DNA from: Dictyophora rubrovolvata
Taxonomy: Eukaryota > Basidiomycota > Agaricomycetes > Phallales > Phallaceae
Assembly (NCBI GenBank): GCA_029959195.1
Contig: CP114123.1
Location: 124,001-188,000 of the forward strand
DNA length: 64,000 nucleotides
Reading direction: 5' to 3'
Of the stretch, positions 1 to 64,000 are shown in pieces. Position 1 is the stretch's first letter. Every line of letters begins with the position of its first letter. A program made the position numbers and the translations under genes. The notes beneath the pieces are model-generated. The model did no database searches. It worked only from the letters and a program-made list of their open reading frames with translations, and was not told where the DNA came from.

Positions 1-1098
1 GTATCCGTCTTTGCAGAGAACGGTGAGTTTCCTCAGACGGTTAGACGTACAGACGATAAGAGCGTATGCCCAAATACCATCTCTTATGAATACGGTGTAG
101 AGGGGAGATAGCGGTATCCCAAGATCCCTGGCACCATATCTAGTGTAAATTACTCTAGCGATTACAAGGATGAAGATGATGCTTTGAAAAATCAGTATGA
201 CGACCCTGAAAAATATAATTAAATTAGTTTTTTGAAACCCGTTAATTATGGACTAAATGTGCACACCAGATAAAGGCCAGTCGTAACGGATATTGTATCG
301 TTATACAATCACCGATGATAGGGCTGAACTGGGGAACCGGGTTCGGAATGACAAGATAGCCCGACACGAATAGTCCGGCGAGGGTAAACACCGCTCCCTG
401 TGCGCAAAGATACAAGACAACCAAGAAATATGAGAAGATTCGATTTTTTCCGTAGAATGCATAAACTAGATGGAGCATTGAGTCGGCACTAGACAGAGAC
501 TTTAGATCCATTATCATACCTCGATATACCAAAAGTGAATCTGCAGCTGCTGCTAGAGATACGCCTCCAAAACCGAGAAACCACTTGTAACCTGAACATG
601 CTCCGTTGCTGAAAGAAGCGTTCAATGCGAAAGAGAATACTCCGTTTGCACTGTATTGCCTTAATATGTTTCAGAAAATGTTGAGTAAGCACAAGCCTTA
701 CACTTGAATGGCGAGAGCAAGGTAGCGGACGATGAGAAAGACGCATTTAAGCAAAGAGAGTTTGGTACTACGAAAGTATACGTGAATAATGGGGTATACA
801 CAAGAAAAAGCAAAACATTATCATTATTACGTCCAAATATATGATCTCTAGTAAATATTCAGAACATGCCTTCTCCAGAAAATACGGACGTACCTCCTCG
901 TCGAATGTAAGCAACGTGTCCCAGGCGAGTGCGGACAATCCGGCGACTGGGTGAGAATATTTAAAACCGAGATTGAGAGAGGAAAGATAACGCGAAGCAC
1001 GCACCAGCTGCGATTATGGCAAAATGGGCAGAGGGAGCACTCGAAACCAAGGCTTCTACGAACTCGATTTCCTGTATTATACTCAAATTACTTGCCAT
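1..1098 (-). CDS. DUF6533-type integral membrane protein (3' end cut by window)
   Basis: Hypothetical multi-pass membrane protein of the basidiomycete DUF6533 family; no biochemical function is known for the family. The start codon at 1098 opens an exon reading MASNLSIIQEIEF. After a short intron comes the family hallmark, read as LSALAWDTLLTFDEEV near 905-955, followed by a GTACGT donor. A long exon near 242-590 encodes hydrophobic segments including VYAFYGKNRIFSYFLVVLYL and the NPVPQFSPIIGDC motif. The plus-strand gene at 7349-8805 carries a matching pair of blocks (VYAFCGGNKY and NPVPQLRPLLGDC), so the two are paralogs. Codons continue to base 1, so the C-terminal part lies outside the window. 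Exon borders other than the first two are approximate. Confidence 0.75.
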
Positions 1099-1998
1099 TG
1101 TTGAACTGATTATGATATTGAGACTCTGCGAAATAAAGTGTAGATTGATGAGCGAGGTTTTTTAAGCCTGTTCGCCGGGGAAGCATCGTGGAAAAGCAAG
1201 TCTGACAGATAATCAAAGAGTGAAATGACATGTACCCTCTCATAGCTTTAAGGCAATATAAGGCTTGATTTTTCCAGTCATACATCCTAACATCAAGGCC
1301 ATAAGATCTAGATTTGTTCCGATTAGACGAGATGGGTAATTTGGTGCCTTACGGTCAGCTACGGCAATGCCCGGTGGCTTGATTTAAAGACACCGAGTTA
1401 CATTCGAGCAATGGGTGGGTATCTTTTATAAATAGCGACGCACGGGATACAAATGCTTTGAGCTACTCAAAATAAGTTTTTATAAAAAACAAAACGAGAC
1501 TTGAAAGATTATTTGAGAGCGAATAATGTTATATCCAGACTAAAGACCGTGCACAGTGCACGGCCTTGGCTTCGAGCTTGGCCAATGCAGCATGAATTAA
1601 TTGTGGTGCAATGAGACCGTGACGAAACCAGGGCTATTCTGTATGATCATAATCGTGGACATACACGTTCCCAGATGCAGCGTAGTAAAATTTCTGACAA
1701 ACGTTTGTTATAGCGGCAGTGACTTGCTTCCCATTCCTAGGATGAATGATGAACGGGTTTACTTGTTGGGGTTTGATGAATCTTCGGACTTGCTCGACCA
1801 TCCGAGTAGTAAAGCTCCGCCCATAGGTAGAATTTTTGACTTATTTAGAGTCTAAATTTATATTGGGACGTCCATCTGTGTCACGTCCTTGTCCGGCGGC
1901 CGTACGAGGGGGAGGTTTGTCATTGCGGTTGCGCCAAAAAGAGAAACGAGGTGATAAAAGAAGCGTGAAAGAAAGAAGAAAGGGGGACGGGAGATATT
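1099..1998. other. Intergenic, no gene seen
   Basis: About 0.9 kb between the DUF6533 gene and the Ras-family gene. It contains only short reading frames without recognisable motifs. It should hold the promoter of the leftmost gene and the 3' end of the Ras gene, but no specific element could be identified. Confidence 0.5.
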
Positions 1999-2953
1999 TT
2001 AAACGATGATACACCGGTTGTTCCTTTTTTTCTTTTGACCCTGTGGTAGTGGAGCACCGGGTAAAGGGGCCGTGCCGGAAGGACCGGAGGATGATCCTCC
2101 ATTCTCTTGCCTCGACTCACGTAGCTTGCGAACGAGACTTGCGAAAAGGCGTTCAACGTTGACCGCCGTTTTTGCACTAGTCTCGAGGAAATCGCATCCG
2201 AAAGAACGAGCCATTTCAATGCCTTCCTCACGTGTCACCTCACGATCCTGAGATCGGTCACATTTGTTGCCAACAAGGATAAAAACCGGCTTTGGTCGAG
2301 GCTTGACACGTAAGATACTCTGACGGATGACCTCAAGCCTTTCGAAGGTGACACGTGAGGAGATTGAGTATACGAGGAGGAAACCTTGACCTTCTCGGAT
2401 CCATTGATCTCGTAGAGCCACATACTCATCTACAATAATAATAATGATGATGATGATTGACTATTCTTTACGATCTCTACGATGGATAAGTTGAGGGAGA
2501 TAACGAACCTTGACCAGCTGTATCGATTACTTCTATAAAACACATGCGATTGTCGACAACCATTTGTGTCCGGTAGGCATCCTCGATGGTTGGATCGTAT
2601 GTCTAGATAACGATGGTGATGGATAGTTTGAGTTTAAGATAGGAGAAAAAGGGAGTTAAGAAAAAAGAAAAAAGATAGAGATATTGGATGAAATGACAGA
2701 CCTCTGGAAAATAAGGCGATGCGTAGAGGGTGAATATAGTAAGCTGGCGGTGGCAATGTAATAAAAAACTGCAGAAATACTCACCAACGAAACAGTTGAG
2801 AGTGAACTATTTTTAAATTTAACACGAGAGTGAAAGATTGATGAATTAGATTAAGATTTTTGACAGGAGAGATCGGACAATGCGTACTTGCACGGCTAGT
2901 GCGGTTTTGCCCACACCGCCGTCACCCAAGACAGCGACTCTCCAGTTGTCCAT
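1999..2953 (-). CDS. Ras-family small GTPase with CaaX box
   Basis: Membrane-anchored signalling GTPase. Exon 1 (2888-2953) encodes [22 protein letters not shown] with the P-loop GDGGVGKT. Exon 2 (2785-2806) gives FTLNCFV. The exon at 2509-2602 gives the effector loop [11 protein letters not shown] and the switch II start VIDTAGQ, and the last exon (1999-2429) gives DEYVALRDQ, the NKCD and ETSAK nucleotide-binding motifs, and a C-terminal CIIV prenylation box. The catalytic Gln of DTAGQ is present. The reading frame only closes if a 2-nt exon (AG, 2702-2703) between an 81-nt and a 99-nt intron supplies the Glu codon of FVETYDP. With it the exons total 615 nt, which is 204 residues plus stop. 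The exact Ras subfamily (Ras1, Ras2 or Rsr1-like) is not decided. Confidence 0.93.
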
Positions 2954-3119
2954 GGTTTGAAGTTTATAATATACTTTCTTTTTATTTTATTTGTGAGAGA
3001 GGTCGAGAGATTGAGAAAATTAAAAATAGGAGGTTCGTGCGCTCGTTTCTTGGTCGTTGCTGTTCGTGACGAGAGGTCAGAGAGAGGAGGATTGAAAGGG
3101 GTGTAAGAGAGGACGTAAG

Positions 3120-3212
3120 AAGAAAAAGAGGGGGGGTGGGAAGGGAGAAAGAGAAGGAAAAGAAGAGGAAGAGAGGAGGAGGAGGAGGAGGAGGAGGAGG
3201 AGGAGGAGGAGA
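3120..3212. repeat. GA-rich purine tract with (GGA)n microsatellite
   Basis: An almost pure purine stretch upstream of the Ras gene ends in about ten GGA units near 3176-3210. On the Ras coding strand it is a TCC/CT-rich tract about 170-260 bp before the start codon. Pyrimidine-rich tracts are common in fungal core promoters. The apparent Ser-rich and Pro-rich reading frames across it are low-complexity artefacts. Confidence 0.8.
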
Positions 3213-3275
3213 GGCGGGGTTTACGAAGCAAGAACGAAGCGAGACGGGTCGGAGGTACAAACGCTCAGAGCGGAG

Positions 3276-3907
3276 TGAAAAAAAATGTTTTGAGTTTTGA
3301 TATCAATGACGAGTTGATAAGCGCGTTAGGTACATTTACCAGAGGTAGAAATACATACACAATAGAAGTGTATAACCACCAAATAAACATACCATGTACA
3401 ATCAACGTGAACAACTGGATACAACAAAGTTCAAACACGAAGCGTCGCCGCTCTTTTTTAGTGATTTCACGCTATACTACCATTAGTATAGCACATTTGT
3501 GAAAGGAGCACATATAATTGTAGGATGGAGGACTCGAATGTTACTAGCTCGGTGATCTTCTTTTTTTTTCACAATGTCGCTCCTCGTGTCTTCCTAAGAG
3601 TCTTGAAGTCAAACACGGAGTCGACAGTCAGCGCTAGTCAGCACGCAATTAAATGTGGGAGTCCAATGGGAGTGGCGATAATGTAGTGCCTTTTTCTCAC
3701 TAATTAAAAACTTTCAAGTATCATCCTGGTTTTGTATCACGTAAAAGAATTTCATGCATAATATCAGATCATCGATTGGCACAGAATTCAGGCTCTCGGG
3801 CCGGGATAACAACGTATTCCTGAGACCACTAATATATATTGCAATACTACAATATAACATTATAAGATATGGATCGCTTACATGTAGAAATCCAAATTTC
3901 AATAAAA
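3276..3907. other. Intergenic, no gene seen
   Basis: Spacer between the Ras promoter tract and the 3' end of the glycosyltransferase gene. It contains AT-rich sequence and short frames without motifs. No RNA gene or repeat was recognised. Confidence 0.45.
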
Positions 3908-5104
3908 TTAATCTGATTCCGACACTACACTTTCAATTCCCAGCTCCTTGCCCAATGCAATTCTTTCCAAGGCACTGTCTTGCAACCACTGAGCCCGATC
4001 TTTATTCGTACGCCCAGGAATAATATCGCTTCCCATGTCATATGTCTGTACAACTACGGGCGGATACACCGAGTAGGAGTTGATCTTCTCTCGGGATTGT
4101 AAGTGTTGAAACGCATGGTCTATAGTCCTCGAATACGCGAACGCTTCTGAACGAAGGTACCGTATCATCTTTCGTGCCCCAGCGCGGCTGACGGCATATG
4201 CGTGCGTACACAGGACGTGCGATGACCGATGAAGAAAAGGAGATTTACGGAGGGCAGGCTTGGTCCATTCTTTACTGTGACAATGTCCAAGCATGACAAT
4301 GTCCCAGCTGACGTCGTCGAGAGCAGACCACATGAGACGTAAGCGATTAGTGAGATCCCATTCCATGTCAATGTCATCTTCGAAAACGATGGCTGTGTCG
4401 TCGTTGCCGTCCGCGATAGTGCGAAGGAGGCGGTAATGTGAGTTCCAGCAAGCGAGCTGCGGTAGTCTCAGTGGGTGAGAACCCCAATTCCTGCCGTTTT
4501 CGTCGTAGGAGTCCAAAACCGGGGAATCGATGGCCGATGAAGGTACCCTCGACGGATCGTCCCTAGTCCATAGTTCTGCACCTTGAAAATCACTGCCCAA
4601 CTCGTCATTACGGCCAGTGTCTTCCGCCCATCTGAAATGAAAGTTTTCTGGATCCCTATTGGGAGCTGTTTTATTAACCCTGTGTAGACTCCTCCATTCC
4701 CGAACATGATCCAACACTCTTTTCATCTCTTCGGCGTATTTTTCCTCCCCTAGGTCAGTTCCGTTGAAAAAATTGAAGTCAAGATCCATCGCCCGCGCGA
4801 GTTCTTCCATTCCCAGCCGTCTATCTGTTCGCTTGGCCAAGTTTAGAACGTAAATCTTTGACGCTACACCCAATGTTCTCGAGTGATTTTGAGTGTCGGT
4901 GGGACGCAAAGTGGATAGGACTGTGCGATACGAGGGAGACCGGACTTTTTGCCATTCTATAAGAGTCGAATGCCACAATGAGAGAAAGTAGAGTACAATA
5001 AGGAGTGTTATTACAGAAAGAGACCCTAATGAACGCAGCATGAAGGAACGCATTTGAGCTGAGGGGATAGACTGGAGCAGGGGCAGGGTGCGCGCTGTTG
5101 ACAT
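3908..5104 (-). CDS. Glycosyltransferase family 25 type II membrane protein
   Basis: A single-exon gene of 398 codons, unusual in this intron-rich window. Residues about 18-46 form one hydrophobic segment (SLSVITLLIVLYFLSLW), consistent with a signal anchor and Golgi/ER lumenal orientation. The catalytic part starts with YVLNLAKRTDRR near residue 85, the usual N-terminal motif of GT25 (LPS glycosyltransferase-like) proteins. It continues with AIVFEDDIDMEWD near residue 240, an acidic EDD motif expected to bind the metal and sugar nucleotide. A later block reads CTHAYAVSRAGARKMIRYL. The sugar donor and acceptor cannot be told from sequence. GT25 proteins include bacterial LPS galactosyltransferases and animal collagen galactosyltransferases; fungal members are mostly uncharacterised. 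Confidence 0.88.
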   Translation of the reverse strand: MSTARTLPLLQSIPSAQMRSFMLRSLGSLSVITLLIVLYFLSLWHSTLIEWQKVRSPSYRTVLSTLRPTDTQNHSRTLGVASKIYVLNLAKRTDRRLGMEELARAMDLDFNFFNGTDLGEEKYAEEMKRVLDHVREWRSLHRVNKTAPNRDPENFHFRWAEDTGRNDELGSDFQGAELWTRDDPSRVPSSAIDSPVLDSYDENGRNWGSHPLRLPQLACWNSHYRLLRTIADGNDDTAIVFEDDIDMEWDLTNRLRLMWSALDDVSWDIVMLGHCHSKEWTKPALRKSPFLHRSSHVLCTHAYAVSRAGARKMIRYLRSEAFAYSRTIDHAFQHLQSREKINSYSVYPPVVVQTYDMGSDIIPGRTNKDRAQWLQDSALERIALGKELGIESVVSESD

Positions 5105-7348
5105 AAGTCTTTAATCGTATTCTTATCTCAAAAGAATGATGGCCGAATAAAGCGGTAAAACTGAACCGCCCATAAACTGACGCGATCCTTTGTAAACTTC
5201 AAATTGTTTTTGAAGCGAAGACATGCGACATCGGGACTTCGGGTGCGTCTGCTATTTTCGTACATGATGTAGCCAATTGCTAGACGGGTTTGGAATCGAG
5301 ACCTTCGGATTGATTAAGAAAATTCTATATGGATATTAATAGTACGCATCGTAATGTATACAATTTCTTCCTTCATAAACGGATCTGAGTATTGAACATT
5401 GTTTAAAGCACATGTACGTACGATTTACATGATAATATGACCGCGGCCTCATTCGTAGAAAACTCCTGGCGCTGGAAAGCTTTGAACTCCTGATCGACAA
5501 ATAATCTGTAGCTCATTTTTTGAACTCCTTAAACTTGTTCGATAAACATTGAGGGTCCCAAACCCTTGATCAAGGTGAAAAAAAGCGCTGGTCGCAATTT
5601 TCCATCCGCCTTGTGTTTTTTATTGAATGAAGAATTCTCAACTAACCCTGTGGAGCGTTGTATGCTTCAGTAATACTTCATTGCTCCGGCGAAGTGTTCG
5701 GAATGATGGAAATTTTACCGTTCCGTCGAGAACTGGTAGCATAAGCGCGTGAATGGTTTCCAACGGAAACACAAGAGTTCATAGAAGACATTCTATATGC
5801 ATTTCAAGCAACCAATTCTCTACAATGCCTGCTTTTTGCATAATGATATGATGATACATTTTCTCGCGCCCGCGCGCGCACTAAAAAAACCGGAGCAGAG
5901 AAAGTTTGTCGTGTGACACCTGTGACATATTGACATGTTCGGAGTAGTAAGTACCTATCTCTGTTCAATTTTGGTTCAATCTCTATTCAACCCCCCTTCG
6001 TCACTTCATTTTGTCCAGCAACAGTGTTTCTAAAAATCGCTGTCAGTGATTTAAATGCAATGTTCGATGTTCACGAATGGATTATTCCCCATCACTGCTC
6101 GAGCGGCAAGTCGGGATTCGGGAAGCTGCATGACCCTGGGGATAAAGGGCTGTCCCGCCTAATAGTACTGACATTTCACACGACTATTAGCCTAACTTGT
6201 TAGAGGGATCCCGTATATCAAAAAATTCTCTTACTTTATGTAAACAGGGTATCTCATTGGTATCTCACCTTCTTCCGAATAAAATGGACTTGTGCACGCT
6301 TTACACTGCTTTACATGACATTAAACAGTCGCCATAATATTTAAAGTTAAAGGATGGCTTTTCATCCTTACACCGCCTATTACTACTTCATATTGAAACG
6401 ACTAATTTCATGAATATGAAAACAAGGAACAATTCCGCATGCACTGTACCCAATTCGTGGATGTTTTTAGGGCTGCGTTTCCCATCACGATCTTCTGTCA
6501 AGATACGAGGTGATGGATTCAAGTGGAGGTCTTTATTACTTCATCCGTCATTCTAAAAATGTCATTTTCCAGTGTGGCTGTTCGAATGGTGCTTGTGCCG
6601 AACGACGTGAATTATGACTATGGGAAAGATACATCCCGTGAAGTCTACTTTGAAACAAGGTCTCCTGTGGTGACAACCACTGCTACCATGCAATACATTC
6701 CTTAACCGTTCCGTCAAACGGTACGCTGTTTGAGGTGCTGTGTTGAATGTATTATCATCACCGCTCAAAGATGCATTTATCAACATCCTGGCGTTCAGTC
6801 ATTCCGGAAGTGAAGAGGTGCGAGATGATCTGACCTCGCGCAGCCGGCATCCAGTGACGTTTACCGTCTTGATTGACAGCGCCAGCTCGGAGTGATCCCG
6901 TGATACTCCACTTGTAATCTGTTTGTATTATCACTATGAATGAACGTTGGGATCGTTCTTTATAGCGACGTCTTATAATGACTTTCAAGTCTGGATGCAA
7001 AAACCCAAAGACAGATGGGGTTTTGACAGGATGTACACTGCGTCAACCACAACGGTGATCCTACTTGCACGGACAATCAGAACAGCTCTCGGGTATTTTG
7101 GTTCAGCCTGGGAACACAGATAGACCAATCGCATGAATAAAATACGGTGGATGTTTTGATTTCCCTTCGTTGCCCCACTACTTTACTCTTCAGGTGAGGT
7201 TTCCGAGAGTATATTATAATTTTGATTAATCGCTAAATAAGACTTTGGTTTAGGTCATTTCTTTACAGTTGTTTTAATAAAACGGAAAACTTGTCCATAA
7301 TCATTCTGAATTCAATCATCCCCCAACCTTGAATTCCAATCTATCAGG
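5105..7348. other. 2.2 kb intergenic, no gene seen
   Basis: AT-rich sequence with scattered short frames on both strands (for example 6523-6705 and 6758-7000). None shows a domain, splice-consistent extension or similarity to other parts of the window. A short CG-alternating run occurs near 5868-5880. The last few hundred bases should contain the promoter of the plus-strand DUF6533 gene. Confidence 0.5.
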
Positions 7349-8805
7349 ATGGAAGGGACCAGTCCAACCAGCCTTGACGCAGTATCGATAGGCTTAGTCA
7401 ATAGTGCTACAGAAGGATTTGCTGGTTCGTTTTCCTATGGTAAGTCTTCACCGGATCTTTCAAACTAGCGTCTTCCATATATTATACTGCAGTTGCCGCT
7501 GTGACCGTCCTTATATATGATATCTTGCTCACATTAGACGAAGAGGTCAGTAGCTTTGATGTGAGAACGCTTAGCGATGCTCAATGCACATAAATGTGGA
7601 TTAGAAAACGTGCATATGGAAGTAAGTAATGCTTCTATGTCTGCGGTATTTTATAATATGACGCGTGTCATTGTACAGATCGAGGTGGTCGCCAGTCAAA
7701 TGGATTTTTCTGCTAGTCCGGTATCTCACGCTCGCTCTTCTAATGTAAGAACCAGCAAATTCCAGCACTTCAGAAGCTCTCATTCTCGTCACGAACAGCA
7801 TTCAGACTATTGCTAATTATGCAAGTGGTTTTTCAGATTCAACATGTCAGGCAATAAAGTGGGTTGAGGGTGTTGGAGGGATATTTTTAGAGGCAGCCGC
7901 AGATATGTACTTAGTTTATCGAGGTTTTTTTCGATTTTTAATTCGTTGTCGCATCAATAACACCTTTTCTCAGTGTACGCCTTCTGCGGAGGAAATAAAT
8001 ATCTACTCGTTGGTTTGGTTGCTCTTTATATTGGTGTACAAACGACGTCATTCTCGCTCGTGGGCATTCTCGCACAAGATTATATCGAGATCTCAAACCC
8101 CGTACCCCAACTTCGTCCTCTCCTAGGTGACTGTATCCCACTTCTTTTCCCTTTCAAAATCACTTCCGTCTGGTACGTAGCTTGCGATGATTGCATGGTG
8201 GTCACTTAACGTTTCCCTGAAGGATCATATTTCTCGGGTTCCAAAGCGTTCTTTTCGCGTGTTTGATTTTTCAGATAGTGTATAGATGTTATGGAGCGTG
8301 GACTCGTAAAATTCGCTTACCCCCACTCTATGTATTGTTTATAAGAGACGGCAGTTGGGCCTACTTCCTGATCGTCGGTATGTATGCCAAAAGTGTTTAA
8401 CTCAGCGCGTACCAATTTTATCGACTGTTACGTTAGTCAGTTTAGTGCTTTGTGTTGTGTCTGCTTTCAAGATTCAACACTTCGGTGGTTCATTTATCAC
8501 GTACGTTCAGAATGTCTTAACGTTTTTTGTCAATTTTAAAGACTTGCCTTTCTAATAGGTGGCTGTATACCACAACCAGTGTCTGCGTGCGTATACCAAC
8601 CATCCCTTATCGTGTCTCATTTTTGAAAACGAAGTTACAGTGCTGTCGCTTAATTCTCAATCTGCGTGTCGCTGCCCACGATGAATCCGCCTCCATCGAA
8701 CCGTTTCAAGGGAACATATCATTGACTTGGAAAGCGGTCACCCCATTTATTAATACAAGAACGGAAATAGAGACGATGGCAACGACATCGACATCGACGG
8801 TATAA
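7349..8805 (+). CDS. DUF6533-type integral membrane protein
   Basis: Complete paralog of the truncated gene at the left edge, of unknown function. Exon 1 starts MEGTSPTSLDAVSIG. The next exon gives VLIYDILLTLDEE, the DUF6533 hallmark. A 17-nt exon (7605-7621) then encodes KTCIWK and splices to SRWSPVKWIFLLVRYLTL, a conserved hydrophobic block that is only visible in this frame. Later exons give VYAFCGGNKYLLVGLVALYI and NPVPQLRPLLGDC. The last exon, beginning near 8559, contains CCRLILNLR and ends at TAA 8805. Hydrophobic segments suggest around seven membrane spans, typical for the family. The intervening Ras and GT25 genes separate it from its divergently oriented paralog. Confidence 0.8.
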
Positions 8806-10236
8806 CTTCAAACTGTGATCAACGAGTTTTTCAGCTCCACGTTGTAAGCTACGCTCCTTACACGCGAAGTCATGCCGTATCCCGTTCTATTTTTACCTTC
8901 TTTTATTCTCCTTGTAGATTATATTATTTAGTTCCATTATCTGCCTCGCGCAGTTTATCTCCTTTGTGTCTTAGATTCTTTGTCCTTCGGACGATCCCTT
9001 CGTTATGCACACATTTCATTTATATATATATGTATCTATCTCTCATATATGATCATTATCGATTTATCTTTCATTCTGTGTGCTTTTGCACTAGCAGCAC
9101 CTCATCGGTACTTACAACGTCTGTATAGTATCTACCCTGCAGTTGTCATTCGCTATAATAATGATGTCCACAAATGTTTAATTGATATGTATACTTAAAC
9201 AATGTTTGTTTGATATAGGCTTTGGAGAATAGGCAATGAATAATCTAGAGTCGCTTCAAGCGCTCGGGATGCCAGTGCGCAAACAAATTAAAGACCTATG
9301 TACATATTACAACCCATAGGCATTCATCGACCATTGTAGTTAACGCTACCTAGACTGTTGTGACCAAACAAATTGCCAATTCGAACGTCAAGACTGGGAA
9401 AATCCTGACCAAGAAAACTCTCAGCTTGTTGGAGAGAGTACTAGTTCAAAGTTGAAGGGGGATCATACGCTTCCGCATCATGAGAAAACACCTTTATTTC
9501 TGCTACTGCTCTTATCTCCATTTCCTCTTTTTTCCTCCTTCAAATTGGTGGACGACCACGTGAGTGTTATCATGAAGATGGTGTATGAGGGGGAGACAAG
9601 GGTTATCAAAATCCTTTTGTTGCCTCTTGCTGTTTGATAAAAGCGAAGTGTGGCTCAATGGTATAGCTCCAGGGTGCACACATCATGATACAACTTGAAA
9701 GAAGAAAAAGGACGGTCATGGATGTGGCAATGGAACTTACACATAGAAAAACTCCGAGCGTAAAAGCGTTGAACTTCAAGGAAAATTTGACTTACTCATC
9801 TTTCATAAATGATTCTCTTCTTGAAAAAATTTGAACCCCAAGCAACTTTGAGTCTTTGACAAACTCAAGTTGAAACCTGAAGCTGCCATATGCGCTTACG
9901 TCAGTCATTGAAGCGCGGGATCGAAAACTAAAATTCGCACGATTCGAAATGTTGTTGCCCGGCATCGTAATCTTGTTGCTTGCAGATGTGGACTGCTCTA
10001 AAAGCATTTTCAATATTATCATAGCCATCAAGTAACACAACGAACTCGTTGATGAAGGTCTCAAACCTTCAAAGTTCAAAACAGTTCAGTCGGCCATCGC
10101 GCACCGCGGCTCATCGACATCCCCAGTACCAATGTATTCTTCGGACTTGTCAATCACTCCGAGGACTCTAAGTGGAGTGGAGTGGTAATAGGTGTGACCT
10201 AAAATTAGCAGTTGTGTGTTTGCCTTCATCCTTACC
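8806..10236. other. 1.4 kb intergenic, no gene seen
   Basis: No supported gene. Short frames at 9452-9637 (plus) and 9792-10079 (minus) have no recognisable domain. The right end should contain the promoter of the FAD-dependent oxidoreductase. Confidence 0.5.
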
Positions 10237-12377
10237 ATGCTCACATTTCGCAATATCTCATTAGGCATTGGATGTACCTACATCCTCTATCGAACAAGCG
10301 CAGTACTTATTCGCCAATATTTCATCTCCAAACTCACGGCTCTTAACGAATTATCTGAAATTGGTACCGAGTCGACGAGGAAATCTGATAAGCTTCGTGG
10401 GACTGCGGTCGTTTGCGGTGGAAGGTGAGTTACCCTCGTCTTTCTTTCGCCTTTTCTGTTGAACCTTCTCGTAGCCTCGCGGGTTTATTAACAGCCAAAG
10501 TCTGCTCAGATCACTTCGATAAAGTTATCATCGTTGAATCAGAAGAATGGGTGACAAACCCAGAAGGATATACAGGTTCACATCGTCAGGGACCGGCAAG
10601 TAGAAAACGATCTCATGTCTCACAATACAAAGCGGTCCACCTTTATAAACCATTCTTGGTCGAAGTTCTTTTCAAATGGTTCCCAAATGTAAAAGAACAA
10701 TGCGAGAATCTCGGTGGGCGGTGAGCTGGTCTTTACATGTCATTGTCCGAGACTCTATTCTCATTTAACGTCTGCGTAGAGTTGTAACAAACTACTGGCC
10801 CCTTATTTACAGTGGCATACCCTCTGCTGAAACTGCGGATAATGATCACTTTAGAACTTTAAAATTAAGCAGACCTGGATTCGAAACATTGGTTCGTCGT
10901 CTGGTAATGACGTCTTGCAAGAATGTGCAGTACTTGGCAGGAACTGCACTGGGATTAGAGTATACTAGCGATTGCAATCTGGTTACTGGGGTGCGTGTTC
11001 GAACTTCGAAGCCGAAGCAAGAAGAAATCACGTTGCCCGCACTCTTGGTCATTGGTGCGTTGTTCTTACCGGATCTATTGTTCTACTTGGTGAAATATTT
11101 GACCAATACAATAAAATAATTCAAATTAGATTGCACGGGTCCTAGTTCGGCTGGCTTACGATGGCTTCGAGAGTTGGCAACTGCTGCAGGAAACGAGAAA
11201 GCTGTCCAAAAGTTGAATAGCCTTCGTTTGGCTTATGACCCCAAACAATCGTATTACACCTGTGAATTCGACGTTCCACCCGAAATAGTTCCTTACTTGA
11301 AAGACGCAGGATTCCCAGCAAACTGGGATACGGCTGGTGTTGTTTGGTTATGTTTTCCTGACCCAAAATTGGACAATAAATTTTTCGGATTTACGAGAAA
11401 AGATAACAATTATAGTAAGTTTTATATTGCCAGACTACGAAGCCTCGCGTGAGATGACCTTTGATGTATGTAGTGGAGATCTTTTGTGGAGGATGGGACA
11501 TTACGGAAGTCATTTCGAACATCGACGACATCCGTTCATTCATGTCCACTGCGAAACTTCGTAAACCACTTCCCACCTGGGTTTTATTGGTTCTGGACGT
11601 ATTAGAGAAGCATGATGTCCCGTTCGCTATTGATCATTCACGCCTGGGTATGTTTTCTGCATTCAAAAGACGGTGCGCTCAACAATCTCTTACCTTGTAT
11701 TCAGGGATCGCCACGTATATACAATATGACAAATATGAACATATGCCGTCAAATCTCATCGCAATAGGTGACTCTGTCATGAGATCCAATCCGGTTATGG
11801 GGTGGGTATCATGGGATTCATAAAATATCATTTACGTGTTGCAAATTAATGTTAATCGGTAGCGTTGGAATTACTAAAGCTTGTGTTGAAGCGTTATCGC
11901 TCAACACACTTCTTAACAAATGTTACCGACAAGAGGGAGCCAAAACCGACCACTTACCTAAAGACTTTTCCAGAAGATTTAACAGGATACAAGCTGAGAA
12001 GAGTACTGCGCCTGACTGGTCAGTAACAAACTGCTTTCGTAGAATGCGCTAGTTAAAAACACGCAATAAACAGGGATGGTAACAGACTCCAAGATTATGC
12101 CTGGGAATCAACTGTTCCCGCGAAAGGAGACAATCCCAAGACCTTCAAAAGATTCCAAAAGGTTTTTGGTGATTGGATGTTATTGACGAGTTTGAAGGCG
12201 AGTCGTCCAAATACTTCTTGCATATTGTGTGTACTTATTTGTGAACAGGACGCAGAGTTCGCTGCTACGATACAACACGTACGAGGCTCTTTAGTGCCAC
12301 CTACCGATTTGTTCACGCCCAGAGTATTGTTGAAAATTCTCAAAGTCAAGTTGTTTTATACGTCCCCCTTGTCTTAA
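10237..12377 (+). CDS. FAD-dependent oxidoreductase / monooxygenase-like protein
   Basis: Flavoprotein with an N-terminal dinucleotide-binding fold. The first ATG in frame is at 10237; a hydrophobic stretch precedes the motif GTAVVCGGSLAGLLTAKV, a variant of the FAD-binding GxGxxG loop that is split by an intron (AAG/GTGAGT). Later exons give NYWPLIYSGIPSAE, then DCTGPSSAGLRW, joined by splicing ATTG/ATTGCACG near 11058-11131. The FAD-ribose-contacting region appears as LIAIGDSVMRSNPVMG near 11757, resembling the GDA motif of class A flavin monooxygenases. The gene ends with PRVLLKILK and stop near 12377, 140 bp from the 3' end of ligase A on the opposite strand. Substrate is unknown; its position beside the ligase group suggests, but does not prove, a tailoring role. 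The final exon could end differently. Confidence 0.78.
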
Positions 12378-12516
12378 CCAGTTGAATTTCATGATCTGAT
12401 TTGTTTTAAATCTCGGTTGAATACTTTATATATGTACAACAGGAATTGTCGCGCAAGTTCAGACTCTAACCTGCGTCATTGATTTCTGGCATGTAACATC
12501 GTGAAATATACTAACA

Positions 12517-14980
12517 TCATAATTTAGCCTGATGAATGGTCTGCTGCTGTCGTTGATTCTGACTTTCGTACTGCTCCTGGAGGACGCGGCGTAATACTTT
12601 ACCTAGGATCATTACAACGCGTGTAAGTTGATCTATACGAAAGAGAAACTCGAGTACTGCAACATACCAGTTTGGTTCTTTGGTATCTGTCAAACAAAGT
12701 CAGACTTATTTCCCAGCCAAAAAGAAGGAATGAAGCTTTGTTATCCACCTCCTTAATAAATTCGATCCCTCCTCTCAACCACTTATGCCGACTCAAATTC
12801 TTACGTGTCCATGCATCGACAAGCTCTCTTGCCTTATCTTCACCAAGCGACTGGCCCTTAGGGGTGAGAATGATCCATGCCCGAACAGCTTTGTCGTCTG
12901 ACGTTCGCGCGGTTGGAAGACTCACGCCCACCGCTGCCACATCCGCCACTATCCCTGATGGCTCGGCTAAAATGGTGTTTTCAACTTCGGAAGGTGCGAC
13001 TTGTAGGCCAGATATCTTGAGCGTGTCCTAGTGGTACTACTGATGAGAAAAAAGGGCTGGGGATAAGGCAGTGAAGAGTATCTTTCGCACCTTTACGCGG
13101 TCTTCAAACCAAAAGGCGCCTTTTGTATTTGCGCGAAGACGATCCCCGGTTCTTACCCAGCCTCCTTGTAAAAATGTTTTCTTCGTTGATTCAGGGTTTT
13201 CCCAGTACCCTAGCACATAGGTGAGTCAATTACAAAGTATGGAAATGGGAAAAAAATATTTATACCGTACCTAGTGCGACGGTGGGACCTTTGACGTATA
13301 ATTCCCCAGGTTCATTGGGTAAACAATGTGTCCCATCTGGTCGAACAATCATAACTTCAAGACCTGCAGCCAATATACCTGTGTTTGAAAAATCAATTGG
13401 TTGTGAAGGAACGAATATTAATTCCGTGACTCTGACCTATTGCCGTAGGATCAAAGTCTACTCGACCGTTGAGAATCCCGGGAAAGGGTTGCAGGAGTAT
13501 GGAAAGGGTCTAATTAATTTTGATTAATGAGAACAACACTATAACTGTATATGGACGTACTACTTCGGCCAATCCAAATCCTAAATAGAGCGTGAATTAT
13601 CTATTCACTTTCCAGATGAACCTATCGGACATTACCTTCAATAGCAAGACTTTTGGGAAGAACGGCTTGCATACGCCTCACTAATGCCGGAGGCATGTGA
13701 GCTGCTCCAGAAACGAATGACACGACGGAGCTTAAATCGGTCTTGTGAAGCTTGGGAGAGTTCAATAATGTGTGCATGACGGACGGGAGGAGGAATAAGC
13801 TTGTGATTTTGTACCTGAATATAAGACCGTCAGGATAGGAACGACTTTTGCGTATTTGAGACTTCGTTAAAGGGCAAATAGACATACTTAGGAATAACAT
13901 TCAAAACTAGGTCTAGATCCCATTTTGGGAGGATGACGACGGTGTTCGCGCGCAGTGGGAGTCTGACAGTTAAGAATGGTTAGTTCGGCTGAGGTGTACC
14001 AAAATGGTTTTAGGGTGCAGGACTTGCCGCAAGCAAAGCACGTGTAGTCCATAGCCATGAGACAACGGTAAAAATCCTAACATAGTGGGTTTGTCATTTT
14101 TATATGTGGGAGGCTTAGTTGAGATAATCAGGACAACCAAGGACAACACCAAACATTGAAGAAAAATTAGCCTACTAATACTTTTGCCGTCTCTGACAGT
14201 TGCAATGCATTTTGAAGGAAGCTTGCGGTTAAATTGCCGTGAGATATCATGACCGCTAAGTAGGAAATCATATTAAAAGACAAGGTTTGGAGGGTCAACC
14301 AATCAACGCCGAACCGCACCTTTGGGTAACCCAGTAGTCCCGCTCGAAAAGATCAAATATGCTAATGTATCTTTCTTTGCATCTCTAACAGGTGCACGTG
14401 GAAGTCCTAGGGAAATCGTAGCGTTTATCAACTGATCAAGTGATTTGAATTTCGAGTTGGGTGCGTTTCCTTCTAGTATGAAGATATTCGTTTCAGGAAA
14501 CCCTAGATCTCTCGCGACTTTGAGGAATGTTTCTAGTTGCGAGGCGTGGACGAACACGTGTGTAGGTCGGGATATTTGGATATAGTGTTGTAGTTCTGGT
14601 GGAGATGCGTAGGCGGGGAATGAAACGAAGGGGGTAGCTAAGACAAGGGACGTATGAATGATTGTCAAATATTCCTGAACTGCCATCAGAAACAAAACGG
14701 GTGTAAGACAAAGACTTACTAAACAGTTTTCGCTGAAGATTCCAATCATGCCGGTCGGTTGTATTCCTACACCTCCCAGTTCCTTATCAGCCCCTAGGAT
14801 AGTCGCTGCATTATAGACTCTCTCCAGAAATTCATCTCTAGTTCGTTTTTTGCCCGTTACACCACAGATACACAAGACATGGTCAGGTATGGCTTGAGCT
14901 CTTGGAGACCGATAAAGCACATTGTGATGGTTAGTTGACGGAATTGGAGGAAGTTCGGGGAAGAGAGATCGAAGATACAT
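12517..14980 (-). CDS. Adenylate-forming acyl-CoA ligase-like protein A
   Basis: Member of the ANL (AMP-binding) superfamily: it would activate a carboxylic acid as an acyl-AMP and probably transfer it to CoA. The start exon reads MYLRSLFPELPPIPSTN. Motif A3 is canonical (FSSGTTGLPKG), followed after an intron by VMISHGNLT. A5 is the variant GFGLAE. Downstream are RPDGTHCLPNEPGELYVKG, GWVRTGDRLRA and TLKISGLQVAP. The catalytic C-terminal Lys is in QTGKVLRRVL, reached through a 19-nt exon (12668-12686), and the stop is TGA at 12517. Many short introns are required, but no break was found. It stands head-to-head with ligase B. Substrate is not predictable; 4-coumarate-, fatty-acid- or phenylacetate-CoA ligase-like activities are all possible. 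Confidence 0.85.
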
Positions 14981-15597
14981 TTACGGTCGATGTCGTGGGT
15001 GCTGGCCTGTGCTGGCGGTGTTGAAAGCATAAAAGATCGTTATTTATGTACTAAACCGGTATGTTTCCCTATGGCCGTTTCTAATTATGCTACATACATA
15101 ATAACGCAAAATTAGAATACGCAGGGGTAACGCGGCTGACAGCCAGTGTTTGCTCGTCCGATTCCGAACAGATGCTTGGGATGTAAAGTAAGATCGAGAA
15201 ACGGCCGGATTTCTTTTAAAATCCATCTCCTGAGAATTGGGTTATAGCGAGCGGGCTATTCAGGCGGCGTGCCAGGCTCCAGCGATGGGTTGATAACGCG
15301 AGAAAGGTGACATGTATAAACCGTGCCGAATTTGCCGTCGGAGTTGTAAAGTAATCCGTGTGACATTAGCAGGTCGATCGGTCGGATTAGGCCGCGATTG
15401 CACAACGATTACATCTGTCCACTATGCATAACTATCTTATCAAGGACTACTGTCTTCTGAACAAATCAAAAACGAATTGAAGTGTTTGATTGAAGCATGG
15501 CCGCAATACCCCGATGACAGCTGCTCGGCGAAATTGATGCCGGTACTTGGCCGGTACATAGTTATGTAGCGCCCACAAGCAAAACCTTCTCTCCACC
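14981..15597. promoter_or_regulatory. 617 bp divergent intergenic region between ligases A and B
   Basis: The two ligase genes start at 14980 (minus) and 15598 (plus), so this segment must contain both promoters. No clear TATA box was found at the usual distance on either side. Shared control of the pair is an inference from the layout only. Confidence 0.5.
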
Positions 15598-18003
15598 ATG
15601 TACTTGAAATCGCCATACCCGCCTCCGCCTGAAGTCCCTTCCAAGAACTATTTTGCCCTGACACTGGACTTAGTGGCGCAAAATCCATCGCCGGAACCGG
15701 ATCATGTATTGTACATCGACGCCATATCTGGCGAAGAGCGGACGAAATCTCAATTTTATGAACGTGTATACGACACAGCAACTGCATTGGGCGCGCCCAA
15801 AGAAAAAGGGGGTCTAGGATTGAATAAGAACCACATTGTTGGAATATTGAGTCATAATTGTTTGGTAAGTGTGCAGCCAGCTTTTTTTTTCGTTTTTTTT
15901 TCGCTAAATTAGGTACGTCGTGTAACAAGGACTATCCAGTATTGGCATTTGCGCTACTCTCAATTGCCACACCTTTCTCGCTATATTCATCTTTTGCGAC
16001 AACCAGTGAACTCGAGCATTATCATGGAAAATCTAAGGCTACGCACATTTTCATCCATGCTGACTCCCTGGAACGATTCCTGCCTGTGGCAAGAAAAACC
16101 GGACTTCCAGATGAAAATATCTTTATTATAGAGGGAAAACATAATGGTAAATACAGGGATCTCAACTCTTTGGTCAACAACGTTCGGACACGCAAGATCC
16201 CTAGGGAGCCTATACGTGATGTCCAACCCGACGATCTCGCTTACCTCATTTTTTCGAGTGGGACAGGTGGACTTCCCAAATGTGTGTTTGGCAATTCAGT
16301 CAACATCGTAAATTTGACAAAATGATATCAATGTTCATTAGGTGTGATGGTCTCACATGCCAATCTATGTTTCACCATCTTCCAGGATATCATGGTCTAC
16401 CTGACTTACGTGAAACTAAAACCTGTATTATTCAGTCTTTTTCCGGTTAAAGAGGTACGCTGAATTTTCTTTAGCCATCAGCGCCGCCGCCTAAGATTGT
16501 AGCATTGGGTTTCGTACCAATGTTTCACACAATGGGTCTTCATTACCTTGGGTTCAAGTAGGTGAACATGTCGCAATTCGGACACACTATCTTAACACAG
16601 CGGTAGACCACCTACCGGATACGCCACTATCGTTCTTTTACCAAAGTGGAATAGAGATGTTTTCATCGAAGCTATACCAAAGTACGATATTCCCATATGA
16701 TTTACCTAGCCGACTGACCTGAAAACTCTCGTGCGCAAAGATACCGTGTTACGGATCTCATTATTATTCCCTCCGTCGCGCATCAGCTGCTTGCTTCTGC
16801 TAAATTTCAAGAAGCAGACTTATCAACTATCCGAGCCGTTGGTTGTGCTGCATCGCATCTCCCGCCCGTACTAGCAAAGAAATTTCAGGAGCGTTTGAAT
16901 CAAGTACCATTGTCTGAAGGTATATTCATATTTTCTTTTAGTTTTAATCTCCTAATTTTGATATTTAGGCTTTGGCATGTCAGAAGCCGTATGTTGCTGT
17001 TTTAACACCTTGACCTTGGGTATTCAACTAAAATTAAAATACAGACATTGGCCTGTATTGGTCGCAGTCAACCTGCGCTAATAGAGCTAGGTCTATACGA
17101 CCAAAAATCGACAGGTGCATCATACTCATACTCCTGGGTCAAGAATAGTATATACCTTCACTCGCAGGTGTTTTAATGCCTGGCATGGAAGGCGTCCTTC
17201 TTCGTCCGGACGGCACGCATTGTTTGGTCAACGAACCAGGAGATTTGTTTCTCAAAGGTCCTAATGTTACATCGGGTTAGGACTTTTCTGCTTCGCTTGA
17301 AGGAGTGTGTACAGTCCTGATATTAATACAAGGATATCGTGGTGATCCCGAGGCCACGAAGTTGGTTTTCCTCAATGGGGGCTGGATACGTACCGGAGAT
17401 CGATTCCGCGCAGACGCAAGAGGGATTTTATACTTCGAAGACCGGGCGAAGGTATTGGGAAAAGCGTTACTGTACCATATTACTAGTTTACGTCCCTGTT
17501 TTATAGGATACTCTGAAAGTCTCGGGACTTCAAGTATCGCCCGCCGAGATTGAAGAAACTATCCATAGGGTACCAGGCGGCATTGTGCAAGACGTATCTG
17601 TTGTTGGCGTTCAACTACCGAATGCACGGACTTCAGATGATAAAGTACCGCGTGGTTGGGTTGTTTTGACGGACCACGGGAAACGTTTATCTGAAAGTGA
17701 GGCCAAAGGGCGGATTGATAGTTGGGTGAAGGAGGAGCTGAGTAAATATAAGTGGTTAAAGGGCGGTATCAAATTTGTGGATACGGTACGGTCGCGGTGT
17801 CATACCTCTAGTGACTTTCGACGTGTATTTACGTTTTCTTGTTTTTTGTTTGGTTTTTGTAGATTCCTAGGAATGTTACTGGTAAGTTGTTTTCATTACT
17901 TCCTTTTTTTCATTCAATGATATGCTTTTATGAAGGCAAAGCCCTGCGTCGGGTCTTGGTGGAAGAGTACGAAGCCGAAAAGCAAGCTCAAGCCAAGCTC
18001 TAA
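15598..18003 (+). CDS. Adenylate-forming acyl-CoA ligase-like protein B, variant A3 loop
   Basis: Paralog of ligase A. The first exon reads MYLKSPYPPPPEVPSKNYF. The phosphate-binding A3 loop reads FSSGTGGLPKC followed by VMVSHANL after an intron (AAAT/GTGTGT to TTAG/GTGTG). It therefore differs from the canonical SSGTTGLPKG at two positions while keeping the Lys. Other motifs look intact: GFGMSEA (A5), RPDGTHCLVNEPGDLFLKG, GWIRTGDRFRA, TLKVSGLQVSP, and the C-terminal VTGKALRRVL with the catalytic Lys, entered through a 19-nt exon (17863-17881). Stop TAA is at 18001-18003. The gene otherwise has an open spliced frame, so it may be active with altered kinetics or may have lost adenylation activity. 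Confidence 0.83.
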
Positions 18004-18173
18004 GCCGTTTGTGAATTCGATTTTTTTGCTTTGGAAAGTTACGTATGTATGTATTCATATGCCATAAGGTACAAATTGGGAAATGATTGGTAGTATCATC
18101 GCAAATATCAGCGCAGTCATGTAACGCAGAAAGTAGTACAATTTCAGCAGCACGCATATCATGCCGCATCTGC

Positions 18174-19903
18174 TCAGATTGCTACTGTCTCGCCAATTGC
18201 GCAAGGTTCAAATTCTCCGGGTTTCAAACCAGCTTTCGCGCATTCCTGTTTTAAAAGTTCAACGGGCTCGTCGAATGGCTCTGAGCCTAAATTCCAAGTC
18301 CTGTGATTGGACGATTCAATGATGTTTTAGGTTGGATGTCATATTCATGTATGTAATACAACTCACCCCCAGTGCATGGCAATTGCCTTTTTAGCCTTGA
18401 TGTCGCCGAAGAGACGTACGGCATCTGAAGGGGAGCAGTGAATACACGAAAGTAAACCTCTTGGTTTGTATGCTCTGAAAGAACGAGTCGTTTATCCCTC
18501 TTTAAAGACAGTACAAAGGTGATGAGGTGTGCTCACCCGATAGGCAATAACGCCAAATCAAATCCTCCAAATTTATCGCCGATTTCCTTAAAAGCAGGAC
18601 AAACTGGAACATTGGACTCGTCCTCTCCAATATGCACAGTCCTATACCCAGTATCACCAGCGAACCAAACCTTAACGTTACGAGCCGTCGCGGCCCCGTC
18701 AGTTAATTCATGAGCCGCGGTCAATGGATGTGGGTTCGATTCGATTGCCCAAGATGACCATAAGCTCGGCCATGTATCTCCGGATTTTAGTGATAGAGCT
18801 GTCTGATGCTGAGAAGGGGTACATGTGAGCCTGAATGTCGTTCGCACTAATGGAGCTGGGGTAGTAGTGCCAAGAGTAGAGCCGGAGCCAGATTCTTTAG
18901 CTGGTAAGTCGAGGACAATGTCCGAGGACTGCCACCAGTCGAGGCAATGAAAATGTGTCCGGGGTATATCAATAGGCGCTTCGTTGTTGAGAGGCATGAA
19001 CATATGAATTTGGGGGGTTGACTTTGACTCTGGCATATTCTTTGGAAAGGTTACTTCTCGGAGTGTTTCAGCGTCCATACTACAATATGAATCAGCCGTC
19101 AACTACTTCTCAAAAGGTAGTTCAGCACTTGCTGATCGTAATGCTTATGCTGAAAGCCAATTAGTGGTCCGGAAGCAAATAAGGACTTGGACTAACGGAA
19201 ATGGCTATAACATCGACCTGAGGTAGTTCTTCTAATTTACATGGAGCTGCTACGGATTAATCATCAGTTAAAAGCAAGTATGCTTTCAATTATAATAAGA
19301 TATTTTTACGCGTATAACGAGCCGGACCAAACCACTTAAAAGGCGAACAACGAAAAGAAAACACAGGATCGAAAAGAATTCGTGGACCACGAGAAGCTTT
19401 TGGTGGAGTCGGTAGTTCCACGAGAAAACCAGCGTGACTACACTCTGAATGAGAAAAAGAGAACACGGGATAGTATGTATTATCTTGACCCTAGCCACGT
19501 AGCTTTCAGAGTTTCTGGAGGAGCGGTAATGCCCCAGTCGGGTTTTTGTTGAGGAATGAGATCCTTTGCATTGGAAGGGGGTGACGCTCTCCATAACCAA
19601 CTCCAGGACTAGGTTTGAACGATAATTAGAGGAGATCTAAGGGGCTCGTAAACTTACGTCTCGAAACTCCGCCTTGCCTGGGTGTCTAATTAATTTCAGA
19701 GAAACTCGTTTTTATGATGAGACGTTTATTTTATGAAGAACTAGCCTATATGATGTCCAAGGGTTTTTGAAGAGATTTTGTGTGTCGTCGACGTGGTGAC
19801 TAGGTCTTCCCGGGTTATTGGTTTGAAGTTGACCGTCAATGTTCTTCTGGGTGGGTGAGGGAAGATGATTGTGAGTTACAGCAACGACTGCCGCAATTTT
19901 CAT
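18174..19903 (-). CDS. NAPE-PLD-like metallo-beta-lactamase-fold hydrolase
   Basis: Resembles N-acyl-phosphatidylethanolamine-hydrolysing phospholipase D, a zinc enzyme of the metallo-beta-lactamase fold. The start exon (ATG 19903) contains RPSHHVDDTQ and FKNPWTSYR. Later exons give KPDWGITAPPETLKATWLG, HAGFLVELPTPP, FDPVFSFRCSPFKWFGPARY, and ELPQVDVIAIS-HKHYDH-MDAETLRE, which holds the HxHxDH zinc motif. Next come LDWW, WFAGDTGYR, FDLALLPIG, AYKPRG and AIAMHWG, then a tail ending GETVAI at 18174. Two introns start with GC instead of GT: 19686-19745, and 19080-19132, which splits the last motif His. Whether it acts on NAPE or on other lipids or amides is not decided. Confidence 0.85.
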
Positions 19904-21778
19904 CGTCGAAGGTTTGACCAAATCGTTGCAGCCGCGGGATGAGTTCGCCGAGGCAAAATGTCACCGTTACTTGTGACGCCTGTGACACCGTGACATTGGC
20001 ATACTGCTTCCTCACCAAGCCTCCATCTGTCAGGTCAAATCCATCTGAATTTGGAGAACACCCAATCACTACCTCGAAACATACTAAGCAGTAAGTCCTA
20101 TTGATGCTAAATGCCGAATGCTGGTGTAAGCTGTCGACTGAGTCAGTGCAGCACCTCTACTAGTATGTAACTAGACAATAGCTCAAATTTATTGTCTATG
20201 TTCCAATACTATGTCGCAAAAATCGATTTCAGTATTTTTTGATTAATTAACTGATCAAGACATTTTTATGGATTTTTTATGGTTTATAAACCTTTAATAA
20301 ACTGTTGCAGACACCCTGGTTGGAACTCAATCTACAGATGAAGGCAAGATCCGAAACTTTAGTGCCAAACGCCCCCCAGACGATCAGCACACTGTAGTCG
20401 CCGTCTGTGCTGTCCAATTATCGGCAATTATCGTGGCGGTTCAGAAGAAGTGGTGGATGTATCGATAATCTTTGGCAATAGAGGTCATAAAAAGAGAAGC
20501 ACCGTGAAACAAGGAAGTGTGAGTGAAGCGGCGACCGCGATTATGCTTCCAGATTCAAGAGGTTGGGTGCTGGTATATAGCAAATCATCTGACATTTAGC
20601 GATCGTCAAATCGGACTTGAAAAGAGAATCACCTTCACAATCACAAAAAACATAACTTTTTGCATGTTGTGCCAAGTGGCTCAGAACTAAACGTAATGGA
20701 CTTTTTCATTTATATGAGGGTGCGCACGAACTCGCAATCCGCAATCGTCGAAATCCTTGTCTTGGTCCGACCTTGGCATCTCGGCACACGCTTGCCCGGC
20801 AAAACACAAGCTGAATAATTGATGAGAAAGGTAAACTTCAAAAAAGCTGCTGTATCCCCACGTCCAAGTGTTCACCCCAAAAGATGACGGTAGAACAACT
20901 ACACATATGTCTGATGGATGTTACCCTGTTCTTCAAGGATTAATGCTTCCAATTCCTTTAATTCAATTATGAAAACCTGCCCACATTCCCAAATCCCAAC
21001 TGCCACGGAACACATATTGGTATCTTCCAGTAGATCTTCGCAGATTCGGGGCAATTGAATACCGGTACAAATATCATTACGCGTACATAGCAACATAGTA
21101 GAAAAGAAGTTGGTGATCATCCTCGTGTATCTTGATCGATAATAGTGACGTTGGATTTAGTACGAAAAGACGGCATGAGTCAAGAGAACTTCACTCACAG
21201 CAACGACTTTTTCCAACATTAAAAAATATCTAATCAAAACATAATTAATATTCCGCTCGACACAGTATTGTGAAAGTCGGAGGCAGGAAGGGATATCTAT
21301 ATCTGGTGTGACAGTCTCATGTAACATACAGGATGACCAAGAAGGGATGGACTTCTACAGTATCAACAAAACCTCCGAAGTATCCCCAACCTTTTTGTAA
21401 GCTTGAACGGCGTAGAGCTTATCGAAGTGGCTGAGCTGCTTTATAACGTCCTATATCTGTTAACTCTCGAAATATCAAAGGGCTTAAAACCATAAAAGTA
21501 CTCAGGTTGGCGGAAGGTGTCGGTGATTGTCGGGCCTCGAATTTTCAAATACCAGTCAGGCGCCCAAGCAGCCTTTGATTACGTTCAACGTTCGACTTCG
21601 GATATAATAAAACACTTTTCATTCAGAGTAATTTGGAAAAAATCTATATCGTTAGGAAAATATCAAATTATTTATAACACTTCACATTTCGGCTGGTGTT
21701 TACAAGTTTTTAAATACAAAAAAAAAACTTCTCATAAGGACAGTTACCTCCTTACAGGTTGATAAAACACATTGAAAA
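19904..21778. other. 1.9 kb intergenic, no gene seen
   Basis: No supported gene. Short minus-strand frames at 20687-20875 and 20899-21120 and a plus-strand frame at 21517-21762 lack recognisable motifs. The 3' end of the P450 gene lies just to the right. Confidence 0.45.
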
Positions 21779-24294
21779 TTAAACAGGTATAGGCAGTTTT
21801 CCCACCAACTTAACTTTCAACGGTAACCCATCGCTCGGCTCTAATAAATCCATAAGCTTGAATTATAAGAGACAATATCATACACGAACTCATAGTGATC
21901 GCAGCAGTTGGATGCGCAACTTGTCCTTCATATGCCAGTTCAAATGAGAAGTAGGAAATCAAAACCCTGCACAGGAAATTGTCTTCCAAATCGGGAGAAC
22001 TAATGGTGACGGAATAGACATACGCAATAATAGCTTTCATTTCCATGATAGCCATTGTTCGCCCGATACAAGAATGTGGACCAGCAATGAAGGATAGTAG
22101 CGAAAACGTTGAGTTATATGTAGCCGGGAGATTATGCCAACGTTCGGGGCGGAACCTAGATATAAGGAAAGCATTAAAGTGGCTGAAAAGCAATATGCGA
22201 ATCTTGTGCAACTAGCCATACTCTTTAGCATCCGGGCCCCAAATTTTCGTCCACGTATTTATTGCTCGAATCTTCTTTGTCGTTAGATTGTGTATACATG
22301 TAAAAGCGTTTTCAGCGAACTTACAGGTATGTAGATTAGTGACCCCTTGGGAATGTGATATCCATCGACCCAGTCTTCTTGTTTTGCCTCCCTGACAGTT
22401 TGAGGCACGGGAGGCAAAACCCGAAGTGATTCCATACTTAATAGAAACAGCGAACACCGTGGAAATCAGCTATTTGTCCATATTTTAGGGAAATTCAACT
22501 CACACAACCGCGTCCAAGTAACTCAGATCCTTCAAAGTACGATAGTCAGGTCGGGGATTATTCTGAATCAGAGGTAAAACCTCTTCTCGGAGCCGCCTTT
22601 GACATTCCGGGTTCTTTGCTAGCAGCCAAAGAGTCCATGAGGTGCCTGACGCCGTTGTCTAGAAGAAAAGAGGCAGCACGTCAAAATACCGAGACGGTCC
22701 TTTATGATGCTAACAAACCTCATGTCCAGCACCCAAAAACGTTAGCTGAAAATCATATATTAATCTGACTTGAAAAAAATAGCTGAGAATGTTCCTACCA
22801 CTTGCTCCATCAAATCTTGATCGGTCATCTTGTAGCTGCCACTCTGGACGTTCAAACGAGCTCTGTGTACGAACTAAAACAGAAGATCCAAAAATTTGAA
22901 GAGCAGCTATACCTGACAAGCAAACTCATTATATCTCTCTTACTTTCCGAGTCTTTTACGTCGACTTCTGAGAGTTTTTCGTTTAACATCTGGCGAGACA
23001 CCGATTTTATACGTTGAAGAGCCGATACCAACGTTTGCACCGGTTCTGTCCTTTAAGTCAATTACAAGTATAGATATGTAAAATGACTGACTAAAAGCTC
23101 CCATAAAAAGATATTTTCGATACCTAACTGCGAAGTTTGTTCGAAACAGAGAAGGCATACCAGGAACTTGTATGATGGAAATAAGACGAGAAAGGTTTAC
23201 TCCTTCAAATATTTTTTAGCGAAATCAAAAAGATACGCCGATAGTTCTATAACATACCACTCTGTAAACTGAGCAAATCATGGTAAGCGACGGCTAATTC
23301 GTTGTCCGGCTTGTGAACACTATCTGGATGATAGTCGAACGCAGTAGCACAGATGATGTCCAAAGTGACTTTGGATGCTGAATAATAAGCCCTTTCAACT
23401 CATGAAAGATTGATTCAGGGAACATTTATGGCATACCCCAATCATAAACGAGGATTTGTATGCCTTCTTTGGGATTGGACGCTTCGGTGATCTGCGTATG
23501 AAGAATTTTGATGAATCTAATACCCAATCATCGTAAGACACACAATGTAAACAGCAAGTTATGGGTGTAACTCACCCTTCCAGCGGCGGGTAATACATAT
23601 CAGTTTCTTTTCCATGATTTATATTAGATTATAAGAACCCTACAACCGGAACAACTTACGTGCAATCAAATTTGTCATAGAGAAAGCTGGATTCATTGTC
23701 TTTCGCATGAGCTTGTGCACGTTTCCGGTGACAGTCAAAAGGCCGTAACCTGCGGTAATCCCTAAGATATTGCGCATCCAACTGGGCTGGTAAAATACGT
23801 ACGTCAATTCCGTGGACAAATCAAAAAGAAACATTTGAATACGATCTTACTCGAGGATAATTTATCCATTCACTAACTAAAATACGTTGAAGCGCAGAGG
23901 GTTCTAGGAAAAGCAAACGCTCCAATCCAAAAGGGCCTATGAAGCGGATCGCTGGTCCATAATCTTCGGCCCACTGCATTTGTACAACCCCTGCCAGTGA
24001 TGAGAGAAACCTAACACTGAAATTGCGAGACTGACCTGGTTCGCTAGTTATCATTTTTCTGAACTGTCCGTAAATTGGGTGGTTTAAAGGCGGTCCAGGC
24101 ATTTTGCGCAGAGGGGAAAAGTGAAGCGGTTTCAGAAAGAGTTGATATATTGTTAGGGAGGAAAAAACGACTTGTGACGTATAGAATATTAGAATGCTGA
24201 GTAACCTTGGGATTTACGTCTTGAAAGACTTACCTCCGAGAATAAGATATACATATGGCGGGGTCAGCCAGCCATTCAAAGTGAAGGTATCCAT
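21779..24294 (-). CDS. Cytochrome P450 (paralog of the 56-58.6 kb P450)
   Basis: Heme-thiolate monooxygenase with an N-terminal membrane anchor. The ATG at 24294 begins MDTFTLNGWLTPPYVYLI, and the next exon contains the proline-rich PGPPLNHPIYGQF. Later exons carry LLFLEPSALQRIL, GYGLLTVTG and HKLMRKTMNPAFS. The I-helix oxygen-binding motif is GAGHE-TTASGTSWTLWLL across an intron, and the K-helix ExxR is in MESLRVLPPVP. The heme loop is FIAGPHSCIGR, with His where most P450s have Arg in FxxGxRxCxG. The stop follows KLPIPV at 21779. More than ten short introns are needed. Motif for motif it matches the plus-strand gene at 56120-58619. Substrate is unknown; the neighbourhood fits oxidation of a small metabolite. 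Confidence 0.87.
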
Positions 24295-25906
24295 GAAGAT
24301 TGCGACCGACTCTCCGTTGACCGTTTATTATGATGGAAGTGGTCAGTTTTTTTTTTCACGTGAAATCTCATAATAATCGCCTAATGGGATCTCCGGGAAA
24401 TGTGTGCTATAAAAATAACTATCCTTATCCTAATATGGTTAACCCCGTTGGGTTTGTCAAACAAAACTTACGGCTAAATATTGAGTCGTTGAAAAGAAGC
24501 AGCACTGCGTATTTCGTTGTCGAAGAACGCAGTCGCTTGTCACCGTACGCTGTACACACCAATTCAATGTTTGAAAAGCAAACGCTGAAAATTTTTTTTC
24601 AAAGCCCGAACGGCGAAGTGCGCCACGCGACATGTCACGAGATTTTTGGCTTGATCTTACTACTACATACATGCCCTCATCTGAAACTACCACTACGACC
24701 ACGACCGATATCACTTCCGCGCCATATCTTTTTTCACTACGAACAAATTTTATTCCCCTTCTTTTACACTCAATCATACCCCGCTTTCTCAATTGATGAA
24801 ACCTTTCCGCTCGCCGCTCTCCCGCCCGACATATACCCATTCCGACACATTGGATTGACAAGTTCTTGCCTCCTCGACAAAGGGCTTTGCACAACTTGTG
24901 CGAAAAGGAGAGCCGAAAATATGAAACGCCCGATGAGAAAAGAGGCAAATGGCGGGATGGTCGTGCGCTGGGAATATAGACGTCTTTGATAGCGTTTTGG
25001 CGAGAGCTCCGAGCACCTTCTGAAGGCGGAGGCCCAATTTGCGTACACACGCAAGGAGGTAAATGAAATCAAAAATATTCACTTTGTTCCACAGAAATTT
25101 TCTTGGTGTTCCAGGACGTAAATATCAGAGATTTAATCGGAAAGGTGCATGCGGAACTGGCCAAGGACCGACCATGAAGAGGAGTTGTAGCTTACACGCC
25201 CTAATGCCGCAGGCGGCAGAGGGAGCGGTATAGCTATCAAAATACATTGACACTCAACGAAGACCTTGTACTTCACACTGCTAACAGTGCATCAATTTTC
25301 TTTGGACGAATGCCACATCTGTTGATGCAATTACTATACAAGTTCAGCTGGAGCCTGGGGAGAGGTGTCGTTGAATGTAACAACACTGAGGGTGGCCTCG
25401 AGGAAGACTCGGCTTCGTGGTGCATGAAATATACCTACAGTGGTGAACCGGGCGAGCATTAGCCTGACTCCAGTTGGTCCGTAAGCTCCCGCCTCCGAGG
25501 ATTCTGAATCAGACTCCCGCGTGTGTGATGTAAGTTCGATAATCGTCCTTTTCTTTGTTACGAGTATTTCGTTTTCACAGCTCAATGCGTCGGTGGTTCT
25601 TGATGCTTGATGAACTAGGTATGTCATGTATGTCTTCTAATCACAAAGTATCCAGAGTACTAGCGGTATTCAGTCACCATTGCAGGCTACGTAGCGAATC
25701 AGTTTGATGTGGTGAGGTTTCTGTTATTTTATGCACAGCTTGAGCTCGGCGCGTAACTTTGGAAAAGTCATTGAAGCAATTGAATAAATATGAAGGCCGA
25801 CCTCGCTCGTATGCGCTTTGTCCTCAAAAATTCAGTTGCATCTTTGTAAAGTGATATGTATGTACATTGATTGCCTGGCCTATATATAATACACTTCACA
25901 TAACGC
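24295..25906. other. 1.6 kb intergenic, overlapping open frames but no gene supported
   Basis: Several overlapping frames of 70-219 codons run on both strands between 24330 and 25627. They occupy the same bases in different frames, show no domain and no splice-consistent extension, and most likely reflect locally low stop-codon density. The left end should hold the P450 promoter and the right end the 3' region of ligase D. Confidence 0.45.
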
Positions 25907-28372
25907 TCACAATTTGGTACGAACATGTGCATGCTGAGATGCATATTCGTCGTATAAGACTCTACGAAGAGTTTTACCTACATAAGTGTAAGTTGACAAA
26001 AACATAGCAAAAGAACTTCAAAAATTATACCTGTCGGATTCTTTGGAATCTGAAAGGCATTATTGTGAGTCACAACCGGGCCTTCTAGCTACACACTGGT
26101 CACCTACGCACCTCATTAACAAACTGAATCCCACCCTTTAGCCATTTATACCAACTAAGCCTCTCCTTGGTCCATGTTTCAATCACTTTGCGCACGTGTG
26201 CCTCTCCTAACTGTCTTCCCTTCTCACTCAAAACAATCCACGCTCTGGGAACCTCCTCATCGCGGAATCGATTGTTAGGAGGTGAAACGCCTACAACCGT
26301 GACGTCTTTTACTAGACTAGATGGCTCGGCGTATATCGTATCTTCGATCTCTGTCGGCGCAACTTGGAGGCCCGCGATCTTTAGCGTGTCCTGACATGCG
26401 AATTGAGAAGGTTATGTGCAAGTGGTCTATAAATTTTCCGCAACTCACTTTTCCGCGTTCTTTGAAGTAGAAATAACCATTCGTGTCTGCGCTAAAGATG
26501 TCGCCTGTTCGAAGCCATCCCGATGGTAAAAATGTCTCGGCGGTTGCTTTGGGGTCTCTCCAGTAGCCTTTTTTTTTTTTTTCAAATTTCAAGACAAAAG
26601 AGAAGTTATAGGGACTTGTATTCACCGAGAGCAATGTTCCCGCCTTTCAGGTATAGTTCACCTGGCTCCTCTGGCAGACAATGAGTTCCGTCCGGGCGGA
26701 GTATCATTGCTTCTAGCCCGACGTGTAAGATACCTGATAAAGACCAGACTCAGTGTTGATGCTATAGTGAAAAGAACGAAAGAACGACCTGTAGATTTAT
26801 GGTTATACCTTTCAAGTTTATCGGGTGTACTCCTAGGGGTCGGTCGTACTCCAGTAATTGCACTTAAAGTCTATGGGTAATAAACATTTGAGAAGAGTAA
26901 GTAAGAAAGAATCGGGACCCATACCGATTCTGAAAGAGCATAGCCTTTTATGAAGGTTTGATATTAGTGTATCAATTGCCATTATATGAGATCTCCCTAC
27001 CTTCAACAAGCTCAGCGTTACTAAATGAAGATTGTAGAGTCTTTTCTATAGGTTTTGAAAGATGCGCAGAACCAAATGTTATGGATCGGACGGAAGAAGT
27101 GTCTATCTCTTTGAATTTCTGAGAGTTGAGTAAAGTGTGAACGATAGAAGGTACGACGGGTAAGACATTGATTCGGTGTCTGCAAACAATGAAGTGATCT
27201 CTGAATCAGAAATATATATACAATCACGTACTTGGGAATTAATTCAAGGGCGACGTCCACATTCCAGCGTGGCATTATTATGAAACTTACTCGAAACCGA
27301 GGAATCGATCTATTGAAGATTGTTCACGAGAAGAGTAAATCTTCAGGGTCAGAAATGATCTATGTATTAATATAGCGCATGCGTACCGAAGACAAGTGAC
27401 ATGCAAACCATAGGTATGATAGAATGGTATGAATGCCAAATTCGTCGATATGCTTGTCAGTTCCGGCTCAGCTCGTGGCTAAGCCGTTGATAGTACGCGT
27501 TTTCTGATAAGATAAAAAAATTCCTTACTCCTTTCGCTTTCTCGGCTTCTGTTATAAAAAGTTGTTGGATAGTGCAGCGTAGGTTCTCGTGAGATATCAT
27601 AACAGCTGCATAATATATATACTCTAGGTTAGATAAAACCGCCGCCCAATTCCAAAAGAAACAGTCACCTTTGGGAGAACCGGTAGTTCCACTTGAGAAA
27701 ATGAGATAAGCGATCGTTTCAGATCGCACCGGTTGTATTGGTACCCGAGGGATTTTCTGATTCCGAACGAGTTGAATTAAATCTCGTAATGATTGAAATC
27801 GTGTCATGTCTGCAGGTTCTATCGAAAGCGGAGATGAATTGCCCTCGAATAGTATGATATTTTCATCGGGGATTCCGAGTTCTGCAGCAGCTAGACATAG
27901 TCTTGAAAAGTAAGCTTTGTGTACTAGAACATGTGTTACGTCCGCCTTTTTCAGACAGTACGCTAGTTCCCATTGGGTTGCAAAAGGCGATAAGGGTACG
28001 AAAGGGACGGCAAGGCCGATTAAAGCCTGAACGATGGTGATATATTCCTTGAGGTAATGTTACAGTCAATACGAACTGAAAATGAAGAATAGTTCATGAA
28101 CAAACCATGCAGTTATCACTCAAAATCCCGACCCTGTGCTGGTTCTCCAGTTTCAGGCCTCCGTAGCTCCTGTCCATCCCAAAGACGGTAATGGCGTCAA
28201 ATACATCTCGGGCAAACTCTTTCACGGAACGGCGTTGACCAGTTACGGCGTCAATGTGAATGGTATAATCAACGGTCTTTGAATCTTCAGATGAGCCTTC
28301 GGGAAAGACAGTGTAAAGATAGTTGGTCGTTGGAACGTTTGGAATGGGTGGAAACGACGAGCGCAGATACAT
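25907..28372 (-). CDS. Adenylate-forming acyl-CoA ligase-like protein D
   Basis: Complete ANL-family ligase, close to ligase F and to relic E. Exon 1 reads MYLRSSFPPIPNVPTTNY and contains DYTIHIDAVTGQRRS. A3 is FSSGTTGSPKG, then AVMISHENL after an intron. Other motifs are CLKKADVTHVLVHKAYFSR, YALSES (A5 with Glu kept), RPDGTHCLPEEPGELYLKG, GWLRTGDIFSAD and TLKIAGLQVAP. The C-terminal NPTGKTLRRVL with the catalytic Lys is entered through the 19-nt exon 26031-26049. Stop TGA is at 25907 after HVRTKL. No break was found. A TATA-like site lies about 118 bp upstream. The acid substrate is unknown. Confidence 0.86.
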
Positions 28373-28488
28373 TGAGGGCGCTGTGAAAGAAACCAGGTGG
28401 TTAAGGCGTGTGACCCTCGACTTTGCGAATCTAAACTTTAAAACAACATCAGTGGGTTCATGTTTGCTTTGGCAATCTGTGCCAAAAG

Positions 28489-28498
28489 CTATATATAG
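28489..28498 (-). promoter_or_regulatory. Candidate TATA box of ligase D
   Basis: The sequence ctatatatag lies about 118 bp upstream of the ligase D start codon. Ligase F has ctatatatac at nearly the same distance from its start codon, which supports a shared promoter architecture. Confidence 0.4.
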
Positions 28499-28837
28499 CC
28501 TATGAATTCACATTTAGTAATTTCGGATAAGTGATGGATAATCGGCGTGTATTAAGTTTTCGCTCATGGAATTATACATGCGAACTGCGGAAGAATTCTG
28601 AGTTGCGTAAGTATATATAAATCTATGAAGGAATTGACGCTAAAGACTTGCCGCTTCCCTTCACAAGTTCACAACGGCCCTCTAACTTTGAGTGGCAACT
28701 TTCAATATAATTATATGCCTCGACATTGACCTATAAGTTACAAGCGTAATTTCATGCTCTAATTAGGAACTCGAAGCTGGCGCTCAAACACTAACAGCGT
28801 ATTTCTTGATACTCAGACTTTGGCCTGCAATTTCTGA

Positions 28838-29106
28838 CTCACAAGACCGTGATTTGGCCCGTGATCGTTACAACGGACAGTTCTTTCTGATGTTTCCATT
28901 TGATGAAGAAGATGCAGTAGCCGTGAAGAGTGACAGAGAGTACGCGTCTTTATTTTGGCTTCAACACTCCTACATCAAGGATTCCGTTAGGGCCGCAGAG
29001 GTGTCGTCTTCCGCGTTCAAAGCAAGCACATTTTGTAGCAGCTTTATTCACCCGACTGCCCACTACCCGTTTTTGGACTCGACGCTATTAAGCTATAAAG
29101 AGTAAG
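28838..29106 (+). repeat. Direct repeat copy 1 (partner 34763-35025)
   Basis: About 265 bp that recur in the same orientation at 34763-35025 with scattered substitutions and a small deletion. Copy 1 lies in an open frame (28806-29105) whose translation includes DEEDAVAVKSDREYASLFWL; copy 2 is interrupted by a stop near the start of the same frame. No known domain is recognised. It looks like one exon of a duplicated and decaying gene. Confidence 0.8.
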
Positions 29107-29316
29107 CTCACCAAAAAAAAAACGCGGCGAGTTTCATAGTGCTCACCTTGATACCTTACTAGAGCCCCGGAGAAACACTCGTCAAATGTAAGCTTTGAGC
29201 ATACAGGAAGATGAACTAATGTTGACAATGGTACGAGTGATTAGCTTTTTGGGAACGCCAATATGAGCGGGTCCTCATTTTTTTGAAAAATACATAGGCT
29301 GATACATCATACGACC

Positions 29317-29854
29317 AGCTGTTGTTACATGTCTGTAGATATAGAAATATTATCATTGAGATGGACCAAACGATTCAGCACATGGAAAACAATAGTAATA
29401 CGGACTTTTGAATGGGTTTTAATGCTTTGGATGCTCGGAACGGATATCGTGCGAGGTCCTTTCCCCTTCCGACATTTGAAAAAGGTTTATGCGGCTATAG
29501 GGAGAGGGAGGACGTCCATGACATTAAACAATCATCCCGTTAACAAAAGCGAATGCGTCAGAGAAATGAGATGGACATACACAACAGTTGGTTAGATTTC
29601 CGACTCCCTTTCGCAAAAATGTATCGCCCAGCCGGCTTAAAACCTCCGACATCGTTGAACGGGCCCAAAATCCATTAAAGAATTTGAAATGGCTAGCAAG
29701 GCGGTACGAAAGATAGAGTGTTCGGCTTTATCGCAGAGTTCCTTATGACGATGTTGGAATCCCAGGCTGGTCGACGCAGCGGACACAAAGAGTGTCTATA
29801 GTATCCTTGAAGCGGTGATTAGGAACTTTTGAAGTCCCAGTACAATTCCCACGC
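29317..29854 (+). repeat. Inverted repeat arm 1 (partner 35873-36399)
   Basis: About 530 bp whose reverse complement recurs at 35873-36399. Long stretches, for example the ~200 bp corresponding to 29560-29760, appear identical, so the duplication is recent. On the minus strand the segment near 29640-29750 can be read as ELCDKAEHSIFRTALLAI. This shares the start of the plus-strand kinase relic at 35130-35365 (IVIKELCDKAALPF), so the arm probably carries a kinase-gene fragment with stops. Confidence 0.88.
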
Positions 29855-30675
29855 CTCAAGCAAGTAAACAATCTGACTAAACAGCGTTTTCAAGTGCGCT
29901 CGGCGCAATTTTATTCCCTTGGGAGTTGGGACACTCTGCCAGCCTTCTCTTTCTTTTCATAGACATTTCCACTGTATCTGCCAGCTACGCAGTACCGAAT
30001 CCTTCGGAACTGGGGAAGAAGTTGCCAGCATGGAAAATGCCCTTACAATCTGTGGCAAAATTGCGCAAACATTTCCCAAAGTGGACTCCAGGACGCTTTT
30101 AGAACAACTTTCCGGACACAATATTTGAATTCGAAGATGCTTCTAACTATTCTTTAACCTGTCACCGTCGCCCAGATAAAATATCCCTTCCGCTGTCAGG
30201 ACACATGCAAAGATATCAGTACTTCTCTTGGAGCGACTCATGATTTATCGCAGATTCTGGAAGTCATGGCTAACGCTTCTTCAACGAGTAACGTTTCTCT
30301 TAAGATTAGGTTATTATCGGCTTGTACTGGAGCTGACGAACCTAATTGATACAGTTGACAGGCTCACCAACACTTGATTCATCATATGACAGCTCCATAC
30401 GTACAAAGAATAGAACACACCCGACTATAAACATCTGTAAAACTGGAGAATTTGATTTAGGTTTTCTGTCCTGGTGCTGGCAGAGTTGGCACCAAGCTTC
30501 TGAGTTTACTTCTTGGCTTTAAGAGGAAATATTAACTGATTTCGCTTGAATCTGAATCTATATACCGCGAGGCTATACAAATACGCATGAACACTTGTCT
30601 GGCCCACTGCGTTTTTCGTCTCTTTATCTCTTGATCACACACTGATAAATCCTCGAGTATCGTCAAACGTTTGCC
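29855..30675. other. Intergenic, no gene supported
   Basis: A plus-strand frame at 29919-30128 and weak coding-like stretches to about 30350 show no recognisable domain. The right end should contain the promoter of the flavoprotein gene starting at 30676. Confidence 0.4.
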
Positions 30676-32771
30676 ATGCCTTTTATCAATACTCATGAGC
30701 TTCGTGAAGAATTGAAAAAATATGGCATAGATGCTCTTTTTCCAGAAACCTCCACATATCTCAGTCCCACCCCCCGTGAGTACAGCGACATCCAAGAGAA
30801 ACATTCATGGACAAACCTGCTAAACCATTCCTAGGAAACAAAAGAAAGGTTGTGTACCCCGAAGGAGTTACATTCCCTACCAGTCCTGAACAAGTGGCGA
30901 CAATAGTTGAGATCGGTAAACGATTCAAGCGACGTGTAGTCGCTCTCTCTGGAGGGGTAAGATCAAACAAAGATTACTTTGAACTGATTTTTATTATTTG
31001 ACAACCCAGCATAGTTCTATAGGCAATAGCATCGGCGGTTTCCATGGAGCTTTGGTCATTAGTCTCAAGAAACTAAAGGGAATTCAATATGATCCTAAAT
31101 CCCATCTGGTCACGATCCAAACGGGAAACACGCTTGCTGAGGTGGATGAGGAACTCGCCAAGTGGGGCCGTGCCATTCCTCATGGCACATGCGGTGATGT
31201 CGGCGTAGGTGGTCATTCAGGTGAAACATTATATTATTGCATCCCATTTGTTTAATCTAATCACTGCTAATGGGTACAGCCTTTGGCGGTTTTGGTCCTG
31301 CGACTCGCATGTGGGGACTCAACTGCGATCTCATTCAATCAATGGAGGTAGTGAGAGACGACGGGACCCTGGAGGATATTTCTGAGAACTCAAATACAGA
31401 TCTGTTTTGGGTACGTATTCAGTGTTTGCACTCCAGTCTCGCTAATGGAGGTACGGACCAGGCTATGAGAGGAGCGGCACCATCATTCGCCATTGCCACT
31501 GCATTGACATATGACACAAAAGAGGAGATACCCAAGGACAATATACATCCCATCGAGTTTCACAATTGGATGTACTATGATGTACTCGCTGAAGCCCTCC
31601 AAAATTTCCAGAAGAATTCACTGGTTGCTACTGATTATGCTCCAAAGGAACTTAGCGTAGACTTGATTGTCGAACCCGCAGGGCTTGGACCTGGGCCTAG
31701 TGACTTTGTAAAAATCACGGTCAGGGGGGTTTATTACGGATCAAAAGAGAAGTACAAATGGATTAATGAGTATCTGGAGAGCCTCTTTGGTGTGTTTAAC
31801 ACTAAAACAAAAAGGCGTTCAGACATTGGAGCTGAGGGGAAACAACTGCCACCTGCGGGTGCCACTTCGGAACATCATGGTGTTAGCGCGGATTATTACT
31901 CAGTTAATGCGCATATTGCAGCTGATCTAGATTGGACCGGAGATTTAGTTGCGCTTGCTCGGGCAAAGGCCGCTGGACAATGAAGGGCAGGTGTGTGTTA
32001 TGTGAATGCTGTATACTGATACGAGCATACTTTTAACTGAAGAAGAGGAAGACCAAGATAGTTCAATATCCTTCTATATCAAAACGCTTTGGTCACCAGC
32101 ACTCGATGACGCTGCTCTTGATGCCTTCATGAAGTATTTCGCTTCGAATGTACCCCTCCCTTTACTTGTGAGATTGATCTGTCTAAATCCAGCAATATCT
32201 CACTCTCAGCTGAAATTTACTAGAATTGCCGTGTTAGATTCAAGTTGCTGGGGGCTGGAGATTCAGTTTTTCCAACTTCCGGCTTGACATCCTTTGGTTG
32301 GCGAGGTGCTTATTGGTATATTGAGATGGATACCTGGGCATTCCTTAACAGCGTGCCGTCATATCCTGGGAATGGCTACATTTTCCTTGATAGTGAGTTC
32401 AGGGATGATCCGTGTTGTCTCCTAAAAGATTGGGAGTTGAGTCTGGTCTTGTTTTACAGAATTATCCAAAACTATAACGGATAATATGCCAAACGCCAAA
32501 TTTGGGTGAGCCATGTAATCTCGCGCAGACCCTTTCGTGCTCACTACCTACTTTTATCTCACATTAGCGCATACCCGGGCTGTCTCGATGACCGGCTGGA
32601 AAACTGTAGATTCAGCTTTCCACATTTTGGCATTCATGGGCTGATTGATTTCTATTAACAGGCAACGATTTTTACTACGGCGAAAATCATGAAAGGCTGA
32701 AACAAATCAGAAAACGACAGGCTGGGAACCGCGTGTTCGTTTTCCCTCAGTGCATTGAAGATACATCATGA
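30676..32771 (+). CDS. Berberine-bridge-type FAD-linked oxidoreductase
   Basis: Flavoprotein of the BBE/PCMH family. Exon 1 (from 30676) encodes MPFINTHELREELKKYGIDA and PETSTYLSPTPR; a 59-nt intron (30776-30834) joins it to NKRKVVYPEGVTFPTSPEQV. The FAD-binding domain has ALSGG-HSSIGNSIGGFHGA, with the His that binds flavin in this family, and PHGTCGDVGVGGHS, with the Cys that forms the second covalent bond in bicovalent members. It continues AFGGFGPATRMWGL and DLFW-AMRGAAPSFAIATA. The C-terminal substrate domain includes FYIKTLWSPALD, SFGWRGAYWYIEMD, AYPGCLDDRLEN, NDFYYGENHERLKQI and the family's FPQ near the end, with stop TGA at 32769-32771. No signal peptide is evident. It sits alone between two repeat arms. 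Its substrate, probably a hydroxyl- or amine-containing small molecule, is unknown. Confidence 0.84.
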
Positions 32772-33237
32772 TTTTCGACATCGAGTCTTGCTTGGGTTAC
32801 CATGTTTTCTAATAGTTTGATCTTTCTTCCCTACGTATTAAGGAAGACTTATGTCGAGCCTTACCATGAATGACCCATGCAATCGAGTCGAGAGCACTGT
32901 GACAAAAAGTCGTTTGTTGTTTCTTTCCTCGCCGATGAGTTCTCGTTTCCAGGCCTTTCATTGTCTTCTTTTCTTAAACGTCTAGCAGAAAAAAAATATT
33001 CTTACAGTATGTAAAATCTGTCATGCATGCACATTGTCATTAGCTATTGTTGAAACATCGATTGTTCTTTTGAATCTTCGCAACCTCCGAGACATTTTTG
33101 CACATGTCACTGTATTGAAGGATAGGATTAGAAAGCTTTGAAATTGCTTTGAAATTACGGGAAATTGAACCGATATTGACAATTCTTTTCCGCTCCCGAT
33201 ATTTTAGAAAGTTCATACAGCTGTGGGGATAGGAAAG
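32772..33237. other. Intergenic, no gene seen
   Basis: Spacer of about 470 bp between the flavoprotein gene and the ligase relic. No motif, RNA gene or repeat was recognised. Confidence 0.5.
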
Positions 33238-33763
33238 ATGTACCTGATGTTAAATAAACAGTTGGCAAGGTCTCCGGAGCCTTTTCCAACCATACCAAAA
33301 TCAGCGACATCGTTGGACGGTGGACCAACTGACGAGAAAGACTATGCAATCCACGTCGATATTATAACTGGCCAACAACGCTCCGTGAATGAATTTACCC
33401 GAGACATATATGACGCTATTACTACCTTAGGGATGGCAAAAGCCTGTGGAGGTCTGAAAAGCAACATAGAGTCGGAATTTTGAGCGATAACTGCATGGTT
33501 CGTTCAACTTGCTGAATTTTGAATTGTTATCACCAATTTGTGAACTCGTCTTGCGCTATCAGGGATATATGATAATCATACACACTCTGATCGGTTTGGT
33601 TGCGTTCGTGCTAGCGCTCTTATCGTCCTTTGCAACCCAATGGGAGCTATCATATGCATACTGCCTGAAAAAAAGCGGACGTAATACATGTCCTAATCCA
33701 CAAATCCTACTTCTCAAGACTTTGTCTAGCTGCAACAGAACCGGGAATTTCCGATGAAAATAT
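33238..33763 (+). pseudogene. Ligase relic E (N-terminal fragment of an acyl-CoA ligase-like gene)
   Basis: Closely similar to the first 500 bp of ligase F (from 36960). Matching blocks are DYAIHVDIITGQQRS versus DYTIHVDVITGQQRS and FATQWELSY versus FSTQWELSY. Relative to F it lacks 10 bp at about 33458, which shifts the frame and creates a stop in the first exon. It also has extra bases within the CLKKADV block. Similarity ends abruptly near 33763, just after the segment matching GISDEN; the A3 loop, A5 and the whole C-terminal domain are missing. It is a truncated, frameshifted duplicate and not a functional enzyme. Confidence 0.88.
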
Positions 33764-34231
33764 GGTCCATTGAACAAATACCGCAGCCACTAAGGGTAGC
33801 CTAGGGTAGCGCGGTCAATTCTTGCAAGTTGTAGCCCGTGTGAACGGGATAACGCGTCACGCGCGCGTGACGACCTAGTGACCACTGACTCGTTCAGAAA
33901 TACAAGTTGCTACAATGCTACTGCCTCCACCTTTTTAATCATGCCACCGAAGGCGACCACCCTCGCAAGAAATTGAAGACGTATGAGAGAGAGTATGATG
34001 AAGAAGAGGAAAATGCTATAGACGAATGGATCTATTACAGGGGGCCCACAGCCTGGGCTCCACTCCGAGGCTGGCGTGGTGGCTAATTATCTGAATATCT
34101 TCATATTTCGCTCCGGGGATTTGGTCAATAACAAATATTTGCATCTTGATAATTGTAAGAAGCTGGTTAGCGAAAATAAAGCACTTGTCGATCTTCTATT
34201 TGTTGGATTCTGTGGCTCGGACATGTAAAGT
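33764..34231. other. Unexplained sequence with an 18-bp perfect palindrome, possible mobile-element end
   Basis: Immediately after the ligase relic breakpoint the sequence changes character. It contains cgtcacgcgcgcgtgacg at 33855-33872, a perfect palindrome, and further CG-rich motifs, then a short frame reading RKKLKTYEREYDEEEENAID near 33970-34030. This resembles the end of a DNA transposon followed by a degraded internal region, but no terminal inverted repeat pair or target duplication could be demonstrated. Confidence 0.3.
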
Positions 34232-34762
34232 AGCTTACATAATAGCTTATAGACCAATCTGAGTTTGTCTTCCGCGTCCGTGTCTGTGTTCGTGCAATAT
34301 CTGTGCATTCTGAGCGTATTCAGCTGCGCTCCATCTATTTCCGAGTCTATAAATTCAACATTGTTTGATTGCATCGAAGAGCAGAGCTTCGTGAAACTAA
34401 TACTCAACCTTGGTGAGTGCCATCTCCCTGCTCGCGATGCCGTAGAAAGTGTGCAGGCCAACTACTCCGAGTTATTCCAAAGACTAAGCGTTGTCGTGGG
34501 GAACCATCGTCGATTCGAGAGAGACGATGTGGCCGCGAATGATGCTGAGATTTTTTCAGATTCTGTAGATTCTGTCAATCAGCCTCTGTTTCTACCGCCG
34601 CTCAACCTACACCCAATCCCAGCCCCTCTCCACATGGTTCAATACCCCTCAATGTCCAAGAAATACACGATAGACTCTCTCAATTACCCACTTACTCTGA
34701 AGTATACCTTTTCGTTTTTTTCATATCAGTTCATTTCTCAAAAAAATTTACTAGTACACCCC
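34232..34762 (+). other. Coding-like open frame without ATG, unassigned
   Basis: An open frame from about 34265 (first codon TTG) to the direct repeat at 34763 encodes about 165 residues, including LGECHLPARDAVESVQANYS and ERDDVAANDAEIFSD. No domain is recognised and there is no start codon or clear splice acceptor at its left end. It may be an exon of a decayed gene whose next exon is the direct repeat copy 2. Confidence 0.3.
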
Positions 34763-35025
34763 CTCACAGGACCGTGATTTGGCGCGCGATCGTTACAGCG
34801 AACAGTTCTCTTTGACGGTTTGATCTTTTGATGAAGAAGATGCAGTAGTTGTGGAGAGTGACAGAGAATACGCGTCTTTATTTTGGCTTCAACACTCCTA
34901 CATCAGGGATTCCGTTAGGGCCGCAGAGGCGTCATCTTCCGCGTTCAAAGCAAGCACATATTGTAGCAGCTTTATTCACCACTACCCGTTTTTGGACTCG
35001 ACGCTATTAAGCTACAAAGAGTAAG
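34763..35025 (+). repeat. Direct repeat copy 2 (partner 28838-29106)
   Basis: Second copy of the ~265 bp segment described at 28838. It is interrupted by an in-frame stop near 34827 and lacks about 11 bp near 34980 relative to copy 1. It lies directly upstream of a protein-kinase relic in the same orientation. Confidence 0.8.
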
Positions 35026-35129
35026 ATCTACGTTTTTACTCAAGTGAGTTGCCATAACCGATATGCAGAGACGTCCAGAGATTTCCTATTCGTTCTAGTC
35101 AACCAAGTGTGAGCGAAATATACCCCAAG

Positions 35130-35365
35130 GAACAACTGGAGTGTATACAGCGCCTGAAGTTAAGACTACGGGCTGGTACAACCCTTTTCGGGCGGATCTC
35201 CACAGCTACGGAATTGTCATAAAGGAACTCTGCGATAAAGCTGCACTGCCCTTTGGGCGTTTCAGCTTCTCTCATGAATTTGGAGCCGAAAAAAGCGTCC
35301 AACAATGTCTCAAATTCTGGTACGGTTGGATACTATGTCTTTGGAAAAGGCGTCGGAAAGCTTAG
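35130..35365 (+). pseudogene. Protein-kinase domain fragment (relic)
   Basis: The translation contains GTTGVYTAPEVKTTGW followed by ADLHSYGIVIKELCDKA. This matches kinase subdomain VIII (APE) and IX (DxxSxG), the activation-segment end and F-helix start. No N-lobe (ATP-binding Lys, HRD or DFG) is found upstream and the frame ends soon after. It is therefore a fragment, probably of a duplicated kinase gene; part of the same coding sequence recurs in both inverted repeat arms. Confidence 0.65.
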
Positions 35366-35872
35366 TACCTACTATGTAATGTCTATTTCGTCCGCTTGAC
35401 GCTTTCAGTTTCATTAACGGAATTGCTGTTAATAGGGACGCTCGTCCTATCCCTATATCTATAATAACCTCTCTTTAAATTGTCGGATGCTAATTTCCTT
35501 TTTTTTCAACTCACTCGAGGGCATGTACTAGTATTGTGTTGCGCGCGTAAGGAGTGGTATAAGAGAGGGAACCACCATTGTGTGCTCAATAGGGAAAGAG
35601 AGAAAGAGAAGGTACGGAGCGTGTTGCTCGTTCAGAGAAATAAAGTGTCTTTTTATAAATGAAATTGATGACGGAAGTAAGAGAATGGAGCTCAAAGTCT
35701 CGAAAGCGACTTTTGTCTTAGTTTTTAAGTTTCAAGTGAGAGGGAGAAGTCTTGTTATTTTTCTTACGCCAAAAACGACACGGATAAATACATCTATTTA
35801 TCTATTTTTCCTGATGTCTATCGGAACATTCTGCTCCTGGATTTAGGAAGGCGAGTACGAACCGATCTCGAC
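35366..35872. other. Intergenic, no gene seen
   Basis: AT-rich spacer between the kinase relic and inverted repeat arm 2. The frame at 35580-35846 has no recognisable motif. Confidence 0.4.
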
Positions 35873-36399
35873 GCGTGGGAATTACACTGGGACTTCAAAA
35901 GTTTCTAATCACCGCTTGATACTATAGACACTCTTTGTCCAGTACGTCGACCAGCCTGGGATTCCAACATCGTCATAAGGAACTCTGCGATAAAGCCGAA
36001 CACTCTATCTTTCGTACCGCCTTGCTAGCCATTTCAAATTCTTTAATGGATTTTGGGCCCGTTCAACGATGTCGGAGGTTTTAAGCCGGCTGGGCGATAC
36101 ATTTTTGCGAAAGGGAGTCGGAAATCTAACCAACTGTTGTGTATGTACATCTCATTTCTCTGACGCATTCGCTTTTGTTAACGGGATGATTGTTTAATGT
36201 CATGGACGTCCTCCCTCTCCCCATAGCCGCATAAACTTTTTTCAAATGTCGGAAGCAGAAAGGACCTCGCACGACATCTGTTCTGAGTATCCAAAACATT
36301 AAAACTCATTCAAAAGTTCGTCCTATCATTGTTTTCCACGTGCTGAATCGTTCGGTCGATCTCAATGATAATATGTCTATAGATATGTAACAACAGCTG
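35873..36399 (-). repeat. Inverted repeat arm 2 (partner 29317-29854)
   Basis: Reverse-complement copy of the segment at 29317-29854 with only scattered differences and a few small indels (for example near 35930 and 36260). On the plus strand it can be read as a kinase-like fragment with internal stops, consistent with its position 0.6 kb after the kinase relic. Confidence 0.88.
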
Positions 36400-36959
36400 A
36401 TCGATTTTCAATGAGAAAATGTCGCTCCCCTGAGGCACATCTAGTTTCATAATCTCCATCTATAGCTTTTTTTCCTCTTCCCCATCATACTCATATGTCT
36501 TCAGTGTCTTTTTTTTTGCTGAGGTCGTCGGCTTCAGTGGCCTTCAGTGGCATGATTGCAAAAGGATTGAGGGACTCTGGCCACGCATTGTTACACCGGT
36601 CCTGCGCGCGCGTCCTATTCTGTCCAAATTCTCGCAAGCTTTTCTTCGCTAGCGTTGGACCCATTCACGCGCTTTCTAGGCGTATTGAGATTATCTAGAT
36701 AGTCTGGTTACATGGAGTGATCCACTCTCATTGGCAGGGGATTTCATCGAAATTACTATGTCAAATTCCATAGGGAGAAGTTTCAATGATGATCATGATA
36801 CCCCTTTGCCGATATGAATGGATGTGAATTCATGTCCTATATATACTTTGTCTATCAAGGATGCTGAGAAAAAAAGAAGGCGACAGCGAAGAGGATGTGT
36901 ATTTCAAATTTCAGTGTATACTACAAATCGCACGCTTGAGCTTCTCATCAACAACCGTC
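36400..36959. other. Intergenic region upstream of ligase F
   Basis: Spacer of about 560 bp. It contains a candidate TATA box at 36837-36846 and otherwise no recognisable feature. Confidence 0.45.
36837..36846 (+). promoter_or_regulatory. Candidate TATA box of ligase F
   Basis: The sequence ctatatatac lies about 115 bp upstream of the ligase F start codon, matching the position of a similar site before ligase D. Confidence 0.4.
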
Positions 36960-39445
36960 ATGTACCTACCCTCATTATTCCCTCCTATTCCAGATGTCCC
37001 AACGGTCAACTATCACCATGTTGTCTTCCCCCGTGGACTGGGCCAGACAGACGAGGAAGACTATACAATCCACGTCGATGTCATAACTGGCCAACAACGC
37101 TCTGCGAATGAATTTACCCGAGACGTACATGACGCTATTACTGCTTTGGGGATGAAAAAGGTCTCTGGAGGTCTGAAATTGGAAAATCAGCAACATAGAG
37201 TCGGAATTTTGAGCGATAACTGCATGGTGTGTCCAACTTGCTTAACTTGTTATCACCAATTGTCGACATGATTCGTGTTGCGCTATCAGGAATATATCAC
37301 AATCATACACGCTCTGATAGGGTTGGCCGTCCCTTTCGTGCTCTTATCGCCTTTTTCAACCCAATGGGAGCTATCATACTGCCTGAAAAAAGCGGACGTA
37401 ACACATGTCCTAGTCCACAAATCCTACTTCTCAAGACTTTATCTAGCTGCAGCGGAACTTGGGATTTCCGATGAAAATATTATATTATTTGAAGGCAACT
37501 CATCTCCGCTTTTGACAGAACCGGAAGACATAACACGATTTCAATCATTGCGAAATTTAATTCAACTTGTTCGAGCAAAGAAAATCCCTAAAGAGCCGAT
37601 TCGGCCCGTGCAATCCAATACGATTGCCTATCTCATTTTCTCTAGTGGGACGACTGGTCCTCCGAAAGGTAAGGGAGCTAGCTACATTACCTGACACGGG
37701 TGTCTTTATCCGACACACCCAATCCAGCTGTTATGATCTCGCACGAGAACCTACGTTGCAGTATCGAGCAAATTTTAATATATGAATCCATAAGGGAAGT
37801 CGCAAAAGAAGATGTAAGTATTTTCTCTTTTACCAACAATATTGAATAATGGCTCACCGCCCGGGTATCTGCATTAAATTAGCCCCAACCACCTGCTCTA
37901 ACTACAAGTTTAGCTTTCTTACCGTTCTATCATACATACGGTTTACATGTCACTTGTTTACGGTACGGTGACCGGCTTTCCTCATTTCTGATCCAAAATT
38001 GATCTTTCCAAGATCTGTCCCCCGGTTCCGAGTCAGATTCATAATAATGCCTCGTTGGAATTTAGATCTCGCCCTCGAACAAATACCCAGGTATCTTGAA
38101 TCACAAAATAATAAATAATACACATTTACCTGGTACCGGCGTTCGTTTTAACTTTTACTTTATAGATACCGTGTCAACATTATCCCCGTCGTGCCATCCA
38201 TCGTCCATACCTTACTCAATTCTCCAAAATACAAAAGTATCGACACATCATCCGTCAGGACTATAGGTTTTGGAGCGGCGCATCTTTCAAAATCTATGGA
38301 AGAAAGTTTACATGCTGCTTTTCCGAATGCCGGTCTCGGAGAAGGTTAGAGGACTTGGTCGTCCAAACCTTTTTATCACTTACCCCATATTTTTCTTACT
38401 GACTCACAATGAAAGGATATGCTCTTTCCGAATCGGTACAATAAATGCCTTACAATCAATATTTGTATCACATATCTGATCATGGATGCTACAGACCTCG
38501 GCAGCACTCGTTCGACCATTGTCAGGAAGGTCATATGCGAAGTATTACAACCACAACGCAACAGGTCAGTTTTTCAATGCGAAAATCATACACTCGATAC
38601 TCAACATCCTTTTCAGGCATCTTAAGCCCTGGATTCGAAGCACTCATACTCCGTCCAGACGGGACGCATTGTGTGCCAGACGAGCCTGGTGAACTATACT
38701 TGAAAGGCAAACACGTCGCCCTCGGTGAATATTATCTACCATGGAAAAATTTCCTGAACCTTATGCTTGACTAAATAATGAATCAAGGTTATTGGCGAGA
38801 TCCCAAAGCGACAATTGAAACATTCTTACCAACGGGATGGCTTCGGACGGGCGACATATTCAGCGCAGACGTTCATGGTAATTTTTATTTCAAGGAACGC
38901 GCGAAAGCGAAGTCCTTCCTTTCTCGAATCGAGAACGATTCGTCCTTGCTCATGTGAATTTCTCAGGACACCTTGAAAGTATCAGGTCTCCAAGTCTCAC
39001 CAACCGAAATAGAAGACGCGATATACGCTGAACCATCTGGACTAGTACAAGACGTAGCAGTTGCAGGTGTTTTGCTTCCCAACAACCGACTTAGTGATGA
39101 AAAAAGCCCCAGAGCATGGATCGTTTCGAGTGACAAGGGGAAAAAGTTAGGAGAGGCGCATGTGAAAAGGGTTATTGAAGAATGGACCAAAGCGAAGCTT
39201 AGTCGGTATAAGTGGTTGAGAGGTGGGATTCAGTTTGTTGATCAGGTATGTACCTGAAAAAGACGATTCCCTGAGTTTGAAGTACTAGTAGTTCTCTTTC
39301 TCAAGATTCCGAGGAATCCTACTGGTGGGTAAACCTTTTGGTTGATTCTTCATTCACTTGAAACCTTTACTTAGGTAAAGTTCTCCGAAGAGTTCTACAA
39401 GACGAATATGCAAATCAGCATTCACACATACGCATTAAGTTGTAA
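36960..39445 (+). CDS. Adenylate-forming acyl-CoA ligase-like protein F
   Basis: Complete ANL-family ligase and the likely parent-like copy of relic E. It starts MYLPSLFPPIPDVPTVNY and contains DYTIHVDVITGQQRS. A3 is FSSGTTGPPKG, followed by AVMISHENLRC after an intron. Next come FLPFYHTYGLHVTCLR, YALSES (A5), RPDGTHCVPDEPGELYLKG, GWLRTGDIFSAD and TLKVSGLQVSP. The C-terminal NPTGKVLRRVLQDEY is reached through the 19-nt exon 39306-39324. Stop TAA is at 39443-39445 after HIRIKL, nearly the same tail as ligase D (HVRTKL). All catalytic motifs are present. The substrate is unknown. Confidence 0.87.
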
Positions 39446-39662
39446 ATGTTTCCCAAATCTACGTGTGTATTAGTAAATGTTCTTTGAATCACAAGAAAAG
39501 AAGAGCGGTTGTACATATGTATGCCTAGATACACGAGAACATGCAACCTTGCATCAGGTTGAAAGAGCATCAATAAACAATATATGCAAAACTGCAACCC
39601 ATTACATTACTTGACAAAAAACAACCTCCAACCACTACACTCACCATCGCATCCAAAAAAAC

Positions 39663-41757
39663 TCAAACTTCGCAAACAAATCCATCCTTATCCTCCAATC
39701 CAACAATAGCAGCACCCAAACACCATCCCAACTCCGTCTCGCCAACCTTCTTAGCAATCCTAACTTGCCGTTCATCATCCAGTTCGTACCCAAGCCTCAA
39801 CAACGTGTACATAAACGTCAAGTCGAGGCAGTACTCCGGGCGTCCCCGTAAATCATCCATGAGTTCGGGATTCGTTCCCCAATTATATGTCCAAGAATCT
39901 TCGCCTTGGCAAATTTGTTGTGCAAAAGTGCGGATGGTGGATATAGGGAGCGTGTGCGTTTGTGAGGACGAGGGAGAAGAGGATGCTGATTGTGATTGTG
40001 ATTGCAATAGAGGGAAGAGACGATCGTAGAAGTAGGAGAGGAGGAGGACAGGTCCACTTGGGAACGTATCGATGAGCGAAGGCTGGTAGACGCCGTTGAA
40101 CGAACAAGGTTTCACGTTGCAGAGTCTATAAACGACTTTCAGAGCAAATTAAAATTGACATTGTTAGAAGGAACATACGCGTCTTTAGCCATAACCAACT
40201 CCATAATCCTCTTACATCCTTCGAAAGAGCCAACATCAGCACCGGTCATGACGACCTTCCGATTCGAACTCGGCGTCGTAGCTCTCAAATCGACAATCTC
40301 GACTTCCCTATCTGTCCCACGCGAAAGACATGCATTCGAGATGTACGATGAATATGGATCCTCATCGTCCTCCTCTTTCGGTGCAGGAGCCAAAAACTCC
40401 ACGAGACGGTGCACGCTCTGTCTTGCTTGCATCAGGCCATACCCGAGATACGAATGCTGGTACAGAACATGCGAGTGCCCGTTAAACTCTAGATGGTATT
40501 TGTGCTCCCCTTCTTCGAATTTGGCGTTTGGCTTTGTGAAACTCGGTTCGAAGACGATTTGTGTTGAAGCCCCTCCCAAGTCCAGGACAGCTAGACTGTC
40601 ATCGCTGTTCGAGCCCGAGTCAGCGCCATCGCTGTCTCTGTTGTTAATAGAGTTGAAAAGGTAGTTGACGGTTATCCACGCATAGACACCTGAACGAAAA
40701 AAAAGAATCCTCAATGCATGTGTATATGAACTTTATGCGTCGACAAGTACCTTCATCTTTTCCATCCATAATAACCACACCATCCTTCTTCGGAACAGGG
40801 AACGGCCATCTCTTCTCCAGTCGTCCCTGAACAGCCTCCAAAATCGCCGAACTCTGTTCATTGCCCAACAACCTCAGCCCCGCCGTGGCCTTCACAACCA
40901 CAGGCGTACACTTTTGCACGTCCTTGGGCACAACCTTCACCGCCTCTTCAAGTAGCACATCCAAACTCTCAGCGCCCTTCTCCGGATCATTCGCGAACTC
41001 GGACAAACCGGGTTTTGTCATTTTGAACACTTCAGATTCAAAGGCCGGTGTTGGATCGCAGTTGTGGAATTTGTAGATGTGGATTCTTGAGCCTGTTGAG
41101 CCTGCGTCGATGATTAGAGACCATTGAACTAGGGGTTTGTTCGGTGTGTAAGGTTTTGTGCAGAAGGGCGTTTTGGAAGCGTCTGATGGGTTCGTTTCGG
41201 AAGAGGGTGAAGGGAGGGTGCTGGTGATGGTTTCGATGTCGTCTAGTATATACGGTAGACGTGAAGGCGTGCTTTGAGGTCCAGCCGGTGCTATAAAGAA
41301 GATAACGCTTAACACCGAACCGAAAACGCTTGACGGTTAGTTAACACGTACCATCATTCCACCCTTCGTAAGTATTGGTGACAACACTCAGAACTTTCTT
41401 CCTCCTCTCCCTAGGACCAAACAACGCTACAAAGACGAATAACCCAAGTCCGAGAGCAACAACAATTCTCCAATTGAACCTCTTTCTCGGACCCATGGGC
41501 ATCGCCGACATCGAACCACGGCGCTGTCCTCCTTCCACCAACTCGTACTCTTGACCGGCTCTATCTCTACCAATCCCCAGTCGAGGCAAAATACTCAACG
41601 AACGACCATTATTATTCCCCATGTGTTGATGAGACTTTGAACGGAAAGTACTTTTGGTACGACCTGGCAGCGCTGTGGTGATAGTCGTATTTGGGGGAAC
41701 CTTGGGGTCGACGAATTCGGTTTTTGTATCTTGTGAAACGTCTCCTTTTATTTTCAT
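39663..41757 (-). CDS. GDA1: Golgi guanosine diphosphatase (GDA1/CD39 family)
   Basis: Hydrolyses GDP (or other NDPs) produced by glycosyltransferases in the Golgi lumen, allowing exchange of nucleotide sugars. The four apyrase regions are visible: IIDAGSTGSRIHIYKF (ACR1), VKATAGLRLLG (ACR2), MDGKDEG-VYAWITVNYLF (ACR3, across an intron) and VLDLGGASTQIVFEP (ACR4). A type II membrane anchor, RIVVALGLGLFVFVALFG, follows the cytoplasmic N-terminus. The C-terminal exon holds SFNGVYQPSL and RPEYCLDLTFMYTLL, and the stop is at 39663. The start is uncertain: ATG 41757 is given, but ATG 41622 (MGNNNGRSLSILPRL) is a strong alternative, and both precede the anchor. The intron at 41292-41345 joins YEGWND to APAGPQS. 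Confidence 0.9.
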
Positions 41758-41958
41758 GCAATCATCAAAAAGAAAAAGATTATAAGAGCGCGAGGCCAAG
41801 ATATCTATAGGTTCGATGAATGAGAAGGTTGCGAGGTACAGGTTGATTCCTATGATCGTGTATGTTATGTAAGCGTGATTTGTCATCCGACACCCTAACA
41901 TTCTACACCACTCTACACGCTCCATAGTCCATACCGCTCATATACTTTAAATATATCG

Positions 41959-44172
41959 TCAAAGAAGACCAGCTCGGCGAATAAACTTGAGTCCAAATCG
42001 TCCTACAGAAAACGCAGTACCGTCAAACCCAGCAGTGCCCATAACGCGCTTCTCATATCCTTCTCTAGTCTCCCCGGGTTTTAATTCGATATCCAATTTC
42101 CAGTCGTGCAAGATGTGTGCGAGAAGATTAAGACTTTTAGTAAGCGCAAATTTGCGACCAACACAATTACGTGGGCCGGCTCCAAACATTAGAGTTTCGC
42201 TCTCGGAGACGCCATACCAGCGAGATGGTTTAAATACATGAGGTTCCGGGAAATCGAGTGGATTGTTGACTAAAAGCGCGGGATCAGCATGCTCATGTAT
42301 TACCGAGAGGAATCGAATTGGAACGTACATATCGAAATGATATCCAGGATAATTTTGGAACCTTTGGGAAGAACGATCGTCTCCTCCCTTGGGCGTTTGA
42401 CTTTGACAGCAGTGTCCTCGGTGAAGGCACGAGGAAGGAAAAATGGGGCAGCTAGTCAATGATGGTTTGACTACTAACATTGACGTGGACGAATGATACG
42501 TACGGTATCGCCTCCCTGCTTCCAAAAAGCACCCGAACAAATGAGGCACAGTTTCCATTTGTTTAATGTCCTAAACATTATGTTAGAGTTTGACCATTTT
42601 AAAGACTATGTTAGAACACATGTACAATCTTGCCATTTTTGATTACGAAGCCCAGGATTTCTTGGTACGCTTTGTCTTGCTCTTCTTGATGGATTGCCAG
42701 GAACCCTAGTGTGGCTGTCAGAGTACTGGCAGTTGTTTCTTCAAACAAGCTTAGTTACATGAAAGACAACGCCATGTCAATTCCTGAAGCACGTACCATG
42801 TCCCGCAAAGAGTAGTGTAAACATATTGGCGACCTTTTACGGAAAGGACAACGGTCAAGCACAAATTATTCCAATTTGTTTGACAAAGCTTACTGTTTCT
42901 TTCTCACTAAGCAAATATTTTCCTGAATCCTCACTCGATGCCGCAATAAGACGACGCAGGATATATCCGTCTTCATCAGAGTCCTCGTTTGTCTTAGCGT
43001 TAGATCTTTGATGAAGCACGAACTGCTCAGTTGTAGACCGCATGGTATCCCATGCAATTCCTACGTCTTTAATACTTGATGTTACTGTTAGTGCGAGCAT
43101 TCCCAAATACAAATATCTGATTTACCTTTTTATGGGAAGTTTATAAAGCCATCCAGGAACAGTGCTTTTGACCCTAAAGGTAGCGGCTGAGAGTCGTATG
43201 GCGTCCACGAGAGAGATTTCCTTCCCCGGGTCAACATCCACATGGTCATCTTTAGGCCAGGGCATGGGTAAACCGAAACCGCAACGCCCCAAAATGACCA
43301 GAACAGCCTGAAATGCTTTTGGTTCATATGAAATCACGTTCCAAAAAATGAAAACCAGAAAACCTTTGCTAGAATGTGTTTGACGTCCGGAACAAATATT
43401 TCATTCTTTGTCGTCCATCCCTCAGTGTCCAACATTTCATGGTACACAAGGGCTGTTTCTGAGCGTAGATTGGTGTAACTGTAAGGTGACCGATTAAGGG
43501 GGTTAATTGATTGGACAGTGCAAAAGTGAACACGAACAGCGTAGAATGGAAAGCAGGAGTAACTGCTCGTCTATGTTTCCGCCACAAATCACCACTGGCC
43601 GAAGCAAGACTATGTCCCCAAACGCTGTTACATGAAGTGTGTAACATTAGATCAAAAGATGGAATAATCGTGAGCAAAGAACATACCACTCCGAAGTTAA
43701 TTCCGTAGGTTTGATAAGCTGAGTTTTGTTTTCATTCCCTAATAGTTGCTTGAGAACATCCACCGAACAGGTGCATAGGTAGGCTTCTCCGTTCAAGATA
43801 GGAACGATAGAAATAATATCATGACTGAAATTAAAATATGCTGTGGTACATTAGAATGCATTTCAGTCGTGGTAGAAGCATTTTGTTCGCGAACCCGAGT
43901 CCTTGTTCACCCAAGACCAGTTCCCGCCGAGATTCCAAAAAGAACTGGGGATAACGGCTCCCAAAATCGTGATGGGACTTAATAAAACTCGATATCCGGG
44001 TATATAATTTACTTTCTGCATTAACACGGTTCAATCGGTGCTTTTCACGATATGGTATTCCTGGGAAGGAAGTAAATGATATACATACCTTGAGTCCATT
44101 CAAGAAACGACGGGCGGTCCATGCAATGAATGTACCTAACCCGACGAGTATTACTGTAGTGGTTGACTGCAT
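41959..44172 (-). CDS. Cytochrome P450 (different family from the 22 and 56 kb genes)
   Basis: Heme-thiolate monooxygenase. The ATG at 44172 gives the membrane anchor MQSTTTVILVGLGTFIAWTA. The oxygen-binding I-helix is LLFAGH-ETTASTLTATLGF across an intron near 42750-42800. A K/K' region exon reads APFFLPRAFTEDTAVKV. Splicing near 42270-42330 joins ILDIISI to FNNPLDFPEPHVFKPSRWYG. The heme loop is FGAGPRNCVGRK, the canonical FxxGxRxCxG with Arg, unlike the other two P450s here. The stop is at 41959 after FIRRAGLL. The reading in alternative frames across 42360-42460 is a shadow. Substrate is unknown. It sits among conserved genes, so a cluster role is less likely. Confidence 0.86.
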
Positions 44173-44430
44173 AGCCGATGTTGTCAAAAACAAAAATGAG
44201 AGTGGAATAAAAGGCCTTTCAGAAAAGCCCGGTCTCAATTTAAATCGAACGACTTTCGTACACTACAGCTTACTCCGCGGAGGTAGCGTACCGACCAATG
44301 CATAAGCCCGACGGCCATTGCACACATTCGCCCGAGAAATAAGCGTTCAAGTAATACATAGTAATGCAATTTCGGATAAATGATACAAAAATACAAATAG
44401 GCGTTGTAACTCACAATCTACGACTGATGC

Positions 44431-45155
44431 CTACCTGCTACTGCCGCCCTGTCCATTACTATTAGCCCTCATTCTCTCTCTCTCTCTAACCTCTCTCAGA
44501 TTAGCACGTAACAGCTCCACGACATCCGAAGGCCTAGGCTGCTCTCCCAGCCCAGCCGCCTCGGGGTCACCCATGACAGGAACACCTTCACCGCCGCCAC
44601 CACCACCACCACCAGCTACCATCAAAATATTGGCACTGGGATCAACACTATTCGCAGTCATAGTAGTCCGATGTGTAAACTTCCTCATTGCGCTCTCAAA
44701 CAACTCCTCCTCTTCAAGTTCTGCGACTCGTTTCCGCAATGATGTCATGACTTGTTCAAATAACTCTAGTAGTAGAAAATGGTTATTTAATGGACAAAAT
44801 GAGCGCAATAAAACATGGAACATTACCTCTCTCTTGAGCAGGAGACGTCGGAACAGGTAACAAGACCGAAACAGGCTCGACATGAGGTTGTTGGAACGAA
44901 GGCCAAATTCCGTTATCCTCCATAACCCACTGCTCAAACTCCTGATCCTACATCCCCGCCAATAATCAGACGATATGCAATCAACGTCTAAAAAGCACGC
45001 ACAGTCCAATCCCAAGTCTTAGCTTTCGCATCTCCTCTTGCATCTTCCCAAAAACTATTGTCATCAAATTCTTCATCTGTTATATCTCGAGGAATGTGCA
45101 CGTCAGGTGGTAAATAAACTGGGTCAGGTAAATGGATCGGATGAGTTGAGCTCAT
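44431..45155 (-). CDS. Conserved-looking hypothetical protein with acidic N-terminus and coiled coil
   Basis: Not recognised. The ATG at 45155 gives MSSTHPIHLPDPVYLPPDVH and an acidic block (DITDEEFDDNSFWEDA). An intron starting GTGCGT after WDWT joins to DQEFEQWVMEDNGIWPSF. A second intron leads to ELFEQVMTSLRKRVAELEEE, which looks like a coiled coil, followed by a Gly run (about eight Gly) and a charged C-terminus (LREVRERERMRANSNGQGG), with stop at 44431. The length is roughly 195 residues. Well-defined introns and the lack of in-frame stops argue for a real gene. A role as a small nuclear or scaffold protein would be a guess. Confidence 0.65.
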
Positions 45156-45419
45156 GTTACGAGACAAAGAAGTTGCCAAAAAGGTGAGACGAGTCCCAGC
45201 TCCGCCTCACTGACTTAACTGCCACTGACGCGTCCACAAGACACCACAACACCCACATCCGTCCAGTGGACGATAATAATAGGAAATCTAACATTTATTC
45301 GCTAGTATTCATACAAATCATACAGCAACAGAAAAAACGAACATAAAACATAGAAAACAAAAATGCATAATTTTGAGATAAAAGTCCGACAACAAACAGC
45401 ACACATTTTGATTAACTCC

Positions 45420-48400
45420 TCAACCCGAACACATCAAACAAGCCTCCTTGTTTTCAATAGAACAATACAATTTCGCTTCTTCCAATTCTCGTTCACGTCG
45501 TCGTTGCAAAGTAGCCGTGAACTCGGGATCTTCAGAAGCAGCTTTAGCTGTTCGTTCGTCAAGCCATGCTGGTACGGCAGCTGAAGAAGTCGAAGCCGAT
45601 GTAGACGCGGACTCTATCAGCACGGAGCTTGACGACTCTTGCGCAATACTAAGCTTCTTCATCTCACTAGTAGTAGCTGCGACAGACGTTTCTACTTCTG
45701 GTTTTGGTGATGGAGAGGGTGTGGGCATGGTAGCGCTAACTTGTGGCTGCGGTTGAGCTGGAGCTTGGGGCTGCGACTTTGGCTTCGGCTCCTGAGGAAC
45801 GGCTTCCTTCTTCTTCAAATAGGATTGATCAACGGTGAATTGAATGGCTTGCGCAGCAGGTCTTGTACGAAGATAGCTAAAAAGGAAAGAAAGAGCCCGA
45901 TAAGAAACAGAAAATAGGAATTTGACAATAGACTTACTACATGCCAGTCTTCAACCCTCTACGCCACCCATAAAAGTGCATACTTGTCTAAGGATTGAAG
46001 GTTAGACGAATCACACTCGGCACAACAAAACGCAACAACGCACCAACTGATTTTTCGTCGGAGCCGCCAAATGAACATTCAAACTTTGACTCTGACAGAT
46101 AAAAGCACCACGATCTGCAGCAAGATCGAGTACTTTCTTCTGGCTGATCTCCCAAACCGTCTTGTAAATCGCTTTGACATCGTCAGGAATCTCGGGGATG
46201 GTTTGGACGGAACCTTGCAAAAACCAATCAATGACCAAGAAAAAATAAGAACCGATAAGATTTCCAAACATACCATTATTAGCGATAATCTTATTCCTCA
46301 TATCATCGTTCCAAAGTCGAAGTTCAACAAGTTCCTTAAGCAACCACGGACAAACGACCTGGAATTCTCCAGCCAAAACCCGTCGAGTGTAAATGTTGCT
46401 AAACATAAATGAGCAACGTGAACCTTCCATCGCAACGAAATCATACATACCTAGTATAAGGCTCGAAACACTCGTTGAAGCCCAAAATCTGACTGGTAGA
46501 AGCCGTAGGCATAGGAGCGCACAACAACGAATTCCGCAACCCAACACGCTGTACACGCTCCTTCAATCCATCCCATTCCCACAGCGAACTAGGCGTAACA
46601 CCCCACAGATCAAACTGCAGCTTTCCTTCACTAGCCGGACTGCCTTGGAACGTCTCGTATGGCCCATCCGTCTCCGCTATATCACAACTTGCTTCAACAG
46701 CCGCATGATAAATAGTCTCGAAGATTTGAACGTTAAGTATCTTAGCTGCTTCGGAGTCGAAGGGCATGTGAAGCGCCATGAATGTATCCGCAAGACCTTG
46801 CACACCGATTCCGATGGGACGGTGGCGCATGTTAGATTTGTGAGCTTCGGGTACAGGGTAGTAGTTGACGTCGATGATACGGTTCAGATTGAATGCGACG
46901 ACTTTCGCTACGTCGTGCAGCTTTTGGAAATCGTATTTACTCGTCTTGGTATCGATAAAGCTAGGTAGGGCCAGTGACGCCAAGTTGCAGACGGCTACTT
47001 CGTCAGGAGACGAGTACTCGATGATCTCTGTGCAAAGATTCGACGACTTGATCGTTCCCAAGTTCTTTTGATTCGACTTAGCTACATAAAAGAAGAGACG
47101 TTAGCCAAATACAAGTCGTATAGCAAAGAAAACGCACGCACCATTTGCAGCATCTTTATAACACATAAACGGGCCACCAGTTTCGATTTGCGAATCAAGA
47201 ATGGCAAACCAGAGCTTCTGCGCTTCAACGGTCTTCTTCGCACGCCCTTCACGCTCGTAACGTTCATACAACTCCTCAAACTCGGCTCCATGAACCTCTG
47301 CAAGACCCGGAGCCTCATTCGGACAGAACAAAGACCATTTTTTGTCCTCTTGCACCCGTTTCATGCTTAACATAAGTTCAGTACTTAAAGTCTTAGTGTT
47401 GAATGAAAACGACTGACAAAAGATCGGAAATCCAGAGTGCGTAGAAAAGATCACGGGCGCGAACTTCTTCTTTACCATGGTTCTTTCTGAGATCGAGAAA
47501 TTCAAAGACATCGGAATGCCAAGGCTCTAAGTAGATCGCAAAAGCACCAGGTCGTTTGTTACCACCCTGATCGACGTAGCGTGCTGTAGCATCGTATGCC
47601 CGAAGCATGGGCACAATGCCATTGGAGTACCCGTTAGTACCCGCGATGTATGACCTAAAACAACGACAAGAGTTAGAAAGAGGCCATGTCAAACACGGAG
47701 CTTAATCATACCCAGTAGCTCGGATATTATGAATACTCAGCCCAATACCACCGGCAGTCTTGGAAATCATAGCGCATGTCTTGAGCGTGTCATAGATACC
47801 CTCAATGGAGTCATCCTTCATGCAAACGAGGAAACAAGAAGATAGCTGCGGATGGGGTGTGCCAGCGTTGAATAGTGTGGGACTGGCATGGGTGAAAAAA
47901 CGTTGGCTCATAAGATGGTATGTTTCGATGGTGCGGTCAATGTCGTTGCCGTGGATACCAACGGCGACACGCATCAACATGTGTTGAGGACGCTCAGCGA
48001 CGCGTCCGTCAAGGCGGAGGAGGTAGGATCGTTCGAGCGTTTTGAAACCAAAGCTACAGGCAGACTGTTAGTTTCAATCAGCGCGGATAGCTTCTCAACA
48101 GGTACGTACAAATTGTAGTCAAAGTCTCTGTTATAGACTATAGCAGAATCAAGCACTTCCGCATTCTTGCGAACGACTTCGTATGTGAAGTCAGATATTA
48201 GACTAGCAGGTTTTCCGTTCTTCGGGTTAACTGTGCCCCAGCAATCAGAGGGAACGCACAAAAGAAGAGCGCAATAAGCACAACATACCATATCGGTACA
48301 AATCTTCAACGACTTCGCTGAATTTCTTCTTAGTTTCTTTGTGCAAGTTGGAGATGGCAATACGTGCGGCCAGGATGGCATAGTCAGGATGGCTGGTGGT

Positions 48401-49016
48401 AAGATAGGCTGCTGTCTCAGCGGCGAGGTTCTATTTGGTGCGGCGTCAAAACCCCGGACCAATCAGAATGGATAAAATGCCACGCAGGTACGTACGTCTA
48501 ATTCTACGGTTGTAACACCTTGGTAAACACCGGATATAACTTTCTTGGTAATTCTTGAAGAAAGTGTGAGATGCTGTGAGGCAAGTTATCCTAGACACTC
48601 ACTCAATAGGGTCAATATGGTCCATGTCTAGACCGTAACATAGCTACGACGCGTCAATTAAACGCGACGACGGATAATAGTACGGATTATAGACATACTT
48701 TGCTGATTCTTGAGGTGATCTATGAAATCAAGTCAGAATGTCGTTAGTGCCGACGAGACGCGTCGGGTCTTACCTTGTCAAACGCTACGCGTTCCTTCTA
48801 TATAGCTATGGTTCAGAAACAGTTACATTATCCATAGAGTTTTTGACTTACACGTCTACAAAAGGACGATTTGAGACGCGTTACAATGTCTGTACACAAA
48901 GGAAAACATACCCATCTGATTACACGACAAACGCGTATGAAGGGGGAAAAAGTAAATAAAAACACGTCGGATGACAACACGAAACACTACCAACCTCGTT
49001 TATAAACAAAAGCCAT
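45420..49016 (-). CDS. RNR1: Ribonucleoside-diphosphate reductase large subunit
   Basis: Class Ia ribonucleotide reductase alpha subunit; makes dNDPs from NDPs in the cytosol with the small subunit. Exon 1 (48995-49016) MAFVYKR, then two 4-nt exons (48912-48915 and 48852-48855) and a 24-nt exon (48774-48797) together read [18 protein letters not shown], matching the N-terminal ATP-cone start of the family. Next are [21 protein letters not shown] and [13 protein letters not shown]. Catalytic motifs are [80 protein letters not shown] and [12 protein letters not shown]. The C-terminal thioredoxin-reducible pair is CLMCSG at 45420. The exons between the first and last pieces are short. An ACGCGT cluster at the 5' end suggests MBF-type G1/S control. 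Confidence 0.93.
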
Positions 49017-49128
49017 GGGGATACTCCTTCAGGAGACGCGATTATCGGTATAGAAGGAGATATAAATTGTAGTTGGGATATCGAGATAGTGGTGGTTCCG
49101 GTCTGAAAGGCTGAAAGGAAAGACGCGT
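48649..49128. promoter_or_regulatory. Cluster of six ACGCGT (MCB-like) sites at the RNR1 5' end
   Basis: Perfect ACGCGT hexamers occur at 48649, 48758, 48787, 48876, 48931 and 49123. One lies upstream of the start codon, one in exon 4 and four in the first introns. By chance one would be expected about every 4 kb. In yeasts the MBF factor binds this element and drives G1/S genes, including the RNR large subunit. Confidence 0.6.
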
Positions 49129-49237
49129 CAATTTAAGAGATGGCGTCAATCTGGAAAAAAAGCTTACCCAAGCAAAACATGTCACGTGTGTGGGACCAAT
49201 GCGACAAGGAGCTACGGAAGGATTTCTCAGTAAGGAA

Positions 49238-49322
49238 GGCGCGATAGCTCAGCTGGGAGAGCGACAGACTGAAGCGTGCTTCGGCCATCTGCAGGTCCCC
49301 GGTTCAATCCCGGGTCGTGCCA
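49238..49322 (+). tRNA. tRNA-Phe (GAA), with 12-nt intron
   Basis: A cloverleaf can be drawn: acceptor stem GGCGCGA/TCGTGCC with A discriminator, D arm GCTCAGCTGGGAGAGC, anticodon loop CTGAAG-A with anticodon GAA, and T arm CCCGGTTCAATCCCGGG. A 12-nt intron (CGTGCTTCGGCC) sits between positions 37 and 38, the standard place in eukaryotic nuclear tRNAs. The mature length is 73 nt before CCA addition. Confidence 0.93.
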
Positions 49323-49609
49323 ATTGTTTTTTTTTCCTTTTCTTCTGCTAAGCTCCGCCCGACAACTCTCATTACTCGAAGGGACAGCTTGAATGATTAA
49401 ACAGATTAGATGCCATTTCAAGTTTGTGATAGTTCGGCGATGGAGCCGCTGGCATATTGAATTACTATGATGACATTCCTGCCAGATCAGGGTTATCATC
49501 ATCGATATGAACCCACCCCGGTGACAAATGGTTATCATCATCAACTCATTCTGATGAGAAATGGTTAGAAATTGCGTGAAGGGATGAAATGATCAGTGCA
49601 TGCCCATCT
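49323..49609. other. Spacer between the two tRNA-Phe genes
   Basis: Contains a T-rich run directly after the first tRNA (49325-49335), a plausible RNA polymerase III terminator, and no other recognisable feature. Confidence 0.5.
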
Positions 49610-49691
49610 GGCGCGATAGCTCAGCTGGGAGAGCGACAGACTGAAGTAATTCGGAATCTGCAGGTCCCTGGTTCAATCCCGGGTCGTGCCA
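49610..49691 (+). tRNA. tRNA-Phe (GAA), with 9-nt intron
   Basis: Same tRNA as at 49238, except for the intron, which is TAATTCGGA (9 nt), and one T-stem base (CCTGG), giving a G-U pair. The mature length is again 73 nt. The two genes are 287 bp apart in the same orientation, suggesting a local duplication in which only the intron diverged freely. Confidence 0.92.
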
Positions 49692-49898
49692 CGTTACTTT
49701 TGCCTGCTACTGGTGTATTATATGTATGTCCCTCCGAGTTTCACTCTAATAATTATTTTTGCATATCCAAATGACCCGCTTAGAAAACAAATAAACTATT
49801 ATTTGATATCAAGAAACAGGAACTTGAAATACAAGTTTCAAACAATAACACGAATACAAATATTACTGGGATCACAGATTAACAGTCCAGTCTTATGT

Positions 49899-52230
49899 TT
49901 ATAGAAGATTAATTTGTTCTAAATGACGTCTTAAAACCAGATCTTCGACTAAGGTATTCAATCAGCTGTACGATATAAAGCAAGAGGCTAGAAGGACATA
50001 CTTGCTGCAAGAATTACTATCATTTGTTGAGTATCCTAGTAGAAGCCCATTTAAGCTATTTAGACTACAATCAATAAGGACCGTTAAACGTACGGTAGCA
50101 CAAGTTATGTGAGCATAGAAAAGTCGTGGTGCTGGCGATAGTTCTCGTTGCACTGCTTTGAACTTGGTTTTCAGATCTGTGAACGAGTCTCAATGTTCCA
50201 TATTCTACTTTCACCAACAGAAAGCTTACATTTAGAAACACCCTCTCGTGTATTTTTTCCAGTATAACTCTTGACGTAGCGTCCAAACCTCACACCAGAC
50301 TCGAGCTTCTGTTGCAAGATGTCGACTTTGTTCAACAAGAGTACGAAAGAAACCGAAGCAAGCAGCTTAGAGGCGCAGATTGTCTTCCAGAGTGTAAAAG
50401 TGTCCTCCTAATACAGCGTCGAAGATTTAGTAAAACCAAGGTCGGAACTCGTGTCAGATGCGTTTTCATACCAAACGATTCACTTCTGGTGCTTCGGCTA
50501 ATGTTTGATCAAATGCGCTCATCGGGGCTAGGAAGACAATTGCGTTGACTGAATGAAACAGTCAAATCAGAAGTGTTTCATTTCTCACTTCAACGTAGAT
50601 TGCGTACCATCGTCAAAAAACGACATCCAAGCATGTCGCTAAGAAAACTCCATCAATATCATCTGCGTCAATTCAAAAAGTTGCCACAGAGCACCTCACC
50701 TGGCTTCGCTAAATCAATTTGAAAATGGAAGATATGATGAAAGATTAAAAGTAACGATCCCCTAAGGCTGGTTAAAACTTACTGATCCTCCCACGTCATA
50801 GATTCTGAATTCCGTGGCTCCGGTGTTCTCTCGATCTAGTAGCCCTGAGATCATGGTGCAATATATCTATCAGCATCAAGTGATATAGAGAATGAACGCT
50901 TACTCGCACGGACGGTGAATATATGTTCTGTAACTCCGACAGTTTTTAGTCGTGCGCGCAATATATCATCTAATTGAAAGGAGGAACAGAAAATTAATAT
51001 CGGTTGAGGCGTGATTTGACCTAAAGCTACGATCAATTAGGTTCCTTTTACGTACCATCTGTTGGTTTAAAGTTTGGCACTGCAATTCGCTCGAGCTCAT
51101 CCAAGAAGCTGAGTCAAAGAAGTGTTAGTATATTGAAAATGGAAGTCAATTGACGTACTATTTGCTGACTTCTTCCATACCAACTCTGTATTCTTTCATG
51201 ATCTTCCTAACGACAGGATCACACCATAGCTGAATCATATCTTCTTTGCAAGCTGATAGAACTCTAGCCAGCGATTCATCATCTTCATTGGAACCATCCT
51301 GGGATGATGTCTCTCTAGCCCGTTTCCACGAGTATCCGTTCACTCTCAGCTCATCATGCGATCTCGATGATGACAAGATATTGTTGAACAATGGAGAACG
51401 GCGAGGTGAAATGGGCGTTGCAGGAAGTGCAAGAGGTTTGAATCGTTTCGTCAATACATTTTCCAACTGGCGTAATGGTCCGAGACGCATCATGAGTCGA
51501 CGATGCTCGGAAGTAAGCACAAGAGGATCGTTCGCAAAATTGCCATTGTCCCTTCCATTTTCTCCGTATTCCCTGTCAATGTCAATAGCAGAGGACGATG
51601 GGAGATGTTGTTGGGTATCGATCTCCTCTTCTTGTTCGAGTGGAGAGGTAGGGGGTGTCAACTGGCTCGGAAAGTCGTGCCGGTTGAGCACGTCAAGTAT
51701 TATGCCATAAGAGCGGACGACATTTAATTGGCAAACAGAACGCCAGACAGCTCGTTCTCTGTCAAAAGCACTGGGGTCGTATTTTCTTTGGAAGTCTGGA
51801 TGGCCGGGGATATCAAAATAAATTCTGACTTAGAGGAGCAGGATAGCGACGTACTCTTCAAAACAGTACTTTTTCCTAAAGAACGGTAAGACTTTAGAAC
51901 TTCAGCAAAACGGGGATATGTTACCGGATTCGCTTTGTCCCAGTAACAACATCTTGACACATTTGATTTTTTTTGAAGTCTGAGACTCTTGACGAAGCAA
52001 TTTGTCGATATCCTCGCTAACTTTCAGAGCCTCCTTCTCTAATTGTATTCGGATATCGGCTTCCTCTGGTGTCTCTCCTAGTCGTCGACATATAGGTAAA
52101 ACAAACTCAAACCGGGATGAGATGAAATAACAAACGGCATACCTAGAGGTGGCGCGATCGCGCGAGACAAGGGATCGTCATCTCGATCCGTGCTTGTGAA
52201 CCCAATTGCGCTCGATCGAATAGACACCAT
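49899..52230 (-). CDS. Atypical G-protein alpha subunit (basidiomycete type, with insert)
   Basis: Heterotrimeric G-protein alpha-like GTPase. The ATG at 52230 gives DPLSRAIAPP, then GETPEEADIRIQLEKEAL. The P-loop is KMLLLGQSESGKSTVLKNF, split by an intron, in place of GxGESGKST. The helical domain starts AFDRERAVWRSVCQLNVVRS and carries an acidic, Ser-rich insert of roughly 100 residues (51300-51600). Switch II reads IYDVGGS-RSQ-RHAWMSFFDD; the catalytic Gln of DVGGQ is replaced by Ser. Next are AIVFLAPMSAFDQTLAEA, LLLNKVDIL (NKxD) and YAHITCATDTQ. A 53-nt intron leads to the tail EDLVLRRHLEQINLL, with stop at 49899. No N-terminal MG myristoylation signal is seen. Its coupling to receptors is unknown. 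Confidence 0.9.
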
Positions 52231-55008
52231 GTTCACCAGATCACCTGAGCCTCGTCTTGTCGCTGAATAAAAGAGAGAAAATCAGCGGGTAAGGTGCACC
52301 GGAAATCTGTTAATTAGACACGTAGAGAAACGATGATCTTTCCAGCCTTTTTGATGAACGAAGAAGCAGCGGTCTTTTGTAGTAGATGTGACCCCAAACA
52401 CCTATTTTTGTACGTCAGCTAGATCAAACGCTACAAATTTCCCTTCCCCCAAGAAAACAAATAACTATGGAACTGTTTTTTAATTCCCAAACGAAAGTTG
52501 TTTTAGTCACTGTACTCGGTAAAGAGGGCAAACTTCCGTAAAAGAAACGCAAAGGACTAGAGGGGATTCAATGGAATGGGGCTGGCGCCGCACGGCGCGA
52601 ATGACCGGATGACAATACCCCTTTGACATCGCCAATCACGCCCACACCAGGCGGTGAACTACTTGACCAATTAAAATTCGAGAACGAAGATATGCGTTCT
52701 GTTTCCAGATCTGTTGTGGCCGTGTCAATGAGACATATTTGGGAACGAACCGTGAGATATTGGTGCAGGGTTGAAACTGGTTGAGATGACAGATCTCGAA
52801 TTTCATCCCCACGCGGTATTATATTATTTGACTCCTTTGAGAGGACTTGTTTAATAGCTTGAATCGTCGATATGGGGAAAGTATCATTATTGCAGACTGG
52901 ATGGAGGAGATGGATATACGTTCCTATGCTTTCTCACGCGGTTTGATTAACTGTACCTGTGGTAAGCGCAAAGCATGTATGCAACGGGGGAAATCGGTTA
53001 ATCAGTCTCAGCAACATCCCGTCGCCATGGCATGGCTCAAACTAGCCGTTTGAATCACTTAGAAGTCAGAACCCGCGAAGTCATCGACAGAGGTATCACA
53101 GGAGTTCCATCGACATTCCCACTGGCGCGTCCATCTCGGCTGCTGAAAATTATAGAACGACGGGAAAGGCGTCGCCATGCATAATTAAAAATATTAAATT
53201 TGGTCATCGGGGTCAATAGAACGGTACATGAGTATGTATGTATGTAAATTTCCCCGCTCCGATTTTGATTGGCGTTTAGCACCTTTTAGCATGCTACTTT
53301 ACATAACGCTTCAAAGTCTTAAATGCCTTTGCTCCATCTAGCTTGAGGAAATACGCCGATGTAGGAATGATTGTCAGAATACGAGAGAGCCTGTGTTCGT
53401 GAATTTCTCAGAACCTTCAAGGATGCTTCTGTTGATCCGATTCCCCAGGCCCTGCCCTCTATCAAGCTCAAGCTCGTAATATCTTCGCATTCATCATCAG
53501 CTTTTGATATAATGTCTGCAAACCGGGTCTTTAGGCGAGTCGCCAGATATAAATCCGTTTCTCATACTCGGCCCCGGGGGGTCAATGACCTAGCTGAGAT
53601 TGTCGTTTGAGTTCCCTAAAAATTTCATTGGCTCAAGTCATGCTACTAGGCTGCATAATTTCCCTTCTGTGTGAGGAGCATCCTTGTCCCTTCGCTTGCC
53701 GTAAGGACATTCGTTTCTTTCCTGTCTTTACTCCATCTCTGCCCTATCTTTACTATGCCCTCTGCCTTATTCCATTCTAGTATCATGCCCAGAATTATCT
53801 CACTCCTGTTTATCATTTAATTTGAATACTCAGTTTAGCTCTCGTATTCCAGAGTTTTAAGCCATGTCTTCAGGTTTAACGCATTTGGATCACTTTTATC
53901 TTTGGGTCGACGTTGAACCACGTACAACTTATTTCCAACCTATGCTGATAGTAACCAGCATGTTCTAAACCTACACACATTAATGTTGCACGTTCGGTGC
54001 GAACCAGGAGAGCCAGAAGATGATCACGGAGACGCTGGTGATTATGATCTCCTGAGGACCGCTGTGCACAAGCTTATCCTCACCATATGCTCACAGCCAT
54101 ACATCATCGGTATGAATTCACTTGCATCACTAATATGCCACACCTACCCACACACATGGTTTCGAAACAGTACTGATCCCAGAAACCAGACAGATGACAT
54201 GATGACATGTGTTCCGCCTCGCAACATCATGATTACAGCTTTCTCCACTCGGACGGAAAAAATCGACCATGCTTGATTAACAAGGTTAGTTAATCGGCTG
54301 GTGACTGGTTTGTCATTTACGATCTCATTTATACATTTCTGCATAGACCGAGCCTTATTAAGATAATGAAACGCCCTTAGTTGTAATGGGCATTAGACGA
54401 TGGAGATAGGCTGCGGACCGCAGATTAAGATCAGTGAAGCCACAATACTGCAAAACTGAACTGTTGAAGGCATAATCTCGACAAGAAGGTAAGCATCTAT
54501 GTACGTACGCAGATATTTGTCACTCACAGGTTGCTTTGTAAACAGATTCCGAGAATCAAAGAAGCTCAGATGATCGACATCGCACATTTAATGATCATCA
54601 TACCATATGGCCACCATTGTTAAAGAGGAGTTGAGATACTGGATCTACAACATTAATGTATAGCCACCGCAGCAAGATGGCACCGAGAGTACTTGCCAAG
54701 CGATATAATGTCTTTATGATGGCGAAGCTATGCAAAGATAAAAAAACAACAACGTGAGAAACGCGAAAACACAATGTCGGAGTACCAGATCGGGGGGTAA
54801 CCTTTGTACCGTGGCTGTGAGGGTGATAAAGTTGTTACAAACGACATTTACAAAGGCTCTTTCACCTGGTCAAAGAAAGGCTTAGCGATGGGTATCCTAA
54901 GCCTAAAACAGCCTTGTCATTGGAGTGAGTCCAAAAGATAGAAATCGATTGTTAGAATCCGGCGCACTAAGCGCCAGTATCACGCCCTATACGCGTAGTA
55001 CAAGCGCG

Positions 55009-55054
55009 TCACCTCTCCCCTAGTCGTCGTTACCGACCACTAGGGAAGAGGTGA
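55009..55054. repeat. Hairpin-forming inverted repeat
   Basis: tcacctctcccctag (55009-55023) and ctagggaagaggtga (55040-55054) pair at 14 of 15 positions around a 16-nt loop. One arm is shared with the direct repeat pair described next. Confidence 0.7.
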
Positions 55055-55167
55055 GTAAACCATATCGATATAATAACATAACGTACTTACACACCTGTAG
55101 ACTAATTAACTTACAGGTAATACAGTCGTCGTTACCGACCACTAGGGAAGAGACTAATTAACTTACA
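55022..55167 (+). repeat. Nested direct repeats
   Basis: A 29-bp sequence at 55022-55050 is repeated exactly at 55124-55152. Overlapping its end, the 17-bp agactaattaacttaca at 55151-55167 repeats 55099-55115. This is the pattern expected from a duplication or from a small element with subterminal repeats; no function is evident. Confidence 0.75.
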
Positions 55168-56119
55168 TCGATAAATGACCACACATAGAAAAACTGATTA
55201 ACATGAGTCATGACAAAATTTTGCTGGTCACGGTTGGTTTCAAGCTTTTTTCAACTTCCTAGACGCGACAAGGTATGGCCCCTCAGGAAGTCCATAGTCT
55301 GCAAGGCGTGGCTGGAACAAAATATTTTGTTTAGGTGGCTATGGTATTTGATTGATCGCACATGTGAGCAGGTTGAATTGAAATGTGGGAACGTTGCTTA
55401 TAATAACGGGTCTAACAGGGAAGCACCTAATTGACACTGCCGCGAGGTGGACTAAAAAGTTCAAGGGATAAGTTACCAGTCACGCGGTCACGCAGCACAC
55501 ATCAGGACAACACCGCCACCACCTTTAAAAAACCTGAGAAACGAGATAGGAATCATAAATTGACGTATCTTCATGCGTTGACGGTTTTCTGACGGTTAAA
55601 CTTGTGTTCGCATAAAGGCTATTTACAGCAACGGAGAATGATCATAATCATGATTCTTTAGGGATGCTTTCCGCTTGGTTTCCGGCGCCACCCTCAATGA
55701 TAGATCTGGAATGACACCCTGTTATTCCTGAAACGTTGGTCCTTGGTTGACTCCATATTTTGGACATGAGCTCTCATTCGATGCGCGATAACCTCCCGCT
55801 GCCAAACGTTCAGCGGTATAATGTAATATTTATGAACGTTCTTCCTAAGTAGTAACGCGACCAAGTGAGTATAACTCTAATTCTCTCATGAGTAAGATAA
55901 ATCACTACTTACTTTGACGAAATTATTCTCAGGGCTTGTAGGGTCGAACGACACATGGGGATCTAGGAGGATGCTCCATACTTGGGGCGTAATCCACAGC
56001 TAGGATCATCGTATGCGAATACCCGTTCGTCAGGAAAGCGATATAAAATATCACCATAAAAGTATCGGTGATAATCAATGCAAGCGACAATCTCCAATTA
56101 CTGTATACTCTAGTGATTT

Positions 56120-58619
56120 ATGACAAACCTTCTGGAACCACCATGTCTCTATCTAATCCCTCCAAGTGAGTTTTTCAAAATCTTTAATTGAGCATGCTCT
56201 TTATGTGTTTTAAGGCATTATCATGTGTTTAATGGTTTACCGATTCTTTTTGAAGCCATTATACTTTTCCCCTTTCCGAAACATGCCAGGACCACCTTTG
56301 GGTCACCCAGTATATGGACAGTTCAAGAAAATGATTACCGATGAGCCAGGTATTAGAATGATATGTCCTTTTCCTTACATCACATGCGAATTCTTGTCCT
56401 TAGGCACTTTACAAATGAAATGGGCCGATGATTACGGACCAGTAGTTCGTTTCATAGGCCCGTACGGGTTGGACCACTTGCTTTTCCTAGAACCCTCCGC
56501 TCTTGAACATATCTTGGTTAGGGGACGGATGAATTACCCTCGGGTAATCAAAGATCTCGTTGTCTTTCTTATTTCCACCAAATTGACACACTATTAGCCC
56601 AAGGTGATGCGCAACCTCTTAGGGATTATTGTGGGCTATGGCCTTTTGACTGTCGGTGGGAGCGCACACAAACGAATGCGGAAGAAGATAAACCCTGCTT
56701 TTTCTTTATCAAACTTGATTGCGCGTAGGTTATGTCATTGCATAGCGCTAGTAATCTCTAATTCTAGTAACGAAAAGAAACTGATATGCATTACTCGCCG
56801 CTGGAAGGGTGAGTAAATACTTATACATATTTCACACTCGTTGACGATAATATATTCCTTACGATGATTACACTCTAGCTTTATCAAAATTCTTCATAAA
56901 AAGTTAATTGAATCACCCGATCCTGAAGAGGGAATACAAATTCCTATTTATGACTGGGGTACTATGCAATGATTCTTCTAGTAGCAGTAACTTTCTTTCA
57001 TGAACTGATCTATTATTCAGCGTCAAGAATTTCTTTGGACATTATCTGCGCTACTGCATTTGATTATTATCCGGACAGTGTCCATCAACCTGATAATGAG
57101 TTGGCCACGGCGTACCGTCGTTTACTCGGTTTGCAAAGTGGTATGTCACGGGTTTTGACTATATGGATGTTTTATTCTGACTGACACTACAAATTTTTTC
57201 TTTTTTGCTCAGAAGGAGGAAACTTACTGCGTCTTATCAGCTTTTTGTGGCTTCCTGGAGTTCCCGCTCTGCTTAGAACAAAATTCGCAGTCAAGTTTCG
57301 CAAATTTCTTTTCTTTGGTCCTCTCAGTGAGTCACCTGTTTCAGTCCACGGGCTTGACTGAAATAAACAAATAGAACCATTCCAGACGTTGGTATCTGCA
57401 CTAGATGATATAAAAACCGTGTGTCGTCCGATGATACAGGCGAAACTTTCAGAAGCGACTGTGGAAGGTTCAGATAATAGAAAGGATTTACTCAGCTTGC
57501 TTTCCAGGTAGCATTCTCCTTTACACTAACAAATCTATTGTATTTACAACTCTACACAGAACTCGTTTGAATGACGAAAGCGACGGTTGCAACATGGGCG
57601 AACAAGATTTAATGGAACAAGCGGTAGGCAAGGTCTCTTAGTTGCTTATCATAAGTTAGACCTGACTGTTCCCAGCTAACTTTTATGAATGCTGGACACG
57701 AGGTCAGCAATTAAAAATGGTGGAACAGGCTAATGGATATTGATATACTCTCTTTAGACGACGGCATCGGGTATCTCATGGACTCTTTGGTTGTTGGCGA
57801 ATAATCCGGGATGTCAAAGACGACTTCGAGACGAGGTTTTGCCTATAATACAAAATAATCCTCGGCCTAATCATCGTGTTTTGAAGGAATTGAGCTACTT
57901 AAATGCGGTTATGTGAGTGGATCTTTCCTTATTTGTGAACGAATGATTGATCATTATCATGTCCTTTATAGTATGGAGTCGCTTCGGGTCTTGCCTCCGG
58001 TGCCGCACACTATTAGAGAAGCAGAACAGGACGATTGGATTGATGGATATCACATTCCCAAGAAGTCGCATATTTACATACCCGTAAGAAGCCAAGGTAT
58101 TCTAGTGGAAACGAGCTAACAATGAATAGATTCGGGCGGTAAATACGTGGACAAAGGTTTGGGGTCCAGATGCAAAAGAGTAAGTACATGATTATGCGTA
58201 AGACTGATTATCTTATTTCATGCGTTTAGATTCCGTCCGGAACGTTGGTATAATCTCCCGTCAACATACGACCCAAAATTTTCGTTTCTTTCTTTCATTG
58301 CTGGTCCTCATGCTTGTGTGGGACGGACAATGGCCATTATGGAAATGAAAGTCGCCATTGCGTATGTCACATGGTTTTGTTGTTTTCGCGCTCTTCGTCT
58401 GATTGAGAACCTTGATTTCAGGGTGTTGATATCATACTTCTCCTTTGAACCGGCGTATGAAGGTCAAATCGCGCGTGCAAGTGCTATCATCGCTATGAGT
58501 TCGTCCTCATTATGATTATGGTCTCAACTGAGTGAGCTCATTATTTTGTTTTGTTAGAGCCGGAGGATGGTTTGCCATTAAAGGTCAAATTGATCGGAAA
58601 ATTGCCTGTATCTGTTTAA
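56120..58619 (+). CDS. Cytochrome P450 (paralog of the 21.8-24.3 kb P450)
   Basis: Membrane-anchored P450. Exon 1 (ATG 56120) reads MTNLLEPPCLYLIPP and splices to an exon with VYRFFLKPLYFSPFR and PGPPLGHPVYGQF. Later motifs are LLFLEPSALEHIL, GYGLLTVGG, HKRMRKKINPAFS, DIICATAFDYYPDSVHQPDN and NAGHE-TTASGISWTLWLL (I-helix), then MESLRVLPPVPHTIREAE (ExxR) and FIAGPHACVGRTMA. As in its paralog, the heme loop has His in place of Arg. The end is KLIGKLPVSV with stop at 58617-58619. Intron positions appear to match those of the 22 kb gene throughout, including the last one before KPEDGLPLKVK. It lies about 0.65 kb before an ABC transporter in the same orientation. Substrate is unknown. Confidence 0.87.
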
Positions 58620-59262
58620 GCCTGAATGTATTATTGAGGATGTAAGCTACGTATGTTGTTGATAGAGGTCCGTATTTGGGTCGCACCGAGGGAAGAAACA
58701 AGAAAACGGCTGTCGAGCCTCGGCGAGCACCAGCGCGTATCAAACCCTATTAGCCTTAGTTCGAACTAAAGTTACGACTATTTTTCCCCCCGCGCCGTGG
58801 AATAATATCGGTATTTCACTACTCAATGATTCAGCTGTTCAAGAATGGTGGACTAGGTCCAGATACTACGGAACGGGGGCCTCTCTACAAGAAAAGAATT
58901 CGAGTTACAGCTGCACTTGAGAAATGGCCAGAAGTTCGGGCGAAGGGTCCTTTGTACTGGCAAACTGATTGTTGTTCAATTTACATCAGTATTCTTGTAA
59001 AGCGTCCAATGAACGCGGCAAGGTCAGTTCCCATGAGATTGCGGGTGTCCAATAGATTCATTGTTCCTGAAAAATACTTCAATCTATTGTTCAATGGTAG
59101 CGTGGCAGACAACCTTTTGGGGTCTACGGCTACTCGCTTCGAGCTGATATCGTCGGTGCCGCATTGCTAAGCGAGAGTTGTCAATCACGTGCAGGGAATT
59201 CCCTCTGCACCTGAGTCAACCGAGTCACACCTGGATTTTTTTCTGCAGGCTTATCAGCAACG
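58620..59262. other. Intergenic region upstream of the ABC transporter
   Basis: Spacer of about 640 bp. A frame of 114 codons at 58826-59170 shows no recognisable domain and is not supported as a gene. The region should hold the transporter promoter. Confidence 0.45.
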
Positions 59263-62200
59263 ATGATGTTCACGATACAGGACACAATAGCTGGACGGTG
59301 GCCGACACTGACATATACTATGAACTGGAAAAGTTCTGAATGGTCGATGTCGCTTCTTATTCCAGCTTATGGCTGCGCTGTTTCCGCTGCTCTTCTTTTC
59401 ATTCATTTTCTTATCTCGGCGTACCGTCGCGCTACACGCTCTACAGTTTCCGATGGATGGTCAATTGATTCAAAGACATTTGCTGCCAAAGTTAAAGCGC
59501 ATATCGAAAACCATGGAGGAGTCGTCATCTGTGTGTTTGAAGTAGTCAGATTTTTCGGATGTGTTGCACTTGTCGGCTTGTCGTCAGTCTTGTCTCGGAA
59601 AGCTCAGTCTGGGACCACAGACAATCTTAATCCTATGGTTTGGTTGACCTTGGCATTCGTACGTGCGCGTCGTGCTTTGTTTTTATTTGTCAGGCTAATC
59701 CAGGATAGGTATATCAAACGTTACTTGCTTTCGGTGTCGTTATTTCACGGACCGGATCGACTCGTACATTTTTCAAACTCAATCTGTTTATTCTCCTTCT
59801 CCTCACTTGGACTGTATTCGCCGTTCATGATCTTGCACCCTTGTGCACCGTCAGTGGTCGCCCTGTTGATGATCCCAACGACGGCCTTTTATGGGCATTG
59901 ATAGCGGGACTGAGTGTTGTCGGCGTTATAATCCCGTTGATCGCGCCAAGACAGTTCGTGCCTGTGGATCCTACCGTGAGTTTGAAGTACACAGTGTTTC
60001 TCACTCGCACGTTTCTAAATTACTCCAGGACACCAAACCACCTAGCCCTCAACAAACAGCCTCTCCACTTTCCATCCTTTTGTTTACCTGGCTTGATGGT
60101 CTTATATGGCGCGCCACACAAGTCGAACGCGTTCCCCTGGCCGAAATACCTGTCCTTCCTGATTCCTCTCACACATCCATTATATCGCGCGAGGCATTTT
60201 CCAACATCGACCAATTTGCAGGAGACACATTCGTTCCCATCAAACGTCGACACATCTTCTGGGGTCTTTTGCGGACCTATCGCACCGACTATATCCTTAT
60301 GGGCATTGTTATGGTTCTCCAAGCTGCCGCATCTCTCAGCTCGCCATTTGCTCTCCAAAATCTTCTTGCATACCTCGAGACCAGAGGCGAAGGTGCTCAA
60401 ATTCGTCCTTGGGTGTGGGTTGCTCTCATGTTCCTCGCTCCTACGTCAACTTCGGCTCTCCAACAACAGTATTACCGCTTGTATACTCGGGTTATGGTGC
60501 ACCTCGAAGCAGTTTTGACGCAACTTGTCCTTGAGCATTCTTTGCGTATTCGGTTAGTTGCAGAGCCGGAGGGAGCGACCAAATCCAATAAGAGCTCGCC
60601 GACCCAAACACCACGTAGTCATACCCCAACTGCCACTCAATCACCTTCCAGCAACGGTAACGATCAAGAGACGGATGTCGGCGAAGGTGAAGGAAGCACC
60701 TTAGCAGACTCAAATGTCTCCCTAAATACTGCCACTTCTACTGTCGTCCCTACTCCAACAGCCGCCTCTGCTAGTGACGCGAAATCAAAAAATCTTGTAG
60801 GGAAGATGAATAACCTCATATCAAGTGATCTCAAAGCTATTGGCGATGCTGCTGAATTTATGCAGCCTTTCCTGCTCGGCCCATGTCTCACCATTGGCTG
60901 TGTTATATTTTTGTATAGTATTTTGGGATGGAGCGCTTTTGTGGGCATTGTTGGTATGATTATCCAGTTACCCGTTCCGATTTGGCTGGCCCGGGTGCTA
61001 CAGAGCATCACGAAGATGGTTACAGAAAAGGTCAGTGAGCGAGCGCTTTGATCATCAATATCCTTTCACATGATAATTATTGTGAGTAGAGAGACAGTCG
61101 TGTCGATGTTGCTACCGAGAGTACGTGTTAGCTCCTCTGTTCCTCTTTGGATTGAATTGAAAAACTTTTCTTAGCTATGAGTGTTATACGCATGGTTAAG
61201 CTTTTTGGATGGGAAGACAAGATGAGCGAGAGGCTTGACAAAAAGCGAGAAGAGGAGCTCGTTTGGGTATGGAAGAGCCGAATGTATGACATGGCCATCA
61301 ATAATATCAAGTGGGTCGTCATAATATTGTTATATATTCTCAACCGTTAACTTTGTGTAGCTTCGTTCTACCCATGGTCACAATGCTGTTGACCTTCGCA
61401 ACCTATGTATGTTATAACTGGGTACATCGGCTTTTTGACCAAAGTCTAACGAACATTACACTTTTTTCAAAAAAGACCCTGATTCTTCGAAAACCGTTGG
61501 ATGCGGCCACTGTGTTCACCGCACTCTCAGGTAATTGAGATTTGAACCGTTACGCGTTACGTGTTACGCGTCGCGTTGTCACACATTAAAATGTTAACGC
61601 CCTGTTCATTTCAGTGTTTTGGATTTTACAAGGCCAGGTTAGACGTGTATTCTGGTTTGTCCCGGCAATTGTAAAAGGAAAAGTATCTCTGGATCGTATG
61701 AATGACTTTTTGACCAATGTGCGTCGCTCATTGTCACTCTCCCACCTTTGTCTTTTGACCGATAACCAGACTGAATTACTCGACATCTATACGCCCGAGT
61801 CTTCCACCACGATTATACTAGGATCCGATGCTGACACTGACAAAATCGGCTTCCGTTCCGCCAGATTCAGTTGGTCCGTCGAACAACCAGAGTCTGGGAG
61901 CCTGACACCCTCCAAAAGGCGTTTTCATCTCAACGTCGAAGATGAAGTTCTGTTCAAACAGGGGAAGATCAATCTTATTGTCGGACCCACTGGTTCTGGA
62001 AAAACGTCCATGTTGATGGCTCTTCTCGGTTAGAATTTGATTATATTTATTATCGTTTGCGCGGTTGAGTACTGAACGCACTATGATTAGGCGAGATGCA
62101 TTTTATGCCTTATTCACCTAACTCGTGGTTTAATCTTCCCCGCGCTGGTGGCGTTGCGTATGCTGCACAAGAATCGTGGGTGCTTAATGATACGATTAAG

Positions 62201-64000
62201 GTATGTACACGTTTTTCGGCACACTACTTATTTCAACATGTTCGTATATAGGACAATATCGTATTCGGTGCCGCTTTTGATGAGGAGCGATATAAGAAAG
62301 GTATAGATTTTGTGCAACTTTTAGCAGTGTATCCCGCTCTTATCATAATCATTCCACTCTCTAGTTATTCATCAATGTGGTCTAACGCGTGATCTTTCAT
62401 TATTCGATGCTGGTGATTTGACTGAAGTTGGGGAGAAGGGATTAACTCTGAGGTAATGACGTCCCCGCCTTTCCTTCCGTTTGTTTCAATATTCATTATG
62501 ATCAACAGCGGTGGACAGAAGGTAGGGATAGAATTGTGCAAAGAAAAGCTTTACTTAAAGTGATTTTCACTTATCAGGCCCGCGTCACTCTAGGTATGCT
62601 TCAAGTTTTTGTGTTCATAATTGGATTATTATTAATCATTTGCTACCCGCCAGCCCGAGCGATCTACTCAAATGCTGAAATTTTAATCTTGGACGATGTA
62701 CGCGTGCTCTTTTTTCCCGCGTTTATTTATACATACGCTTTGCATAGGTCCTTAGTGCACTCGACGTTCACACGTCGAAATGGATTCTTGAGAGATGCTT
62801 CTTAGGAGACTTAGTCAAAGGTAGAACACTGATTATGGTGGTATGTAATCTTTGTATATTCCTTCTCCTAGCTATGCACCATTTATCCATTTACAGACTC
62901 ACAACGTCAGCATGGTCGGACCGCACGCGGACTTCGTCGTGTCCTTAGGCTCGGACGGGCGTGTTCTTGCTCAGGGATCGTTCGACGAAGTTTTGTCTCA
63001 TAGTTCCAAGCTTCGGCGAGAGGTTTCGGAGAATTTGAAAGAAGTCGAGAGGGCCGATCAGGAAGTAGATGCAGTGGATAGTCCAGATGATCCTAATAAA
63101 AGTGCTTCGGATGGAAAGCTTGTTGTTGAAGAGGAGAGCGGTATCGGGCATCTTAGTTTGGCTTCGTGTAAGTTCTTTTCCCCCTTTTTCTTGTTAAATG
63201 AGGGTTTCGATGACGAGAATATAATAATAAAAGTGAAAATGTATTTCAAGGCGTTTGGAGGAACATGGCCAGCCTTATTTTGGGTCGCATTCTGGTCGGC
63301 TACTTTCTTCGAATGCATCGTCGAGGTCTTTCAACCCTGGTTCCTTGGACAATGGGCTACAGAATATGAAACTCATCCTCCTGAAGAAGTCGATGTGCCC
63401 TAGTAAGTTTCTTGCCTAGCACTGACTAACTGTTATCTAAATATATCAGCTACCTTGGAGGATACGCCTTCCTCGTGGTGTTGATGTTACTGGTTTATGG
63501 GATAGCTCAAGTTGGACTAGCTCTCGGAACGGTGAGTTCCGCTCGGACACTTCATAAACGATTGGTAGATACTGTTTTGGGTACCACGTTGAGGTTGGTG
63601 GTGCTTTTCAACCGTCATGATATCTTTGCTAACGTTTATTCTTCTTGCAGGTGGCTGGACAAAACTCCCACATCTCGAGTCATAACGAGATGTACACAGG
63701 ATATTTCATCTCGTACGTAAGCCGTTCCCTTCTCCTCTCTAGTGTTTCTGACGACGGTGCTATATTGCTTTTGCCTACAGTTGACAGTCAAATTCCAAAT
63801 ACATTGTCAAATGTCTTTGAACTCACGGTTCTAATCATCGTGCGCTTCTTTGCCATCGTGATATTAACACCCATATTCGGTTTCATGGGTCTCGCCGTGA
63901 TGGTGATAGGATTATTTGTCGGACACCTTTATATTAAGGCGCAGTTGTCTGTCAAGCGTGAACAGGATAAGGCGAAGTCCCCTGTGATGGGACATTTCCA
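59263..64000 (+). CDS. ABCC/MRP-type ABC transporter (3' end cut by window)
   Basis: Full-size multidrug-resistance-protein-like exporter, expected in the plasma or vacuolar membrane and powered by ATP. The N-terminal membrane domain (TMD0-like) starts at ATG 59263. The first core membrane domain includes SPLSILLFTWLDGLIWRATQ, HIFWGLLRTYRTDYILMG and MVKLFGWEDKM. NBD1 has Walker A VGPTGSGKTSMLMALLG, a Q-loop region AAQESWVLNDTIK-DNIVFG, signature LSGGQKARVTLARAIYS, and Walker B EILILDDV-LSALD, with Asp in place of the catalytic Glu as usual in MRP NBD1. The signature is spread over 13-nt (62509-62521) and 16-nt (62578-62593) exons. The second membrane domain begins near 63240 (KMYFKAFGGTWPALFWVAFW) and runs off the right edge; NBD2 is outside. 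Cargo is unknown. Confidence 0.9.

Follow-up and report, generated by a model that had tools for sequence, protein, structure and literature searches.

Predicted tandem 4-nt exons in the ribonucleotide reductase gene RNR1 of Dictyophora rubrovolvata

The gene for the ribonucleotide reductase large subunit (RNR1) of D. rubrovolvata is predicted to contain two consecutive 4-nt exons, ATGG and ACGT, close to its 5' end. The analysis of the window, i.e. the whole 64-kb stretch of DNA under study, confirms this observation at the sequence level, and the coordinates, exon and intron lengths and borders are exactly those that an earlier note on this DNA had given. ATGG and ACGT are very probably genuine, constitutive micro-exons that would be handled by ordinary intron-defined splicing and may have arisen by the subdivision of introns.

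Structure of the 5' end of RNR1

The features of the gene on which the analysis bears are as follows.

45420..49016, minus strand: RNR1 coding region, ribonucleotide reductase large subunit, 17 exons, 16 introns, 890 aa
48995..49016, minus strand: exon 1, 22 nt, MAFVYKR and the first base of the Asp codon
48916..48994, minus strand: intron 1, 79 nt, GTTGGT..ATCAG, weak donor, phase 1 in the Asp codon, ACGCGT at 48931
48912..48915, minus strand: exon 2, 4-nt micro-exon ATGG
48856..48911, minus strand: intron 2, 56 nt, GTATGT..TTGTAG, phase 2 in the Gly codon, ACGCGT at 48876
48852..48855, minus strand: exon 3, 4-nt micro-exon ACGT
48798..48851, minus strand: intron 3, 54 nt, GTAAGT..TATATAG, phase 0 between Arg and Lys
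48774..48797, minus strand: exon 4, 24 nt, KERVAFDK, ACGCGT at 48787
48699..48719, minus strand: exon 5, 21 nt, ITSRISK
48603..48643, minus strand: exon 6, 41 nt

The 890-aa product aligns with yeast Rnr1 (1zyz) over residues 3-890 with a score of 1300 bits (phmmer), and both proteins end in C-x-M-C-S-G, which contains the C-terminal cysteine pair of class I large subunits. A genome search with a piece of RNR1 returned five matches, all of them at one locus. An assembly error or a decaying copy mimicking micro-exons has next to no chance of accounting for such a gene: its matches fall at a single locus, its 17 exons are open from end to end, the alignment to the yeast protein includes the C-terminal cysteines, and we found nothing in favour of this explanation.

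The coding region starts with six consecutive short exons, measuring 22, 4, 4, 24, 21 and 41 nt, the second and third of which are the micro-exons. As internal exons of 4 nt each, they lie within the limit of 15 nt or less that we used for micro-exons, and their flanking introns are canonical GT-AG introns of normal length, introns 1 to 3 measuring 54-79 nt versus 49-65 nt for the other 13. They are also needed for the conserved protein, as KRDGRK is recovered only with both of them. Across the micro-exon junctions, the predicted spliced mRNA contains AAACGAGATGGACGTAAGGAACGC.

We enumerated the GT-AG products that start with the ATG at 49016 and reach exon 4 by way of up to four introns of 30-250 nt each. 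Among the 31 products that are open and in frame, a single one encodes DGRK, which bears out the earlier claims that the conserved N-terminus requires the 22-nt exon, ATGG, ACGT and the 24-nt exon to be joined and that no other combination gives DGRK in frame. With GC donors allowed, the DGRK product is one of 49. KRDG is kept in 9 of the 31 products, and thus there are alternatives on paper that lack only part of DGRK. The placement is also unique: when one to three introns of at least 30 nt were put elsewhere, the same mRNA was never obtained. We also shuffled the 197 intervening bases with dinucleotides preserved, the terminal GT and AG fixed and introns of at least 45 nt. The needed 8 nt were supplied by two micro-exons in none of 20,000 shuffles, and by one 8-nt exon in 1 of 20,000.

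Using a splice-site matrix trained on RNR1 introns 4-16 only, we ranked the 29 GTs and 10 acceptors of the region. The inner borders, described earlier as consensus-like, indeed come out on top: GTATGT after ATGG and GTAAGT after ACGT are the first and second of the 29 GTs, and TTGTAG before ACGT is the best of the 10 acceptors. With 2.31 bits, the donor of intron 1, GTTGGT, is weak and takes fifth place among the 29 GTs; of the 10 acceptors, that of ATGG comes fifth and that of exon 4 sixth. Introns 1 to 3 contain no CTNAY branch site; GTAAC is found 25 nt before the end of both intron 2 and intron 3.

Spliced alignments were performed with a custom script, using four fungal reference proteins at three intron costs each. 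The 4+4 arrangement was picked in 11 of these 12 runs; the exception, with the Ceratocystis reference at the highest intron cost, has a different first exon and omits ACGT. With the Schizosaccharomyces pombe protein as reference, 4+4 was picked at all four minimum-intron settings. A single 8-nt micro-exon, ATGGGTAT, produced by sliding the donor by 4 nt and joined to exon 4, would also give an open, in-frame product that retains KRDG, but one that reads KRDGYKERV and lacks the conserved Arg. It would need a 110-nt intron and the donor GTTTTC, which scores -4.8 bits versus 10.18 for GTATGT, and it was picked in 0 of the 12 and 0 of the 4 runs. We consider this arrangement very improbable. Two obligatory 4-nt exons are the reading best supported by the enumeration, the shuffles, the splice-site scores, the spliced alignments and the proteins of relatives described below.

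Mis-splicing is predicted to be costly. Skipping ATGG, ACGT or both leads to a stop at codon 13, 13 or 14, respectively, and retention of intron 1, 2 or 3 to a stop at codon 10, 19 or 18, respectively. Since the 8 nt complete the Asp-Gly-Arg of KRDGR and an early stop follows in each of the skips and retentions tested, both micro-exons must be included to make the protein. For the question of how a spliceosome adapted to short introns copes with exons too small to be bound at both ends simultaneously, an obligatory pair of 4-nt exons in an essential gene would provide a compact natural test.

The N-terminus in relatives and the probable history of the introns

As relatives, we collected the best 120 of 7998 proteins, namely 110 gene models and 10 mRNA-like proteins. 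The latter come from the sources lgn or jgi, and their ORFs run without interruption along contigs of 2.7-3.2 kb, which suggests that they represent transcripts. Among these best 120 of 7998, all nine mRNA-like proteins that have an N-terminus contain KRDGRKE, which gives indirect support to the inclusion of the micro-exons in mature mRNA. In the gene models the motif is present in 27 of 110 (p=1e-5, Fisher test), several species occurring twice among the models, which are therefore non-independent. The other models of this set harbour KRGxRKE (42), KRGRKE (6), KRE (4), KRDxRKE (3) or KRDG followed by an insert (4), and in 24 the motif is of another form or absent. The conserved KRDGRKE is thus missing in 83 of the 110 gene models among the best 120 of 7998, and if the ATGG exon is Agaricomycete-wide, a large share of public mushroom RNR1 models would have a faulty N-terminus.

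The frequent form KRGxRKE can be decoded. It would arise because a gene predictor misses ATGG and slides the donor by 4 nt, from G/GTNNGT to GGTNN/GT; the Gly is then GGT, and x is encoded by NN together with the final base of the original Gly codon. In 35 of the 42 KRGxRKE models, x is one of the residues allowed by the six dinucleotides that occur in the donors of introns 4-16 (P=3e-5 for a background of 0.524), and in the remaining 7 it falls outside this set. Other models are in line with the same exon. KRDGYV, found in two models, would be a read-through into the intron-2 donor GTATGT. Seven models have a non-standard residue before DG, and in six of them this residue is A, S, T or L, which fits a YAG acceptor before ATGG; the Glu of the seventh (P0114) does not fit. 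Moreover, similar errors distinguish models of what look like the same gene: two Psilocybe cubensis models are identical over 899 aa, one with KRGHRKE and one with CADGRKE, and two Abortiporus biennis models are identical over 863 aa, with KRGERKE and SSDGRKE, respectively. Several decodings are possible for the models with KRGRKE (six), KRDxRKE (three) and KRE (four), and the 27 KRDGRKE gene models are compatible with ATGG being separate or not.

These models might instead be taken at face value, with the N-terminus supplied by another start or first exon, or Asp-Gly truly absent as in KRGxRKE, which is after all the form of 42 of the 110 gene models among the best 120 of 7998. Nevertheless, none of the nine mRNA-like proteins with an N-terminus in that set has KRGxRKE, x mirrors the donor dinucleotides in most of the models concerned, and identical genes have been annotated both ways. 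In the RNR1 of D. rubrovolvata itself, this form, i.e. the in-frame 4-nt donor shift that we infer for the models of relatives, runs into a stop at codon 9. With the enumeration covering products from the start codon at 49016, we give this explanation very little credence. In much of the Agaricomycetes, ATGG is probably an exon in its own right that has been misannotated, a view of its conservation that comes from decoding the errors of gene models. The KRGxRKE signature could serve as a simple finder for other missed 4-nt exons, because a GTNNGT donor hides exactly the four missing bases.

The models also bear on the ACGT exon. Among the best 120 of 7998, the Arg is lost as well in 8 of the 9 models from Phallomycetidae and Auriculariales versus 5 of the 74 other faulty models (p=3e-7), and four of those five are plain truncations. 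We take Sphaerobolus, Ramaria, Gautieria and Hysterangium to be Phallomycetidae, and Auricularia and Exidia to be Auriculariales. The exception that keeps its Arg is a Sphaerobolus model (P0002). In Clathrus columnatus, of the Phallales, the protein P0254 begins with M-KERVAFDK, which is the start of exon 4 in D. rubrovolvata. Intron 3, and hence the ACGT exon, is probably present in Phallomycetidae and Auriculariales, and the exon seems to be limited to them. For intron 1, an ORF assigned to Malassezia by its similarity to annotated Malassezia proteins (P0255) reads through a sequence sited exactly at the position of this intron. Intron 1 thus probably predates the Agaricomycetes.

Together these comparisons suggest how intron subdivision might have generated the micro-exons. 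The old step would be the interruption of the Asp codon by a phase-1 intron. ATGG would then have been set apart by a phase-2 intron located 4 nt downstream, probably in an Agaricomycete ancestor, and ACGT by a phase-0 intron after a further 4 nt, as seen in D. rubrovolvata and probably present in Phallomycetidae and Auriculariales.

Among the best 120 of each protein search, we found no transcript of D. rubrovolvata or a closely related species with a complete N-terminus. The mRNA-like protein of the nearest relative (P0001, 94%) starts at Met32 and the junctions are therefore not covered. Its contig, in which about 320 nt lie outside the ORF, may be truncated or may retain an intron at an incompletely spliced 5' end. 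A pattern made of exon 1 plus its donor had no matches in viral contigs or in genome contigs. A scan of viral contigs for mushroom RNR1 DNA gave 80 loci, nine of which we looked at closely: five match from residue 4 on, uninterrupted at the place of the micro-exons, and four stop short of the N-terminus. One 4.6-kb IMG/VR contig (L064) carries two tandem partial RNR1 matches.

The micro-exons could also be real and their inclusion incomplete and regulated, mis-spliced RNA being degraded so that splicing gates RNR1 and the supply of dNTPs. The stops reached within 19 codons by all skip and retention products tested, the weak sites of intron 1 and the transcript-like P0001, devoid of its first 31 residues, are consistent with this scenario. 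Nevertheless, constitutive splicing of short introns accounts for everything seen, and we regard regulated inclusion as unlikely.

ACGCGT boxes around the micro-exons

The same region harbours a group of boxes resembling the MCB cell-cycle element.

48649..49128, no strand assigned: cluster of six ACGCGT boxes (MCB-like), six in 480 bp

One box lies upstream of the gene (49123), four are in introns 1 (48931), 2 (48876), 4 (48758) and 5 (48649), and one is in exon 4 (48787). ACGCGT is found near the 5' end of RNR1 beyond chance. The window contains 24 sites versus 9.5 expected, random placement of these 24 sites matched six in 480 bp in 1 of 100,000 trials, and the other 18 sites never number more than two per 480 bp. 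Furthermore, all five GACGCGTC palindromes of the window (45227, 47999, 48648, 48757 and 49122) are in RNR1 or at most 200 bp away from it.

We looked at the same motif in ten replication loci with Pfam hits, i.e. RNR2, seven MCM hits, PCNA and thymidylate synthase. Of their 15 sites, 14 precede the first Pfam hit on its 5' side by no more than 1.5 kb. The density is 0.93 per kb versus 0.28 per kb in control loci (P=1.5e-4), with three of the ten loci devoid of ACGCGT and one MCM gene giving six of the 14 sites. The MCM locus L122 on C1 has six ACGCGT within 1.4 kb upstream of its MCM domain.

It is thus probable that candidate cell-cycle boxes of RNR1 are located in the very introns that set the micro-exons apart. 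The introns may persist partly because of the MBF-type boxes that they carry, and the array would provide a testable reason for keeping costly introns. A stronger proposal makes the 5' end of RNR1 a combined control module, in which the binding of cell-cycle factors to a dense MBF-box array and the co-transcriptional splicing of the micro-exons would take place on the same 480 bp, any slip in splicing would lead at once to a stop and the dNTP supply would be gated at both steps. We hold this to be improbable.

Two near-identical tRNA genes are located upstream of RNR1, at 49610-49692 and about 49238-49321. ARAGORN in bacterial mode calls only one of them, as tRNA-Leu AAG; judged by eye, both are presumably tRNA-Phe(GAA) genes with short introns of differing sequence. 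An Rfam search of 45000-49900 gave no match at gathering thresholds.

Recognition of the micro-exons and comparison with known systems

The earlier note had asked how tandem micro-exons in an essential gene are recognized. The question is real, but the case is less exceptional than suggested, as the flanking introns are ordinary and tiny exons exist elsewhere. Introns 1 to 3 would behave as ordinary short fungal GT-AG introns whose ends are paired across the intron, and since they are ordinary in size, such recognition could suffice. Their removal is probably sequential, because U1 and the factors of the 3' splice site cannot share a 4-nt exon; the same argument for sequential removal is made in PMC4674806 for a 1-nt exon.

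With the same script and in the same genome, a 6-nt exon, TTGCAG, was found at the same position in all four actin genes checked (L110, L111, L112 and L113). The smallest internal exons are of 16 nt in beta-tubulin, 37 nt in Ran, 19 nt in a Rac/Rho gene and 57 nt in Cdc42, whose spliced alignment still contains a stretch with a stop. Among the papers listed for micro-exons together with ribonucleotide reductase, Coprinopsis or basidiomycetes, none is apparent that describes the tandem micro-exons of RNR1.

The nearest cases come from other Agaricomycetes. Gene models of Phlebia radiata are described with exons down to two nucleotides (PMC6540522), and the shortest exon reported for the P450 genes of P. 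chrysosporium is of 6 bp (PMC1184071). They resemble RNR1 as Agaricomycete gene models with short introns and exons of 2-6 nt. They are presented in those accounts, however, as general features of gene models, without a tandem pair traced across a clade.

In plants, 1-nt exons are described in APC11 and VPS55, and rice has adjacent exons of 5 nt and 12 nt (PMC4674806, PMC8831610). Like those of RNR1, these exons are tiny, coding and conserved, are often missed by annotation with misread N-termini as a result, and can adjoin one another. The plant micro-exons are RNA-verified, whereas the tandem 4-nt exons of the fungal gene are known here from sequence. The Xlr2 gene of Trichoderma provides a fungal micro-exon required for a working protein; as described, that exon differs in being of 20 nt, alternatively included and regulated by glucose (PMC11121469).

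Stwintrons are comparable in that short adjoining introns are removed consecutively by intron definition. According to the description in PMC5639578, they leave no exon between the introns, in contrast with RNR1, where 4 coding nt are left each time. We rejected a stwintron reading of RNR1, since 8 coding nt remain between the introns and their placement is unique.

Lastly, the boxes find their closest counterpart in Cryptococcus, also a basidiomycete, in which ACGCGT is reported in the promoters of replication genes (PMC5137879) and an MBF-like protein, Mbs1, controls the induction of RNR1 under replication stress (PMC9431586). Both the motif and the gene are the same, but the Cryptococcus motif is described in promoters, whereas four of the six boxes of D. 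rubrovolvata are intronic and one is exonic. Micro-exons are a known kind of feature; the conservation signature in relatives and the MCB-like boxes in the same introns go beyond the earlier note.
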